This document shows, piece by piece, positions 1 to 64,000 of a stretch of 64,000 nucleotides of DNA. This stretch comes from Geomonas oryzisoli (lineage in GTDB: Bacteria; Desulfobacterota; Desulfuromonadia; Geobacterales; Geobacteraceae): positions 2,513,501-2,577,500 of the forward strand of contig NZ_CP076723.1 in the NCBI RefSeq assembly GCF_018986915.1, in the 5' to 3' direction. Position numbers and translations under genes: made by a program. The notes beneath the pieces are model-generated. The model worked only from the letters and a program-made list of their open reading frames with translations. It searched no databases and was not told where the DNA came from. Within the stretch, counting starts at the first letter, position 1. Each line of letters opens with the position of its first letter.

Positions 1-515
1 TTGAGCGAATCGAGCAGCTCCAGGTAGGTGTTCATGTAGATGTCCGCTTCCTTCTCGGAAAGCGTCGCCTCGCCTAACACGTCCACGACGAACGCGAAGC
101 CGTCTTTCCTCAGACGCTCCATGTTCTTGATGGCTTCCTTGGTGTTCTCGCCCACGATGAACTGACGTGCCATCTCCTGGATGTTGGTTGTGAGGAACTT
201 GTTCAGCACGGCCCCGCCGAAGGAGCCGAGCATGCCGGCCACCTTGGCGCCGGTGGAGAGGACCGGCGGCATGTCCTTTTCTTCGCCGAAGTACTCGCGG
301 ATGTGGTCGGTAAGGAGCTTGCCGGTGGTGAGGGACGGGAAGACGTCGACAAAGCGGAACATCTGGATCTTGAAGGTTTCGTTCTTCATGCTCCAGTCCA
401 TCACCTTGCCCATCCAGGCGCCCTTGTTGAAGAGGGACGGCTTTTCACCGGAGATGGTAGAGAAGAACTCCTTGCCCCGTGCAATAACTCTGTTGTTCAG
501 TTCGGTGTTGTTCAT
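1..515 (-). CDS. putA: Bifunctional proline dehydrogenase / P5C dehydrogenase, N-terminal part (cut by window edge)
   Basis: Only the first 171 residues are present; the gene runs off the left edge. The segment carries the RLRKDGFAFVVDVLGEATLS stretch typical of the proline dehydrogenase barrel in PutA-type enzymes of Geobacter relatives, which oxidise proline to P5C and then to glutamate. The ATG at 513-515 has an AAGGAGCC ribosome site directly upstream. A sigma-54 type promoter lies about 60 bp upstream (574-589) and a PAS/sigma-54 activator gene follows on the same strand. Whether the C-terminal aldehyde dehydrogenase domain is fused cannot be seen here; it is inferred from the family. 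Confidence 0.8.
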   Translation of the reverse strand, partial: MNNTELNNRVIARGKEFFSTISGEKPSLFNKGAWMGKVMDWSMKNETFKIQMFRFVDVFPSLTTGKLLTDHIREYFGEEKDMPPVLSTGAKVAGMLGSFGGAVLNKFLTTNIQEMARQFIVGENTKEAIKNMERLRKDGFAFVVDVLGEATLSEKEADIYMNTYLELLDSL

Positions 516-573
516 CCAAAGGCTCCTTTAATACAGGTTGTTCCAAGAGGAAATCATAAACATGTAATGCTAG

Positions 574-589
574 AGCACAAGCTGTGCCA
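574..589 (-). promoter_or_regulatory. Sigma-54 (-24/-12) promoter of putA
   Basis: On the minus strand the sequence reads TGGCAC-AGCTT-GTGCT. It has the invariant GG and GC dinucleotides exactly ten bases apart, as in the RpoN consensus TGGCAC-N5-TTGCA. Transcription would start near 562, giving a leader of about 47 bases before the putA ATG. The neighbouring gene encodes an RpoN-dependent activator, which fits. Activator sites upstream were not identified. Confidence 0.7.
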
Positions 590-831
590 TCCAGTATACG
601 ATTTCGTTCTTGGTGGAGACGTGGAGGCGGTCGCTAGGATCGGAATTGCGGTAAAGGGAGGTGTTTCATCCAGCTAAACAGCCGGAAGTATTATAGCATT
701 GGTGAGAAAAAAGGTAACCTGGGGTGATGAAGAAGTAATAGAGAGAAGCTAAGGATTGGGCTCTTTGACAAGAGAACGGAACAAGAGAGCGAACAGCAAT
801 ATGCAGCAACGCATAAATTTCCCCATTCGTT

Positions 832-916
832 CCCGCCCCCGGAGGGGGAGGGTCAGGGAGGGGGAAGCTTTTGCGCCGCAAGCCCCCCTCCCAGCCTCCC
901 CCCTCCGGGGGGAGGA
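832..916. repeat. GC-rich inverted repeat, family A, copy 1
   Basis: Two short self-complementary blocks (CCCCCGGAGGGGGAGG and CCTCCCCCCTCCGGGGGGAGG-like) flank a core of about 25 unique bases, and the inner AGGGAGGGGGAAG and CCCCCCTCCC pieces are also inverted. The same design recurs at about 3430, 5028, 17655, 36068, 37421, 39972 and 59558. Confidence 0.8.
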
Positions 917-924
917 GTATTGAC

Positions 925-2370
925 CTACGCAATGCCGTGTTTCTTCAACTTCCTGGCAATGGTCGACTGGTTCACCCCCAACGCCTCGGCCATGCGCACC
1001 TGGTTGCCGTGCGTTGCCAGCGCCTTTTCCAGGATGGCCTTTTCCACCTTGTCCAGCGTCTCCTGAAGCGTCACCTCGTCGTGCCATACGCCCCCTACCC
1101 CCGCCGAGGATACCGTGCCGGAAGCGATCTCCGCAGGCAGATCCTTGACATCGATGAGGTCGGTTTCCGTCATGACCACCAGCCTCTCGCAGATGTTCAT
1201 CAACTGCCTGACATTACCTGGATAATCGTACGCGAGCAGGGCATCGGAGGCTGCTCGTGTCAGGCGCTTGCGGATGGAGTCGCGTGCCCCGAACAGGTCG
1301 ACGTAATGACGGACCAGCGGCAGGATGCAGTCGCGCCGCTCCCTGAGCGCCGGCACGTGGATCGGAATTACGTTCAGGCGGTAGTACAGGTCGAGTCGGA
1401 AGGTGCCGTCTTTGACCATCTGGTCAAGATTCCGATGGGTTGCCGCCAGGATCCTGACATCGAGCGTGCGCGCCTTGGTCCCCCCAAGCCGCACCACGCG
1501 GCCGTTCTCCAGGAACCGGAGCAGCTTCACCTGGGCCGCCTGCGGCAGCTCCGCGATCTCGTCCAAAAACAGAATGCCGCCGTCGGCGAGTTCGAGATAC
1601 CCCGGCTTGCCGCTTACCTGCGCGCCGGTGAAAGCGCCCTTCTCGTAGCCGAAGAGCTCGGATTCAATGAGGGATTCCGGAATGGCTCCGCAATTGATCT
1701 CGATGAGCGGCTTATCGGCCCGGCTGGAGTTCTTGTGGATGAGTTCCGCGATGAGCCCCTTGCCGACACCCGATTCACCGAGGATCAATACCGTCGAGTT
1801 GACCGCGCTCACCTTGAGCGCCTGCTTCAGCGCGTTGACCATGAGCGGGCTGCGGGCGATGACGCTGCGCGAAGCGAGATCCGCCTGCTGCATCTCCAGC
1901 ATGTGGCTGCGGAACTGGTCCCGAAGCGCCTCCTGCTCCTCCAGCTCGCGCTGCAAGTTGTCGATTTCTGTAACGTCCCGCTCGCTGACCACGACCCGGA
2001 TCACCTTGCCGTTGGCATCGAGAACCGGCGTACCGGTGGAAATGAGTTTGCGCCCCTGCCGGTTCTGCAACTGGCTCACAACCTTGCCGGTAGTGAGAGC
2101 TTCCAGCGCCGCCGATCGGTCGATGAACCCCTGATCCAGCAGCTCGTGCATGTTTTTGCCGACAACCTCGGCGGCGGTGATGTTGTTGATCCGCTCCGAC
2201 GCAGGGTTGATGCGGATGACCACGGCATCCGCGTCGCAGATCCAGAGCCCGTCAGAGGACGAGTCGATGATGGCATCGAGCTCCCGTGTCAGATCCTGGA
2301 ACGCGCGCATCTGCCGCGCCATCTCCTCCAGGTCGAGAGCTGCGATAGATCCATTTACAGCTTCAGTCAT
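925..2370 (-). CDS. PAS domain sigma-54-dependent transcriptional activator (TyrR-like HTH)
   Basis: The 481-residue protein has a PAS domain (about 30-140), a short coiled stretch (about 138-162), an AAA+ sigma-54 interaction domain with Walker A GESGVGKG (198-205), the GAFTGA loop (245-250) that contacts sigma-54 and Walker B ILFLDE, and a C-terminal helix-turn-helix of the TyrR type (AEALGVNQSTIARKLKKHG). There is no receiver domain, so a small ligand or redox signal sensed by PAS is likely. The start at 2370 is preceded by GGAGG; an in-frame codon 15 bases earlier lacks this. It sits upstream of putA on the same strand and probably activates it; proline as inducer is an inference. Confidence 0.85.
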   Translation of the reverse strand: MTEAVNGSIAALDLEEMARQMRAFQDLTRELDAIIDSSSDGLWICDADAVVIRINPASERINNITAAEVVGKNMHELLDQGFIDRSAALEALTTGKVVSQLQNRQGRKLISTGTPVLDANGKVIRVVVSERDVTEIDNLQRELEEQEALRDQFRSHMLEMQQADLASRSVIARSPLMVNALKQALKVSAVNSTVLILGESGVGKGLIAELIHKNSSRADKPLIEINCGAIPESLIESELFGYEKGAFTGAQVSGKPGYLELADGGILFLDEIAELPQAAQVKLLRFLENGRVVRLGGTKARTLDVRILAATHRNLDQMVKDGTFRLDLYYRLNVIPIHVPALRERRDCILPLVRHYVDLFGARDSIRKRLTRAASDALLAYDYPGNVRQLMNICERLVVMTETDLIDVKDLPAEIASGTVSSAGVGGVWHDEVTLQETLDKVEKAILEKALATHGNQVRMAEALGVNQSTIARKLKKHGIA

Positions 2371-2453
2371 AAAAACCTCCAGCAAACCAATAGCCGGAGA
2401 TCATTTATGCATAAACGCATGCAATATGCAATAGAGAATATCAGGAAACTGAA

Positions 2454-3365
2454 TCAGCCCCTGACAGTGCGATAGGCGTGGATGGAGTAGAGAACCAGGC
2501 CGGCCCAGATGAACAGGAAACTGATCAGGTGGGTGTGGGTGAAGGTCTCGCCGAAAAGCGTTATGGCGAGCAGGAAGTGCATGGTGGGGGTGATGTACTG
2601 CAAAAAGCCGATGGTGGCGAGCCGCAGCTTCTTCCCGGCTGCGGCAAACAGCAGCAAGGGGATGGCGGTTACCACACCGGACATCGGGATCAGCATGTCC
2701 AATGCAACACCGTGGGTGAGGAAGATACCGGTCCCCTTCTGGTTCAACTGCACCAGGTAAAAGAGGGCAAACGGCATGAGGAGCAGGGTTTCGACGGTGA
2801 GGCCGACCAGCGGCTCCACGTGCAGCACCTTGCGGATCAAGCCGTAGAGCCCGAAGGAGAGCGCCAGAAGCAGCGAGATCCAGGGCACGCTGCCGTATTG
2901 GATGGCGAGATAAAGGACGCCAGTGAAGGCAAGCACGAGGCTGATCCACTGCGGGCGTTCCAGTCGCTCGCGCAGGAATATGAACCCGAGCAGCACGTTG
3001 ACCAGCGGGTTGATGAAGTAGCCGAGACTCGACTGCAACACCTCACCGACACTGATGGCGTAGATGAAAACCAGCCAGTTGGTGGCGATGAGGATGGTGG
3101 TGACAAATAGGACGGCGAGGGACTTCGGGCGTTTGAGCACTTCAATGGTGGCCGGCCACGCACCTTTCCACGATATAAGCAGCACTAAGAACGCGAGCGA
3201 CCAGACGATCCGGTGCGAGACCATCTCCAGCGGCGGGACAACCTTGACGCTCTTGAAGTAGACCGGGAAGAATCCCCAGCAAAGGTAAGCCGCCAGGCCG
3301 TAGATGACGCCCTGGCGGCTTTTTTGCGCAGCGGTGAGCTCGGTATGTTCAGTAAGGTTGCTCAT
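2454..3365 (-). CDS. rarD: EamA family transporter RarD
   Basis: The 303-residue inner-membrane protein has about ten hydrophobic helices and opens with the RarD-type GLAAYLCWGFFPVYFK segment, followed by the two EamA repeats typical of drug/metabolite exporters. RarD proteins are often described as chloramphenicol-sensitivity proteins but their true substrate is unknown. The start is preceded by AAGGAC. It lies between the sigma-54 regulator and the NSS symporter on the same strand, separated from the latter by a GC-rich repeat, so a shared transcript is possible but not shown. Confidence 0.85.
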   Translation of the reverse strand: MSNLTEHTELTAAQKSRQGVIYGLAAYLCWGFFPVYFKSVKVVPPLEMVSHRIVWSLAFLVLLISWKGAWPATIEVLKRPKSLAVLFVTTILIATNWLVFIYAISVGEVLQSSLGYFINPLVNVLLGFIFLRERLERPQWISLVLAFTGVLYLAIQYGSVPWISLLLALSFGLYGLIRKVLHVEPLVGLTVETLLLMPFALFYLVQLNQKGTGIFLTHGVALDMLIPMSGVVTAIPLLLFAAAGKKLRLATIGFLQYITPTMHFLLAITLFGETFTHTHLISFLFIWAGLVLYSIHAYRTVRG

Positions 3366-3429
3366 GTGGCAGATGTCCTTGTGCTAACGGGTCCACATCT
3401 CCTCCCTACGAGGAGGAGCAGGTCCATTT

Positions 3430-3522
3430 CTCCTCCCCCCGGAGGGGGGAGGTCGGGTGGGGGGAAGTCTTAGGCTAACGACGCCCCTTCCCCCTCCCCA
3501 GCCCTCCCCCTCCGGGGGAGGG
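3430..3522. repeat. GC-rich inverted repeat, family A, copy 2
   Basis: TCCTCCCCCCGGAGGGGGGA and CCCTCCCCCTCCGGGGGAGG hairpin blocks flank a unique core. The repeat fills the gap between the NSS symporter and rarD. Confidence 0.8.
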
Positions 3523-3538
3523 AGCTTAGCTTCGATAA

Positions 3539-4906
3539 CTAGATAACTTTAAGCCCGCGCAGCAGGATTACGGTGATGGTGATGGGGGCAACGTACTTCA
3601 CCAGGAACAGGAAGATGCTGATGATGGCGCCATTCTTCAACTGGCCGTCGTTGGAGAGAGCCGCCCTCACCTTTTCCTCGCCCCAGACCCAACCGACAAA
3701 GAGGCAGATGAACAGACCGCCCACCGGCATCAGGAAGTTCGAGGTCACGAAGTCGTAGAGGTCGAACATGGTCATACCGAACAGCTTGAAGTTGGCCAGC
3801 GTGCTGTTGGAAAGCGCCGCGGTGGAACCGATCAGGGCCAGGAGGACCACGGTCAAAACGGTCGACTTGAATCGGGATACACCGAAGCGCTGGTGCAGGT
3901 AGGCTACCGGCACCTCGAGGATAGAAAGCATGGCGCCGGTGGCGGCGATGGCACCGAGCACGAAGAAGAGCACCACGAAGACATTGCCGAACGGCATCTG
4001 CGAGAAAACGGCCGGGATGGTAATGAACAGCAGCGACGGACCCGCCTCCGGTTTGAAGCCGTAGGTGAACACGGCCGGGAAGATGGCGATGCCCGCCAGG
4101 ATGGAAACGGTCAGGTCGGCGAGCATGACGCGCAGCGCGGTCATCGGGATATTCTGGTCATCGCGGAAATAGCTGCCGTAGGTGATCATGGTCCCCATGC
4201 CGACGGAGAGCTTGAAAAAGGCGAGCCCCATGGCGGTCAGGACGACAGACCCGGTCACCTTGGAGAAGTCCGGGCGGAACAGGAATTCGAGACCGGCGGC
4301 CGCGCCGGGGAGCATGAGGCTCCTGACGCCGATCATGACCAGGATCAGGAACAGCACCGGCATGAGGCGCTTGGTGGTCTTCTCGATTCCCTTGGAGACG
4401 CCGGCGATGATGATGGCGCCCACGAAGACGAGCACCAGACACTGCCAGAATACGGACTGCACCGGATCGGTGATCAGCTTTTCGAAGCCGGCAGAGGTGA
4501 CCTTGGGATCGGCGGAGAGGATGCTGCCGGAAGCGGCTTTGAAGATGTAGGCGAAGACCCAGCCTGCCACCTCGGTGTAGAAGGCGAGGATCAGGAAGGC
4601 CGAAAGCACACCGGCCGCGCCGATGAGGGCCCAGCTTTCGTTCTTGGGGTGCAGCACTTTGAAGGTCGTGAGCGCGTCGGACTTGGAGCGACGGCCCAGC
4701 ATGAGCTCGGCGACCATGACCACGAGGCCGGCCATCAGGGTCGACAGCAGGTAGACGATGATGAACGCGGCCCCGCCGTTAAGGCCGGTCAGCGCGGGGA
4801 ATTTCCAGATGTTGCCCAATCCTACCGCCGAACCGAGCGTTGCGGCGATGACTCCTAAACCCGTGGTGAAACTGTCCCGTGCCTTGGTTACTGTTACGTT
4901 TTGCAT
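3539..4906 (-). CDS. Sodium-dependent neurotransmitter:sodium symporter (NSS/SNF) family transporter
   Basis: The 455-residue polytopic membrane protein begins with the hallmark LGSAVGLGNIWKFP motif of TM1 in LeuT-type symporters, whose residues bind sodium and the amino-acid substrate. The length matches bacterial LeuT relatives with 11-12 helices. Bacterial members import amino acids with sodium; which one cannot be read from the sequence. Its neighbours (proline dehydrogenase, activator, amino-acid ABC importers) favour amino-acid uptake. The start has AAGGAC just upstream. Confidence 0.9.
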   Translation of the reverse strand: MQNVTVTKARDSFTTGLGVIAATLGSAVGLGNIWKFPALTGLNGGAAFIIVYLLSTLMAGLVVMVAELMLGRRSKSDALTTFKVLHPKNESWALIGAAGVLSAFLILAFYTEVAGWVFAYIFKAASGSILSADPKVTSAGFEKLITDPVQSVFWQCLVLVFVGAIIIAGVSKGIEKTTKRLMPVLFLILVMIGVRSLMLPGAAAGLEFLFRPDFSKVTGSVVLTAMGLAFFKLSVGMGTMITYGSYFRDDQNIPMTALRVMLADLTVSILAGIAIFPAVFTYGFKPEAGPSLLFITIPAVFSQMPFGNVFVVLFFVLGAIAATGAMLSILEVPVAYLHQRFGVSRFKSTVLTVVLLALIGSTAALSNSTLANFKLFGMTMFDLYDFVTSNFLMPVGGLFICLFVGWVWGEEKVRAALSNDGQLKNGAIISIFLFLVKYVAPITITVILLRGLKVI

Positions 4907-5027
4907 GTCCTTGCCTGTGTCCTTTGCTCTGCTTCCTGTAAATTAGCGGCAGTATTGCCGCGACAGCTAAACTAAAATCGTTGCGCCCGGACCTCTTCAA
5001 TGAGGGGCTGTCAATGGCGCCTTGCGC

Positions 5028-5117
5028 TCCTCCCCCCGGAGGGGGGAGGCTGGGAGGGGGGCAACAACGCCAAGTGAGAAGGCTACCCCCTCCCTGTCCT
5101 CCCCCTCCGGGGGAGGG
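5028..5117. repeat. GC-rich inverted repeat, family A, copy 3
   Basis: CTCCTCCCCCCGGAGGGGGG and a CTCCCCCTCCGGGGGAGG block flank an approximately 35-base unique core in the gap between the YbaK-type gene and the NSS symporter. Confidence 0.8.
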
Positions 5118-5163
5118 TACGATACTGCCGCCTGCGCTATGCCACCCCCCTACTGCTTACTCC

Positions 5164-5646
5164 CTACTTCTTTATGGCGGCAACCTGCCCCGAGGTGATC
5201 TGGCAGAGCTGGTCCGGGGTCAACGCGAATACGGCGTTGGGGGTCCCGGCGGCAGCCCACAACTCCGTGTAGCCGAGCAGGTCTTCGTCGATGAAGGTGG
5301 ACAGCGGCGCCGGATGCCCGACCGGCGAAACCCCGCCGATGGCATATCCCGTCTGCTCGCGCACGAAATCGGGCGTCGCCCGCTCTATCTTCTCGCCCAC
5401 CAGGGCTGCCAGCGCCTTCTCGTTGACCATGTTGGCGCCGCTTGCCACGACGAACACCGCGTTGCCGCTTTCCTTGCCGCGGAACACCAGCGACTTCACG
5501 ATCTGCCCGACCTCGCACCCCACGGCGTTGGCCGCATCGACGGCGGTGCGGGTGCTTTCACCCATTTCCTTGACCCGACAATCGATACCGAACCCGTTCA
5601 GTGCATCCTGTACCCGTTTCGCGCTTGCACTCAATGCTGAATCCAT
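5164..5646 (-). CDS. YbaK/prolyl-tRNA deacylase family protein
   Basis: The 160-residue single-domain protein resembles the YbaK/ProX/EbsC fold, with the QIVKSLVF segment, the conserved NxEKALAAL-type region and the GYAIGGVSPVGH motif that shapes the pocket where mis-charged aminoacyl-tRNA is hydrolysed. Members deacylate mis-charged tRNAs such as Cys-tRNAPro or Ala-tRNAPro. The start at 5646 is chosen because GGAGGAAAG lies 6 bases upstream; an in-frame ATG at 5694 has no ribosome site and lies inside a repeat arm. The exact tRNA substrate is unknown. Confidence 0.85.
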   Translation of the reverse strand: MDSALSASAKRVQDALNGFGIDCRVKEMGESTRTAVDAANAVGCEVGQIVKSLVFRGKESGNAVFVVASGANMVNEKALAALVGEKIERATPDFVREQTGYAIGGVSPVGHPAPLSTFIDEDLLGYTELWAAAGTPNAVFALTPDQLCQITSGQVAAIKK

Positions 5647-5686
5647 CGCTGCTTTCCTCCCTGCGAAAGTCATAGAATCAAAGCCG

Positions 5687-5774
5687 TTGGCCACGGAGAA
5701 AATCTGAGAACTTCGGAGAAAATCTTTAAAAGGGATTTGCCTTTCTCAGATTTCCTCAGATGTTCTCCGTGGCT
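5687..5774. repeat. Inverted-arm repeat, family G (CACGGAGAAAATCT arms)
   Basis: A left arm built of repeated CGGAGAAAATCT-like units (about 5691-5733) is followed by an inverted right arm ending TGTTCTCCGTGGC (about 5745-5773). The right arm overlaps the 3' end of the EamA gene, so that its last codons and stop are supplied by the repeat. Confidence 0.7.
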
Positions 5775-6670
5775 AATGGTTTATCGGTTTTAGCAGTTAC
5801 CCTGGTGAAGAGATACAGCCCGGCGAAGATGATGGACCCGCCTATCGTCTGCCGCACAGTCGGGTTCTCGCCCAGGAACACGGCGGCCCACAGAATCGCC
5901 CCCAACGGCTCGCCCAGAATGCTCACCGACACGACGGACGCCTGCACATAGCGCAGCACCCAGTTGAAGACGGTGTGTCCGAGGATGGTGCAAACGAGCG
6001 CCAGCGCGACGAATATAAGCCAGTCCTGCCCGGAGTACGGGTAGAATGGCACGCCACCTGCGGCAGCGGCTGCGCTCAGAGTAATCGCGCTGGCGCCGTA
6101 GGTCACGAAGGTGTAGCCGGTAAGCGGCAGACCGTGGCGCAGCCTCCTGCCGATCAGCAGGTAGCCGGAGACCATCACGGCCGCGAAGAGCGCGAGCAGG
6201 TCGCCGATGAAAGCCTTCTCCCCGACCTGAAAGTCGGTGGCGCCGATCACGACGCTCCCCACGAAGGCAAGGAAACAGCCGTAGAGCGCCTTGCGCGGCA
6301 CCCGCTCCTTGAAGAAAATCCAGGAACCGAGCACGACGAAGAGCGGCTGGGTGGTGACCAAGACCACCGAACTGGCGATGGAGGTGTACTTGAGCGAAAT
6401 GAACCAGGTGACGAAGTGCAGAGCGAGAAAGACACCGCTGGCGGCAGAGAGCCAGACCTGGCGCGCGGTCATGCCGCGCAAAGCGGGCGCGCCGCCCCAA
6501 AGGGTGAAAGGCGCGAGGAAGCAGAAGGTGAAGATGAGCCGGTAGGCCGCTATCACCAGGGGGGGAGCCGTGCAGACCCTCACCAGGATGGAGGAGAAGG
6601 AGACAGCAAAAACCCCTACCAGGATGGCCAGGTAGGGGTTGATCCAAGGTTTGCTTGTGGTGTCAGACAC
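5756..6670 (-). CDS. EamA family (drug/metabolite exporter) transporter
   Basis: The 304-residue membrane protein has two EamA repeats (about 10-140 and 155-290) and about ten hydrophobic helices. The start is GTG at 6668-6670 with GGAGAG upstream. The stop of livF is one base away, so it is probably the last gene of the liv operon. The final residues (PLATENI) are encoded by an inverted-arm repeat, suggesting that the repeat inserted at or extended the 3' end. The substrate is unknown; amino-acid or metabolite export is typical of the family. Confidence 0.85.
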   Translation of the reverse strand: MSDTTSKPWINPYLAILVGVFAVSFSSILVRVCTAPPLVIAAYRLIFTFCFLAPFTLWGGAPALRGMTARQVWLSAASGVFLALHFVTWFISLKYTSIASSVVLVTTQPLFVVLGSWIFFKERVPRKALYGCFLAFVGSVVIGATDFQVGEKAFIGDLLALFAAVMVSGYLLIGRRLRHGLPLTGYTFVTYGASAITLSAAAAAGGVPFYPYSGQDWLIFVALALVCTILGHTVFNWVLRYVQASVVSVSILGEPLGAILWAAVFLGENPTVRQTIGGSIIFAGLYLFTRVTAKTDKPLATENI

Positions 6671-6671
6671 C

Positions 6672-7373
6672 CTACTCTCCCAGGTATGCCTTTCTCACTT
6701 CGGGGTTGGACGCGAGTTCCTTGGCGTCGCCCTGCAGAACCACCTCGCCGGTCTCGAGGACGTAGGCGCGGTGGGCGATGGAGAGCGCCATGTTGGCGTT
6801 CTGCTCGACCAGGAGGATGGTGGTGCCGCTGGCGTTGATCTCCTGGATGATCTGGAAGATCTGCTCGACCAGCATCGGGGCGAGGCCCATGGAGGGCTCG
6901 TCCAGAAGAAGCAGTTTCGGGCGGGACATGAGCGCCCGGCCCATGGCCAGCATCTGCTGCTCGCCGCCGGAAAGGGTCTTGGCGGGCTGCTTCTTGCGCT
7001 CATTCAGGCGCGGGAAACGCTGGAAAATCTTCTCCATGTCGGAGGCGACCTCGTTGTCGCTTCTCGTGTAGGCGCCCATCTCCAGGTTCTCGAGCACGCT
7101 CATCTTGGCGAAGACGCGGCGCCCCTCGGGGACCTGGGAGATGCCCAGCTTGACGATCTCGTGCGGCGGAAGCTTGGTGATCTCCTTGTCGAGGTAGGTG
7201 ATCTTGCCGCCGACCGACGGAACGATGTTGGAGATGGTGTTCAGGATGGTGGTCTTACCCGCGCCGTTGGCGCCGATGAGCGCCACGATCTCACCCTGGT
7301 TGATCTGGAAGGAAACGTTTTGCAGCGCCTTGATGGCACCGTAGTTCACGCTGACATTCTCTACCTTAAGCAT
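6672..7373 (-). CDS. livF: Branched-chain amino acid ABC transporter ATP-binding protein LivF
   Basis: The 233-residue ATPase has Walker A GANGAGKT, signature LSGGEQQML and Walker B LLLLDEPSMGL. The short form without the extra C-terminal loop and the MGLAP stretch after Walker B are typical of LivF. It powers uptake through LivHM in the inner membrane. Its ATG overlaps the end of livG by 8 bases, which implies translational coupling. Confidence 0.93.
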   Translation of the reverse strand: MLKVENVSVNYGAIKALQNVSFQINQGEIVALIGANGAGKTTILNTISNIVPSVGGKITYLDKEITKLPPHEIVKLGISQVPEGRRVFAKMSVLENLEMGAYTRSDNEVASDMEKIFQRFPRLNERKKQPAKTLSGGEQQMLAMGRALMSRPKLLLLDEPSMGLAPMLVEQIFQIIQEINASGTTILLVEQNANMALSIAHRAYVLETGEVVLQGDAKELASNPEVRKAYLGE

Positions 7374-8139
7374 CCGCTGCTCCTTTGCCGAGGTACGCCT
7401 CGATGACCTTCGGGTTCTTCCTGATCTCCTCGGGCGTGCCTTCGGCGATCTTGACCCCGTAGTCGAGGACGGCGATGCGGTGCGAGATTCCCATGACGAA
7501 CTTCATGTCGTGCTCGACCAGGAACACCGTGACGCCGGTGGCGCTGATCGCCTTCACCATCTCGGCCAGAACCTGCTTCTCCTGCGGGTTCATGCCGGCG
7601 GCCGGCTCGTCAAGGAGGATGATCTGCGGTTTGATGGCCAGGGCGCGGGCGATCTCGAGGCGGCGCTGCTCACCGTAGGGAAGGTTCCCCGCCAGTTCGT
7701 AGGCCTTGTGGGTCAGGTCCACCTGCTTCAGGCAGGACATGGCCAGTTCCTTGAGCTCGTTCTCCTCTTTGCGGACCCACGGGAGGAACTTCAGGGCGGC
7801 ACCGGTCAGGTCGAAGGAGCCCTGGGTGTGCGCGCCGATCAGGACGTTCTCCAGCACGGTCAACTGGGTGAAGAGCCTGATGTTCTGGAAGGTCCTGCCG
7901 ATGCCGGAACCGGCGATCTTGAAGGCGGGCTTCCCGGAGATGCTCTCTCCCATGAAGGAGATCTGCCCCTCGGTCGGGGTGTAGATGCCGGTGATCAGGT
8001 TGAACATGGTGCTCTTGCCGGCACCGTTGGGCCCGATCAGGGCCATGATGCTCCCCTTCTCGACCTCGAGGTTTACCTTGTCTACGGCGACCAGGCCGCC
8101 GAAGCGGATGGTGACGTTATCGAGTTTCAGAATGGACAT
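7366..8139 (-). CDS. livG: Branched-chain amino acid ABC transporter ATP-binding protein LivG
   Basis: The 257-residue ATPase has Walker A GPNGAGKS, the LivG-type signature YGEQRRLEIARAL in place of LSGGQ, and Walker B IILLDEPAAGMNPQE. It pairs with LivF. It lies in the order livH-livM-livG-livF on the minus strand, with a gap of 34 bases to livM and an 8-base overlap with livF. Confidence 0.94.
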   Translation of the reverse strand: MSILKLDNVTIRFGGLVAVDKVNLEVEKGSIMALIGPNGAGKSTMFNLITGIYTPTEGQISFMGESISGKPAFKIAGSGIGRTFQNIRLFTQLTVLENVLIGAHTQGSFDLTGAALKFLPWVRKEENELKELAMSCLKQVDLTHKAYELAGNLPYGEQRRLEIARALAIKPQIILLDEPAAGMNPQEKQVLAEMVKAISATGVTVFLVEHDMKFVMGISHRIAVLDYGVKIAEGTPEEIRKNPKVIEAYLGKGAADA

Positions 8140-8173
8140 GCGTTACTCTCGTTTCGTGAGTTATTTGAGTAAG

Positions 8174-9073
8174 TTACTTGCCTGCCGGCTTCCTGCCCAC
8201 CGCGCGCAGCAGCAGTTCGGTGACGTTGACGCCACCCAGGAGCCCGTTGGGGCGGAACACCATCAGGAACACCAGCAGCGCGCCGTACACCAGCATGCGG
8301 TACTGGGACATGAAGCGCAGGAACTCCGGAGCAGAGGCGAGCACCGAGGAACCGATCACGGCGCCGGGGACGCTGCCCAGGCCGCCCAGAACGACCATGG
8401 CCAGGATGTCGACCGATTTCAGGAAGCCGAAGTCGGAGGGGTTGATGTAGCTCAGGAAGTGGGCATAGAGGCCGCCGCCGATGCCGGCCAGGAAGGAGCC
8501 CAGAGCAAAGGCCTGGATCTTGTAGCGCGCGGTGTTGATGCCCATGGCGTCGGCCGCAATCTCGTCCTCGCGGATCGCCTTGAGCGCGCGCCCGAAGCGG
8601 GAGTTCTGCACGAAGGTGACCAGGATGATGGCCAGGATGGCGACCACCCACACGTAGATCGGCATGGGGATGGAGGTCTTGGCCTGCGGGACGGTGAGGC
8701 CGAGTGCCTTGTTGGTCGGCTCGAAGTTCAGGAAGAATACTTTGACGATCTCGGCGAAACCCAGGGTGCAGATGGCCAGGTAGTCACCGGTGAGCCTCAG
8801 GATCGGGAAACCGATCATGGCCGCCACGATGGCGGTGACCACGCCGGTCACGGCGAGGTTGGCGAAGAAGGGAAGACCAGTCTTGATGGTCACCATGGCG
8901 CTGGTGAAGGCGCCGATGCTCATGAACGCGGCGTGCCCCAGGGAGAGCTGACCGGTCAGGCCGGTGATGACGTTAAGCCCCAGCGCCAGCACGATAGCGA
9001 TGCCGACGTTGACGAGGATCTGCAACATGTACGGGTCGATCGAGCCGACCAAGCTGTTCAGGAAGTCTGCCAT
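8174..9073 (-). CDS. livM: Branched-chain amino acid ABC transporter permease LivM
   Basis: The 299-residue inner-membrane permease has the LivM core including GHAAFMSIGAF near the N-terminus and the ALKAIREDEIAADAMGIN cytoplasmic loop that docks to the ATPases. It has about eight to nine helices and is shorter than the enterobacterial protein, which has an N-terminal extension. It is five bases downstream of livH. Confidence 0.93.
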   Translation of the reverse strand: MADFLNSLVGSIDPYMLQILVNVGIAIVLALGLNVITGLTGQLSLGHAAFMSIGAFTSAMVTIKTGLPFFANLAVTGVVTAIVAAMIGFPILRLTGDYLAICTLGFAEIVKVFFLNFEPTNKALGLTVPQAKTSIPMPIYVWVVAILAIILVTFVQNSRFGRALKAIREDEIAADAMGINTARYKIQAFALGSFLAGIGGGLYAHFLSYINPSDFGFLKSVDILAMVVLGGLGSVPGAVIGSSVLASAPEFLRFMSQYRMLVYGALLVFLMVFRPNGLLGGVNVTELLLRAVGRKPAGK

Positions 9074-9078
9074 CGAAT

Positions 9079-9954
<876 letters not shown>

Positions 9955-10062
9955 GTCGACTTCCTTCCGACTGGATTTGTCTGACCAAAATCCGGCATCC
10001 GCATCGGAGCCAGGATTTACGGTTAAAACTTTCTCAAAATAAAACAAGGGAATAGCTATCGA

Positions 10063-10092
10063 TGTATACCATAAGCGTCTGGAAATAAGCAA
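10063..10092 (-). promoter_or_regulatory. Candidate sigma-70 promoter of the liv operon
   Basis: On the minus strand TTGCTT (10087-10092), an 18-base spacer and TATACA (10063-10068). It would start transcription about 100 bases before the livH ATG. The spacing is acceptable and the -10 good, but the -35 is weak. Confidence 0.4.
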
Positions 10093-10241
10093 GCTATTGG
10101 TAAACGCGACAGAAGTCGTAAAACGAAGCCGTTGCCGAAAATAAAACAACAACAGCCCCTCTAATGAGTGGCCTGACCCTCGACCGCGCGACACTTTACA
10201 ACAGCTTGATCTGTTTCGCAACGTTAAACTTTTGATTACTA

Positions 10242-10272
10242 CAAAAAACGGCCCCACGATGTGTGGGGCCGT
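10242..10272 (-). terminator. Rho-independent terminator
   Basis: A 10 bp stem, ACGGCCCCAC with GTGGGGCCGT (10248-10257 and 10263-10272), is followed on the minus strand by TTTTTTG. It follows the metal-efflux operon and repeat block; being about 290 bases before livH, it could alternatively act in a long liv leader. Confidence 0.75.
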
Positions 10273-10385
10273 TTCATATATATTCCGCTTCGAATTTTTA
10301 AAACAGTGGCTGAATCCACCGCATCAGCCGCGTTTACGGCGACACCTCCATGCAGCGTCGGACCGGTTCCGTTTTATCCCGGGAC

Positions 10386-10427
10386 AAAAAAAGGTGCCGT
10401 GACCGGAGGAGGAGTCGGCCACGGCAC
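10386..10427 (-). terminator. Rho-independent terminator downstream of the metal-efflux operon
   Basis: Stem GTGCCGTG/CACGGCAC (10394-10401 and 10420-10427) with an inner CCG/CGG extension is followed by seven T residues on the minus strand. It lies about 240 bases after the RND permease stop, beyond two repeat elements. Confidence 0.75.
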
Positions 10428-10454
10428 AATTACATAACAACAATGCTTTTTCCT

Positions 10455-10575
10455 GGTTCCCAAGCTCCAGCTTGGGAATCCCATGTGCCGCAAAGCTCCA
10501 GCTTTGCATCCGAGGGAAGTTGCAGCTTCCGAGAGGCTTTGCATTCCCAAGGCGGACCTTGGGAACGAGATCAAA
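10455..10575. repeat. Dispersed repeat, family C (GTTCCCAAGCTCCAGCTTGG type), copy 1
   Basis: The element consists of nested palindromes (GTTCCCAAGCTCCAGCTTGG, AAAGCTCCAGCTTTGC, then CCCAAGGCGGACCTTGGGAAC). A near-identical copy lies at 44961-45083. Similar GTTCCCAAGCTCCAG palindromes are known from many bacterial genomes. Confidence 0.85.
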
Positions 10576-10651
10576 AGGGGGACTGACTCCGCAGGCGCCT
10601 GTCCCCTTTCTGTTTCAAGGGGGACTGGCTCCGCAGGTGCCTGTCCCCTTT
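10575..10651. repeat. Two tandem copies of a short palindromic repeat, family I
   Basis: Two copies of about 36 bases with the form GGGGGACTG-CTCCGCAGG-GCCTGTCCCC follow each other; each can fold as GGGGAC paired with GTCCCC. Related copies in both orientations lie at 41419-41521. Confidence 0.75.
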
Positions 10652-10662
10652 CCCGCCGAGAT

Positions 10663-13600
10663 CTAGACTTCAACCTCGGCCTTACTCTTCTCGAACCAGC
10701 CGTACACCGCGGGAATGATCAACAGGGTCAACAGGGTGGAGGTTATCAGCCCGCCGACCACGACCGTTGCCAGCGGTTTCTGGATTTCGGCGCCGGTCCC
10801 GCCGGCAAAGAGCATCGGCATCAAGCTGAAGATGGCTATGGACGCGGTCATCAAGACCGGGCGCAACCGGTCCACCGCCCCTTTGCGCACGGCCTCCTCG
10901 ACGGAAAGCCCCTCTTCCCGCAACTGCGCGATCCTCGATACCAGCACCAGTCCGTTCAGCACAGCGACGCCGAACAGGACTATGAAGCCGACCGACGCGG
11001 GAACGGACAGGTACTGACCCGACAGGAACAGCGAGAAGATCCCACCAATCAAGGCAAACGGGAGGTTTGAGATCACCAGCAATGCCAGTCGTATCGACCG
11101 GAAGGTGACGTAGAGCAACAGCAGTATCAACGCAACAGCCACCGGACCGATAATCATCAGCTTGTTCATCGCGCGCTGCTGGTTCTCGAACTGTCCGCCC
11201 CAGGTAAGGTAGTACCCGGCGGGGAGCTTGACCTGATCCTTGATCTTCTGCTTCGCCTCGGCGACGAAGCTGCCGATGTCCCTGCCGCTCACGTTCATCT
11301 CGATGCCGATCCTTCTTACCCCGTCCTGGCGGCTGATCTGCACCGGCCCCTCCACCATCTTCACCTCGGCGAGCTGTTCCAGCGGGATGTTCATGCCCGA
11401 CTTGGTCGTGATGAGGAGGTTACGAATCGCCTCGACGGAGTTCCTTTTATCCTCGGGCAGGCGAACCGTGATGTCGAAGCTGCGGTTGGACTCGTAGAAC
11501 GTGGAAGCCGCCTTGCCTGCCACGGCGATCTCGATCACCTGCTGCACGTCGCTTATGTTCAGGCCATAACGGGCGATCTTGGTTCGGTCGATGGCGACGG
11601 TAAGGTAAGGCTGCCCCGAAACCTTCTCCGTATTGAGGTCCGTCCCGCCCCTTACCGTTGAGAGAACCTTGGCGATTTCGGCGGACTTGTCGCGCAGCAC
11701 GTCCAGGTCGTCGCCGAACAGCTTTACTATGAGCTGCGCCCTGGTCCCCGCCACCAGCTCGTCGATGCGGCACTGGATCGGCTGGCTGAAGCCGAAGCTG
11801 ATACCGGGGATCGTTTCCAGCGCCTCCCTCATCTCGTTGGTCAGCTCCTCCTTTGAGATGTCGCGCTTCCACTGCTCCTTGGGCTTGAACACGCCGACGT
11901 AGCCGGTCTTGTCGGGGCCGCGGGTGTCGAGGGCTACGCCGGTCTGCCCGATGCGCCCCACTACCACGTCCAGCTCGTCGAACTTTTTCAGCTTCGCGGT
12001 TGCCTGCTGGTTCACTTCGAGCGCCTTGGCCAGCGAAACACCCGGCAGCATGGCGATGTCCATATCGAAGGAGCCTTCATCCATGATGGGCATGAACTCG
12101 GTGCCGAGCCTGGTCACGAGGAACAGAGAGAAAACGAGCAGCCCACCCGCGATACCGAGCACCACCTTCTTGCGGTTCATGGCGTACTCGAGCAGCGGCA
12201 GGTACTGCTCCTTGGCGTACAGCATGATCCTGCTTTCCTTCTCCGGTTGCGGCTTCAAAACGACGCTGCAGAGCACCGGGATGATGAAGATGGAGAGGAG
12301 TAGCGACGCCAGGAGCGCGATGGCGACGGTGATGGCCAAGGGGCCGAACATCTTCCCTTCGATCCCCTCCAGGGTGAGGATGGGGATAAAGGTGAGCGCG
12401 ATGATCAGTTCGCCGAAGATGCTGGGCTTTCTCACCTCCATCACCGCCTTCAGCACGGTCTTCAGCTTGGGCTGTCCCTCCCCTGCCTCGCTCAGGTGAC
12501 GCTGCACGTTCTCCACCTGGATGATGGTGGTGTCGATGATCATACCGATGGAGATAGCGAGGCCGCCCAGGGACATCAGGTTCGCGGTGATGCCGGTCAG
12601 CTTCATGACGATGAAGGTGGCCAGAAGCGACAGCGGCAACGCCAGGAGTACCACGATGCTGCCGCGGATGCTGTTCAGAAGGAGGTACAGAACCACGAGG
12701 ACGAGGATCGCCCCCTCGATGAGCGCCTTGTTCACCGTGCCGACGCTCGCCTTGACGATGTCGCTTCGGTCGTAGTACGGCACCATCTTGATGCCGTCGG
12801 GAAGCATGTTGCTCTCGTTGATCTCTTTCACCTTGGCGGCGACCCGGGCCACGACGTCGCGGCTGTTCTCACCCCGGAGCATCATCACGATGCCCCCCAC
12901 CGACTCGCCCTTCGCGTCCTTCACCGCCGCCCCCATGCGCACGGCCTCGCCGACTTTCACCTGGGCCAGGTCGCGCAGGTAGACCGGCGTCCCCCCCTGC
13001 GATTTGAGGACGATATTCTCGATGTCGCCGGTGCTCTGGATGAGCCCCACGCCGCGCACGATGTACTGGTCGGTGCCGCGCTCGAGCACGTTGCCGCCGA
13101 CGTTGCTGTTGTTGCTGCCGATGGCATCGTGCACGTCCGCCACCGTGACCCCGTACTTGACCAGCTTGTCCGGGGATACCTCCACCTGGTATTGCTTGAA
13201 GTAGCCGCCGAACGAGTTGATCTCATTGACGCCCGGCACGCTCTTCAGCTGCGGGGTGATCACCCACTCCTGGATGGTGCGCAGGTTGGTGAGGTAGGCG
13301 CGCTGCTCGTCGGGGTTCTGGGACATCTTCCCCTCGAGGGTGTACTGGTAGATCTCCCCCATGGCAGTGCCGATCGGCCCCATGGCCACCTCGACCCCTT
13401 TGGGGACCTTTTCCCGCGCCTCGGCCAGCCGCTCGAAGACGAGCTGGCGGGCGAAATAGATGTCCACGTTGTCCTTGAAGACCACGGTGACGATGGAGAG
13501 GCCGAACTTGGTCACCGAACGGAGCTGTTCGATGTCGGGAAGCCCGCGCATCGCCATCTCGATGGGATAGGTGACGTTCCTCTCGATCTCGACGGCCGAG

Positions 13601-13767
13601 AGCCCGTCTGCGTGGCTCACCACCTCCACCTGGATGTTGGTGACATCGGGGAAAGCGTCGATGGGAAGTTTGAGATACGAATAGAAGCCGAAGACAACGA
13701 TAGCCAGCGCAAGGAAGATGACCATCCCCTTCTGCTTCAGCATGAATGCGACTGTTTTTTCAAGCAT
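10663..13767 (-). CDS. Heavy-metal efflux RND transporter permease (CzcA/CusA family)
   Basis: The 1034-residue protein has the RND layout: TM1 near the N-terminus, a large periplasmic domain, TM2-6, a second periplasmic domain and TM8-12. LPIDAFPDVTNIQVEV near residue 35 and LGTEFMPIMDEGSF are heavy-metal RND signatures. In TM4 the segment reads AISIGMIIDTTIIQVEN, keeping one Asp and the Glu but with Ser where CzcA has its first Asp, so metal specificity cannot be taken from CzcA. It is the last gene of a czcC-B-A type operon and would export cations from periplasm or cytosol across the outer membrane with its partners. Confidence 0.92.
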   Translation of the reverse strand: MLEKTVAFMLKQKGMVIFLALAIVVFGFYSYLKLPIDAFPDVTNIQVEVVSHADGLSAVEIERNVTYPIEMAMRGLPDIEQLRSVTKFGLSIVTVVFKDNVDIYFARQLVFERLAEAREKVPKGVEVAMGPIGTAMGEIYQYTLEGKMSQNPDEQRAYLTNLRTIQEWVITPQLKSVPGVNEINSFGGYFKQYQVEVSPDKLVKYGVTVADVHDAIGSNNSNVGGNVLERGTDQYIVRGVGLIQSTGDIENIVLKSQGGTPVYLRDLAQVKVGEAVRMGAAVKDAKGESVGGIVMMLRGENSRDVVARVAAKVKEINESNMLPDGIKMVPYYDRSDIVKASVGTVNKALIEGAILVLVVLYLLLNSIRGSIVVLLALPLSLLATFIVMKLTGITANLMSLGGLAISIGMIIDTTIIQVENVQRHLSEAGEGQPKLKTVLKAVMEVRKPSIFGELIIALTFIPILTLEGIEGKMFGPLAITVAIALLASLLLSIFIIPVLCSVVLKPQPEKESRIMLYAKEQYLPLLEYAMNRKKVVLGIAGGLLVFSLFLVTRLGTEFMPIMDEGSFDMDIAMLPGVSLAKALEVNQQATAKLKKFDELDVVVGRIGQTGVALDTRGPDKTGYVGVFKPKEQWKRDISKEELTNEMREALETIPGISFGFSQPIQCRIDELVAGTRAQLIVKLFGDDLDVLRDKSAEIAKVLSTVRGGTDLNTEKVSGQPYLTVAIDRTKIARYGLNISDVQQVIEIAVAGKAASTFYESNRSFDITVRLPEDKRNSVEAIRNLLITTKSGMNIPLEQLAEVKMVEGPVQISRQDGVRRIGIEMNVSGRDIGSFVAEAKQKIKDQVKLPAGYYLTWGGQFENQQRAMNKLMIIGPVAVALILLLLYVTFRSIRLALLVISNLPFALIGGIFSLFLSGQYLSVPASVGFIVLFGVAVLNGLVLVSRIAQLREEGLSVEEAVRKGAVDRLRPVLMTASIAIFSLMPMLFAGGTGAEIQKPLATVVVGGLITSTLLTLLIIPAVYGWFEKSKAEVEV

Positions 13768-13781
13768 CGGTGCTGGTCTCC

Positions 13782-15023
13782 TTAGTGATCGTGCCCCTCG
13801 ATTTCGCCCTTCTGCAGCTCCGATTTGAGGACGAAGCCCCCCCTGACCGCCAGCCGCTCACCTTCCCTGATGCCGGAAAGGATCTCGACCATGCCGCCGG
13901 AGGCCCGGCCCGGTTCCACCTGGCGCGGTTCAAAGACACCCTCTTTTTCCGAGACGAAGACGAGCTTCTTCCCTTCCAGCTCCTGGACCGCCTCCTCGGG
14001 CACCGCGATTACCGCCGGGGCGTCTGACGCTGTCGCGAGTTCGACCGTGGCGAACATCTCGGGCTTGAGTTTGCGCCCGGGGTTGGCCACCTCTACCCGC
14101 GCCTTGATGGTTCGGGTCGCGCCGTCGACGACGTCAGCCAGGTAGGTGATCCGGCCGCGGAACTTGGTTTCGGGAAAGGCGTTAACCACGACCGTCGCCG
14201 CCTGTCCGCGGCGTACCTTGACCAGGTCCTTTTCGTGAATATCGACCATCACCCAGACCGAGGAGAGGTCGGCGACCGTGTACAGGCTCTTGGCGGGATC
14301 GGCAAGCTCCCCGACGATAGCGTGTTTCTCAGTGATGACGCCGGAGATGGGAGAGCGCACCGGCAACAGCGGCTTTCGATCCGCCTTTAGGTCGCCGGCG
14401 GAGACGCCGTACAGGGAGAGGCGTTCCTGGTCGGTGTGCATCTCGGTCTGGGCCGTCTTGTAATCGGTCTCAGCCTGGAAGATCTCTTTGCGCGCGGCGA
14501 TCTTCTTGTCCACCAGCGCCTTAACGCGCTCCATGTTGGACTGGGCCAGGGAGAGCCTGGTCTTGGACTGGTGGTAGCGGCTCAGTGCCTCGCCAAGCTC
14601 AACGCTGTCCAGCGTCGCAAGCACCTGACCGGAGCCGACGCTGTCGCCAAGCGAGGCGCGCACGGCGACTATTTTGCCGGAAATACGCGGGGAAACATGG
14701 GCGATGCGGTCGGCGTTGGCCTCGACCTTGCCGGTCGCACTGATGACGCCCGCTAACTGCTGCTTCTTCACGGCGGCCACGGCCACGCCGCTTTGCTTTT
14801 GCACCTCGGCCGTCATCTTGATCAGCTTCGCGCCGTGCTCGTCATGCCCTTCGTGCCCCTTCTCCTCCTTCCCTTCCGCGTGCCCGCCTTTCTCTTCGCC
14901 GTGCCCTGCTTCAGCGTGTTCGGCGTGCTCGCCTCCCGCGGTGGAGTTGACGAGACGATAAGCGACACCGCCGCAGAGGGCAGTGGCGAGGATAAGTCCG
15001 ATGATGATTCCCTTCTTGTTCAC
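13782..15023 (-). CDS. Efflux RND transporter periplasmic adaptor subunit (CzcB/CusB family)
   Basis: The 413-residue membrane fusion protein has an N-terminal signal anchor, then a His/Glu/Gly-rich segment (about residues 30-65, with repeated HAE, GHGEEK and HEGHDEHG pieces) that looks metal-binding, then the lipoyl/barrel-sandwich and beta-barrel domains (VRASLGDSVGSGQVLATLDS and VRSPISGVITEKHAIVGE). It links the inner-membrane pump to the outer-membrane channel. The start is GTG at 15023, overlapping the stop of the TolC-like gene by 3 bases (GTGA). Confidence 0.92.
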   Translation of the reverse strand: MNKKGIIIGLILATALCGGVAYRLVNSTAGGEHAEHAEAGHGEEKGGHAEGKEEKGHEGHDEHGAKLIKMTAEVQKQSGVAVAAVKKQQLAGVISATGKVEANADRIAHVSPRISGKIVAVRASLGDSVGSGQVLATLDSVELGEALSRYHQSKTRLSLAQSNMERVKALVDKKIAARKEIFQAETDYKTAQTEMHTDQERLSLYGVSAGDLKADRKPLLPVRSPISGVITEKHAIVGELADPAKSLYTVADLSSVWVMVDIHEKDLVKVRRGQAATVVVNAFPETKFRGRITYLADVVDGATRTIKARVEVANPGRKLKPEMFATVELATASDAPAVIAVPEEAVQELEGKKLVFVSEKEGVFEPRQVEPGRASGGMVEILSGIREGERLAVRGGFVLKSELQKGEIEGHDH

Positions 15024-16315
15024 TGCGCACCTCCGTTGATGTCAGCGGCAACCGCCGATTCCAGTCTGTTGAAAGCGACCTGTCTCGCATGCAGAGCGGC
15101 CAGGTAGCTGTCGCTCACCTCGAAGTACTTCTTCTGCTCCTCGATCACCGCCAGGATGCCAACCTCCCCGAGCCGGTACGCCTCCTGGGTCAGCTTCAGG
15201 TTTTCATCGAGCTGGCGCAGGATGTCGGAGCGGTACAGGGAGAGTACCTTTTCGGCGTTGGCGAGGCTCGCATGGGCGCTCTCCACCTCGCGCTCGACGC
15301 CGGCGGCGGCGCCCTGGAGGCGGATTCCGGCGCCGCTGCGTTTGGCCCGCGCCTCCTGTTGCCCGGCCTGGTTCCGATCGAATACCGGGATCGGCATGGA
15401 AAACCTCACGCCGATGGTGTAGGAGGTTTCCCTACCTGTGACGCCGCCGATCTCCATGGAGGAGGCATCGCGGCTCAGCGATATCCCGGCGGTGAGGTTG
15501 GGGATCCCTTCCGCCTCGGCGAGTGCGACCTCGGCGTCGCTCTTCTGCATCGCCGCATGCAGCGCCTTGAGGTCGGGACGGTCCTGCATGGCGACCTGCT
15601 TCAACTCCCCCACCCCCTTGATGGCAACGTCCTTACCGTTCAAAGTCCCGCTCAAAACCGGGGACGCTGTCGGCGGGAGGGCCATGAGCGCAAAGAGCTT
15701 GGCACTGTTGTCCAGCACCCCCCGCTGCAACTCGATCAGATTCCCTTCGCTGCGAGTCAACTCGACTCGGACCAGGTACATCTCCAGTTCCGGGATATCC
15801 CCCGCCGCGAGACGGTCCTCGGCCACCTGGAGCAGTTGCTTGTTCAGTTCGATGGAATGGCGCGCAAGGCCGACCCGCTCCCGGGCGAGCAGCACATCGC
15901 AGTAAGCCGCCTGCACCTGCTCCTTGAGAGCGCGCTCGCGGTCAGCTACCAGCCAGCGGTAGGCGGCAAGGTCACGCTCCGCAACCGCGCGGCGCTTGAG
16001 GCGCTTGTCCCCCAGCAGGAACTCCTGGGATATACCCAGCGAGAGGTTACTGTCGTCGCTGCTGCCGGTAAGCGCACCGGTGGCAGCTTCCACGTCCAGC
16101 GTAGGATTGGGAATAACCCCGGCCCGCACAGCGGCGGCGTCGAGGATGCCGGTTTCTTTGCGTAAGGAGACGAGCTCCGGGTTGTTTTGGAGCGCCGCGT
16201 CCACGGCCTGCTGCAGCGAAATGTGCTGCGGCTCGGCAAGTGCGGGTACGGCTGCCAATAGAGACAAGGCGACGGCCACGGCTAGGCGCGCGCCCCTGAA
16301 GGCGTTTGTTGCCAA
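15020..16315 (-). CDS. TolC family outer-membrane efflux protein (CzcC/CusC-like)
   Basis: The 431-residue protein has a signal peptide ending ALAEP, then two repeats of the outer-membrane efflux protein fold with long helices (NNPELVSLRKE and, in the second half, DRPDLKALHAAM). It forms the outer-membrane exit of the RND pump. The start is a TTG at 16315 supported by AGGAGG six bases upstream, with no better ATG nearby. It is the first structural gene of the pump operon. Confidence 0.9.
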   Translation of the reverse strand: MATNAFRGARLAVAVALSLLAAVPALAEPQHISLQQAVDAALQNNPELVSLRKETGILDAAAVRAGVIPNPTLDVEAATGALTGSSDDSNLSLGISQEFLLGDKRLKRRAVAERDLAAYRWLVADRERALKEQVQAAYCDVLLARERVGLARHSIELNKQLLQVAEDRLAAGDIPELEMYLVRVELTRSEGNLIELQRGVLDNSAKLFALMALPPTASPVLSGTLNGKDVAIKGVGELKQVAMQDRPDLKALHAAMQKSDAEVALAEAEGIPNLTAGISLSRDASSMEIGGVTGRETSYTIGVRFSMPIPVFDRNQAGQQEARAKRSGAGIRLQGAAAGVEREVESAHASLANAEKVLSLYRSDILRQLDENLKLTQEAYRLGEVGILAVIEEQKKYFEVSDSYLAALHARQVAFNRLESAVAADINGGAQ

Positions 16316-16429
16316 GAAAAACCTCCTGGATGCAATGTTGGAAAGGCGGAGAAAACAGGGCAGACCACGGCACGTTACGCCGGGAGCATGGGCTCCTGCG
16401 CAGGACGTACTACGGCCGTAAAGGGGGTG

Positions 16430-16795
16430 TTAGGCGCGTAACTGCGGGGGAACGAACTTGGAGAGAAAAACTTCGGGTATGAAGGTGAAGCGGTCGAAGC
16501 TCTGGAGTGAGGCGAAAACAGGATTGTATGCGAGAGAGAAATGACCGACGCTCAGCGAGACATGGCAAGCGCAGTCACAGCAGAAGTCGCAGTCGTCATG
16601 ACCGGCGTCCCCCTGCAAGGGGCAGTCGGGGGTGTCGCAGCCCCGGTCGGCGTGGGAATCGACCTGAACGCAGTCAGCGACAGTACCGCAGCGCTCAAAG
16701 GCGTGCGCGTTGTCACATGCTCCACCAACAAAGGTGCAGAAGATCACTGCGAGCAGCAGGAAAGAGAAAAATTTGACGGGGAATAACTTACGCAT
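16430..16795 (-). CDS. Small secreted Cys/His-rich protein preceding the metal-efflux operon
   Basis: The 121-residue protein from the ATG at 16795 has a signal peptide (FFSFLLLAVIFCTFVGGA) and a mature part with about eleven Cys and several His (for example CDFCCDCACHVSLSVGH), ending in a Pro-containing tail (FIPEVFLSKFVPPQLRA). Small proteins of this design, such as CzcI, often precede czc/cus operons, so periplasmic metal binding or sensing is likely. A longer version from a TTG at 16834 is possible but that codon lies in the predicted promoter. The gap to the TolC-like gene is 114 bases. Confidence 0.65.
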   Translation of the reverse strand: MRKLFPVKFFSFLLLAVIFCTFVGGACDNAHAFERCGTVADCVQVDSHADRGCDTPDCPLQGDAGHDDCDFCCDCACHVSLSVGHFSLAYNPVFASLQSFDRFTFIPEVFLSKFVPPQLRA

Positions 16796-16804
16796 GCACC
16801 GGCG

Positions 16805-16834
16805 AACATAACGAATGAGCACAGAAAGTGTCAA
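16805..16834 (-). promoter_or_regulatory. Candidate promoter of the metal-efflux operon
   Basis: On the minus strand TTGACA (16829-16834), an 18-base spacer and TATGTT (16805-16810). Transcription would begin only 2-4 bases before the ATG at 16795, implying a nearly leaderless message or a later start codon. Confidence 0.45.
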
Positions 16835-16851
16835 GGTAAAAGGGGCGCATG

Positions 16852-17604
16852 CTATTCGCCCCTTATTTCAGTATCAAGGTGTGGCTCATGCAGTTTGACC
16901 GGTTTGCCGCGCCGCATCCGCAGGTTGAGCATCTCCACCATCACCGAGAAAGCCATGGCGAAATAGATGTATCCCTTGGGAATGTGCATCCCGAAGCCCT
17001 CACCGATGAGGGAGACACCGATCAGCAGCAGGAAGCTCAGGGCCAGCATCTTGATGGTGGGATGCCTTTCCACGAACGCACTGATCTTGCCGGAGAAGAG
17101 CATCATGAATCCGACGGCGATGACCACGGCGGCAACCATGATGAAGAGCTGGTTGGCCATCCCGATCGCGGTGATGATGGAGTCGAGCGAGAAAACGATA
17201 TCCAGCAGCAGGATCTGCACGATGACCGCGCCGAAGGTAGCACCGACCTTCGCCGCATGCACCACCTCCTCCCCTTCCAGCTTCTCGTGGATCTCCATGG
17301 TGCTCTTCCAAAGCAGGAACAGGCCGCCCGAGATGAGGATCAGATCGCGGCCGGAGATCTCGTTGCCCAGCACGCTGAAGAGAGGCGTGGTGAGCCCCAT
17401 GAGCCAGGCGAGCGAGAACAGGAGCGCGACGCGGATGAACATCGCCAGTCCCAGGCCGGTCAGCCTCGCCCTCTCCTGCTGGGCGGCGGGCAGTTTGCTC
17501 GCCTGGATAGAGATGAAGATGATGTTGTCGATGCCTAGCACGATTTCCAGCGCGCTCAAAGTAACCAGGGCCATCCAGACCTGCGGGTCAGTAAGCCAGT
17601 CCAT
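16852..17604 (-). CDS. terC: TerC family integral membrane protein
   Basis: The 250-residue protein has the TerC/YgdQ pattern: about seven to eight helices, LEIVLGIDNIIFI near residue 20 and the paired LLDIVFSLDSIITAIGM near 130, whose acidic residues are thought to bind or move metal ions. TerC-like proteins such as Alx and MeeF/MeeY export manganese. The gene follows htpX on the same strand and a manganese-type riboswitch precedes htpX, so manganese export is the favoured role. The ribosome site GGAGAA precedes the ATG. Confidence 0.9.
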   Translation of the reverse strand: MDWLTDPQVWMALVTLSALEIVLGIDNIIFISIQASKLPAAQQERARLTGLGLAMFIRVALLFSLAWLMGLTTPLFSVLGNEISGRDLILISGGLFLLWKSTMEIHEKLEGEEVVHAAKVGATFGAVIVQILLLDIVFSLDSIITAIGMANQLFIMVAAVVIAVGFMMLFSGKISAFVERHPTIKMLALSFLLLIGVSLIGEGFGMHIPKGYIYFAMAFSVMVEMLNLRMRRGKPVKLHEPHLDTEIRGE

Positions 17605-17654
17605 TTAAAGGTTCTCCTTCAATAGTTCAGTAGTAAATATGCCGCCGCACTCGG

Positions 17655-17741
17655 GTCCCCTCCCCCGGAGGGGGAGGGACAGGGAGGGGGAAAATGCCGG
17701 CTATTCCCCCCTCCCAGCCTCCCCCCCTCCGGGGGGAGGAG
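17655..17741. repeat. GC-rich inverted repeat, family A, copy 4
   Basis: CCCTCCCCCGGAGGGGGAGG and CCTCCCCCCCTCCGGGGGGA blocks flank a core of about 25 bases, in the gap between terC and htpX. Confidence 0.8.
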
Positions 17742-17769
17742 TGATGGACGAGAGAGGAGCAAGTCGTCA

Positions 17770-18630
17770 TCAGCGCCGTACCGCCATCTGCTCCAGCCGC
17801 GCGATGCGCTCTTCCATAGGCGGATGCGTGGAAAACAGCTGCATGACCCCTCCGCCGGTCAAGGGGTTCACGATGAACATATGCGCCGTGGCAGGCCGTG
17901 CTTCCTGCATCGGGAGCGCTTGCGAACCCATGTGCAGCTTCCTCAGCGCCGAGGCAAGCGCCAGCGGGCGACCGCAGATCTCGGCGCCGGTGGCGTCGGC
18001 CAGGTACTCGCGGGAGCGGGAAACCGCCATCTGGATCAGCATCGCAGCGATGGGCGCGATGATTGCCATAGCCAGCGAACCGACCAGACCGCCGATGCCG
18101 CCTCCCTCCTCGTCGTCGCTGCGCCCGCCGCCGAGGATGGCGCCCCACTGCAGCATGTTGCCGATCATGGAAATGGCGCCGGCGAAGGTGGCGGCGATGG
18201 TGCCCACCAGGATGTCGCGGTTTTGCACGTGGGCCAGTTCGTGCGCCATCACCCCTTCCAGTTCCTCCGGGGACAGTATGCGCAGGATCCCTTCCGTCGC
18301 GGCAACCGCTGCGTGTTCCGGGTTGCGACCAGTGGCGAACGCGTTGGGGCTGTCGGAGGGGATGATGTAGACCTTGGGCATGGGGAGCCCGGCCCGGGCC
18401 GCGAGGTTGCCCACCAGGTTGTAGAACATGGGGTGGTCTTGCGGCCCGATCTCCTGGGCGCCGTACATGCTGAGCACGATCTTGTCCGAGAACCAGTAGG
18501 AGAAGAAGTTCATGCCCAGGGCGAGGACGAAGGCCATCATCATACCGGAGCGGCCGCCGAGGGCCTGCCCCATGGTCACCATGAGCACGGTGAGAAGAGC
18601 TAACAGGAACGTGGTTTTCAGTCTTTGCAT
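17770..18630 (-). CDS. htpX: Zinc metalloprotease HtpX (M48 family)
   Basis: The 286-residue membrane protease has two N-terminal helices, the zinc-binding HELAH motif (in [13 protein letters not shown]), two more hydrophobic helices and the distal [17 protein letters not shown] motif with the third zinc ligand Glu. HtpX degrades damaged inner-membrane proteins. The start at 18630 ([10 protein letters not shown]) has AGAGGT upstream; an extended frame to 18711 would run through the riboswitch terminator and is rejected. It heads a likely two-gene unit with terC under a manganese-type riboswitch, which is unusual for this protease. Confidence 0.92.
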
Positions 18631-18685
18631 AACATTTACCTCTACGAGTGTTGTGTCCCGAAGGACTTGTTTCGGGCCGAGGGTA

Positions 18686-18732
18686 AATAAAAAGACCTTT
18701 ACCCTCGGCACATAGTTACCAGGATAAAGGTC
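18686..18732 (-). terminator. Riboswitch-controlled terminator (expression platform)
   Basis: On the minus strand GACCTTTATCC (18722-18732) pairs with GGGTAAAGGTC (18694-18704), 11 bp with one wobble, and TTTTTATTT follows at once: an intrinsic terminator. The left half is also the 3' side of the aptamer P1 helix, and the right half can instead pair in a second perfect 12 bp stem (GCCGAGGGTAAA with TTTACCCTCGGC, 18676-18709). The three structures exclude one another, as expected for a switch that is ON when ligand holds P1. Confidence 0.75.
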
Positions 18733-18828
18733 TTGTTGACAGGTTAACTGTCCCGGCTCCGGGTCTTGCGACCGTATTGACGAAGTCCGGGTCGGCCTTT
18801 TCTGTAGCCGATAACTACTCCCCTTTAA
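18722..18828 (-). ncRNA. yybP-ykoY (manganese) riboswitch aptamer upstream of htpX-terC
   Basis: The minus strand begins TTAAAGGGGAGTAG (18815-18828), has CGTCAATACG in the middle (18773-18782) and ends CAACAAGACCTTTATCC (18722-18738). The GGGGAGUAG loop, GUCANNNUACG element and CAAGACCUUU 3' end are the signatures of the yybP-ykoY family, which binds Mn2+ between its two loops. P1 forms from UAAAGG and CCUUUA. Transcription predicted from the upstream promoter starts within 1-3 bases of the aptamer. Downstream lies htpX and then terC, a classic target of this riboswitch class. Confidence 0.85.
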
Positions 18829-18836
18829 CGATTCGA

Positions 18837-18865
18837 AATATAATTTCTCCTATCAGAGTTGTCAA
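18837..18865 (-). promoter_or_regulatory. Strong sigma-70 promoter of the riboswitch-htpX-terC transcript
   Basis: On the minus strand TTGACA (18860-18865), a 17-base spacer and TATATT (18837-18842). The start point near 18830 is where the riboswitch begins. Confidence 0.8.
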
Positions 18866-18911
18866 GGGTAATCGGTAACAGCAAAGGCTGAGTCAAAGGC
18901 CAAAACATAAA

Positions 18912-19026
18912 CAAACAGGGATAAAAGGGATAAAAGGGATAACACCACATCCAAAAAGCCTTTGGGGTTTAAAACCAATACAGGTTTAAGCCGTTATCCT
19001 TTTTATCCCCTTTATCCCTGTTCAAC
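18912..19026. repeat. Inverted-arm repeat, family E (GGGATAAAA units), copy 1
   Basis: A left arm of three GGGATAAAA-type 9-base units (about 18915-18942) and a right arm of the inverted units (GTTATCC, TTTTTATCCCC, TTTATCCCTG; about 18991-19022) flank a core of about 50 bases. It fills the gap between livK's terminator and the htpX promoter. Confidence 0.75.
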
Positions 19027-19040
19027 GGTTTAAGGTTTCC

Positions 19041-19074
19041 AAAAAAAAACGGCCCCTGCCGAAACAGGGGCCGT
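19041..19074 (-). terminator. Rho-independent terminator after livK
   Basis: A 10 bp stem, ACGGCCCCTG with CAGGGGCCGT (19049-19058 and 19065-19074), is followed by nine T residues on the minus strand, 20 bases after the livK stop. Confidence 0.9.
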
Positions 19075-19094
19075 TTGTACTGCACTTTCAAGCA

Positions 19095-20288
19095 TTAGTC
19101 CATCTTGACGGGTACTTTTGCCTTGAGGACGAACTTGCCGTCCTTGACAACCAGCAGGGACAGCGGGCTCTTGATCGGCTCGCGGTTAGCCTGCATGCTG
19201 ATGGTGCCGGAAACGCCTTCGAACTTCTTGGTCTGTGCCAGAGCGGTTTTGAAGACTTTCGGGTCAACGCTGTTAGCGCGCTTCATGGAGTCGGCCAGCA
19301 GCATCACAGCGTCGTAGCCCTGGGCGTCGAACAGGCCCGGGAGCTCGCCGTTGTGCTTGGCTTTGAACGCCTCGATGAACTTGGCGGTAGCAGGAGCTGC
19401 CTGCTCGGTGGAGAAGCCAAGAGCGGACATGGAGCCCTCGACTGCCGGACCGCCCAGCTCGATGAATTTCGGGGAGAACAGGCCGTCGCCGCCGAACATC
19501 GGAGCCTTCAGACCCTGTTTGCGGGCCTCTTTCATGATGAGAGCGCCTTCGGTGTAGTAACCGGAGAACAGGATGACGTCCGGCTTCTTGCTCTTGATGT
19601 TGGTGATCTGGGCGGAGAAGTCCTTGTCGCCGTCTTTGACTTTCTCATCAGCAACGATCTTGATGGACGGAACCTTGGCGGCTGCGTCGCGGAAGGTCTG
19701 GGACAGACCGACGGAGTAGTCGTTGTTGTCGGAGGTCACGATGGCGACTTTCTTGAAGCCGAGGTCTTTGGCGAAGTACTCGATGCAGGCCGGGATGGCG
19801 ATGGAGTCGAGCAGGGTGTCGCGGAAGATGAAGTCGCCTACTTCGACGACGCCCGGGCCGGTTGCGCCTGCGGAGAGGAGCACAACGCCGGCTTTCTGAG
19901 CGATCGGAGCGGCAACCTTGGTGATGCCGGTGGTCGGGTCGCCAACGATGGCGGTGACGTTGTCACGGGAGATGAACTTCTGGGTAACGGAAGCACCTTC
20001 CTGCTTGTCGCCGCGGTTGTCGGCTTCGACGATCTCGATCTTCTTGCCCTGCACGCCGCCGGCTGCGTTGATCTCGTCGGCAGCCATCTTCATGCCTTCG
20101 AGGGTCGGCTTGCCGAACATGGCCACGTCGCCGGTGAGGGCGCCGAGGAAGCCGATTTTGATGGTGTCGCCGGCGGGTTTCGCCGCCTCGGCGCCAGGGG
20201 CCGGGGCCTCTTCTTTCTTCTTGCAGCCGAATGCACCGACTGCGAGCATTGCTACGAGCAGCAGCGCGCTGATCTTCTTAAAGCTCAT
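19095..20288 (-). CDS. livK: Branched-chain amino acid ABC transporter substrate-binding lipoprotein LivK
   Basis: The 397-residue protein begins with a lipoprotein signal (ALLLVAMLAVGAFGCKKKEE, lipobox AFGC), then the type I periplasmic binding fold of Leu/Ile/Val-binding proteins (IKIGFLGALTGDVAMFG). It captures branched-chain amino acids for LivHMGF, whose genes are 9 kb away on the same strand. It has its own strong promoter and terminator, so it is a single-gene unit, allowing more binding protein than permease. Ribosome site AGGAGG precedes the ATG. Confidence 0.92.
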   Translation of the reverse strand: MSFKKISALLLVAMLAVGAFGCKKKEEAPAPGAEAAKPAGDTIKIGFLGALTGDVAMFGKPTLEGMKMAADEINAAGGVQGKKIEIVEADNRGDKQEGASVTQKFISRDNVTAIVGDPTTGITKVAAPIAQKAGVVLLSAGATGPGVVEVGDFIFRDTLLDSIAIPACIEYFAKDLGFKKVAIVTSDNNDYSVGLSQTFRDAAAKVPSIKIVADEKVKDGDKDFSAQITNIKSKKPDVILFSGYYTEGALIMKEARKQGLKAPMFGGDGLFSPKFIELGGPAVEGSMSALGFSTEQAAPATAKFIEAFKAKHNGELPGLFDAQGYDAVMLLADSMKRANSVDPKVFKTALAQTKKFEGVSGTISMQANREPIKSPLSLLVVKDGKFVLKAKVPVKMD

Positions 20289-20351
20289 GCAGACTACCTC
20301 CTTGGGGATTGATGTATCACATTGTTAAGTACAGCTCTAGTTCGTCAACAG

Positions 20352-20379
20352 ATATTAATGGTCACTACTCGATTGTCAA
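20352..20379 (-). promoter_or_regulatory. Sigma-70 promoter of livK
   Basis: On the minus strand TTGACA (20374-20379), a 16-base spacer and TAATAT (20352-20357), giving a leader of about 55 bases. Confidence 0.75.
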
Positions 20380-20397
20380 GACAGTGGCACTGAATTT

Positions 20398-20432
20398 CCC
20401 CTCTCCGGCTCTGTTCAGGCCGGAGAGAGGAA
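20398..20432 (-). terminator. Stem-loop after the porin-like gene
   Basis: CCTCTCTCCGGC and GCCGGAGAGG pair around a short loop, 10-45 bases after the porin-like stop. A poly-T tract is lacking, so it may be a 3' stabilising or rho-assisted end. Confidence 0.5.
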
Positions 20433-20442
20433 CGTATCTGTC

Positions 20443-21729
20443 TTAGAAGTTGTACTTGGCGATGAGTTTCATGTCCCACAGGTTGTCTGCGTTGAGAGCT
20501 TTGAAGTGGTCGCCCAGGAATACGTAGCCGCCACGTGCGCCGAGGGTCACGTTAGCAGTGAGCTTGTAGTAAGCTTCTGCGTTCAGCTCGGTGCCGATGT
20601 ACTTGCTTTCGGTGTTGTTGAGGTCCTTGGCAACGGCAGCGAAGCCAGCGTTGGCGCTGGCGGATACCTTGTCGTTGAAGGTGTAGTCGTAGCCGAGGGT
20701 GCCCATGATGACGCCTTCGTCGTTGTTGTTCACATCGTAGATGATGGCGTTGTCGATGGTGGTCGCGTACTTGTCGCGGCCCAGCATGATCATTTCGGAG
20801 TCATAGAATTGGCCACCTTCGGTGTAGCCGTTGTCGGAGGCCGGTACGTACCAGGCGTTCTTGCCACCGCCAACGTAAATGAACTCGGAGCGGGCGGTGC
20901 CGCCTGCCAGCGGCATCTTGGCGCCGATGTTGAGGGCGAAACCTTTGGCATCAACATCGGTGGTGATCTCGCCTGCCTGCTTGGCGGCGAAGGCGGTCAC
21001 GGAAACCGGACCGAAGTTGCCGGCAGCGTTCAGGCCGAAGGTGTGAACCTTGGCGTCAGGGAACACGGTGTAAGCACCCGGGGTGTGCTGGTCGCGGATG
21101 AAGTAGTAAGCTGCACCAACGGAGAGATCCTTGCTGATGTTGTACTTGCCGTCGAGGGAGTACATATCGAAGGTGTTCTTGCCGAGAGTTTCGCCGTTCA
21201 CGCCGGCGTCAGCGGAGTCGTGGAAACGGAAGTAGCCGGCTGCGATGCTGGCGTTGGAGTAGTCGTGGGAAAGGAGCACACCGGCCATGTCGGCGTCGAA
21301 CAGGACCCCTTTGAAGGAATCGTTGTACGGCTGCATACCGATCTTGGCGTTGATCTGCGGGTAGTTCAGGTCGAGGTAGATGTGCTTGGTTTCCATGTTG
21401 ACGGAGTCAGCACCGAGAGCGCCGCCGCCGCCGCGCTTGTCAACGTAGGAGCTGTTGCCCCAGAAGTTGTAGTCGAACTCGAATTTGGTGACGAGTTTGA
21501 CATGGTCGTCGGCCTTGGCGGTGTAGCCGAGGCGGAAACGCTGAACAAAGTAGTTAGCGGTCGGGGCGTTGTTCTCGAGTCTGCCGCTGCCGGCGAAGTT
21601 GCCGGTGTCAAAGAACGTGGTGAATGCGCCGCTGAACTGGTTCTCCAGTGCGAGAGCGGAGCCTGCGGATGCTGCGGTGAGTGCGGTTGCGATGGCTACT
21701 ACTAACAGCTTCTTGTTGCTTTTTTTCAT
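20443..21729 (-). CDS. Outer-membrane porin-like beta-barrel protein
   Basis: The 428-residue protein has a clear signal peptide (AIATALTAASAGSALA) followed by alternating hydrophobic/polar strands rich in Gly, Asn and aromatics (for example FVQRFRLGYTAKADDHVKLV) and a C-terminal Phe (DMKLIAKYNF), the usual last residue of outer-membrane barrels. Proteins of this kind in Geobacter relatives are annotated as putative porins. It stands alone with GAGGAGG before the ATG. The transported solute is not readable; the amino-acid importers on both sides make small-molecule entry plausible. Confidence 0.75.
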   Translation of the reverse strand: MKKSNKKLLVVAIATALTAASAGSALALENQFSGAFTTFFDTGNFAGSGRLENNAPTANYFVQRFRLGYTAKADDHVKLVTKFEFDYNFWGNSSYVDKRGGGGALGADSVNMETKHIYLDLNYPQINAKIGMQPYNDSFKGVLFDADMAGVLLSHDYSNASIAAGYFRFHDSADAGVNGETLGKNTFDMYSLDGKYNISKDLSVGAAYYFIRDQHTPGAYTVFPDAKVHTFGLNAAGNFGPVSVTAFAAKQAGEITTDVDAKGFALNIGAKMPLAGGTARSEFIYVGGGKNAWYVPASDNGYTEGGQFYDSEMIMLGRDKYATTIDNAIIYDVNNNDEGVIMGTLGYDYTFNDKVSASANAGFAAVAKDLNNTESKYIGTELNAEAYYKLTANVTLGARGGYVFLGDHFKALNADNLWDMKLIAKYNF

Positions 21730-21849
21730 ACTGCCTCCTCGTTGTGTAGTAATTGCATTACAGCTTTTTTTTACAACTGTGTTGCCAGGCTAAACTGAGA
21801 AGAAACCTGTCCCCCCTTTCCTTTATTGAAATAAACAAATCGTAGATAC

Positions 21850-21880
21850 AAAAACTGGCCCCTGCTGACGCAGGGGCCAG
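21850..21880 (-). terminator. Rho-independent terminator after the polar amino-acid ABC operon
   Basis: A 10 bp stem, CTGGCCCCTG with CAGGGGCCAG (21855-21864 and 21871-21880), is followed by TTTTTG on the minus strand, just after the ATPase stop at 21888. Confidence 0.88.
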
Positions 21881-21887
21881 CAATGAA

Positions 21888-22610
21888 CTACAATATCTGG
21901 CTCAAAAACAACTTGGCGCGCTCGTGCGTGGGCGCGGTGAAGAAGTGCTCTGGAGTGCCCTCCTCCACGATGCGACCCGCGTCCATGAATATGACGCGGT
22001 CGGCCACCTCGCGCGCGAAGCCCATCTCGTGGGTAACCACGGCCATGGTCATACCGTCCTTGGCGAGATCCTTCATGACGTCGAGCACCTCCCCGATCAT
22101 CTCAGGGTCGAGGGCGGAGGTCGGCTCGTCGAACAGCATGAGTTTGGGGTCCATGGCGAGAGAACGTGCAATGGCGACGCGCTGCTGCTGCCCGCCGGAG
22201 AGTTTGCCCGGATACGACTTCGCTTTCGCGGCAAGACCCACGCGCTCCAGAAGCATCATGGCCTTCTCCTCGGCCTCCTGCTTCGAACGCTTGCGCACCA
22301 CGATCTGGGCGAGGGTCAGGTTCTCCAGCACGGTCTTGTGCGGGAAGAGGTTGAAGGACTGGAACACCATGCCCACTTCCTCGCGCACCTTGGTGATGTC
22401 GGTCTTCGGGTCGTAAAGGTCCATGCCGTCCACGACAATGGTGCCGCGGTCGATCTCCTCGAGCCTGTTGATGGAGCGCAAGAGGGTCGACTTGCCTGAA
22501 CCGGAAGGCCCGATGATGACCACCTTTTCGCCGTCATAGACGTCCAGCGAAACGCGGTCAAGCGCACGGAACGAACCGTACACCTTGATGATTTCCTTTG
22601 CCTCTACCAT
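21888..22610 (-). CDS. Polar amino acid ABC transporter ATP-binding protein (GlnQ/ArtP type)
   Basis: The 240-residue ATPase has Walker A GPSGSGKS, signature [15 protein letters not shown] and Walker [15 protein letters not shown], with the [17 protein letters not shown] stretch typical of polar amino-acid importers. The ATG at 22610 is preceded by AGGAAA; an in-frame GTG at 22640 overlaps the permease gene and is the alternative start. It is the last gene of the operon binding protein-permease-ATPase. Confidence 0.9.
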
Positions 22611-22620
22611 TTTCCTGCGG

Positions 22621-23406
22621 CTATTTGTTGACACTGACACGCTCCTCCATTACGCCGATGATCTTCGAGAAGAACAAGGTGATGATCAGGTAGATCAGCG
22701 CGATGACCGTGTAGGTCTCAAAATAGGTGAAGGACTCGGAGGCGTACTCACGGCCGCGACGCAGAAGGTCGGCGACGGCGATGATGGAGACCAGCGAGGA
22801 GTCCTTCAAAAGGGCGATGAATTCGTTACCCACCGGCGGCAGGATCACCTTCACCGCCTGCGGCAGGATGACGTGAATCATGGTCTGGCGGCCGTTCATC
22901 CCCAGGGAGAGCGCAGCCTCGCGCTGGCCCTTGGCGATCGACTCGATCCCGGCGCGCACCACTTCGCCCATGTAAGCGCCATAGCAGACGGCCATGGCGA
23001 TGATGGCGGAAAGGACGGCCGGAACCTTCACAATGGTGCCCAGTGCGTAGTAGATGTAGAAGATCTGCACCAGCAGCGGGATGCCGCGGATGACCTCCAC
23101 GTACAGGGAGGCGACGCCGTTGAAGAAGCGGTTCTTGGAGATCCGGCCCAGGCCGGTGATAAGGCCGATGACGATGGCCAGCAGTATCGCCCCGAGGGTC
23201 ACCTGGAAGGTCACCGCGATGCCGTCGGGAACGAACTTGATGATGTTGAGATACGGGTCCGGCTTGCTCCAGACCAGGTAGGCAATGGTGCCAATGGCGC
23301 CAAAGAACGCTATGCGCCAGGCGGTGAACAAGCCCCGGTCGCTTTTACGGGGAATGGCCGCGCCGTCCCCTACATCGATGATCTGCTTTTTTGCTTCAGT
23401 ACTCAT
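22621..23406 (-). CDS. Polar amino acid ABC transporter permease (HisM/GlnP type)
   Basis: The 261-residue protein has an N-terminal cytoplasmic tail, about five to six helices and the EAA loop near residue 175 ([20 protein letters not shown]), which contacts the ATPase. Only one permease gene is present, so it probably acts as a homodimer. It lies between the binding protein and the ATPase; its 3' end abuts the ATPase start. Confidence 0.9.
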
Positions 23407-23482
23407 GCTTTCTTGTGACCGTCCCGGGCCGGCGTACCGGCTTTTGTTGATGTGCTGCTGTGCTGCGGGTTTCTGTTTAAAG

Positions 23483-23540
23483 AAAGCTCCTGCAGAATCG
23501 GCGACTACTGTCGGGTAGCGTTCCGTTCTGCAGGAGCTTT
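23483..23540 (-). terminator. Long stem-loop between binding-protein and permease genes
   Basis: Perfect 15 bp arms, AAAGCTCCTGCAGAA (23483-23497) and TTCTGCAGGAGCTTT (23526-23540), enclose a 28-base loop. On the minus strand the stem is followed by CTTTAAAC, only a weak T tract. Such stems after a binding-protein gene commonly attenuate readthrough or protect its mRNA. Confidence 0.7.
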
Positions 23541-23546
23541 GAGGTG

Positions 23547-24290
23547 TTACTTAAGCTGCCACTTCTTCTTGAGCTGTGCGTCGATCTTCTTTTTCTGAAC
23601 CGCTGCGATCCCCTTGTTCAGCTGGGCGACCAGGTCCTTGTTCCCCTTCTTGACTACGATGCCGTAGGCCTCTTTGGTGAAGGACTTGCCCACGATCTTG
23701 AACTTGGAGCTGTACTCCTTCTTCTGGAGAGCGTAGGTGATGGCGGTCGGCTCGTCGCAGACGACGCCGGCGATGCGGCCGGCAGCCATGTCCTCGAAGG
23801 CCAGGCCGACTTCGTCGTAGGTTTTCAGCTCGACGCCGGCAACTTTCTTGACTTCCATGGCGCCGGTGGTGCCGATCTGAGCGCCAACCTTCTTGCCTTT
23901 GAGGTCAGCGATCTTGCTGCCCTTCTCAGCCTTGGGCACGACCAGGATCTGGCCGATCTGGACGTACGGGTTGGTGAAATCGTACTTGGCCTGACGCTCC
24001 GGGGTGATGGTGACCGAGGAGATGATGGCGTCGTACTGACCCGCCTCAACGCCGGCGAAGATGCCGTCCCAAGCGGTGTTCTTGAAGGTGACCTGCAGGC
24101 CGGCCTCTTTGGCGACGGCGGTCATGAAGTCGATGTCGAAGCCAACGATCTTCTTGTTGGCGTCAACGAACTCCATCGGCGGCCAGGTTGCGTCGGACGC
24201 GACGGTGATCGCCTTCGGTGCGGCGAAAGCCGCGGAGACAAAACAGAGTCCCAAAGCCAAAACTGCAGTCAGAGTACGAAGTGCTTTCAT
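23547..24290 (-). CDS. Polar/basic amino acid ABC transporter substrate-binding protein
   Basis: The 247-residue periplasmic protein has a signal peptide ending SAAFA and a type II binding fold of family 3 (ITVASDATWPPMEFVD, then GFDIDFMTAVAKEAGL, and later the DAIISSVTITPERQAKYDF motif that contacts the amino-acid backbone). Lys/Arg/ornithine or another polar amino acid is the likely ligand. It is the first gene of its operon and is followed by a strong stem-loop. Ribosome site GGAGGA precedes the ATG. Confidence 0.9.
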   Translation of the reverse strand: MKALRTLTAVLALGLCFVSAAFAAPKAITVASDATWPPMEFVDANKKIVGFDIDFMTAVAKEAGLQVTFKNTAWDGIFAGVEAGQYDAIISSVTITPERQAKYDFTNPYVQIGQILVVPKAEKGSKIADLKGKKVGAQIGTTGAMEVKKVAGVELKTYDEVGLAFEDMAAGRIAGVVCDEPTAITYALQKKEYSSKFKIVGKSFTKEAYGIVVKKGNKDLVAQLNKGIAAVQKKKIDAQLKKKWQLK

Positions 24291-24352
24291 GCTTCCTCCA
24301 TAAAATGTCTTTAATATTAAACGGAATACACCATTTAGCTTTCCGCCGCATA

Positions 24353-24381
24353 CTTTTAAAGCTATTCCACCCTCTTGTCAA
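24353..24381 (-). promoter_or_regulatory. Candidate promoter of the polar amino-acid ABC operon
   Basis: On the minus strand TTGACA (24376-24381), a 17-base spacer and TAAAAG (24353-24358). The -35 is perfect and the -10 moderate. Confidence 0.5.
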
Positions 24382-24486
24382 CCACTTATTAATTTGGCGT
24401 TGCGCTCGTTTTAAGCTCATGTTAACTTGTCTTACCACAATTTAAGAAATTCAAGGTTTTATGAGGTCAAAATTACTTTGGGATCT

Positions 24487-25383
24487 GTGAAAAAAATTCG
24501 AGCGGGTATACTTCTTTTGATAACGACGTTCTTCTGGGGCGTAACCTTCACTGTGGTGAAGGACGCAATCAGCAAGGTGGACGTATTTATTTTTCTAGCT
24601 CAAAGATTTCTAATTGCCGCTGCGATCATGCTGCCCATAGCTTTAACGCGGGTTGACAGAATAAAGATTAGACTATTCACACACGCGTCCATTCTTGGAA
24701 TTCTTTTATTTGCTTCATACGCCTTCCAGACCGTTGCCCTGAAGTACACCAGCGCATCGAACACCGGCTTTCTCACCGGCCTGAGTGTCTTGTTGGTGCC
24801 GCTATTCGGCGCTGCCATTTTCCGACATGCCGTCGCCCCCGGCATCAAGTGGGGAGTTGGTCTTGCCACCCCCGGCTTATTCCTTCTTTGCACTGACGGC
24901 AGCCTGAATTTCAATGTAGGTGACATCCTCGGAGCGATCTGCGGAGCCTGCGTCGCACTGCACCTTCTCTACACCAGTCACTTCGCCCGCCACGCCGACA
25001 GTGACGTCTACCTGCTCACTACGTTGCAACTATCGGTGGTGGGGCTCTTGAGTCTTGTCTCAGCAGAGGCGCGGGGACAGGAGGTCTTCGTCTGGCACCC
25101 GGAACTGCTCTGGACCCTGGTGGTGTGCGTGCTGATAGCCACCATCTTCGCCTTCCTGGTACAGACCACCATGCAGAAGTGGATCAGTCCCGCCCACACG
25201 GCCCTCATCTTCTGCACCGAACCCGTTTTTGCCGCCGTGTACGCCTACTACGCGGCAGGGGAGAGGCTGGGCGCCCTCAGCTTATTGGGAGCGGTGCTTA
25301 TCCTTGCGGGAATGGTGGTTTCCGAATTGCTACCCGATGGCGCCGACAGCGAAGCGACCGTGACTGTCGCCGCCGAAGGGTGA
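24487..25383 (+). CDS. EamA family (drug/metabolite exporter) transporter
   Basis: The roughly 298-residue protein has two EamA repeats and about ten helices, opening with ILLLITTFFWGVTFTVVK. No ATG fits; a GTG at 24487 places the start just before the first helix, and an upstream in-frame TTG at 24427 is a weaker option. The first 240 bases are clearly more AT-rich than the rest of the gene and than its neighbours. Transport direction and substrate are unknown. It is followed 107 bases later by the threonine aldolase gene on the same strand. Confidence 0.8.
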   Translation: MKKIRAGILLLITTFFWGVTFTVVKDAISKVDVFIFLAQRFLIAAAIMLPIALTRVDRIKIRLFTHASILGILLFASYAFQTVALKYTSASNTGFLTGLSVLLVPLFGAAIFRHAVAPGIKWGVGLATPGLFLLCTDGSLNFNVGDILGAICGACVALHLLYTSHFARHADSDVYLLTTLQLSVVGLLSLVSAEARGQEVFVWHPELLWTLVVCVLIATIFAFLVQTTMQKWISPAHTALIFCTEPVFAAVYAYYAAGERLGALSLLGAVLILAGMVVSELLPDGADSEATVTVAAEG

Positions 25384-25490
25384 CGGCAAGTTATCCGTTG
25401 ACACCGGTTTCTCCTTATAATATTTTTTTCGACCTAGCCATACCGGCACACGCACAAAGGGGCGCACTTTCCCGCGCCAAAGGGGACGCA

Positions 25491-26543
25491 ATGATAAACA
25501 CAGGACACCACAGCGAGCTCAAGCACCATTTCGCCAGCGACAACTACGCAGGGATCTGCGCAGAGGCGTGGCAGGCGATGGCGGAGGCTAACAGCGGGCT
25601 GGCGAGTTCCTACGGCGACGACCGCTGGACAGCCCTGGCGTGTGAGAAGATCCGCGAGCTTTTCGAGACGGATTGCGAGGTTTTCTTCGTCTTCAACGGT
25701 ACTGCGGCAAACTCGCTGGCGCTGGCATCGTTGTGCCAGTCCTATCACTCCATCGTCTGCCACGAAATGGCGCACATAGAGACAGACGAGTGCGGCGCCT
25801 CCGAATTCTTTTCCAACGGTACCAAGGTGCTTCTGGTCCCCGGTGAGAACGGCAAGATCAACCTCGACGCCGTCGAGCACACCATCACCAAACGCAGCGA
25901 TATCCACTATCCCAAGGCGCGCGCCCTGAGCATCACCCAGGCGACGGAGCTCGGCACGCTGTACTCAGTATCGGAACTGCAGGCGATCGGGGAACTGGCG
26001 AAACGGTTCGACTTGCGCGTGCATATGGACGGCGCGCGTTTCGCCAATGCGGTCGCGGCCCTGAACGTCGCGCCCAAGGAGATCAGTTGGCAGGCCGGCG
26101 TCGACGTCCTCACGTTCGGCGGGACCAAGAACGGGTTTGCTGTCGGTGAAGCCGTGGTGTTCTTCAACAAGGAGTTGGCCTACGAGTTCGACTACCGCTG
26201 CAAGCAAGCCGGCCAGTTGGCCTCCAAGATGCGCTTTCTTACCGCACCCTGGATTGGAATGCTGGAGAGCGGCGCCTGGCTCAGGAACGCCGCGCACGCG
26301 AACAGCTGCGCACGTCTGTTGGCAAACGAGATCAAGAAGATACCGCAGGTCCGCATCATGTTCGAAAGCCAGGCCAACTCCGTCTTCCTGGAAATGGCAC
26401 CCGAAGCGCTGGAAGATTTAAGGGCTCGCGGCTGGCACTTCTACACCTTCATCGGCTCGGGCGGCGCCCGCTTCATGTGCTCCTGGGACACCAAGGTCGA
26501 GGAGGTCGCCAACCTGGTGGCCGACATCAAGGCAGTCGTGTAG
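25491..26543 (+). CDS. ltaE: Low-specificity L-threonine aldolase
   Basis: The 350-residue PLP enzyme cleaves threonine and allo-threonine to glycine and acetaldehyde. It has the family's DNYAGICAEA start, FVFNGTAANSLAL cofactor-phosphate region, HMDGARFANA with the Asp that holds the PLP ring, and TFGGTKNGFAVGEAVV with the Schiff-base Lys. The ATG at 25491 follows AGGGGA; the longer open frame upstream overlaps the EamA gene and is rejected. A terminator follows at 26603. Confidence 0.92.
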   Translation: MINTGHHSELKHHFASDNYAGICAEAWQAMAEANSGLASSYGDDRWTALACEKIRELFETDCEVFFVFNGTAANSLALASLCQSYHSIVCHEMAHIETDECGASEFFSNGTKVLLVPGENGKINLDAVEHTITKRSDIHYPKARALSITQATELGTLYSVSELQAIGELAKRFDLRVHMDGARFANAVAALNVAPKEISWQAGVDVLTFGGTKNGFAVGEAVVFFNKELAYEFDYRCKQAGQLASKMRFLTAPWIGMLESGAWLRNAAHANSCARLLANEIKKIPQVRIMFESQANSVFLEMAPEALEDLRARGWHFYTFIGSGGARFMCSWDTKVEEVANLVADIKAVV

Positions 26544-26602
26544 AAGGGACTGTCTAGCGGAACGCCCCTTTCAGCTCAGCCACCTTCCTCAAACGACTCG
26601 GA

Positions 26603-26636
26603 AACGGGGCGCTGAGTATATTCCCAGCGCCCCGTT
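26603..26636 (+). terminator. Rho-independent-like terminator after ltaE
   Basis: A 12 bp perfect stem, AACGGGGCGCTG with CAGCGCCCCGTT (26603-26614 and 26625-26636), 60 bases after the ltaE stop. The T tract is poor (TCGTGTTA). Confidence 0.65.
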
Positions 26637-26711
26637 CGTGTTACCCCCGCCACCTAGATTGCCGGAGCTCCAACGCCCCCTTAACGGATCAACCTGCAAC
26701 CTCGCCAACAA

Positions 26712-26890
26712 GCCTGCAACTTCAAGGCTCCAAATTGTCACTTCAACGCTCCAAGTGCAACTTACAGGCTCCAAATTGACACTTCAACGCTCCAAGTGAA
26801 ACTTCAACGCTCCAAGTGAAACTTTCAGGCTCCAAAATTGACACTCCAACGCTCTAAGTGAAATTTCCATGCTCCAAGTTACAACTTCAA
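26712..26890. repeat. Degenerate tandem array of 19-23 base units (CTTCAACGCTCCAAGTGAAA type)
   Basis: About nine units share the pattern acttcaacgctccaagtg or aggctccaaattgac, alternating in places between two subtypes. The units drift at single positions. The array is non-coding on both strands as far as can be judged. Confidence 0.75.
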
Positions 26891-26936
26891 GGGTCGAACC
26901 TGCAACTTCGCCCCCAAAAGGACATTCGGACTCCCT

Positions 26937-27728
26937 TTATCTCCACTCCATATCCAGTTGGTGCGCGGCGGTGAAGTAACTCCGGTAGCCTTGCAGCACG
27001 ATAAGATAAGCGGTAATGGCAACGGCACCGGTGATGGCGCACATGATGGCGACCTGGTAACGGACGGCAACCATCGGCTCGGTGCCGGAGAGGATCTGCC
27101 CGGTCATCATCCCGGGAAGAGAAACGATACCCATGGCCGCCATGGTATTGGCGGTCGGCATGATGGCGGCACGGAAGGCGTTCCGTAGCGCAGGTTTCGC
27201 GGCCTGTCGAGCACTTGCCCCCAAACAGAGTGCGGTTTCTATCTCCTCGCGCCGCTCCCGCATCTCCGCTCCCAGGCGCTCGGCAGCAAGGCTCGCGCCG
27301 TTCATGGAGTTGCCGATGATCATACCCGCCAACGGAATCAGGTAACGGGGATCGTACCAGGGGGAATAGTGTACCACCAGCGAGCAGAAGACGAAGGTAA
27401 CGCCTCCGCAACCGATCAAGAGAGCCGTCCCCACCACCTGGTAGAAACGCGGCATCTTCCGCTTGATGCGGGAACCGATCACCTGCAGCGAAAAGCCCCC
27501 CATGACCAGCAGGATGGCCAACACCGGCAAGGGGTGCTGGACGGCAAAGATGAAATGAAGCAGATAGCCCACCGCCAACAGTTGGAACACCATCCGCAGC
27601 GAAGCCCAAAACATCTGCCCTTCCTGGCCGATGCGCTTCAGTTTCGCAAGCCCGATCGCGAGCAGCACCAGGCTGTAAGCCACCACGAGATCGAGGATAC
27701 CCAGATTCACTAAACCCTGATTATCCAT
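26937..27728 (-). CDS. fetB: Iron export ABC transporter permease FetB (UPF0014)
   Basis: The 263-residue membrane protein has about six to seven helices and the UPF0014 hallmarks: GMIIGNSMNGASLAAERL and SLPGMMTGQILSGTEPMVAVRYQ. With FetA it forms an exporter linked to iron homeostasis and peroxide resistance in E. coli. It directly abuts fetA (zero gap) and has GGAGGGG before its ATG. Confidence 0.9.
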   Translation of the reverse strand: MDNQGLVNLGILDLVVAYSLVLLAIGLAKLKRIGQEGQMFWASLRMVFQLLAVGYLLHFIFAVQHPLPVLAILLVMGGFSLQVIGSRIKRKMPRFYQVVGTALLIGCGGVTFVFCSLVVHYSPWYDPRYLIPLAGMIIGNSMNGASLAAERLGAEMRERREEIETALCLGASARQAAKPALRNAFRAAIMPTANTMAAMGIVSLPGMMTGQILSGTEPMVAVRYQVAIMCAITGAVAITAYLIVLQGYRSYFTAAHQLDMEWR

Positions 27729-28496
27729 CTACCCCTCCTGCCCTGAAGGCTCCGACAGGAACGTCTTCAGCTCTCTGGTCGCCGGGTGAGTCAGCAACTC
27801 GGCAGCCCTCCCCTGCTCCAGAATCCTGCCTGCTTCCAGGTAGAAGCAGTAATCGGCAACCTTTTCCGTCAGGCGCAGGTCATGAGTCACCATGATCATG
27901 GTGAGGTTCCTGCCGTGGCAGATCTCGCGCAGGGTTGCGGTTAGTTCGTCTGAAGTCCTGCGGTCCAGCGCGCTGGTCGGTTCGTCCAAAAGTAGCACCT
28001 GGGGCTTGGTTATCAGAGCCCGGGCCACGCCCACCCGCTGCTGCTGCCCCAGCGACAGGGAGCGTGAGTCCCGTTCCAATAGGTCCCGGTCCAGCCGCGC
28101 CAGTGTCAGCACCTCGGTTACCTCCGTGCTTTGTGCTGCGGGAGGATCCTGGTGCCGGTAGCGGAATGGCATCTGCAGGTTGTCGAGCACCGTCCCTTCG
28201 AACATGAACGGCTTCTGCGGCACCAGCGCCACCATGCGGCGCAACTTAAGCGGATCCATGGTGGCGATGTCAGTGCCCCCGATAGTGATCCGCCCTTCGC
28301 TTGGATCCGTGAGCCGGTTGATCAGGCGGATCAGCGTACTCTTGCCGCCCCCGGACGGCCCGATAATGGCAGTTATCTCCCCCGCCTTGGCAGAGAAGGA
28401 AATGCCGTCCAGCAACTCGACGGCCGCCCCATCAGCACTGCGTCCTAAAAAGGAAACTGTGTCGACGGTGACCATGTCTGTATGGGGTCCACTCAA
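27729..28496 (-). CDS. fetA: Iron export ABC transporter ATP-binding protein FetA
   Basis: The 255-residue ATPase has Walker A GPSGGGKS, signature LSLGQQQRVGVARAL and Walker [13 protein letters not shown]. The start is a TTG at 28496 with GGAGAGG seven bases upstream; an ATG at 28475 lacks a ribosome site. It lies 21 bases after recG and abuts fetB, so the pair may ride on the recG transcript. Confidence 0.88.
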   Translation of the reverse strand: MSGPHTDMVTVDTVSFLGRSADGAAVELLDGISFSAKAGEITAIIGPSGGGKSTLIRLINRLTDPSEGRITIGGTDIATMDPLKLRRMVALVPQKPFMFEGTVLDNLQMPFRYRHQDPPAAQSTEVTEVLTLARLDRDLLERDSRSLSLGQQQRVGVARALITKPQVLLLDEPTSALDRRTSDELTATLREICHGRNLTMIMVTHDLRLTEKVADYCFYLEAGRILEQGRAAELLTHPATRELKTFLSEPSGQEG

Positions 28497-28517
28497 AGCT
28501 TAACCTCTCCGTCTTTC

Positions 28518-30830
28518 TCACCCGATTGAAGCGAGCTCCAGCCTCCCGCCCCAACGCAGCATCAACTCTCCACGCAGCCTTTCATGACCCGACTGGTTCA
28601 GTTCCGGATCCTTCTCGACCAGGGCAAAGGCATCCTTTCTTGCCTGCTCCAAGACGCCGCCGTCGCGCAGGATGTCGGCGACGCGCAACTCCGGCATGCC
28701 AGCCTGACGGGTGCCCAGAAAATCACCGGGACCTCTGATTTGCAGATCGGCCTCGGCGATAACGAAGCCGTCGGAGCTTTTCACCATCACCTCCAGCCGC
28801 TTCTGACCATCCTCCGAGAGCTTGTCGCCCGCCAGCAGGAGACAGCGGGAACGTTCGCTGCCGCGCCCTACCCTGCCGCGCAACTGGTGCAACTGCGAGA
28901 GCCCGAAACGCTCGGCGTGCTCGATCACCATCACCGTCGCATTAGGGACGTCGATGCCCACCTCGATGACGGTGGTCGATACCAGGATATCGGTGTCACC
29001 CGCCTTGAATCCCTTCATGACCGCTTCCTTCTCGGCGGCGCTCATCCTGCCGTGCAATACGGCCACGCACAGGTCCGGGAACACGTCCTGGGCCAGATGC
29101 TCGGCCATCTGCACCGCGGCCTTCAGGTCGATCTTCTCGGACTCCTCGACCAGCGGATAGATTACGTAGGCCTGCCTCCCCTTACCCACCTCCTCGCGCA
29201 CCAGCGAGTAGACCTCGAGGCGGCGGGACTCGCGCACCATGCGGGTTTCGATGGGCGTCCGCCCCGGCGGCAGTTCGTCGATCACTGACAAAGAGAGATC
29301 GCCAAAAACGGTCATGGAAAGGGTCCGCGGAATCGGGGTCGCCGTCATGACCAGGATGTCCGGGTTACTTCCCTTCTTCTTCAGGAGCGCGCGCTGCACA
29401 ACGCCGAAGCGGTGCTGCTCGTCGATGATCCCCAGCCCCAGTCGGTGGAATTCGACCTTGTCCTGGATCATGGCGTGGGTACCGACCACGATGCGGGTCT
29501 CACCGGAGGCGATCCTCTCCAGTGTGTCGTTCTTACCCTTGATGCTGGCGGTGAGAAGCGCCACCGTGATGCCGAGCTTTTCGCAGTAGCCGTGGATGTT
29601 CAGATAGTGCTGCTCTGCCAGCAGTTCCGTCGGGGCCATGATGGCGACCTGATAGTCATTCTCCACGCAGATGAGCGCGGCCATGAGGGCCACCAGCGTC
29701 TTCCCGCAGCCGACGTCCCCCTGCACCAGACGGTGCATCGGGTGCGGCGCGATCATGTCCTCCTTAATCTCGGAGAGGACGCGCTTCTGTGCGCCGGTCA
29801 GGCTGAAAGGAAGTAGCTTCAGCAGTTCCTTGGTGTAGCGATGGGTAACGTGGAAGCTGATGCCGTCCTCGAGCGCAATGCCGCGCTTTTTCATGGCGAG
29901 CCCCAGTTGCAGGAAGAACAGCTCGTCAAAGGCAAGTGAACGGTGTGCCGCGGAGCGCCCGCTGTTGAGATCGGCGATCGAACAGGAAGGATCGGGCTGG
30001 TGCGCTTCCCTGAGCGCAACCGGGAGGCTCAAGAGGCGGTGCCGATGTAAAAGCTCCTCCGGGAGCGCCTCCTTCACGTAGCGGCTGTAGCGGGGCACGG
30101 TGTCGCGCATGATGCGGCGCATCACCTTCTGGCTCACTCCCTCGGTCAGCGGGTACACGGGAAGAATCCGGCCGAAGTTTTCAGGATCGCGCGCCATGAC
30201 CTCTTCGATCCCCTCCCCCTCGCCGGCCCATTCCACCTCGGGGTGGTGCATCTCGCGCTGGAAGCCGAACTGGGCGACATCCCCGATGAAGATGCCGCGC
30301 CTACCGGCATAGAATTGCTTCTTGAGGAAGTTGGGATGGAAGTTGAACCACTTGAGCGGCAGGCTGCCGCTTTCGTCCCTGACGATGGCCTCGAAGTAGC
30401 GCCGTCCGCCCTTGGTGACCTGCGCCTCGGCGGAGACCACGGTAGCGAAGAACGCCTCGGAGTTGCCCGGTCGCAGTTCCGATATGCGCTTCAGCTGGCG
30501 CCGGTCCTCGTAGCGGTTTGGGAGGATGTAGAGCGCATCCTCGACCGTTGTGATCCCCTTTTTGGCGAATATCTCGGCGAGCTTGGGCCCCACCCCCTTG
30601 ATGACGGTCATCGGGGTCTTCAGTTCCTCGGGGACGGCAACGACGTTGGCTGATGCGGGCTTAACAGTTGTAACAGGCTTGGCGGGTTTAGAAGGGACGT
30701 GTCTGGAAACGCGGAGGGCGCCGTCGACAACCTCGACGCTGACCTGGTCGCCGGGAGCGAGCTGCAGGGATTCCCTGAGCTGTTCCGGAAGCTTGAGCGA
30801 CCCGTCTGGCGCGAGCGTTATGATCGGCAT
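28518..30830 (-). CDS. recG: ATP-dependent DNA helicase RecG with N-terminal AbrB/SpoVT-like domain
   Basis: The 770-residue protein remodels stalled forks and Holliday junctions. Residues about 74-110 (VIKGVGPKLAEIFAKKGI, then LPNRYEDRR) open the RecG wedge region; the helicase core has Walker A GDVGCGKT (371-378), DEQHRFG, TATPIPRT and QLRGRVGRG. It is longer than usual (about 690) because residues 1-43 form an AbrB/SpoVT-like swapped-hairpin (SLKLPEQLRESLQLAPGDQV, then VDGALRVSR), followed by an Ala/Pro/Val-rich linker. The ATG at 30830 lacks a Shine-Dalgarno and touches the T tract of the upstream terminator, so expression control is unusual. Confidence 0.93.
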   Translation of the reverse strand: MPIITLAPDGSLKLPEQLRESLQLAPGDQVSVEVVDGALRVSRHVPSKPAKPVTTVKPASANVVAVPEELKTPMTVIKGVGPKLAEIFAKKGITTVEDALYILPNRYEDRRQLKRISELRPGNSEAFFATVVSAEAQVTKGGRRYFEAIVRDESGSLPLKWFNFHPNFLKKQFYAGRRGIFIGDVAQFGFQREMHHPEVEWAGEGEGIEEVMARDPENFGRILPVYPLTEGVSQKVMRRIMRDTVPRYSRYVKEALPEELLHRHRLLSLPVALREAHQPDPSCSIADLNSGRSAAHRSLAFDELFFLQLGLAMKKRGIALEDGISFHVTHRYTKELLKLLPFSLTGAQKRVLSEIKEDMIAPHPMHRLVQGDVGCGKTLVALMAALICVENDYQVAIMAPTELLAEQHYLNIHGYCEKLGITVALLTASIKGKNDTLERIASGETRIVVGTHAMIQDKVEFHRLGLGIIDEQHRFGVVQRALLKKKGSNPDILVMTATPIPRTLSMTVFGDLSLSVIDELPPGRTPIETRMVRESRRLEVYSLVREEVGKGRQAYVIYPLVEESEKIDLKAAVQMAEHLAQDVFPDLCVAVLHGRMSAAEKEAVMKGFKAGDTDILVSTTVIEVGIDVPNATVMVIEHAERFGLSQLHQLRGRVGRGSERSRCLLLAGDKLSEDGQKRLEVMVKSSDGFVIAEADLQIRGPGDFLGTRQAGMPELRVADILRDGGVLEQARKDAFALVEKDPELNQSGHERLRGELMLRWGGRLELASIG

Positions 30831-30870
30831 GGGAGGAAAAGAAAGGCGCCCGGAGCTAGCTCCGGGCGCC
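30831..30870 (-). terminator. Terminator after the DUF1858 gene, abutting the recG start
   Basis: A perfect 26-base palindrome (GGCGCCCGGAGC and its complement, 30845-30870) is followed on the minus strand by TTTCTTTTCC, and the recG ATG comes immediately after. It would stop most transcripts of the pyrimidine run before recG. Confidence 0.8.
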
Positions 30871-30878
30871 GGTCGTGG

Positions 30879-31076
30879 TTATTCGAAGATCTTGTTGAGG
30901 TCGGCGACGATGTCGTCCACGCTGATGCCGTGGGCGGCGCAGCCCTGCTCGAGGGACTCGTTCTGAGCACCCATGCAGCCGATGCAGCCGAGGTTGTATT
31001 TAGCGAGCACCTTGACGACGTCCGGGTGCATCCTCATCACTGCGGCAAAAGTCATGTCCTTGGTTACCTGAGCCAT
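30879..31076 (-). CDS. DUF1858 domain-containing protein
   Basis: The 65-residue protein is a single DUF1858 domain: a short helical domain (TFAAVMRMHPDVVKVLAKYNLGC) with a CIGCMG motif. The two Cys two residues apart suggest a redox disulfide or metal-binding site; the family is often found near hybrid-cluster or electron-transfer proteins. The start at 31076 has CCAGGAGGAT upstream. It lies 64 bases after greA and is followed by a strong terminator. A paralogue is at 44643. Function unknown. Confidence 0.85.
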   Translation of the reverse strand: MAQVTKDMTFAAVMRMHPDVVKVLAKYNLGCIGCMGAQNESLEQGCAAHGISVDDIVADLNKIFE

Positions 31077-31140
31077 GTAAATCCTCCTGGTCACGCGCTG
31101 GCGCGCATGTTGGTTGTGGTGCGAAACGTGGGTGCTGCTG

Positions 31141-31617
31141 TTATTCGTAGCGAATCTCGATGATCTCGTATTCCTTCATACCGGAAGGAACACTGACGCG
31201 GACGGTGTCGTCCAGCTTGTGCCCGATCAGCGCCTTGCCCACCGGCGAGGTGCAGGAGATCTTGCCCAGCTTGATGTCGGCCTCGTCCTCACCGACGATT
31301 TTGTAGGTGATCTCTTCTTCGGTCGCGGTGTCGTACACGGTGATGGTGGCGCCAAAGACCACCTTGTCCGGCTTCAGGTTGGAGAGGTCGACCACGTAGG
31401 CCCTCGCCAGTTTGTCCTGCAGCTCCAGTATGCGCCCCTCGATGAAACCCTGACGGTTCTTGGCCGCATCGTACTCCGCATTTTCGGAAAGGTCGCCGTG
31501 CGCCCTGGCCTCTGCAATATCCTGGATCACCTTGGGGCGTTCTTCCTTAATCAGGCGTTTAAGGTCCTCCTGGAGGGCCTCGTAACTCTCCTTGGTCAAT
31601 GGAACTGTCTGAGACAT
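31141..31617 (-). CDS. greA: Transcription elongation factor GreA
   Basis: The 158-residue protein has the N-terminal coiled coil with RPKVIQDIAEARAHGDLSEN, whose acidic tip enters the polymerase secondary channel to stimulate transcript cleavage, and the C-terminal FKBP-like domain (SPVGKALIGHKLDDTVRV). It follows carB by 106 bases with the same direction, an arrangement common in this lineage. Confidence 0.95.
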   Translation of the reverse strand: MSQTVPLTKESYEALQEDLKRLIKEERPKVIQDIAEARAHGDLSENAEYDAAKNRQGFIEGRILELQDKLARAYVVDLSNLKPDKVVFGATITVYDTATEEEITYKIVGEDEADIKLGKISCTSPVGKALIGHKLDDTVRVSVPSGMKEYEIIEIRYE

Positions 31618-31644
31618 CGCTATTTGCTCCTTGATGAACTTATA

Positions 31645-31664
31645 GGGGGGCCTGGAGGCCCCCC
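31645..31664 (-). terminator. GC stem-loop between carB and greA
   Basis: GGGGGGCCT and AGGCCCCCC pair around two bases. No T tract follows, so it may be an mRNA-stabilising element rather than a full terminator. Confidence 0.4.
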
Positions 31665-31689
31665 GCTGTGCTGCATGTGCTGGATTTGG

Positions 31690-31716
31690 AAAGGGAGCGC
31701 CTTGTGCGGCGCTCCC
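31690..31716 (-). terminator. Stem-loop just after carB
   Basis: GGGAGCGCC and GGCGCTCCC (31693-31716) pair around six bases and are followed by TTTCC on the minus strand, 8 bases after the carB stop. A weak terminator or attenuator. Confidence 0.55.
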
Positions 31717-31723
31717 CGGTCGG

Positions 31724-34969
<3,246 letters not shown>

Positions 34970-34990
34970 TTAAATCTCCCTCTTAATCTA

Positions 34991-35112
34991 AAAACGTTCA
35001 ACGTTCAACGTTCAACGTTCTGCGTTATGTCACTTCGAATGTAGGTCAGCGCCGCTTGTGCCAACAGACCGGGGCAAGATTGGTTTTAACGTCGAACGTT
35101 GAACGTTGAACG
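34991..35112. repeat. Inverted-arm repeat, family D (CGTTCAA units), copy 1
   Basis: A left arm of three to four 7-base CGTTCAA units (34995-35020) and an inverted right arm (AACGTCGAACGTTGAACGTT; 35088-35112) flank a unique core of about 70 bases, filling the gap between carB and the radical SAM gene. Confidence 0.8.
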
Positions 35113-35116
35113 GGGT

Positions 35117-36028
35117 TCACTCCGGTTCTTCCTGCACCCAGCCGTTTTCCAGCTCCAGCTCTTCCAGCGCCTCGACTGCCTCGGCGTACTCTTCGCTGGT
35201 GATCCTTCTTTCTATCCCGGGCGTCTGCGCCGCCGCGTGGGCGGGGAAATACTGGCTCATCAAGGCGATGTGCGTTTCCGTCCCCAGGTTCTCCGCGATC
35301 CAGGCCAGCGTCTCGGGAGTCCCCGCCTGCCCCAGCGGCAACACCAGGTGGCGCACGATCAGGCCGTGTACAGCGATGCCGTCCTCGTCACATTCCAGAT
35401 GCCCCACCTGCCTGAGCATCTCGGGCAGGGCCCGCCGGTTCACCTCGGTGTAACCCTTGGCGCCGGAGAGCTTTACAGCTACTTCATTGCAGCAGTACTT
35501 CATGTCCGGCAGGTAGATGTCCACAACTCCGTCCAGCAGGGCCAAAGTTTCCAGGCTCTCGTAGCCGCTCGTGTTCCACACGATCGGAATCCGGAAGCCC
35601 TTGCGTATGGCAAGGTAGAGCGCAGCCAGGATCTGCGGCGTGAAGTGGGTCGGCGTGACGAAGTTTATGTTGTGCACGCCCTTCTTCTGCAGCCCCACCA
35701 TCTTGTCGGCCAACTGCCCCACGTTCAGGTCGGTGCCGTTTCTCAACTGACTGATCGGGAAGTTCTGGCAGAACTTGCAGTTCAGCGTGCAGCCCGACAG
35801 GAAGATGGTGCCGGAGCCTTTGGTGCCGGAGATGGGCGGCTCCTCGCCGCGGTGCACGTTGGCCGAGGCGATGCGCACCTCTTTGCCGCTTTCGCACAGC
35901 CCCGTCTCTCCCTGCAGGCGGTTCACACCGCAGGCATGGGGACAGAGGTCGCAGGCGGCCAGGCGGGCGTAGGCCATCTTGATGCGCCGGGACAGCTCGC
36001 CGTTTTCATAAAGCTCTAAATATTTCAT
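35117..36028 (-). CDS. Radical SAM protein (PflA-like, COG1313 family)
   Basis: The 303-residue protein has the radical SAM cluster motif CTLNCKFCQ (CxxxCxxC) near residue 85, preceded by a second Cys set (CDLCPHACGVNRLQGETGLC, about 27-46) that probably binds another Fe-S cluster or metal. It belongs to the PflX/COG1313 group of uncharacterised activase-like enzymes. The ATG at 36028 is used; a TTG just before it is in frame. It lies between carA and carB, an odd place for a radical enzyme; a link to pyrimidine synthesis is not established. Confidence 0.88.
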   Translation of the reverse strand: MKYLELYENGELSRRIKMAYARLAACDLCPHACGVNRLQGETGLCESGKEVRIASANVHRGEEPPISGTKGSGTIFLSGCTLNCKFCQNFPISQLRNGTDLNVGQLADKMVGLQKKGVHNINFVTPTHFTPQILAALYLAIRKGFRIPIVWNTSGYESLETLALLDGVVDIYLPDMKYCCNEVAVKLSGAKGYTEVNRRALPEMLRQVGHLECDEDGIAVHGLIVRHLVLPLGQAGTPETLAWIAENLGTETHIALMSQYFPAHAAAQTPGIERRITSEEYAEAVEALEELELENGWVQEEPE

Positions 36029-36067
36029 CAACCTACTGCAGCTTCCTTCAACTAGTGACCAAACCTC

Positions 36068-36207
36068 TTCCCCCTCCCTAACCCTCCCCCTCCGGGGGAG
36101 GGGACTGTTGCGCGGGCGTCAGCTGTTCCTCCACCTGAGGGACGGGAACTGCTGCGCAGGCGTCCACTACTCCTCCCCCCGGAGGGGGGAGGCTGGGAGG
36201 GGGGGAA
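36068..36207. repeat. GC-rich inverted repeat, family A, copy 5 (extended)
   Basis: CCTCCCCCTCCGGGGGAGGG and TCCTCCCCCCGGAGGGGGGA blocks flank a longer core that itself holds two TGCGC-GGGCGTC-type repeats. It fills the gap between the radical SAM gene and carA. Confidence 0.75.
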
Positions 36208-36214
36208 AGTTTTA

Positions 36215-37339
36215 CTATGCCTTATGCTTCTCCATCATCTCCACGAACCTGTTGAACAGGTAGTGCGAGTCGTGCGGCCCGGGGGACGCCTCGGGGTGAT
36301 GCTGCACCGAGAAGATGGGGAGCGTCTTGTGCGCCATTCCCTCGACGGTCTGGTCGTTCAGGTTCTCGTGAGCGAGACCGGCCACGTTGGAGAGCGACAG
36401 GATGTCGACAGAGAAGCCGTGGTTCTGGGCGGTGATCTCCACCTTCTTGGTGGCGATGTCCATGACCGGCAGGTTGGAGCCGTGGTTGCCGAACTTCAGC
36501 TTGATGGTGCGGCCGCCCAGGGCAAGGCCCAGGAGCTGGTGCCCGAGGCAGATGCCGAAGATCGGCTTCTTGCCCACGAACTTCTTGATGTTCTCGATGA
36601 CTTCCTTCATCGGCTCCGGGTCGCCCGGGCCGTTGGAGAGGAAGATGCCGTCCGGGTTCATGGCGAGAGCCGATTCGGCCGGGAACGTGGCCGGGACGAC
36701 GGTCACGTCGCAGCCGGCGGAAACCAGGCAGCGCAGGATGTTCAGCTTGATGCCGAAGTCGTAGGCGACCACCTTGTACTTGAGATCCCTCTTGTCGACT
36801 TCCGGGTAGCCGGTCTGCAGGTCCCACAGCCCCTGGGTCCAGTGATAGGGGGCGGAGCAGGTGACGCCGGTGGCGAGGTCCAGGCCGCTCATGGACGGGA
36901 TGGCGCGTGCCTTTTTCACCAGGCTCTCCGGATCGAAGTCGATGGTGGAGATGATGCCGTTCTGGGCGCCCTTGTCGCGCAGGTGCCGGGTCAGGGCGCG
37001 GGTGTCTATCCCCTGGATGCCCACGACGCCGTTCTCTTTCAGGTAAGCGTCCAGGCTCATGGTGGCGCGGTAGTTGGAGTAGCAGTCGAGGTACTCCCGG
37101 ACGATGAAGCCGGAGAGGTAGAGCTGGTTGCTCTCGATGTCCTCCGGGTTTATCCCGGTGTTCCCGATCTGGGTGTAGGTCATGGTCACCATCTGCCCCT
37201 TGTACGAGGGGTCGGTGAGCACTTCCTGGTAGCCCGACATGGCGGTGTTGAACACCACCTCGCCGCTGGTTTCGCCCGTTGCGCCGAAGGCCTTCCCTTT
37301 GAAAATCCGGCCGTCCGCCAGAGCAAGCACTGCTTTCAT
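36215..37339 (-). CDS. carA: Carbamoyl-phosphate synthase small subunit
   Basis: The 374-residue protein has the N-terminal CPSase small-chain domain (KGKAFGATGETSGEVVFNTA) and a class I glutamine amidotransferase domain with nucleophile Cys in FGICLGHQLLGLALGG and the His-Glu pair in QHHPEASPGPHDS. It hydrolyses glutamine and channels ammonia to CarB. Confidence 0.96.
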   Translation of the reverse strand: MKAVLALADGRIFKGKAFGATGETSGEVVFNTAMSGYQEVLTDPSYKGQMVTMTYTQIGNTGINPEDIESNQLYLSGFIVREYLDCYSNYRATMSLDAYLKENGVVGIQGIDTRALTRHLRDKGAQNGIISTIDFDPESLVKKARAIPSMSGLDLATGVTCSAPYHWTQGLWDLQTGYPEVDKRDLKYKVVAYDFGIKLNILRCLVSAGCDVTVVPATFPAESALAMNPDGIFLSNGPGDPEPMKEVIENIKKFVGKKPIFGICLGHQLLGLALGGRTIKLKFGNHGSNLPVMDIATKKVEITAQNHGFSVDILSLSNVAGLAHENLNDQTVEGMAHKTLPIFSVQHHPEASPGPHDSHYLFNRFVEMMEKHKA

Positions 37340-37420
37340 GTATCTTCTCCCGAATCCGTTATATTTCTGCCGCGCGTCACGCGCGTATCACTCTCTCGTT
37401 ACCAATGCCCGGCGTTACGT

Positions 37421-37512
37421 TCCCGCCCCCGGAGGGGGAGGGACAGGGAGGGGGAGCGAAGCGTCTCGTTACAAGCATCCCCCACCCGACCTCCCCCCTC
37501 CAGGGGGAGGAG
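37421..37512. repeat. GC-rich inverted repeat, family A, copy 6
   Basis: CCCGCCCCCGGAGGGGGAGG and CCTCCCCCCTCCAGGGGGAG blocks flank a 30-base core in the gap between carA and pyrC, ending just before the pyrC stop. Confidence 0.8.
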
Positions 37513-37514
37513 TA

Positions 37515-38789
37515 CTACGCCTGGTACACCACCTGCCCCTTGACGACGGTGTACACCGCCTTCCCTTTCATCTTCCACCCCAGGAACGGCGAGTTCTTCG
37601 ACTTCGACTCCAGCTTGGCCGCCTCGACCTGCCACTCCTTGGCCGGGTCGATGACCGTTACGTCGCCGACCGCTCCGACCCTCAGGGTGCCGCGGTCGAC
37701 CCCAAGGATCTTCGCGGGGTTGCACGACATCACCGAAACCAGACCTTTAAGATCGAGAACCCCTTCCTCGACCAGCTTCAGCGACAACGACAGGGAGGTT
37801 TCCAGGCCGACGATGCCGTTCAGCGCAACGTTGAACTCGACGTCCTTCTCGTCCGGGTGGTGCGGAGCGTGGTCGGTGGCGATGGCGTCGATGGTGCCGT
37901 CGGCGAGGCCCGCTTTCATGGCCGCCACGTCAGACTCGCCTCTAAGCGGCGGGTTCATCTTGGCGTTGGTGTTGTAGCCGCGCACCGCGTCGTCGGTAAG
38001 CGTAAAGTAGTGCGGCGCTGTCTCGCAGGTCACCTTGACGCCGCGGGCTTTCGCGTTGCGGATGATGCGCGCGGAACCGGCGGTGGAGATGTGGGCGATG
38101 TGCACCGGCGCGGCGGCGAACTCGGCGAGGTAGACCTCGCGGGCCACCGCGATATTTTCGGCCGCCCAGGGAATCCCCTTCAGGCCGAGCTCGGTAGCTA
38201 CGAACCCTTCGTTCATCACCCCTTCACCTACCAGGGCGAGGTCCTCGGAGTGGGAGATTACGGTGATGCCGATCCCCTTGGCGTACTCGAGGGCGCGGCG
38301 CATCAGTTCAGAGTTGCACACCGGCTTGCCGTCGTCGGAGACCGCGACGCAGCCGGCCTCTTTCAGGTCGCCCATTTCCGCGAGGCTGTCCCCCTTGCTC
38401 CCCTTGGTGATGGAGCCGATCGGGAAGACGTTGACCAGGGCCTCGCTCTTCGCCTTGTTGACCACGTAGCTGGCGACTGCCTTGTTGTCGATGACGGGCG
38501 AGGTGTTCGGCATGCAGGCGACCGAGGTGAAACCGCCTGCCGCAGCGGAGCGGCTCCCGGTGGCGATGTCTTCCTTGTACTCGAGGCCCGGATCGCGCAG
38601 GTGCACGTGCATGTCGATCAGGCCCGGGGTGACCAGGAGCCCGGAGGCGTCGATGGTCTGGGTCCCTTCCGGCGCCGCGATTCCCTGCCCCAGTTCGAGG
38701 ACCACACCGTCGGCAATCAGCACATCCATGGTTTCGTCGATCCCCTGCGAAGGATCGATCACTCGCCCACCTTTTATCAGAAGATTCAT
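37515..38789 (-). CDS. pyrC: Dihydroorotase
   Basis: The 424-residue class I dihydroorotase has the metal-binding HxH in [10 protein letters not shown], the [18 protein letters not shown] motif and [10 protein letters not shown] near the C-terminal half. It closes carbamoyl aspartate to dihydroorotate with zinc. Its position just after pyrB fits the pathway order. GGAGGGG precedes the ATG. Confidence 0.95.
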
Positions 38790-38818
38790 CTCTAACCCCT
38801 CCTAAAACCCGTTAAAAG

Positions 38819-38953
38819 GTTCAACGTTCAACGTTCAAGTTGCCGTCCTGCCTGTGGCATCTGACGTGGAACGGCTTGTTCACTGCAGGATTTACTCGGG
38901 TCCAGCGTCCAACCAAAGCGATGAGGTTAACATCGAACGTTGAACGTTGAACG
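38819..38953. repeat. Inverted-arm repeat, family D, copy 2
   Basis: Left arm GTTCAACGTTCAACGTTCAA (38819-38838) and right arm ATCGAACGTTGAACGTTGAA (38932-38951) flank a core of about 95 bases unrelated to the core of copy 1, in the gap between pyrC and pyrB. Confidence 0.8.
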
Positions 38954-38961
38954 GCCTCTCG

Positions 38962-39894
38962 TTACTCCACCGGCTCTCCGCCGCAGACGTGGTACAGCAT
39001 GGCCATCCTGACCGCCACGCCGTTCTCGACCTGCTTCAGGATTGCGGACTGGTCACAGTCGGCCACGCTGGAGGCGAGCTCGACACCGCGGTTGATCGGG
39101 CCGGGGTGCATGACGATGGCATCTTTCTTGGCCAGGGCCAGCACGGCGGGGTTGAGGCCGAAGTAGCGGGAGTACTCACGCATGCTCGGGAGCAGGGTCT
39201 TGCCCTGGCGCTCCAGCTGGATCCTGAGCATCATGACCACGTCGGCCTGGTCCACAGCTTCGCGCATGTCCTTGCAGACGGTGACGTTGCCCAAACGCTC
39301 GACACCGGGGGGCATCATGGTCGGCGGGCCGGCCAAAAAGACCTGGGCGCCCATGGTGGTGAGGCCGTAGATGTTGGAGCGGGCCACGCGGCTGTGGGTG
39401 ATGTCGCCGACGATGGCGACCTTCAGGCCGGCCAGTTTACCGAACTTCTGGCGCATGGTGAGCATGTCGAGGAGCCCCTGGGAGGGGTGCTCGTGGGCGC
39501 CGTCACCGGCGTTGATCACGGAGCAGGAGACGCGCTTGGCAAGGTACTCGTGAGCGCCGGACACCGAGTGGCGCATGACGATGATATCGGGCTTCATGGC
39601 GAGGATGTTGGCGGCGGTGTCGGAGAGGGTCTCACCCTTGACCACGGAACTGGTCGACGCGGTGATGTTGACGGCGTCGGCGGATAACCGCTTGGCAGCG
39701 ATCTCGAAGGAGGTACGGGTCCTGGTGGAGGCCTCGTAGAAAAGGTTGATCACCGTCTTGCCGCGCAGAGTCGGCACTTTCTTGATGTCCCGCTGGTTGA
39801 TCTCGCTTAGGTTGTCCGCCGTGTCGAGGAGCAGTTCGATCTCCTCTTTGGTCAGATCCTTCAGGGCGATGATGTCTTTGTGCCTGAAACCCAT
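38962..39894 (-). CDS. pyrB: Aspartate carbamoyltransferase catalytic subunit
   Basis: The 310-residue enzyme has the carbamoyl-phosphate loop [12 protein letters not shown], the HPSQGLLDM motif and the C-terminal [11 protein letters not shown] typical of aspartate carbamoyltransferase. The start at 39894 (MGFRHKDI) follows a run of G; the longer frame upstream reads through a GC-rich repeat and is rejected. No pyrI regulatory chain is seen. Confidence 0.95.
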
Positions 39895-39971
39895 GGTCCC
39901 CCCCCAGAAACTAGTTTTGCGCCACGCACCGTTACGTGGCACGTTGAAAACGATCAGAGAATCACATGCAC

Positions 39972-40085
39972 AGCTCCCTCCCCCCTTGCGGGGGAGGGTT
40001 AGGGTGGGGGGGAAGGCGCCATCAGCGTAACAGTTGGCAGCTTCGCCCACCCCCCTGCCCCCTCCCGTCAAGGGAGGGGGGGAGG
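39972..40085. repeat. GC-rich inverted repeat, family A, copy 7 (variant)
   Basis: CTCCCTCCCCCCTTGCGGGG and CCCCTCCCGTCAAGGGAGGG blocks flank a core of about 40 bases in the gap between pyrB and pyrR. The loops differ from the other copies. Confidence 0.75.
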
Positions 40086-40092
40086 AAACAGT

Positions 40093-40638
<546 letters not shown>

Positions 40639-40693
40639 TCATCGGCGTAAGCGCCTGTCGTGAATCGGTTTTGGTGCCGCGCCTGGGCGCGTA

Positions 40694-40735
40694 ATTAAAA
40701 AGAGCCTTTCCGCGCAGGTGGGCGAAAAGGCTCTT
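40694..40735 (-). terminator. Attenuator terminator of the pyr operon
   Basis: Stem AAGAGCCTTTTCGC with GCGGAAAGGCTCTT (40700-40713 and 40722-40735) is followed by TTTTTAATT on the minus strand, 68 bases before the pyrR start codon. Its place between a PyrR-binding loop and pyrR marks it as an attenuator. Confidence 0.8.
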
Positions 40736-40773
40736 CCTTTTGATAGTAAAAGAGTGCTTTATGCTTCACCTTT

Positions 40774-40792
40774 GCTAACCTCACGGGGCTAA
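40774..40792 (-). promoter_or_regulatory. PyrR-binding loop (anti-antiterminator) in the pyr leader
   Basis: On the minus strand the leader reads TTAGCCCCGTGAGGTTAGC, matching the PyrR recognition pattern (UCCNGNGAGGU-like loop closed by a short stem; here GCC/GGT and TTAG/TTAGC arms). It lies about 40 bases before the terminator stem, in the correct order for UMP-dependent attenuation. Confidence 0.78.
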
Positions 40793-40820
40793 TTTAAAAG
40801 GCATCGGATAAATTTGAGAC

Positions 40821-40849
40821 AAAGTAGCATCGAGGCTCATCGGAGTCAA
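40821..40849 (-). promoter_or_regulatory. Sigma-70 promoter of the pyr operon
   Basis: On the minus strand TTGACT (40844-40849), a 17-base spacer and TACTTT (40821-40826). The leader would be about 190 bases, enough for the attenuator. Confidence 0.65.
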
Positions 40850-40998
40850 GGAAAAGGAAGCCGTAAACAGACGGAATCCGATTAAGATTCACTTACAAAT
40901 CTACAGCTACAGTACCTGTGTCTGGCTCAGCGATGCCGGGACATACCACTTCCGCTCCGGGAGTTCTCCTGCTCTCAATTCGACCGCCCTCGCCGTCC

Positions 40999-41027
40999 TT
41001 GCCATACCGAGGTCAAAATGCTATAAA
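40999..41027 (+). promoter_or_regulatory. Sigma-70 promoter of yhbY
   Basis: TTGCCA (40999-41004), a 17-base spacer and TATAAA (41022-41027), about 80 bases before the start codon. Confidence 0.65.
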
Positions 41028-41115
41028 GCTCGCACCGTTTTCGGAATAATACTGACTTTTTGCAGACAGTACCGGGCCTGCCCCGGCTCGCTGCATGGGT
41101 ACAAAGGAAGAAGTG

Positions 41116-41412
41116 ATGTTGACAGGAAAGCAGAAGAGGTTTCTCCGCGCACTCGGCCACGGCCTGAAGCCGGTGATCCAGGTGGGCAAGAGCGACGTCA
41201 GCGAAGCACTCATCAAGGAGACCGTGGAGGCGCTGGCCAGCCACGAACTGATCAAGGTGAAGGTGCTCGAGAGTTGCCTCATGGATCGCCACAGCGTGGC
41301 CGAAGAGCTTTGCGCCGCCTGCGAGGCGGAACTGGCGCAGGTGCTGGGGCGCACCCTCTTGCTCTACAAGCCGGCCAAGGAGCCGAAACTGGAGCTTCCC
41401 AAGGGAAAGTAA
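41116..41412 (+). CDS. yhbY: YhbY family ribosome-assembly RNA-binding protein (CRM domain)
   Basis: The 98-residue protein is a single CRM domain: LTGKQKRFLRALGHGLKPVIQVGK, then the GxxG-like loop and a helical C-terminus. YhbY-type proteins bind 23S rRNA during large-subunit assembly. The ATG at 41116 follows AAGGAAG; an in-frame ATG at 41095 lacks a ribosome site. It is a single-gene unit with its own promoter and a shared bidirectional terminator downstream. Confidence 0.92.
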   Translation: MLTGKQKRFLRALGHGLKPVIQVGKSDVSEALIKETVEALASHELIKVKVLESCLMDRHSVAEELCAACEAELAQVLGRTLLLYKPAKEPKLELPKGK

Positions 41413-41418
41413 GCGCGG

Positions 41419-41521
41419 CAGAAGGGACTGGCTCCGTTAGGTGCCTGCCCCTTTAGCAGAACGCTCCTTTCAGCCAGCCACCCAGCACTAAGGGGACAGC
41501 CACCTGGCGGAGCAAGTCCCC
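41419..41521. repeat. Pair of family I repeats in opposite orientation
   Basis: AAGGGACTGGCTCCGTTAGG (from 41422) and its inverted relative AAGGGGACAGCCACCTGGCG (from 41491) flank a short core that contains AACGCTCCTTTCAGCCAGCC, similar to the sequence after ltaE at 26562-26584. Confidence 0.65.
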
Positions 41522-41525
41522 TCAA

Positions 41526-41560
41526 CAAAAAGCCTCCCCGGACACCGGGGAGGCTTTTTA
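41526..41560. terminator. Bidirectional terminator between yhbY and bacteriohemerythrin
   Basis: Stem AGCCTCCCCGG with CCGGGGAGGCT (about 41531-41555) has T tracts on both strands (TTTTTAATTT on plus, TTTTTGTT on minus), serving both convergent genes. Confidence 0.88.
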
Positions 41561-41578
41561 ATTTCAAAAAGGAACGAA

Positions 41579-41986
41579 CTAGCGCAGCCCGGACGCGTTG
41601 AACAGGGCCGAGTACTTCATGTCCGTCCCCAGGATATGGTCCTGCAGCCAGCGCTTGAGGAATTCCAGGATCTCGGCCGTGAAGATGAGCCCCTGGTTGT
41701 CGACCCGGTTTTTCAGGTCCAGCGCCTTGGCCGCAAATTCTTCGTGCTCTCTCTTGTGTGCCTGGAACTCCGGGTACTGCAGTCTTTGCATGTAAGCCTC
41801 TTCGCTCTGGAAATGGCTGGTGACGTAGGTCACCATGGAGGCGATGATTTCCTTCTGCGCCTCCTTTCCCGCCCGCGCCATGTGCGCGTCGTGCAGCGAA
41901 TTCAACATCTCCACCAGCTTCTTGTGCTGATCGTCAATCTCCTTAACCTTTACGCTCAGTGCATCACTCCATTCAAGATAAGCCAT
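41579..41986 (-). CDS. Bacteriohemerythrin
   Basis: The 135-residue protein has the full set of di-iron ligands of the hemerythrin four-helix bundle: DQHKKLV near residue 20, HFQSEEAYM near 58, HKREHEEF near 74 and [10 protein letters not shown] near 114. It binds oxygen reversibly at a di-iron centre and may buffer or sense oxygen in this predicted anaerobe. It stands alone with GAGGTGA before the ATG and ends at the bidirectional terminator. Confidence 0.93.
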
Positions 41987-42106
41987 TCAGATCACCTCAA
42001 CCGTATTGTTTTCCCTGAGCGCGTAATTATCACAGCTTTCATCTAAGGATCAAGTCACAGAATTGCACTTTTTCTGTTTACAGATACAGTGTCGCCCACT
42101 CCAGTG

Positions 42107-43255
42107 TCAGACCCTCTCGTATGGCTCGAACAGCCTCTTGAACTCGTCCAGTGCGAAGCGGTCGGTCATGCCGGCGATATAGTCGCAGATCACCCGCTCG
42201 CGCCCTTCACGCTCCATCTTCACCTGGTGCTTCATGGGGAGCAGCGTCGGATGTTTCAGGTAGACCTCGAACAATTCGGCCAGGTAGCGCTCGGCCTTGA
42301 CCCGCATCCTCTCGACCTTGTAGTGGCGGTACAGGTTCTGGAACAGGAAGCGCTTGAGCTGCGCGTTGCGTTCGGTCATGGCGGGGCTGAAACTGACCAC
42401 CGGGACGTTCACCCTTCTCAGGTCCTCCTGGCTCTCGATCTTCAGCTTGGCAAGGTTCTCCGCCGTGGTCTGCACAAGATCGTTGATCAGCACACCGATC
42501 AGGGCGCTCACGGTCTGGCATACGCCCCGCTCGACGTCCATGTCGGGGTATCTGGACATGATCCCCTCGTGCACCACGTTCCAGAGCTCCACTTTCTTGA
42601 GCTGGCCAAGATTGATGTACCCGGACTTCAGGCCGTCGTCGATGTCGTGGTTGTTGTATGCGATCTCGTCGGCGAAGTTGATGAGCTGCGCCTCTATGGT
42701 CGGGACGGTTCCGGGGAGGAATTCGGCGAAGATCGGGGCGGGGGAATCGTAGGGGGAGGAATGCTTGGCGATGCCTTCGCGCACCTCCCAGGAGAGGTTG
42801 AGGCCGTTGAAGCCGGGGTAACGCTCCTCCAGTTCGTCCACCACCCTCAGTGACTGCAGGTTGTGCTCGAAGCCGCCGCACCCGTCCATCAGGCGGTTCA
42901 GCACCTCCTCCCCGGTGTGCCCAAAGGGGGTGTGCCCGAGATCGTGGGCGAGGGCGAGCGCCTCGGTCAGCTCTTCGTTAAGCCCGAGCCTCCTCGCGAT
43001 CCCCTTCCCTATCTGGGCCACTTCGAGCGAATGGGTGAGGCGGGTGCGGTAGTAATCCCCTTCGTGGTTGACGAAGACCTGGGTCTTGTACTCCAGGCGC
43101 CTGAAGGCGGCGCAGTGGATGATGCGGTCGCGATCCCGTTCGAAAGCGGGACGGTTGTCCCTGAATTCCTCATGGTACTTGCGTCCGCGGGATGTGGCAC
43201 TGGTGGCCGCATAGCCGGCCAGGTCGCTGCGCTCCAAGGCATTGCCCTCTTTCAT
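42107..43255 (-). CDS. dgt: Deoxyguanosinetriphosphate triphosphohydrolase-like protein
   Basis: The 382-residue HD-domain protein carries the metal ligands in RLTHSLEVAQIGKGIAR and ALAHDLGHTPFGHTGEE, plus the later NFADEIAYNNHDIDDGL. It hydrolyses dNTPs to nucleoside and triphosphate, tuning the nucleotide pool. The length matches type 2 dGTPase-like enzymes. It has its own strong promoter (43291-43318). Confidence 0.93.
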   Translation of the reverse strand: MKEGNALERSDLAGYAATSATSRGRKYHEEFRDNRPAFERDRDRIIHCAAFRRLEYKTQVFVNHEGDYYRTRLTHSLEVAQIGKGIARRLGLNEELTEALALAHDLGHTPFGHTGEEVLNRLMDGCGGFEHNLQSLRVVDELEERYPGFNGLNLSWEVREGIAKHSSPYDSPAPIFAEFLPGTVPTIEAQLINFADEIAYNNHDIDDGLKSGYINLGQLKKVELWNVVHEGIMSRYPDMDVERGVCQTVSALIGVLINDLVQTTAENLAKLKIESQEDLRRVNVPVVSFSPAMTERNAQLKRFLFQNLYRHYKVERMRVKAERYLAELFEVYLKHPTLLPMKHQVKMEREGRERVICDYIAGMTDRFALDEFKRLFEPYERV

Positions 43256-43290
43256 CCGCCCCCCTGCTCAAGTCAGTTAAAAGTAGGTAA

Positions 43291-43318
43291 TTTATATACT
43301 GGCCGCCAACCCTGTCAA
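43291..43318 (-). promoter_or_regulatory. Sigma-70 promoter of dgt
   Basis: On the minus strand TTGACA (43313-43318), a 16-base spacer and TATAAA (43291-43296), giving a leader of about 30 bases. Confidence 0.75.
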
Positions 43319-43478
43319 CAGCAAACTTGATTGACCTTATCCATCCATCGTGCTAATAGAGCAGCTTGCGGCGTAATGTCATACACACCTGCCGCCCGAC
43401 ACGCTGCCACAGGATCAGACCCTGTGCAGAAGAGGGAGTTGTTCTTTTTATGACGTACCTAAACCGGAGATGCTCTTC

Positions 43479-44060
43479 ATGCGGGTGATCGCGGGAAGCG
43501 CCCGCGGCCGCCAGCTTTTGGCCCCCAAAAACCAGCGGGTACGCCCGACCGCGGACCGCGTCAAGGAGGCGCTCTTCAGCATCCTGGTGAGTCGCCTGGG
43601 TGACCTGTCGGGCATGCGGGTACTGGACATCTTCGCCGGCACCGGCAACCTCGGCATCGAGGCGCTCAGCCGTGGCGCGGAAAGCGCGGTGTTCATCGAC
43701 TCGCACCGGGAGTCCGCGGAGCTGATCCGCAAGAACCTGGAAGGGACCAGGCTCTCCGACCGGGCCAAGGTCGTGGTGCAGGAAGCCGCCGCGGCGGTAA
43801 GATGGCTCTCCCGCGGCGAGGCGGCCTTCCACCTGGTGTTCCTCGACCCACCCTACGCCGAGGGGCACACGCAAAGGTTGCTGGAGTTGCTGTCGACCTC
43901 GCCGCTCATCGATGCCGGCACCACCGTGGTCGCCGAGTTCTCCGCCAAAGAGGATGTACCAACCCGTTTCGGCAGGCTGGCTGAAAGCGAGCGCCGCATC
44001 TACGGCGACACCGCCCTCTCCTTCCTGACCCTTTCCGACAGAGGTGAACCGTGCCCTTGA
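43479..44060 (+). CDS. rsmD: 16S rRNA (guanine(966)-N(2))-methyltransferase RsmD
   Basis: The 193-residue SAM-dependent enzyme begins MRVIAGSARGRQL, has the SAM loop LDIFAGTGNLGIEALSRGA and the catalytic LVFLDPPYAEG motif. It methylates G966 of 16S rRNA. The ATG at 43479 is preferred to 43470 because GGAG sits ten bases upstream of it. It overlaps coaD by 10 bases, a very common rsmD-coaD pairing. Confidence 0.94.
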   Translation: MRVIAGSARGRQLLAPKNQRVRPTADRVKEALFSILVSRLGDLSGMRVLDIFAGTGNLGIEALSRGAESAVFIDSHRESAELIRKNLEGTRLSDRAKVVVQEAAAAVRWLSRGEAAFHLVFLDPPYAEGHTQRLLELLSTSPLIDAGTTVVAEFSAKEDVPTRFGRLAESERRIYGDTALSFLTLSDRGEPCP

Positions 44061-44542
44061 GAGTGGCTGTCTATCCCGGCTCCTTCGACCCCGTAACCTA
44101 CGGCCATCTGGACATCATCGACCGCGCCCTCAAGATCTTCGACGGCGTGATCGTGGCCGTTGCCAGAAACTCCGAGAAGAACGCCCTGTTCACGGTCCAG
44201 GAGCGGATCGACATGCTCACCGAGATCCTGAAGGACCGCCCGCAGGCGCGGGTGGAGACCTTCGAGGGGCTCTTGGTCGACTATGTGCGCCGCGCCGGCG
44301 CCACCGTGGTCATCCGCGGTCTGCGGGCGGTTTCCGACTTCGAGTTCGAGTTCCAGCTGGCGCAGATGAACCGCAACATCACCCGCGAGGTGGAGACGCT
44401 GTTCATGATGACCTCGGTCCCCTACAGCTACCTCTCCTCCTCCATCGTGAAAGAGGTGAGTCACCTGAACGGTCCGGTGGACAAGCTGGTGCCGCCGCTG
44501 GTGCAGGGCGCCCTGGACGCGAAGTTCAGGCCGGGGCGCTGA
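44051..44542 (+). CDS. coaD: Phosphopantetheine adenylyltransferase
   Basis: The 163-residue enzyme has the nucleotidyltransferase motif YPGSFDPVTYGHLDII and the C-terminal SYLSSSIVKEV. It makes dephospho-CoA from phosphopantetheine and ATP, the fourth step of CoA synthesis. The start is GTG at 44051, inside the end of rsmD, with GAGGTG upstream. A terminator follows at 44581. Confidence 0.95.
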   Translation: MPLRVAVYPGSFDPVTYGHLDIIDRALKIFDGVIVAVARNSEKNALFTVQERIDMLTEILKDRPQARVETFEGLLVDYVRRAGATVVIRGLRAVSDFEFEFQLAQMNRNITREVETLFMMTSVPYSYLSSSIVKEVSHLNGPVDKLVPPLVQGALDAKFRPGR

Positions 44543-44579
44543 CATGCCCGGCTGCCAGGTAGATCACGTTCAATAACAG

Positions 44580-44613
44580 AAAAGGCGCTTGCGGACAGCA
44601 GCGCCTTTTTTTT
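44580..44613 (+). terminator. Rho-independent terminator after coaD
   Basis: A 9 bp stem, AAAGGCGCT with AGCGCCTTT (44581-44589 and 44600-44608), is followed by a run of T. Confidence 0.88.
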
Positions 44614-44642
44614 ATTCCCGCAGGACTGTCACAGGAGGCCGT

Positions 44643-44834
44643 ATGATCAGCAAGGATATGACCATCAGCGAAATCCTCAGGCGCTACCCGCAAACCCTCC
44701 CCGTCTTCGAGCGTTACGGCCTGGACTGCTACGACTGCCAGATCGCCGACTTCGAGCAACTGGAGCACGGCGCCACCGTGCACAAGGCCGACCTCAAGGC
44801 CCTGCTCGAGGAGTTGAACAAAAGCATCTCCTGA
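44643..44834 (+). CDS. DUF1858 domain-containing protein
   Basis: The 63-residue protein is a second DUF1858 domain in the window: MTISEILRRYPQTLPVFERY followed by a CYDCQ motif (CxxC) and a helical C-terminal half. A redox or metal-binding role is inferred from the Cys pair. The ATG at 44643 follows AGGAGG. It stands alone, between the coaD terminator and a repeat-rich gap. It is about as divergent from the 30879 paralogue as separate subfamilies would be. Function unknown. Confidence 0.82.
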   Translation: MISKDMTISEILRRYPQTLPVFERYGLDCYDCQIADFEQLEHGATVHKADLKALLEELNKSIS

Positions 44835-45352
44835 GCTCACCCGCCTAACCTTCTTTCTCAACATTTTAGCGACCACCCTTGCCCGTCCCCTCTCCCTGCG
44901 GGAGAGGGTGCCCGAAGGGCGGTGAGGGCTCTGCCGTTCCCTTCCCCCTTGTGGTTCTCCTGGTTCCCAAGCTCCAGCGTGGGAACTCATATGGCGCAAA
45001 GCTCCAGCTTTGCATCCGAGGGAGGTTGGAGCTTCGGAGATGCTTTGCGTTCCCAAGGCGGACCTTGGGAACGAGATCAAAAGCAAATCCCCCCCTGCCC
45101 CCCCTTCGCAAAGGGGGGCACCCTGGTGCACGTTCGGCGCTTCGCAGGTGTCACTATCCATGCTCCCGGAACTCTCCGAAGAACCTTTACAGACGCGTCG
45201 GTTCGATAACAGTAAACGCGATTTTAAAACAGGGTAAAACGATTGACCCTACCCCCAAAGCACCCTTGCCTGAAGGCCGCCGGACGTGCTACCCTCAGTC
45301 ACCTCGCGGCGTTATCGATAGGATTAATTTTTTCTTGTTTTCACTATTTAAA
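44835..45352. other. Repeat-rich intergenic region before the XRE-cupin gene
   Basis: This stretch holds a CCCTCTCCCTGCGGGAGAGGG palindrome with a GTGCCCGAAGGGCGG tail (about 44886-44930), a family C repeat (44961-45083), a GGGGGG-rich stem (45091-45122) and about 200 bases in which nothing recognisable was found. Confidence 0.55.
44961..45083. repeat. Dispersed repeat, family C, copy 2
   Basis: Near-identical to 10455-10575: GGTTCCCAAGCTCCAGCGTG, then AAAGCTCCAGCTTTGCATCC and finally AAGGCGGACCTTGGGAACGA. Differences are scattered point changes. Confidence 0.85.
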
Positions 45353-45380
45353 TTGACTTTTTACCAAAACTGAATAATTT
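45353..45380 (+). promoter_or_regulatory. Sigma-70 promoter of the XRE-cupin gene
   Basis: TTGACT (45353-45358), a 16-base spacer and TAATTT (45375-45380) in a markedly AT-rich stretch, about 45 bases before the start codon. Confidence 0.6.
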
Positions 45381-45423
45381 TAGCCGAAGTAAAACGGTGG
45401 ATTATTCGCCACAGGAGCAGCGC

Positions 45424-45987
45424 ATGTCAGAGTACAACATCGGGTCGAGACTGAAGAAACTGCGACAGGCCCGGAAACTTACCCTGCAGGCGGTGGCCAA
45501 CGAGACCGGTTTCTCCCCGGCCCTGATCTCGCAGATCGAGAACGACAACGTTTCCCCCCCGATAGCCACCCTCTCGAAGATCGCCAAGTTCTTCGACATC
45601 AAGCTGGCCCAACTGTTCAGCGAGGACGAGGATGACCGCAAGTGGGAGGTGGTGCGCGCGCACGAACGGCGCATCGTGCCCCGGGTGATCTCCAAGGAGG
45701 GGACCAAGCAGGGGTACTTCTACGAATCCCTCTCCTTCTACAAGCAGAACAAGAAGATGGACGCCTTCATGGTCACCCTGACCGAGAAGGCGCCGGAGGC
45801 CAACACATACAGCCATGACGGCGAGGAGTTCATCTACGTCATGAAAGGCAACGCCGATTTTCTCCTGGACGACAAGAAGATCACCCTGCACGAAGGGGAT
45901 TCCCTCTATTTCGAATCGAGCATCGGGCACCGGCTTCTGAGCCACGACGGCAAAGAGGTGAGGGTTCTGGTGGTCGTGACGAAATAA
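45424..45987 (+). CDS. XRE family transcriptional regulator with C-terminal cupin domain
   Basis: The 187-residue protein has an N-terminal XRE helix-turn-helix (about 5-62; [21 protein letters not shown]) and a C-terminal cupin (about 105-185; [20 protein letters not shown], then [16 protein letters not shown]). Such proteins sense a small molecule in the cupin barrel and control adjacent metabolic genes. The ATG at 45424 follows AGGAGC. The malic enzyme gene starts 64 bases downstream on the same strand and is the likely target or co-transcribed gene. Confidence 0.88.
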
Positions 45988-46051
45988 ATCACAAGCAGAA
46001 CAGATTCAATGGCGGGCAGCCGCTCATCCTGTGGATCAAAGGAGGACGTAC

Positions 46052-48301
<2,250 letters not shown>

Positions 48302-48305
48302 CCAG

Positions 48306-48345
48306 AGCGGCCTCCGCACGTATACCGGGCGGAGGCCGCTTTTCC
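48306..48345 (+). terminator. Rho-independent terminator after maeB
   Basis: Stem AGCGGCCTCCGC with GGCGGAGGCCGCT (48306-48317 and 48328-48340) is followed by TTTCC. Confidence 0.8.
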
Positions 48346-48374
48346 TTGACTTGAGCGGAGTTTCGGCTTAAAAA
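48346..48374 (+). promoter_or_regulatory. Candidate promoter of the carbonic anhydrase gene
   Basis: TTGACT (48346-48351), a 17-base spacer and TAAAAA (48369-48374), 40 bases before the ATG. Confidence 0.5.
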
Positions 48375-48413
48375 ACCGTTTTGCACATCTAACTACCAAG
48401 GAAACGGAGAACA

Positions 48414-48956
48414 ATGACTCTTCTCGATAAAGTCCTGACCCACAATAAAAGATTCGTCCGTCCCGGAGCCTTTCCTCCCCTTCCCAAAGATCCCAAGAAG
48501 CAGCTTGCCATCTTCACCTGCATGGACACCCGGCTGGTCGACTTCCTCGAGCCCGCCATGGGGATCAAGCGCGGCGACGCCAAGGTGATCAAGAACGCGG
48601 GCAACACGCTGGTCGATCCCAACGGCGGCGTGATCCGCAGCCTCGTGGCCGCGGTGTTCCTGCTCGGCGTCGAGGAGATCTTCGTGATCGGCCACAAGGA
48701 TTGCGGCATGGGGTCCGTGGACGTGCAGCAGCTCAAGGAAAAGATGGTGGAGCGCGGTGTCGATCCGGCCGCCATCGAGGCCCTGGACCCCGATCTCGGC
48801 CAGTGGGTGGGCGCCTTCAGCTGCCCGGAGGAGAACGTGGAGCGTGTCACCGGGATCATCCGCAACAGCCCGCTGATCCCCAAGGACGTGCCGGTGCATG
48901 GCCTCATCTTCTGCCCCAACGACGGTCACCTCGAAGTGGTGGTGCCCGGGTACTAA
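48414..48956 (+). CDS. Beta-class carbonic anhydrase
   Basis: The 180-residue protein has the zinc ligands and catalytic dyad of beta carbonic anhydrases: CMDTR near residue 36 and GHKDCGM near 91-97. It interconverts CO2 and bicarbonate. The short length and insert before the C-terminus match the small beta subclass found in anaerobes. Its location right after maeB, a CO2-releasing enzyme, and in a genome using bicarbonate for CarAB, is sensible but not evidence of coupling. CGGAGA precedes the ATG. Confidence 0.92.
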   Translation: MTLLDKVLTHNKRFVRPGAFPPLPKDPKKQLAIFTCMDTRLVDFLEPAMGIKRGDAKVIKNAGNTLVDPNGGVIRSLVAAVFLLGVEEIFVIGHKDCGMGSVDVQQLKEKMVERGVDPAAIEALDPDLGQWVGAFSCPEENVERVTGIIRNSPLIPKDVPVHGLIFCPNDGHLEVVVPGY

Positions 48957-48988
48957 AGCCGTGAGGCCGTGCCCTGGGCCGGATTCAT

Positions 48989-49029
48989 AAAGCCCGTGTC
49001 TCTCAGAGGAGAACGCGGGCTTTATTTTT
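48989..49029 (+). terminator. Rho-independent terminator after carbonic anhydrase
   Basis: Stem AAAGCCCGTG with CGCGGGCTTT (48989-48998 and 49014-49023) is followed by ATTTTTG. Confidence 0.8.
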
Positions 49030-49100
49030 GCCCGCGGCGATGGGCACACAGTCACAGCAACTGAACCAGCGGTTTTACCGATTGAATCAGGCTTTTCATC

Positions 49101-49129
49101 TTGACAAAAATCACTAAAACTTCTTAAAG
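49101..49129 (+). promoter_or_regulatory. Candidate promoter of the small membrane-anchored protein gene
   Basis: TTGACA (49101-49106), a 17-base spacer and TTAAAG (49124-49129). Confidence 0.45.
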
Positions 49130-49195
49130 TAACCGACGTAAAACAGCGACGGGAGCCTGCCTCGCAGCACAGGCACAAAATCCAGGAGAAAGAGC

Positions 49196-49579
49196 GTGAA
49201 TAAGGCAGTAATCATTGCGGTAGCCCTCGTCCTCGGCGTGGCACTGGCCCTGACAGTGAGCAAGGTGGGACAGGTAAAAACCGTCACCGTTGGCGAGATC
49301 GGCAACAATCCCCAGATCTTCACCGAAACCATCACGCTTGCCGGTGTCATGGCCGGCTTCTCGCAGTACGACAAAGCGGTGATCGGCGTCATGGATCTCA
49401 AAGAGGCGCTGTGCAAAAACGGATGCGAGAAAGTCTACATCCCGGTGAAGTACCCGGCGCAGCCGCCGAAAGTCGGTGACGAGATCAGGGCGACCGGAAG
49501 GTTCACCAAGTACGAAAAAGGTTACATGTTCATCGCGGACAAACTGTCGGTGGTAAAGCACCATAACCTCGGCAGCTGA
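49196..49579 (+). CDS. Small membrane-anchored protein, possible OB-fold, function unknown
   Basis: The 127-residue protein has an N-terminal membrane anchor (AVIIAVALVLGVALALTV) and a soluble part predicted as beta-rich: TVGEIGNNPQIFTETITLAG, then GDEIRATGRFTKYEKGY, resembling small OB-fold modules such as those in CcmE-like proteins. The haem-binding His motif of CcmE is absent; instead there is a Cys pair, ALCKNGCEKV. The start is GTG at 49196 with AGGAGAA upstream. It is alone between two terminators. No function is assigned. Confidence 0.7.
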   Translation: MNKAVIIAVALVLGVALALTVSKVGQVKTVTVGEIGNNPQIFTETITLAGVMAGFSQYDKAVIGVMDLKEALCKNGCEKVYIPVKYPAQPPKVGDEIRATGRFTKYEKGYMFIADKLSVVKHHNLGS

Positions 49580-49610
49580 AGCCGCCGCCATGGCGGCATA
49601 CCTCTATATA

Positions 49611-49646
49611 AGAAAAGCCTGCCCCGACCGGGGCAGGCTTTTTTGT
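49611..49646. terminator. Bidirectional terminator
   Basis: Stem AAAAGCCTGCCCC with GGGGCAGGCTTTT (49613-49625 and 49630-49642) is followed by TTTTG on the plus strand and by TTTTC on the minus strand; it lies between the small membrane protein and the convergent arginase gene. Confidence 0.85.
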
Positions 49647-49665
49647 TTTCCAGCCGTATGCGCCG

Positions 49666-50556
49666 CTACAGGATGGAGGCCCCGAAGGCGGATGCGGCCA
49701 GCTCGACTGCGATCTTGGCGGTCCGGTTGCTGTGATCGAGGATGGGGTTGATCTCCACGATGTCCATCGAACGTAGCAGCCCGGAGTCGGCGATGATCTC
49801 CATCAACAGCTGCGCTTCCCGGTAGGTGATCCCCCCCGGCGCGGTGGTACCCACCCCCGGCACCTCGAGCGGGTCCAGCCCGTCCAGGTCGAGGCTTACG
49901 TGCAGGCGGGTGCGGTGGGCCAGGCGGCCCAGCGCTTCGTGCGCGATGGCGGCCATCCCCCGCTCGTCGATGTCGCGCATGGTGTAGGCCTTGATGCCCG
50001 AGCCGCGCAGACGCAGCTTCTCCTGGGGATCGAGCTCACGCAGCCCGATCAGGATGATGTCCGAGGCGTGCAGCTTCGCCCCGACCCGCCCCACGTTGAC
50101 CAGCTCCGGGAACCCCTCTCCCAGAAGGGCCGCCAGCGCCATGCCGTGGATATTGCCGGTCAGGGTGCTCTCGGGGGTGTTGTAATCGCCATGGGCGTCC
50201 ACCCAGATCACCGCCGACGGCTCCTCGTCGGTCACCCCGCCGATGGAACCGATCGCCATGGAGTGGTCCCCCCCCATGAAGATGGGCATAACCCCCTGTG
50301 TCACGGCGCTGCGCCCGGCCTGGTACACCGTATCGCAGACCTGCCGGATGGATGGGAGGTAGCGCAGCTCCCGTTCCGCACCCAGCACGTCCCGCACCGG
50401 CACGGGCAGGTTGCCGATGTCCTCCACGATGTAACCCAATTCCGACAGCCGCGCCGAAAGCCCCGCATAGCGCAGCGCGCCCGGCCCCAGATCCACGCCG
50501 CGCTGCTCCTGCCCCAGATCGACCGGTACCCCTATCATCCTGATGCCGTTTTCCAT
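49666..50556 (-). CDS. rocF: Arginase
   Basis: The 296-residue ureohydrolase has the manganese-binding motifs GGDHSMAIG (near 95), WVDAHGDYNTPES (near 118) and SLDLDGLDPL (near 220). The start GVPVDLGQEQRGVDLGPGALR is typical of true arginase rather than agmatinase. It converts arginine to ornithine and urea. It is 16 bases downstream of the COG1915 ornithine cyclodeaminase-type gene, so the two are co-transcribed and act in sequence. GAAAGG precedes the ATG. Confidence 0.92.
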   Translation of the reverse strand: MENGIRMIGVPVDLGQEQRGVDLGPGALRYAGLSARLSELGYIVEDIGNLPVPVRDVLGAERELRYLPSIRQVCDTVYQAGRSAVTQGVMPIFMGGDHSMAIGSIGGVTDEEPSAVIWVDAHGDYNTPESTLTGNIHGMALAALLGEGFPELVNVGRVGAKLHASDIILIGLRELDPQEKLRLRGSGIKAYTMRDIDERGMAAIAHEALGRLAHRTRLHVSLDLDGLDPLEVPGVGTTAPGGITYREAQLLMEIIADSGLLRSMDIVEINPILDHSNRTAKIAVELAASAFGASIL

Positions 50557-50572
50557 GACGTGTGCCTTTCTC

Positions 50573-51682
50573 TTATCCGAGCTTCTTCAAGTGGTTCCAA
50601 AGGTTCACCACGAAGTCCTGCGCGTTGGTCAAAAGCCCCACCGCCTGCGCCGATCCCCTGTTGGCGAGCTTGTCCACCGAGAACTCCGCCATATCCACCA
50701 CGTAGAAATAAACCGGCCTTACCCGCCCGTCGCCCTCGACCCGGTAGCTCGGCACCATGTTGCCGAAGGCGATGGAGTGCAGTTGGGTCGCGATGGCGAG
50801 GACCGTGGTCGCCTTCCTGGCGTGCACCCGCATCGCGTCCTGGGCCTGGTAGGCATCGGGGATCACCTCCGGCAGCGGTCCGTCGTCGCGGATGGAGCCG
50901 GCCAGTACGAAGGGGATCTTCTTTTTGGTGCAGGCGTACATGATGCCGTCATCGAGCCCCAGCTTCTCGATGGTCTGCGGGATGCCGCCGGCCTGGCGCG
51001 CCTGGTTGATGATGTCCAGGTGGTTGTAGTGCCCCATGGGCATGATGGCCTGGGTGTAGATGTTCTGCCCCAGTCCGGTGCGAAAGCGCGCCGCCTCGAG
51101 GTCGTGGGTGGCCAGGGCATTGCCCGCCAGGAGCGCGTGACAGTAGCCCGCCTCGATCAGCCCCTGCATGGCGTTCCGGCAATCCATGTCGAAGGCCACC
51201 GCCGGTCCCAAGACCCAGACGATGTAGCCGTGGTCGCGATCGTGGCGCAGCACCTGGTACAGCTCGTCATAGGAGCGGGAAAACGGGGTCTCCCTGGTGC
51301 CGCGGCTTCGGAAGGAGAACTTGTCGGCAAAGGGCTCCGCGAGATTCAAAAAGCCGCCGATATGGAGATAGATCCCCTCCTCGCCGTTCTCGGTCCGCCC
51401 GATCACCACCTGGTCGCCCCGGCGCACCCGGCGCGGCTCCACCACGTCGATCTCCCTGTCACGCAGGACCATGACGCAGTCCATCCGGCTCTGCGGCGCG
51501 AGCAGCCACTCCCCTCCCCCGAGATGCACGTACTCCGGGTGGTTCGACGTGGCATGGTAGTTCTCCGGGAGCACGCCGTCGGCGGGTGCGGGCGCGGTCT
51601 TGGCCGCCGGCGCAGCCGCCAGCTTGGGGCGGCGGAAGTCTGGAGGGTTGTACGAAGGGATCACGTCGCTATGAAGAGACAT
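50573..51682 (-). CDS. COG1915/TIGR00300 family protein, probable alternative ornithine cyclodeaminase
   Basis: The 369-residue protein matches the TIGR00300 (LOR/SDH C-terminal-like, COG1915) family: LAPQSRMDCVMVLRDREI, GDQVVIGRTE, then a Rossmann-like half with PFVLAGSIRDDGPLPEVI and MVPSY...YFYVVDMAEFSVDK. Members in methanogens and the C-terminal part of cyanobacterial arginine dihydrolase convert ornithine to proline and ammonia using NAD. Directly followed by arginase, it probably completes arginine to proline. The start at 51682 has AAAAGGAGC; an earlier ATG at 51736 has none. Confidence 0.85.
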   Translation of the reverse strand: MSLHSDVIPSYNPPDFRRPKLAAAPAAKTAPAPADGVLPENYHATSNHPEYVHLGGGEWLLAPQSRMDCVMVLRDREIDVVEPRRVRRGDQVVIGRTENGEEGIYLHIGGFLNLAEPFADKFSFRSRGTRETPFSRSYDELYQVLRHDRDHGYIVWVLGPAVAFDMDCRNAMQGLIEAGYCHALLAGNALATHDLEAARFRTGLGQNIYTQAIMPMGHYNHLDIINQARQAGGIPQTIEKLGLDDGIMYACTKKKIPFVLAGSIRDDGPLPEVIPDAYQAQDAMRVHARKATTVLAIATQLHSIAFGNMVPSYRVEGDGRVRPVYFYVVDMAEFSVDKLANRGSAQAVGLLTNAQDFVVNLWNHLKKLG

Positions 51683-51736
51683 ACGCTGCTCCTTTTGTGT
51701 CAAGTGTGGAAAACTCGCCTTTCGTGACGACTGCAA

Positions 51737-51764
51737 ACTTTAGCACGGGTGCATCCGCTGACAA
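51737..51764 (-). promoter_or_regulatory. Candidate promoter of the arginase operon
   Basis: On the minus strand TTGTCA (51759-51764), a 16-base spacer and TAAAGT (51737-51742), about 60 bases before the first start codon. Confidence 0.4.
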
Positions 51765-51812
51765 CATCGATTCCATTGTTTTCCTCTTGTATAGAAGTTT
51801 ACCAATTCGTTC

Positions 51813-51840
51813 TCAAGTTCGCTCACAGATGAACCGATAT
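51813..51840 (+). promoter_or_regulatory. Weak candidate sigma-28 (flagellar) promoter of the chemoreceptor gene
   Basis: TCAAGTTC (51813-51820), a 12-base spacer and ACCGATAT (51833-51840) match six of eight positions in each half of the FliA consensus TAAAGTTT-N11-GCCGATAA, but the spacer is one base long. Confidence 0.3.
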
Positions 51841-51894
51841 CATTATCTATCTTTGCAGAAAGCCTGATTTGGGCAAACCAAGAAGGAGCTTGCT

Positions 51895-53538
51895 ATGAAT
51901 TATTGGATGAACCTGAAAGTAAAAACCAAGTCTCTTTGCCTCGTAGCCATCGCGGTAGTCACGCTGGTCCTCATAGCGGGAGCAAGCCTGCAGAAGATGG
52001 GGGCCCTCTCTGCGGATCAAGAGGACATGAACACATCCGTTATCCATGTTGCCATGCTCAATGATATGAAGAACGATCTTCTGGCGATCAGGCTGGACCT
52101 GGTTTACATGATGCTGCTCGAGGATCCGACCCTGATCAAGGCAAGGGCTGACGACTTAGAAGTACGAAAGCAGCGTATCGAGGAAACGCGAGCGAGGTTT
52201 CTGAAATACAATCTGGATGCCAACGAGAAGCGCCTGATCGCCGTGTTCAAACAGGGATACGACGAATACCTGGTGCAAGGAACCAAGCTGCAGCAGATGA
52301 CCCAGCAAAGCGTGGGTAATGTCGAAGCACGCAAGGAAACCGTAGCCTTCGCAACCGGCTCCGTTGCGCCGCTCTACAAGAAACCGGCGGATGCGATCAG
52401 CGAACTGGTGGCGGGCAACGAGAAGGACGCCAAGGACCTGTATGAGCGCGATCTGGCGGCCTATCACTCCTCGCAGATCTTCATGGTGGTCCTTACCGCA
52501 GTTGCCGCACTGTTCATGGGACTGGTGGGTCTGCTCATTGCCAACTCCATCAGCAAGCCGCTCCAGATGGTCTTCGACACCCTGGCCCAGGTGGCGGGCG
52601 GCGACCTCACCGCCCGCTCCAGCATCACGACCCGCGATGAGATGGGGATGCTGGCAGCGGAAGTGAACGAGATGGCGCAGAAATTAAACGAGACCATGAA
52701 CCAGGTGGTGGCCAACAGCCTCCAGGTCGCCTCCGCGGCCAACGACCTGCACAGCACCTCGGAGCAGATCGCCACCGGGGCCGAGGAGGTCGCGTCCCAG
52801 ACCAGCACCGTGGCCACCGCCAGCGAGGAGATGGCGGCCACCTCCGCGGACATCGCGCAGAGCTGCCACCGGGCGGCCGAGGGCGGCGAGCAGGCAACCG
52901 GTCGTGCCCAGGCAGGAAGGGCCGTCGTCGAGCAGACCGTGCAGGTAATGAGCAGGATCGCGGATCAGGTGAAGACGTCGGCGGCGACCGTGGCAGGGCT
53001 GGGCGAGCGCAGCGACCAGATCGGCGCCATCATAGGGACCATCGAAGATATCGCGGACCAGACCAACCTCCTGGCGCTGAACGCCGCCATCGAGGCGGCG
53101 CGGGCCGGCGAGCAGGGACGCGGCTTTGCCGTGGTGGCGGACGAGGTGCGGGCACTGGCCGAGCGCACCACCCGCGCCACCCGCGAAATCGGCGAGATGA
53201 TCAAGTCGATCCAGAGTGAAACCCGCGATGCCGTGGGAGCCATGGAGGAAGGCGTGCGCGAGGTGGAAAACGGCACCCGCGAGGCGGCCAAATCGGGTGA
53301 GTCGCTGCAGGAGATCTTGAGGCAGATCAGCGAGGTTACCGAGCAGGTGAACCAGATCGCCACGGCGGCCGAGGAGCAGACGGCGACCACGGGCGAGATC
53401 ACCAACAACATCATGCAGATCACCGATGTGGTGCAGGAGACCTCTCGAGGAGCGCATACCTGCGCCAACGCCGCCAGCAACCTCGCTTCTCTCTCGCAGG
53501 ACCTGCAGCGCTTGGTCGGTCAATTCAGGCTGGCCTGA
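51895..53538 (+). CDS. Methyl-accepting chemotaxis protein
   Basis: The 547-residue receptor has an N-terminal helix ([16 protein letters not shown]), a four-helix periplasmic sensor (about 35-190, 4HB_MCP type), a second membrane helix (about 198-222), a HAMP domain (about 222-275) and a cytoplasmic signalling coiled coil whose tip reads [20 protein letters not shown]. No C-terminal NWETF-type CheR tether is present; it ends LVGQFRLA. The ligand is unknown. AAGGAG precedes the ATG and a terminator follows. Confidence 0.93.
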
Positions 53539-53562
53539 TTACATTACACGCTGACACGAAAG

Positions 53563-53607
53563 ACGGCGGCCTGATGGGGAGTCAATCCTCATTCGGCCGC
53601 CGTTTTC
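53563..53607 (+). terminator. Rho-independent terminator after the chemoreceptor gene
   Basis: Stem ACGGCGGCC with GGCCGCCGT (53563-53571 and 53595-53603) is followed by TTTCG. The complementary strand ends in TCTTTC and might serve cyuA as well. Confidence 0.75.
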
Positions 53608-53698
53608 GTTTCAAGGTTGGGAAGGCACTACCGTTGCCGGCGACCTTGGTGATGCACCTCGGACTGCGCCGATGGAGCACCAGGGGAACAGGGATGTG

Positions 53699-54991
53699 CT
53701 ACGTGGACGAGCCACCCTGCTTTTCCAGCATGATGTGCAGCATGGTCTGGTCGGCAAGGGCCATGCCGTGGTCGGTGATCCGGCTCAGGTTGCGGATGGT
53801 CTCCTCCGCGCTCCTCCCCACGAAACCCTCTTCCTCAGTGATGCCATGGCCGGAAAGCGCCATGTAGGCGGCGCGGATGGAAGCATCGGTAGAGCTGACG
53901 ACCTTCAGCGCGCACCCCCCCTTGGCGCCGTCGCAAAGCATCCCCCCGATGTCGGAGATGATGGTGTTCACGGCCAGGTTCATCTTGGCGAGGTCCTTGC
54001 CCGCCTGCTGGTACACGATAGCGACCGCGGCGCCGACCCCGGCCGCGATGGCGCAGCCGCAGATGGGTGCCAGGTCGCCGGTGTGGCACTTGATGTAGGC
54101 GTTCACCAGGTGCGAAAGCGCGATGCTCTTCAAGATGGTCTCCTCCGGGATGCGGAAGAAGAGCCCCACGTTATAGGGGACCAGGATGGCCACGATGCCC
54201 TGGTTGCCGCTGCCGCCGCTGGACATGACCGGGTAGGAGAGCCCCGCCATGCGTGCATCCGAGGCGGAGGCGGTGAGGATCTTGCTGGAAGAGACCACGT
54301 CGGAGAGGAGAAAGCCTTTGCGCACCAGTTCCTCGACGTAGTAGCCCACCTTGGTGAGCGCCTTCCCTGCCTCGGCGACCCGCAGGTTCATCTCCACGCC
54401 CCGCTTCAGGTAGGCCAGGTCCTCCTGGTCCACGTCCTCCAGCAGGTCCACCAACTGGGCCAGCGTCATCTCCTTCAGTGCTGCGCGGTACTGGTGACTG
54501 TCCTCGCCCCCCTGTTCCTGTTCGCTGCTCAAAAGAACGGTGCCGTCGCGCTCCAACCGCACCAGGTTGGTGTGACCGCCGGCCAGCACGGCCCGCGCCA
54601 CTCTGCCCCCCTTCTCCACGGTGACGTCGATGTAGAAGCCTCGCTGCGCCTCGGCCAGGGATACCGAGGCCTGCCCACCGGACACCAGCAGCTTCGCCTG
54701 TTGCAACAACTCCGGCCGCGTCCCAGAGAGGATCTCCATCTTCAGCTCCGGGCGGGCGATCAGCGCCCCCAGCGCGGCCGCGATCACGTTGCCCTTCACC
54801 CCGCCGGTCTCCGGGACGGTAACGGCGAAGCCGTTCTTGAAAACGCCGGCATCGGCGCTCACCGTCACCCGCTCCAGTTCCCCGTCCAGTTGCGCCGCAG
54901 CGAGGCTCGCGGCATAGGCAACGGCGATCGGCTCGGTGCACCCCAGCGCCGGGAAAACTTCATGCTTGATCACTTCTCGATACAGCCCCAT
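53699..54991 (-). CDS. cyuA: L-cysteine desulfidase / L-serine dehydratase-like protein (UPF0597, CyuA family)
   Basis: The 430-residue protein belongs to UPF0597/COG3681. It has the ALGCTEPIAVAYA start with a conserved Cys, the SGGSGNQGIVA motif and the CHTGDLAPICGC and DIGGMLCDGAKGGCALK segments, whose Cys residues are likely Fe-S ligands. Members release sulfide, ammonia and pyruvate from cysteine, or deaminate serine. It stands alone; GGAGAGG precedes the ATG. Cysteine is the favoured substrate, but this is from family knowledge. Confidence 0.88.
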   Translation of the reverse strand: MGLYREVIKHEVFPALGCTEPIAVAYAASLAAAQLDGELERVTVSADAGVFKNGFAVTVPETGGVKGNVIAAALGALIARPELKMEILSGTRPELLQQAKLLVSGGQASVSLAEAQRGFYIDVTVEKGGRVARAVLAGGHTNLVRLERDGTVLLSSEQEQGGEDSHQYRAALKEMTLAQLVDLLEDVDQEDLAYLKRGVEMNLRVAEAGKALTKVGYYVEELVRKGFLLSDVVSSSKILTASASDARMAGLSYPVMSSGGSGNQGIVAILVPYNVGLFFRIPEETILKSIALSHLVNAYIKCHTGDLAPICGCAIAAGVGAAVAIVYQQAGKDLAKMNLAVNTIISDIGGMLCDGAKGGCALKVVSSTDASIRAAYMALSGHGITEEEGFVGRSAEETIRNLSRITDHGMALADQTMLHIMLEKQGGSST

Positions 54992-55172
54992 ATCCTCTCC
55001 TAACGCACTGCGGGTTCAAACCGACCGCTTCAGCGAGCACAGACGTGGCTCTTTGCGGCTCCCTTTATACCTGCAAGGCGCGGGCAAAAGCAACGCATTT
55101 CCACCCAAACAAGGTGGAAATACCGCCCTCGCGACGACAGCCGGCGCTGCGGCTCAAAGCCCCAGAAATAAC

Positions 55173-55201
55173 TTTACAATCAGAGGTCGAATCTATATAT
55201 T
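55173..55201 (+). promoter_or_regulatory. Sigma-70 promoter of lepA-lepB
   Basis: TTTACA (55173-55178), a 17-base spacer and TATATT (55196-55201), 34 bases before the lepA ATG. Confidence 0.7.
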
Positions 55202-55234
55202 TCATGAGTTAATCTCCGCCCGATAAAGGACAAT

Positions 55235-57034
55235 ATGGTACTCGAGCATATCCGCAATTTTTCCATCATCGCCCACATCGATCACGGCAAATCCACCCTC
55301 GCCGACCGTCTTCTCGAATTCACCGGCACCCTCTCCGCACGCGAGAAGCAGGACCAGTTCCTCGACAAGATGGACCTGGAACGGGAACGCGGCATCACCA
55401 TCAAGGCCCAGACCGTCCGTCTCAACTACCGGGCCGAAGACGGCAAGGATTACGTCCTCAACCTGATCGACACCCCGGGACACGTCGACTTCACCTACGA
55501 GGTCTCCCGCTCGCTGACCGCCTGCGAAGGCGGCCTGCTGGTGGTGGACGCCTCCCAAGGGGTCGAGGCGCAGACCCTGGCCAACGTGTACCTGGCCCTG
55601 GACGCGAACCTCGAGGTCTTCGTGGTGCTGAACAAGATCGACCTCCCCGCCGCCGAACCGGAGCGGGTCAAGGCGGAGATCGAAGAGATCATCGGCCTCG
55701 ACACCCATGACGCCGTGCTCGCCAGCGCGAAAGAAGGGATCGGCACCAAGGAGATCCTGGAAGAGATCGTCAAGAAGATCCCGCCGCCGCAGGGTGACCC
55801 CAACAAGCCGCTCAAGGCGCTGTTGTTCGACTCGTGGTACGACCAGTACCAGGGGGTCATCATTCTGGTGCGCATCGTGGACGGCACCGTGAAAAAGGGC
55901 GACAAGATCCAGCTCATGTCGAACCGGAAGAACTACGAGGTGCTGAAGGCCGGCGTCTTCTCTCCCGACATGCGCGAAGTGGCGGCGCTTACCGCCGGCG
56001 AGGTAGGTTTCATCATCGCCGGGATCAGGGAAGTGGCCGACGCCAAGGTAGGCGACACCGTCACCCTGGTGCACAACCCGTGCGACGCTGCGCTCCCCGG
56101 CTACAAGGAAGTGAAGCCGATGGTGTTCTCCGGGCTCTACCCGATCGACACCTCGCAGTACGAGAGCCTGCGCGACGCGCTGGCGAAACTCAAGCTGAAC
56201 GACTCCTCCTTCTCCTACGACCCCGAAACCTCGCTCGCGCTCGGCTTCGGCTTCCGCTGCGGCTTTTTGGGTCTGTTGCACATGGAGATCATCCAGGAGC
56301 GCCTGGAGCGCGAGTTCAACCTCGAACTGATCACCACCGCCCCCACCGTCGTCTACCGCGTGCACGGCACCGACGGCAACATGGTCCATATCCAGAGCGC
56401 GAACCAGCTCCCGCCCACCCAGGAGATCGCCTACGTCGAGGAGCCGTTCATCCTGGCCTCGATCCACGTCCCGAACGAATTCGTGGGGGGCATCCTCGCC
56501 CTGTGCGAGGAGAAGCGCGGCGTGCAGCGCGAGATCAAGTACCTGACCCCGACCCGCGTCATGGTGGTCTACGAGCTGCCGCTCAACGAGGTGGTCCTCG
56601 ACTTCTACGACCGCCTGAAATCGATCACCAAAGGGTACGCGTCGCTCGACTACGAACTGCTGGACTACCGCCAGAGTGAGCTGGTACGCCTCAACATCAT
56701 GATCAACGGCGAGGTGGTCGACGCCCTGTCGCTGATCATCCACAAGGACAAGGCCTACTACAGAGGCCGTGAACTGGTCTCCAAGATGAAGGAGCTGATC
56801 CCGCGCCAGATGTTCGAGATCGCCATCCAGGCGGCGGTAGGCACCAAGGTCATCGCCCGCGAGACCGTGAAGGCGATGCGAAAGGACGTCCTCGCCAAGT
56901 GCTACGGCGGCGACATCACCAGAAAGCGCAAACTCCTGGAGAAGCAGAAGGAAGGGAAGAAGCGCATGAAGAACGTGGGCAACGTGGAACTGCCGCAAGA
57001 GGCGTTTTTGGCCATCCTTAAAGTTGAAGGTTAA
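55235..57034 (+). CDS. lepA: Elongation factor 4 (LepA)
   Basis: The 599-residue GTPase has G1 [16 protein letters not shown]3 DTPGHVDF, G4 NKIDLP, EF-G-like domains and the LepA-specific C-terminal domain ([20 protein letters not shown]). It acts on the ribosome during initiation/elongation stress. It is followed 55 bases later by lepB, the classic lepA-lepB operon. AAAGGA precedes the ATG. Confidence 0.97.
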
Positions 57035-57089
57035 TCGTAATCAAGGAAGGCTTACCCCCTCCCATCCACCTAAAAGGACGCAACCGAGA

Positions 57090-57761
57090 ATGGAAGATTA
57101 CAAGAACGTTGTCGAAGATAAACCCGCCGAACCGGCCAAAGAAGTGAAGCCCGCCCAGGGCAAACATATTGTCCGCGAGTACATCGAATCGATCATAATC
57201 GCGGTGCTGCTCGCCATGGTCATTCGCACTTTCGTGGTGCAGGCATTCAAGATCCCGTCCGGCTCCATGGAAGACACCCTGGCCATCGGAGACCACCTGC
57301 TGGTCAACAAGTTCATCTACGGCACCAAGATTCCCGGCCTCGACGGTCGCATCCTCAAGATCCGCGACCCCAAACAGGGCGATGTCATCGTCTTCGAGTA
57401 TCCCGAAGATCCGACCAAGGACTTCATCAAGCGCGTCATCGGCGTTCCCGGCGATGTAGTCGAGGTGAAGAACAAACGCGTCTACGTGAACGGGAAGCTC
57501 TATGCGAACCCGCACGAAGTGCACAAGGAGCCGGATACCGTTCCCAAAGAGTACAACCCGAGGGACTTCAAGGATCCCGTCACCGTTCCTCCCAACTCCT
57601 ACTTCGTGATGGGCGACAACCGCGACCGTTCCTACGACAGCCGCTTCTGGGGGTTCGTGAAGAACGACAAGATCAAGGGTCTGGCCTTCATCAAATACTG
57701 GTCCTGGGACAAGGACAAGATGCGCCCCCGCTTCGGCGCCATCGGCAAGCTCATCGACTAA
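57090..57761 (+). CDS. lepB: Signal peptidase I
   Basis: The 223-residue membrane protease has one N-terminal helix (about 29-45, ESIIIAVLLAMVIRTFVV), the catalytic Ser in PSGSMEDTL, the catalytic Lys in KDFIKRVIGVPGD and the family signature GDNRDRSYDSRFWG. It cleaves signal peptides of exported proteins. The ATG at 57090 follows AAAGGA; the longer frame overlaps lepA. A terminator-like stem follows at 57796. Confidence 0.95.
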   Translation: MEDYKNVVEDKPAEPAKEVKPAQGKHIVREYIESIIIAVLLAMVIRTFVVQAFKIPSGSMEDTLAIGDHLLVNKFIYGTKIPGLDGRILKIRDPKQGDVIVFEYPEDPTKDFIKRVIGVPGDVVEVKNKRVYVNGKLYANPHEVHKEPDTVPKEYNPRDFKDPVTVPPNSYFVMGDNRDRSYDSRFWGFVKNDKIKGLAFIKYWSWDKDKMRPRFGAIGKLID

Positions 57762-57795
57762 CGGCCGTTCAACGTTCGACGTTAGACCTCTCCTC

Positions 57796-57831
57796 AAAAG
57801 GGGCTCCTCTGCAGCAAGAGGGGCCCTTTTC
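57796..57831 (+). terminator. Terminator after lepB
   Basis: AAAAGGGGCTCCTCT and AGAGGGGCCCCTTTT pair with one bulge around a short loop and are followed by CATTTTG. Confidence 0.7.
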
Positions 57832-57852
57832 ATTTTGTGCCCCATCCTATTT

Positions 57853-57971
57853 AAGGGGATGAAGGGGATGAAGGGGATAAAGGGGATAACGACCAAAGAA
57901 CATGGCACGGGCTCCAACGGCCTGTCCTCTTTGTCTTTCTGTTTATCCCTTTCATCCCCTTTTCCCTGTTT
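57853..57971. repeat. Inverted-arm repeat, family E, copy 2
   Basis: Left arm of four 9-base units (GGGGATGAA, GGGGATGAA, GGGGATAAA, GGGGATAAC; about 57856-57890) and inverted right arm (TTTATCCCTTTCATCCCCTT; about 57942-57967) flank a core of about 50 bases unrelated to copy 1. Confidence 0.75.
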
Positions 57972-58011
57972 ACAGAGCCTTTCTTTGCGCTTTGCGTGAG
58001 GCAACTAACAG

Positions 58012-58043
58012 AAAAAGCCCCTGTCGCGCATGCGGTCAGGGGC
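58012..58043 (-). terminator. Rho-independent terminator after the aminotransferase
   Basis: Stem GCCCCTG with CAGGGGC (58017-58023 and 58037-58043) is followed by TTTTTC on the minus strand, about 57 bases after the stop codon. Confidence 0.78.
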
Positions 58044-58099
58044 CTTTGTTTTTCAGGGTTTTAACCTTCTAACGTTGAACGTTGAACAGGTTCTGCCGT

Positions 58100-59404
58100 T
58101 TACGCCAGGTCCTGCACACCCTTGTAGATGAGGTCGAACAGCTCCGGGATGTCCTGCTCGGCGATGCAGGAGAAGGCGATACGGAGGTCGGTCTTGGTGG
58201 TGGAGATGGCACCGACGCCGTACTTGTCCAAGAGATGCAGGCGCAGCTTCTCGGCATCGACGGTCTTCAGCTTGAGGCACATGAAGTAGCCGGAGTTGAA
58301 CGGGTAGTAATCCCAGGCCGCGTCATACTTGCCGCTGTTGAGGACCTCCTTGGTCTTCAGCGCGCGCCCCTTCATGATCTGGAACTTCTCCTCCTTCTGC
58401 TTCAGGAACTCGGGGGAACGCAGCGCCTCGATGACGAAGGTCTGGGACGGATGCGGGCAGTTGGAGATACGGGCGCGGATGATGCCCATGGCCTTCTTCT
58501 CGAGCGCGTTCATCACCGGCGCGTTCTCGTAATCGTGGCCGTCGGCGAAGGTGACGAAGCCGGTGCGGAAGCCCCAGACGAACTCTTCCTTGGTGGCGCC
58601 GTCCAGTTTGACCGCAAGGATGCGCGGGTGGAGGTTGGCCAGCTTGCCGAAGAGGGACTCCTTCAGGCTGTCCTCGTAGAAGAGGCCGAAGTAGGCGTCA
58701 TCGGTGATGGCGACCACGTTGCAGCCACCCTCGGCGACTTCCTTGATGGCGGCGACGAGCGCGTCGCCCTCGGCGACGGTCGGGGTATAGCCGCTCGGGT
58801 TGTTCGGGAAGTTCAGGAGCACGATGACCTTGCCCTTCTCCTCGGCGGAGTTCTGCAGGGTGGCCTTGAAAGCGTCCACGTCGAAGCCGCCGTTGGCGGT
58901 GAAGGTCGGGTACTTCTTCACGATGGCGCCGCTGCAGGTGCCGAAGGTGAGGTTGTAGTTGCCCCAGAGCATGTCCGGAAGGATCAGGTGGTCGCCCTTG
59001 TCGACGAACATGTCGGCAACGATGGAGAGGCCGTGGGTGAGCGCGTTGGTGACGATGGGGCTGCTGAAGTGCTTACCGACCTGGCTCGGGTTCTCGCGCA
59101 GCATCTTCTCGCGCCACAGGGCGCGCAGTTCCGGCTTGCCTGCCGGCGGTGCATACGGGTAGATATCCTTCGGATCGAAGGAGGAGAGCTTGTCCTGGAT
59201 GCAGGAGAGGTACATCGGGCCGCCGTTCTCAGTGGCGATGCCGATGGTGGCGTTGTACTTGTGGGCTTTTTCCTTGGCTTCAGCCGACTGGGTAAGGATT
59301 CCCTTGGGGAAGAAGAGGTTCTTGCCGAGATCAGACAGCATCTCCAGGACATGGGGGCTGTGCTGGGCCAGAGACTCGTTTAACTCCGCGGCTAATGGAT
59401 TCAT
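58100..59404 (-). CDS. Class I/II PLP-dependent aminotransferase
   Basis: The 434-residue protein has the fold type I aminotransferase pattern: NALTHGLSIVADMFVDKGD, the FPNNPSGYTPT motif with the PLP-contacting Asn, ITDDAYFGLFYED with the PLP-ring Asp and Tyr, and the Schiff-base Lys in KLDGATKEEFVWGFRTGF. It is longer than AspC and close to aspartate/aromatic-type aminotransferases of Geobacter relatives. The amino-acid substrate is not certain. The ATG at 59404 follows AGGAGGAAT; the longer frame upstream is not supported. Confidence 0.85.
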   Translation of the reverse strand: MNPLAAELNESLAQHSPHVLEMLSDLGKNLFFPKGILTQSAEAKEKAHKYNATIGIATENGGPMYLSCIQDKLSSFDPKDIYPYAPPAGKPELRALWREKMLRENPSQVGKHFSSPIVTNALTHGLSIVADMFVDKGDHLILPDMLWGNYNLTFGTCSGAIVKKYPTFTANGGFDVDAFKATLQNSAEEKGKVIVLLNFPNNPSGYTPTVAEGDALVAAIKEVAEGGCNVVAITDDAYFGLFYEDSLKESLFGKLANLHPRILAVKLDGATKEEFVWGFRTGFVTFADGHDYENAPVMNALEKKAMGIIRARISNCPHPSQTFVIEALRSPEFLKQKEEKFQIMKGRALKTKEVLNSGKYDAAWDYYPFNSGYFMCLKLKTVDAEKLRLHLLDKYGVGAISTTKTDLRIAFSCIAEQDIPELFDLIYKGVQDLA

Positions 59405-59557
59405 CAAATTCCTCCTGAAGCTTAATGTGATATGCCCGAGGGCAGGACCGATGAGAATAGGAAGTAACAGACTGACCATTAAAACCCGAGGCCAACCAGT
59501 TGTCAACGCTTAATGTGAAGGGGAGCCGGGGTGGCGCTGATTTTGTTGAGCACCAGT

Positions 59558-59648
59558 TCCCTCCCCCGGAGGGGGAGGGTTAGGGAGGGGGAAACGGATG
59601 TCGAATGCAAGCTCCCCCCTCCCGACCTCCCCCCTCCGGGGGGAGGGG
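59558..59648. repeat. GC-rich inverted repeat, family A, copy 8
   Basis: TCCCTCCCCCGGAGGGGGAG and CCTCCCCCCTCCGGGGGGAG blocks flank a 26-base core in the gap between apgM and the aminotransferase gene. Confidence 0.8.
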
Positions 59649-59675
59649 ATGAGATCGGAGTGAGGAAAGAACTCC

Positions 59676-60875
59676 TTAGCGGTTCAGCAGCATCTCCATC
59701 AGCTTGTATCCTGGTTCCACCTTCAGCCCGGTCGCAGCTGCAGAAGCCTCGTCGTACCCGGCAACGCCCACCTTCTCCTTCTCCTCGCCGGCGTAGATAA
59801 CGAAGGGAACCGGATCCGAGCTGTGGGTCATCAGGGCGATCGGGGTGGGATGGTCGGGCGCGCACAGGATGCGATAGTCGCCGAACTGTTTCACCCCCTG
59901 CAGCACCGCCCCCACCACCTTCTCGTCGAAGAGCTCGATGGCCTTGATCTTGTCGGCGAGCTTACCGGAGTGGGATGCCTCGTCCGGGGCCTCGACATGT
60001 ACGAATACGAAATCGTGCGTCTTGAGCGCATCGATGGCGGCCTGGGCCTTGCCGTCGAAGTTGGTATCGAGGTAGCCGGTGGCGCCGGGGACGTTGATGA
60101 TGTCGAGGCCGGCGTAGACGCCGATCCCCTTGATCAGGTCGACCGCCGAGATGACGGCACCGGTGAGGCCGAAGCGCGTGCCGAAGGTGTCCATGGCCGG
60201 GGCCTTGCCGTGTCCCCACAGCCAGATGGAGTTGGCCGGCACCTCGCCTGCGGCGGCGCGGCGCTTGTACTGCGGGTGGTTGTGGAAGATCATCTGCGAG
60301 GCGTTCATCAGGTAGATGAGCTTGTCGGCGCCCTCGCCGGAGGGCATGAATTCAGTGACGGACTGCCCGGAGATATCGTGGGGCGGGGTCATCTTGATCT
60401 GCGTTCTGCCGCCGTGCCAGACCATGAGGTGGCGGTAGCTGACGCCGGGGTGGAAGGAGAACTCGTCGTTACCCAGCTGGCGCTGCAGTTCCTCGACCAG
60501 TTCGCGGCCGTCCGCGCTGGAGATGTGGCCGGCGGAGTAATCCTCCATGATCAGTTTGCCGCCGCGGGCCTCCAGGTGCACCAGGTTGAGGCGGAAGGCC
60601 ACGTCGTCGGGACCCAGCGACACGCCCATGCTGGCAGCCTCCAGCGGCGAGCGGCCGGTGTAGCAGTCGACCGGGTTGTAGCCGAACATGGAGAGATTGG
60701 CGACGTCCGAGCCCGGAGCGTAGCCTTGCGGCACCGTATGGGCGAGGCCCAGCGTGCCGCGCTTGGCCATGAAATCCATGTTAGGCGTCTTAGCCGCCTG
60801 CAGCGGTGTTTTCCCTTCCAAAGCCCCGACCGGCTGGTCCGACATCCCGTCACCGAGCAACACAACGTACTTCAT
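59676..60875 (-). CDS. apgM: Cofactor-independent phosphoglycerate mutase, archaeal type
   Basis: The 399-residue alkaline-phosphatase-superfamily enzyme begins KYVVLLGDGMSDQPVGAL with the metal-binding Asp and has GSDVANLSMFGYNP with the catalytic Ser, plus later VHVEAPDEASHSG and CAPDHPTPI metal motifs. It interconverts 3- and 2-phosphoglycerate without 2,3-bisphosphoglycerate. The length and motifs match the aPGAM (COG3635) class common in archaea and in deltaproteobacteria. AAAGGA precedes the ATG. Confidence 0.93.
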   Translation of the reverse strand: MKYVVLLGDGMSDQPVGALEGKTPLQAAKTPNMDFMAKRGTLGLAHTVPQGYAPGSDVANLSMFGYNPVDCYTGRSPLEAASMGVSLGPDDVAFRLNLVHLEARGGKLIMEDYSAGHISSADGRELVEELQRQLGNDEFSFHPGVSYRHLMVWHGGRTQIKMTPPHDISGQSVTEFMPSGEGADKLIYLMNASQMIFHNHPQYKRRAAAGEVPANSIWLWGHGKAPAMDTFGTRFGLTGAVISAVDLIKGIGVYAGLDIINVPGATGYLDTNFDGKAQAAIDALKTHDFVFVHVEAPDEASHSGKLADKIKAIELFDEKVVGAVLQGVKQFGDYRILCAPDHPTPIALMTHSSDPVPFVIYAGEEKEKVGVAGYDEASAAATGLKVEPGYKLMEMLLNR

Positions 60876-60914
60876 AGCAGTATCCTTTTCCAGTTGATAG
60901 AGTTCACAAACTTC

Positions 60915-61063
60915 AAAAGCGAGTCAAAGTCAAAAGCAGTTACGCAAAGAACGCGAAGGGAAGCCACGCAAAGACACGAAGTAGGCTTTTGGGGTTAAAC
61001 CAAATCAAGCCTTCCTAGCGTGCTTCGCGGATACTTACCGTTCTTCGCGTAACTGCTTTTGTT
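60915..61063. repeat. Inverted-arm repeat, family F, copy 1
   Basis: Left arm of ACGCAAAGA-type units (AAGCAGTTACGCAAAGAACG, then CCACGCAAAGACACGAAG; about 60931-60982) and inverted right arm (GTTCTTCGCGTAACTGCTTT; about 61042-61060) flank a core of about 55 bases. Confidence 0.8.
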
Positions 61064-61077
61064 CCTGTTTTTAACTT

Positions 61078-61222
61078 CAAAAGTCAAAAGCAGTTACGCA
61101 AAGAACGCGAAGGGAAGCCACGCAAAGACACGAAGTAGGCTTTTGGTGTAAAACCAAACCAAGCCTTCCTTGCGCGCTTCGCGGATACTTTCCGTTCTTC
61201 GCGTAACTGCTTTTGTTTTTAG
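61078..61222. repeat. Inverted-arm repeat, family F, copy 2 (tandem with copy 1)
   Basis: Almost identical to copy 1, with scattered changes (GGTGTAAAACC for GGGGTTAAACC, TTGCGCGCTTC for TAGCGTGCTTC). The two copies follow head to tail and occupy nearly the whole apgM-xerD gap; nothing else is seen there. Confidence 0.85.
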
Positions 61223-61224
61223 TT

Positions 61225-62103
61225 TTATCCTCTCGGATGCACCTTCTCGTGCAGCCGCTTCAGCCGCTCCCGGGTCACGTGGGTGTAGATCTGGGTCGTG
61301 GAGAGGTCGGCATGCCCGAGCATGATCTGCACGCTCCGCAAATCCGCGCCGTTCTCCAACAGGTGCGTCGCAAACGAGTGCCGTAGCGTGTGCGGCGAAA
61401 TGCCGCTCCTGACTCCCGCCTGCAGCGCCCTCTTCTTGATGATGTTCCAAAAGGCCTGCCGGGTCATCCCCGCCCCCAGTCGGCTCAGGAAGAGCAGCGA
61501 CGAACTCTTCTGCTTCAAAAGCTCCTGGCGCGCCTGCTCCAGGTACTCCCCCACCGCCTGGCAGGCGCTCTCCCCCATCGGAATCAGCCGTTCCTTGTCC
61601 CCCTTGCCGATGGTCATCAGGTAGCCGGCGTCGATGTTGACGTCGCCTATCTTCAGCCCCACCAGTTCGGAAACCCTGAGCCCCGTGGCATAAAGCAATT
61701 CCAGCATCGCCTTGTCGCGCAGTTCGATGGCGCCGGTATCAAGTGGCGACGCCAAAAGTGCCTCCACCTCGCGCGAACTGAGCACGTTCGGGAGTTTCTG
61801 GAGCCCCTTGGGTGCCTCCACAATCGACGTCGGGTTCACCTCGCAGTACCCCTCCCGGACCAGGAAGCGGTGCAGCATCCTGAGCGCCGAAAGGGCTCGC
61901 GCGCGGCTCCTGGGTGAGATCCCGTTCCCTTTGAGATCCCCCATGTATCCTGTCACGTCGCTGGGCCGGACCTGGTTCGGCTCCCGATCCCCCAGGTACG
62001 CGAGGTAACGGGTCAGATCCCGGCTGTAGGCGGCCACCGTGTTGGCGGCGGCCCCCTTCTCGACCACCAGGTAATTCAGAAACAGGTCGAGGTAGCGGTC
62101 CAC
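61225..62103 (-). CDS. xerD: Site-specific tyrosine recombinase XerD
   Basis: The 292-residue recombinase has the N-terminal SAM-like DNA-binding domain (FLNYLVVEKGAAANTVAAYSR near the start) and the catalytic domain with Arg in LYATGLRVSELVGL, HTLRHSFATHLLENGADLRS, the His in LGHADLSTTQ and Tyr nucleophile in IYTHV. It resolves chromosome dimers at dif with its partner. The start is GTG at 62103, sharing one base with the glnD stop codon, so the two genes are coupled. Confidence 0.93.
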   Translation of the reverse strand: MDRYLDLFLNYLVVEKGAAANTVAAYSRDLTRYLAYLGDREPNQVRPSDVTGYMGDLKGNGISPRSRARALSALRMLHRFLVREGYCEVNPTSIVEAPKGLQKLPNVLSSREVEALLASPLDTGAIELRDKAMLELLYATGLRVSELVGLKIGDVNIDAGYLMTIGKGDKERLIPMGESACQAVGEYLEQARQELLKQKSSSLLFLSRLGAGMTRQAFWNIIKKRALQAGVRSGISPHTLRHSFATHLLENGADLRSVQIMLGHADLSTTQIYTHVTRERLKRLHEKVHPRG

Positions 62104-64000
62104 TAGCCGTCCACTGCAGCGAGCAGTTCGGTGCGGATCTCCTCGAGCTTGGCAGGCTCGGAGATCTTCTGCCCGAAGATGTTCTTCACGTAGAACACGT
62201 CGGCGACCTGGTCCACCTTGGTGGAGATCTTGGACACGCCGATGTAGAGCCCGAGCCTGGTGAGCGTGCTCGTGATTGAGTACAAAAGCCCCACCTTGTC
62301 GTGGGCGTAGATGTCGATGACGGTGTAGTCGGAGGAGACCTCGTTGTCGATCTCCACCCGCGCCGGCACGGTCGGCTTCGCCTTCTCGGTGAGGATGCTG
62401 GGACGGTTGCGCTTGGCCACCAGTTGCCCCACCCGGACCTTGCCTTCCAGCACCTGCCTCAGGTCGGTCTCAAAACGCTTCCAACGGCTTTCCTCGGTGA
62501 TCACGAAGCCCTGGGGTGAGTTCACCTGCAGGATGTCCAGCACCTTCTCGTTGGTGTTGGTGTGGATCTGCGCGCCCAGGATGTTCATGCCGTTGGCCGC
62601 CATCACACCGGTGATCATGGAGAACAGTCCCGGTATGTCATAGGTGCAGATGGTGCAATTGGTATAGCCCCGGTCCACTTCGTGGGACAACTGCAGCACC
62701 AAAAGCTTCTTCGGCATCTCGAGCAGCGTGCGCACGTGCCCGGAGAGGACCTCCGGCGTATAGGAGAGCAGGTGTCTCGTGGTGAGGGCCTGCAACTCGT
62801 CCTTGATGAGCTGCCCCGGGTAGTCGTCCACCAAGAGATCGAAGACGGTCCGCTTGACCCGGCGCACCCGGTCCCCGGACGCCTCCAGTTTGAAGTCGCC
62901 GCGCTCCAGCACGGTGAAGGCTTTGTCGTAGAGCTCCTGGAGCAGGAGCGCCTTCCACTCGGTCCACACCTCCGGCCCCACCGCCTTGATGTCGGCGTAG
63001 GTTAGGAGATAGAGCATCTTCAGGTTCTCGCTCTTCTCCATCTGACGCGCGAACTGGATGATCATCCGCTCGTCGTGCAGGTCGCGGCGCTGTGCTATGT
63101 GGGCCAATAGCAGGTGCTGGCGCACCAGGAACTGCAGCCGTTCCGAATCTTCCTTGATGAGCCCCATGCGCCGGGCGATGGTCTTGGTCAGCTCGGCGCC
63201 CACCTCGGCGTGTCCGCCCCCTCCTCCCTTGCCGATATCGTGGAACAGGACGGCGAGGAGCAGCAGCCAGCGCTTGTCGATCTCCATGGCGAGCTGGGTC
63301 AGAAGCGGCAGGGTGTCCTTGTGCTCGCCGCGCCACAGCTTGGCGATCTCCTCGACCGCGAACAGGGTGTGGGTGTCGACCGTGTAGATGTGGTAGACGT
63401 CGTGCTGCACCTTGCAGTAGATGCGCTCGAACTCCGGGATGAAGCGGATCAGAAAGCCCAGGTGGTGCATCTGCTGCAGGGTGTCGTAGACCTTCTTCTC
63501 GGACTGCAGGATGTTGATGAAGGAGGCGTTGGCCTCCTTGGAGCGGCGGAACTTGTCGTTGACCAGGTCCAGGCTGTTGCGGATCAGGGTCTTGGTGCCC
63601 AGGGCGAGTGCCACCCCCTGCTTCTGGGCGTGCTCGAAGATCTTGATGAGCCGCACCGGATCCTTGGCGATCACGCTCTCGTCCGGGACCACCAGCTCAC
63701 CCTTCATGACGTAGAAACCGTCTCCCACCGGGCGGCGGGTGAAGTAGCCCAGGATCTTGCGGGTGGAGTCCTCGCGCTGGCTGCACTTGGTGATAAGGAG
63801 AGAACTGAAGTGCTCGACGCGGTTGGCGTGCAGGTAGAAGTCCTGCATGAACTGCTCGACGGCAAGGGTCTTCCCCTTGTCCTCGTAGCCGAAGAAGCGG
63901 GCGATGGAAGTCTGCGCCTCGAAGGTGAGCTGGTCGTTCTTCCTGCCGGCCAGATAGTGCAGCTCGTTGCGGATGCGCCAGAGATAGGAGAGCGAGCTGT
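62103..64000 (-). CDS. glnD: Bifunctional [protein-PII] uridylyltransferase / uridylyl-removing enzyme GlnD, C-terminal part (cut by window edge)
   Basis: About 632 C-terminal residues are present; the N-terminal nucleotidyltransferase core lies beyond the right edge. Visible are the GlnD linker (SIARFFGYEDKGKTLAVEQF), the HD domain with LLAVLFHDIGKGGGGGHAEVG, which removes UMP from PII, and two C-terminal ACT domains (TYDIPGLFSMITGVMAANGM and YAHDKVGLLYSITSTLTRLG) that sense glutamine. It reports nitrogen status through PII. The stop overlaps the xerD start by one base. Confidence 0.95.
   Translation of the reverse strand, partial: SSLSYLWRIRNELHYLAGRKNDQLTFEAQTSIARFFGYEDKGKTLAVEQFMQDFYLHANRVEHFSSLLITKCSQREDSTRKILGYFTRRPVGDGFYVMKGELVVPDESVIAKDPVRLIKIFEHAQKQGVALALGTKTLIRNSLDLVNDKFRRSKEANASFINILQSEKKVYDTLQQMHHLGFLIRFIPEFERIYCKVQHDVYHIYTVDTHTLFAVEEIAKLWRGEHKDTLPLLTQLAMEIDKRWLLLLAVLFHDIGKGGGGGHAEVGAELTKTIARRMGLIKEDSERLQFLVRQHLLLAHIAQRRDLHDERMIIQFARQMEKSENLKMLYLLTYADIKAVGPEVWTEWKALLLQELYDKAFTVLERGDFKLEASGDRVRRVKRTVFDLLVDDYPGQLIKDELQALTTRHLLSYTPEVLSGHVRTLLEMPKKLLVLQLSHEVDRGYTNCTICTYDIPGLFSMITGVMAANGMNILGAQIHTNTNEKVLDILQVNSPQGFVITEESRWKRFETDLRQVLEGKVRVGQLVAKRNRPSILTEKAKPTVPARVEIDNEVSSDYTVIDIYAHDKVGLLYSITSTLTRLGLYIGVSKISTKVDQVADVFYVKNIFGQKISEPAKLEEIRTELLAAVDG

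Follow-up and report, generated by a model that had tools for sequence, protein, structure and literature searches.

The minus-strand leader in front of htpX in Geomonas oryzisoli raises two questions: whether it acts as a manganese riboswitch with a mutually exclusive terminator, as a preliminary description of the sequence had proposed, and why a membrane protease should be the first gene behind such a switch. The window analyzed here is the whole 64,000-nucleotide stretch of DNA. Within it, the minus-strand leader is flanked by a substrate-binding-protein gene (end at 19095) and htpX, and the yybP-ykoY (Mn2+) riboswitch region extends from 18835 to 18664. The locus is made up as follows.

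18837..18865, minus strand: sigma-70-type promoter TTGACA-N17-TATATT, 11 of 12 consensus matches
17770..18630, minus strand: htpX, zinc metalloprotease HtpX (M48), 286 amino acids, HELAH motif; NF002826 409.9 bits (cut-off 369)
16852..17604, minus strand: terC, TerC-family membrane protein, 250 amino acids; PF03741 158.9 bits (cut-off 27.8)

The promoter is as nearly perfect as previously described, and the structured leader begins within ~10 bases of it. All 37 related leaders that were inspected for a promoter, out of 77 collected in all, have a TTGACA hexamer on their 5′ side. The protease combines the Peptidase_M48 domain and the HExxH motif with a score above the HtpX equivalog cut-off. 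For the TerC protein of the window, none of the three riboswitch-linked NCBIfam subfamilies reached its own cut-off. On the 3′ side of terC (10663-16834, minus strand) follow a gene for a small cysteine/histidine-rich protein and then TolC-, CusB-, and CusA/CzcA-type metal efflux genes; this set has its own promoter-like site at 16834.

Identity of the leader RNA

A default Rfam scan of the window at the gathering score reported nothing. Below this cut-off, RF00080 matched the leader on the minus strand over the whole model with 26.0 bits (E 1.6e-5; gathering score 45), and it ranked first among the RF00080 matches of the whole genome (4.85 Mb; E 6.1e-5). The covariance-model check proposed earlier thus came out negative at the curated cut-off and positive below it. 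Only 2 of 14 control genomes, and none of 20 loci with window-type or related switches, gave an RF00080 match above the cut-off, so the miss in the default scan reflects the cut-off more than the RNA of the window. At the gathering score, 20 of 66 switch-less htpX loci also gave no match, which is uninformative because the same threshold misses all 20 switch-bearing loci. These results suggest that Rfam's present cut-off hides this branch of Mn riboswitches from routine annotation; the gathering score of 45 bits may need review. Two of the three switch copies of the genome ranked at the top of the whole-genome search, and the third was absent from the 10 matches of RF00080 in the genome.

The three conserved yybP-ykoY blocks named in the preliminary description (GGGGAGTAG, CGTCAATACGG, and CAAGACCTTTA) are all present on the minus strand. 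The full leader folded with a z score of -3.93 (1 of 200 shuffles as good) and the aptamer by itself with -2.61 (2 of 200). The identity of the RNA was decided by comparison with related leaders, which a DNA search located in 42 of the 48 genomes of the family. A pattern search of 98 fetched loci yielded 77 distinct leaders, and 76 of them, after one with an insertion had been dropped, formed the alignment A1. As the collecting pattern demanded the L1, L3 (CGTCA), and P1.1 motifs, their invariance is partly a product of selection, which did not extend to the other helices. A covariance model, R1, was built from 41 leaders, which match it by construction. The structure consists of these elements.

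18725..18829, minus strand: Mn2+ (yybP-ykoY) aptamer, four-way junction (P1.1, P1.2, P2, P3, P4), from RF00080, covariation, and R1
18822..18827, minus strand: 5′ strand UAAAGG of the P1.1 switch helix, pairing with 18730-18725; 99.6% of cells paired

In A1, 92.8% of the cells of the four-way junction were paired, and double-sided changes occurred in 21 of 32 pairs. Cells with double changes numbered 239, compared to a shuffled mean of 79.2 and with none of 500 shuffles as high; for the weakest of five covariation measures (further pair types), 29 of 500 shuffles were as high. When the structures were slid by 1 to 3 columns, pairing dropped to 23 to 54% (maximum, 54.2%). The weakest helix was P4 (71.1% paired). 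P1.1 is nearly invariant: one member shows a compensatory exchange of G-C for A-U, and two lack the terminal pair. The aptamer of the window, which belongs to the training set of R1, scored 113.9 bits with this model, and R1 found 97 sites in 41 of the 48 family genomes. Presence in 41 of 48 genomes together with base-pair covariation rules out chance. At the level of comparative sequence analysis, the leader is therefore confirmed as a yybP-ykoY (Mn2+) riboswitch, a member of a known riboswitch family, in agreement with the earlier assignment.

Terminator and predicted switching

The expression platform comprises a stem-loop and a U-tract.

18694..18732, minus strand: intrinsic terminator stem-loop GACCUUUAUCC...GGGUAAAGGUC, 5′ arm containing the P1.1 3′ strand; 99.4% of cells paired
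18685..18693, minus strand: terminator U-tract UUUUUAUUU, read from the sequence; four Ts invariant in A1

The proposal that the 3′ strand of P1 could alternatively form a terminator before a U-tract was borne out: GACCTTTATCC (18732-18722) pairs over its full length, including one U-G pair, with GGGTAAAGGTC (18704-18694), after which TTTTTATTT follows. The P1.1 3′ strand (18730-18725) sits inside GACCUUUAUCC, and GGGUAAAGGUC precedes UUUUUAUUU, meaning that one strand is common to aptamer and expression platform. The terminator pairing of 99.4% of cells in the 76 leaders was equaled by 81 of 500 shuffles, the sequence being too conserved to covary. As P1.1 hardly varies and the terminator shows no covariation above shuffles, both rest on complementarity and conservation. 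Unconstrained RNAalifold predictions for the full leaders chose the terminator together with P2 and P3, and not P1.1 or P4. This is as expected for the competing folds of a switch but is not proof of the ON fold.

In the Lactococcus lactis riboswitch, as described in PMC11087558, P1.1 and the terminator compete for one strand, and Mn2+ stabilizes P1.1 and allows readthrough. The same competition in the window predicts an ON switch; the earlier proposal of transcription with Mn2+ bound is thus supported by the geometry of a known Mn-induced switch, with the direction taken over by homology. Altogether, the leader is very probably a transcriptional ON riboswitch for Mn2+ in front of an htpX-terC operon. 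In the proposed mechanism, RNA polymerase would start a few bases before P1.1 and make the aptamer first. Binding of Mn2+ between L1 and L3 would lock helix P1.1 (UAAAGG/CCUUUA), whose 3′ strand could then not pair with GGGUAAAGGUC, and transcription would proceed into htpX and then terC. Without Mn2+, GACCUUUAUCC would pair with GGGUAAAGGUC, and the polymerase would stop at the U-tract. At a high cytosolic Mn2+ level, the operon would provide a membrane protease and a TerC-family Mn exporter or metallochaperone.

With the L. lactis yoaB type (RF00080) the window switch shares the four-way junction, L1 (GGGGAGUAG), L3 (UCAAU), CAAGACC, and a P1.1 3′ strand that also forms part of an intrinsic terminator, as well as the ON logic that is predicted here. 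It differs by its score below the Rfam gathering score, by P1.1 and terminator sequences that are almost frozen across the family, and by a first gene that is usually htpX. The alx and mntP Mn riboswitches of Escherichia coli belong to the same aptamer family and have a TerC/Alx-type target, as does the second operon of this genome described below, which holds an Alx. They act, as far as described, on translation or with Rho, whereas the window switch has an intrinsic terminator.

Genes behind the switch

Mn riboswitches are known for exporters, and the preliminary description had regarded a membrane protease as first gene as unusual. In this family it is not: 58 of the 97 R1 switches, in 37 genomes, directly precede htpX, making a membrane protease the commonest gene directly behind the Mn switch in 48 genomes of one family. 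Among 90 distinct family leaders, 56 have htpX, which is the first recognized gene in all 56 when matches to the short queries for ribbon-helix-helix and zinc-ribbon proteins are disregarded. TerC or Alx is also found downstream in 45 of these 56, with one tandem switch pair counted twice. The proposed targets are supported, with htpX first, terC second, and the order recurrent in the family. The other 34 leaders are followed by genes for Tim44-domain proteins with a ribbon-helix-helix protein, TerC/Alx, UPF0182, or a P-type ATPase, except for two without a recognized gene. Switches of the window type stand in front of the Mn exporter families TerC/Alx, GDT1 (PF01169), and P-type ATPases.

Among the 80 HtpX copies found at an E value of 1e-60 or better in the 48 family genomes, the switch lies directly upstream of all 14 copies with at least 90% identity and of 44 of the 46 copies with 72 to 89%. 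Using a 72% line that was drawn post hoc, this corresponds to 58 of 60 copies above and 0 of 20 below; the two copies above 72% that lack the switch occur in genomes G038 and G027.

The genome of the window contains only two TerC genes, and each is located behind a switch-linked htpX, giving two switch-htpX-TerC operons. In the second operon, the TerC-family member is Alx according to NCBIfam and starts 12 bp 3′ of its htpX. The third switch copy of this genome (L039, G000:C1:1339610-1339716, minus strand) is followed by genes for a ribbon-helix-helix protein and a Tim44/TimA-like membrane protein (PF01402, PF04280), an order present behind 16 of the 90 distinct family leaders. A DNA-binding protein first behind a Mn switch would represent a second regulatory layer. 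One relative (L042, G041:C82:24746-24851 and 25727-25832) has two tandem Mn riboswitches, ~980 bases apart, before one htpX-DedA-GDT1 set.

Outside the family the pairing recurs. R1 sites were present in 30 of 395 genomes drawn from the phylum, 3 of the 30 belonging to the family itself. Of the 35 leaders from other families, 14 are followed by htpX, and further ones by P-type ATPases, Alx, TerC, or GDT1. Of the best 80 HtpX loci in GTDB contigs, some of which end at contig ends, 14 have a switch at an E value of 0.01 or better, in all 14 cases upstream of htpX and on its strand; they come from Geomonas, Geobacter, Geobacteraceae, Desulfuromonadaceae, Geopsychrobacter, and less specific bins.

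Relationship of HtpX to TerC

At its simplest, the Mn-switched htpX-terC operon means that a membrane protease is made together with an exporter at high Mn2+. A Mn-induced module for export and quality control is a plausible interpretation of this arrangement. HtpX is a broadly conserved quality-control protease, and there is a real possibility that it serves here as a general envelope-stress protease which has no specific dealing with TerC or Mn2+ and whose pairing with the switch was inherited. A tree of 110 HtpX proteins speaks in part for this explanation: 40 of the 44 switch-linked proteins fall into one supported clade of 42 rows, which also holds one switch-less and one unknown row, so that one ancient event explains most cases. 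The four remaining switch-linked rows are found in two separate places (L160 in one; L161, L162, and L167 in the other) and are most simply separate gains, which argues against inheritance as the whole explanation. The switch label requires at least four changes on the tree, whereas shuffled labels average ~34, and the simplest account is that the switch was gained three times and lost once; on starred branches alone, three changes are unavoidable, and losses could in principle be among them. The tree comes from a quick search and has several long branches, and a switch counts as absent where R1 did not find one. On inspection, the leaders outside the main clade possess L1, an L3-like loop, P1.1, and their own terminator; in L161 and L162, L3 deviates with GCCA instead of GUCA.

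Two further observations do not fit a general protease well. Among the best 80 GTDB loci, nearby TerC-family genes on the same strand accompany 9 of the 14 switch-linked HtpX genes but only 3 of the 66 others, a comparison that ignores kinship. In addition, the TerC protein MeeF of Bacillus subtilis brings down HtpX and FtsH in co-immunoprecipitation (He et al. 2023, PMC10550928); a limit of this support is that the pull-down table lists HtpX with MeeF only. According to the same report, the B. subtilis TerC proteins MeeF and MeeY function in metalation of exported enzymes, and FtsH becomes essential when both are absent. The MeeF/MeeY-secretosome (FtsH, HtpX, PrsA) described there resembles the situation in the window in that a TerC protein is found with HtpX/FtsH and that meeY is under a Mn riboswitch. 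It differs in that the protease is associated at the protein level, whereas in the window protease and TerC protein are encoded in one Mn-switched operon. A membrane protease is also directed against Mn excess in the case of the B. subtilis rhomboid protease YqgP, which with FtsH protects the cells from Mn by cleaving MgtE (PMC7231995); YqgP belongs to another protease family, senses Mn by its own domain, and is not known to have a riboswitch.

From the gene context and the one published pull-down we infer that HtpX may work alongside TerC at the membrane, where it would clear or process membrane proteins that Mn2+ export or metalation has disturbed. The more specific idea that HtpX is specialized as a partner of TerC-type Mn exporters, in a Mn-riboswitch-induced module for co-translocational metalation and quality control whose pairing was gained several times, is tentative, and we consider it rather doubtful. 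If it is true, TerC would move Mn2+ into the envelope at high Mn2+, and HtpX would remove or process jammed, mis-metalated, or unwanted membrane proteins, e.g., metal importers. Reduction of Mn(IV) oxides exposes Geobacter relatives to high Mn2+, and the module may matter most where metal-oxide respiration could flood the cell's own envelope with Mn2+.

The recurrent operon, in which TerC or Alx is often included, provides genetic support for a published finding that had stood alone, namely that HtpX co-purifies with a TerC protein. As the pairing of switch and htpX recurs in many Geobacter-related bacteria, a link between Mn export and membrane-protein quality control becomes testable, and the question of why TerC proteins need membrane proteases becomes approachable by genetics in culturable environmental bacteria. 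In a search of the open-access literature we found no earlier link of htpX to a Mn riboswitch, and He et al. 2023 was the sole paper among the matches listed with both yybP-ykoY and htpX; the two reports in which the ligand was identified (Dambach 2015; Price 2015) lie outside that scope. A 2013 regulon survey left out the Geobacter lineage, and its main text does not contain htpX (PMC3766115).

Probable co-transcription of htpX and terC

The riboswitch might control htpX only, with terC being expressed separately. The 165-bp gap between the two genes, with a GC-rich repeat in it, and gaps of 160 to 320 bp in several relatives would be compatible with this arrangement. Nevertheless, it is unlikely, as a simple scan of the gap listed no promoter-like or terminator-like site, with a terminator search so insensitive that it also missed the switch's own terminator, the loop of which exceeds the limit of the scan. 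Moreover, the gap is only 53 to 54 bp in two relatives of the same genus and 12 bp in front of alx in the second operon, and other genomes place the same switch before terC or alx without htpX. The GC-rich inverted-repeat stretch (17657-17741) may be an inserted repeat, given the shorter gap in the two relatives. Co-transcription of htpX and terC across the 165-bp gap is thus the favored, though unproven, reading of this sequence.

The third stem

The preliminary description had also mentioned a third stem, which exists.

18676..18709, minus strand: alternative post-readthrough stem GCCGAGGGUAAA/UUUACCCUCGGC; 73.6% of cells paired

It is formed by the terminator 3′ arm GCCGAGGGTAAA (18709-18698) and TTTACCCTCGGC (18687-18676), and its pairing is not above that of shuffles (119 of 500 as high; 33 of 500 for the best of five measures). 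The stem could serve a dual control, in which the strand 18687-18676 would hide the Shine-Dalgarno sequence in the OFF fold and, in the ON fold, be sequestered itself by the 3′ arm of the terminator. This strand can indeed pair with the Shine-Dalgarno sequence. Duplex energies with shuffles and swaps were calculated for 72 of the 77 leaders: several leaders of other genomes reach duplex energies between about -18 and -23 kcal/mol, matched by 0 to 0.5% of shuffles, but many do no better than shuffles, and the duplex of the window has only -11.0 kcal/mol, with 11% of shuffles as strong. A leader's own strand pairs barely better than a swapped one (-11.25 versus -10.04). Constrained ON/OFF folding, with five P1.1 pairs enforced, covered 72 of the 90 family leaders. 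In 8 of 52 htpX leaders, the predicted accessibility of the Shine-Dalgarno sequence in the ON fold exceeded that in the OFF fold by more than 0.2 (largest in L040, L193, L036, and L094), whereas the mean ON-OFF difference over the 52 was -0.01 (shuffled strand, -0.08), strong reversals occurred (e.g., L187 at -0.83), and in the window the sequence is buried in both folds (unpaired, 0.25 ON and 0.18 OFF). By both duplex energies and constrained folds, dual control of transcription and translation by Shine-Dalgarno sequestration was therefore unsupported in the window and on average, and we regard it as quite unlikely.

Predicted ligand site and peripheral hairpin

The ligand site of the predicted transcriptional ON switch was compared with that of the L. 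lactis riboswitch.

18774..18780, minus strand: L3 loop UCAAUAC, with A18778 as equivalent of the Mn2+-contacting A41/A48, by alignment to L. lactis UCA41AU43UC

In L. lactis, N7 of the L3 adenosine A41 touches Mn2+, and further residues named for the ligand site are A10 and neighboring Gs of L1 and the 3′ GA (PMC6754395). The window carries these residues in L1 (GGGGA), L3 (UCA), and the 3′ GACC; the collecting pattern had in part demanded their conservation in L1 (G, G, A10; 3′ GA) and at the L3 adenosine. No leader in A1 departs from the Mn-contact adenosine, although the pattern asked for CGTCA, and all 76 retain the C-G pair at the base of L3. Homology points to Mn2+ as the ligand. That the yybP-ykoY-like scaffold has drifted to another divalent metal, which would also explain the RF00080 score of 26 versus 45 and would suit the failure of all 20 related-switch loci at the cut-off and the neighboring CusA/CzcA-type efflux set, is highly improbable in view of the retained L1 and L3 residues and L3-foot pair, the Mn exporter families among the targets, the switches found by the same model before P-type ATPases and GDT1 in distant phylum members, and the failure of RF00080 to pass its own cut-off in most control genomes.

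Insertions were observed in the P3.2 hairpin of two leaders, L098 (G030:C38:116311-116465) and L093 (G029:C1:1968380), with ends that look by eye like inverted repeats. In L098, the aptamer sequence resumes past the insertion, and the peripheral P3.2 hairpin seems to tolerate insertions.
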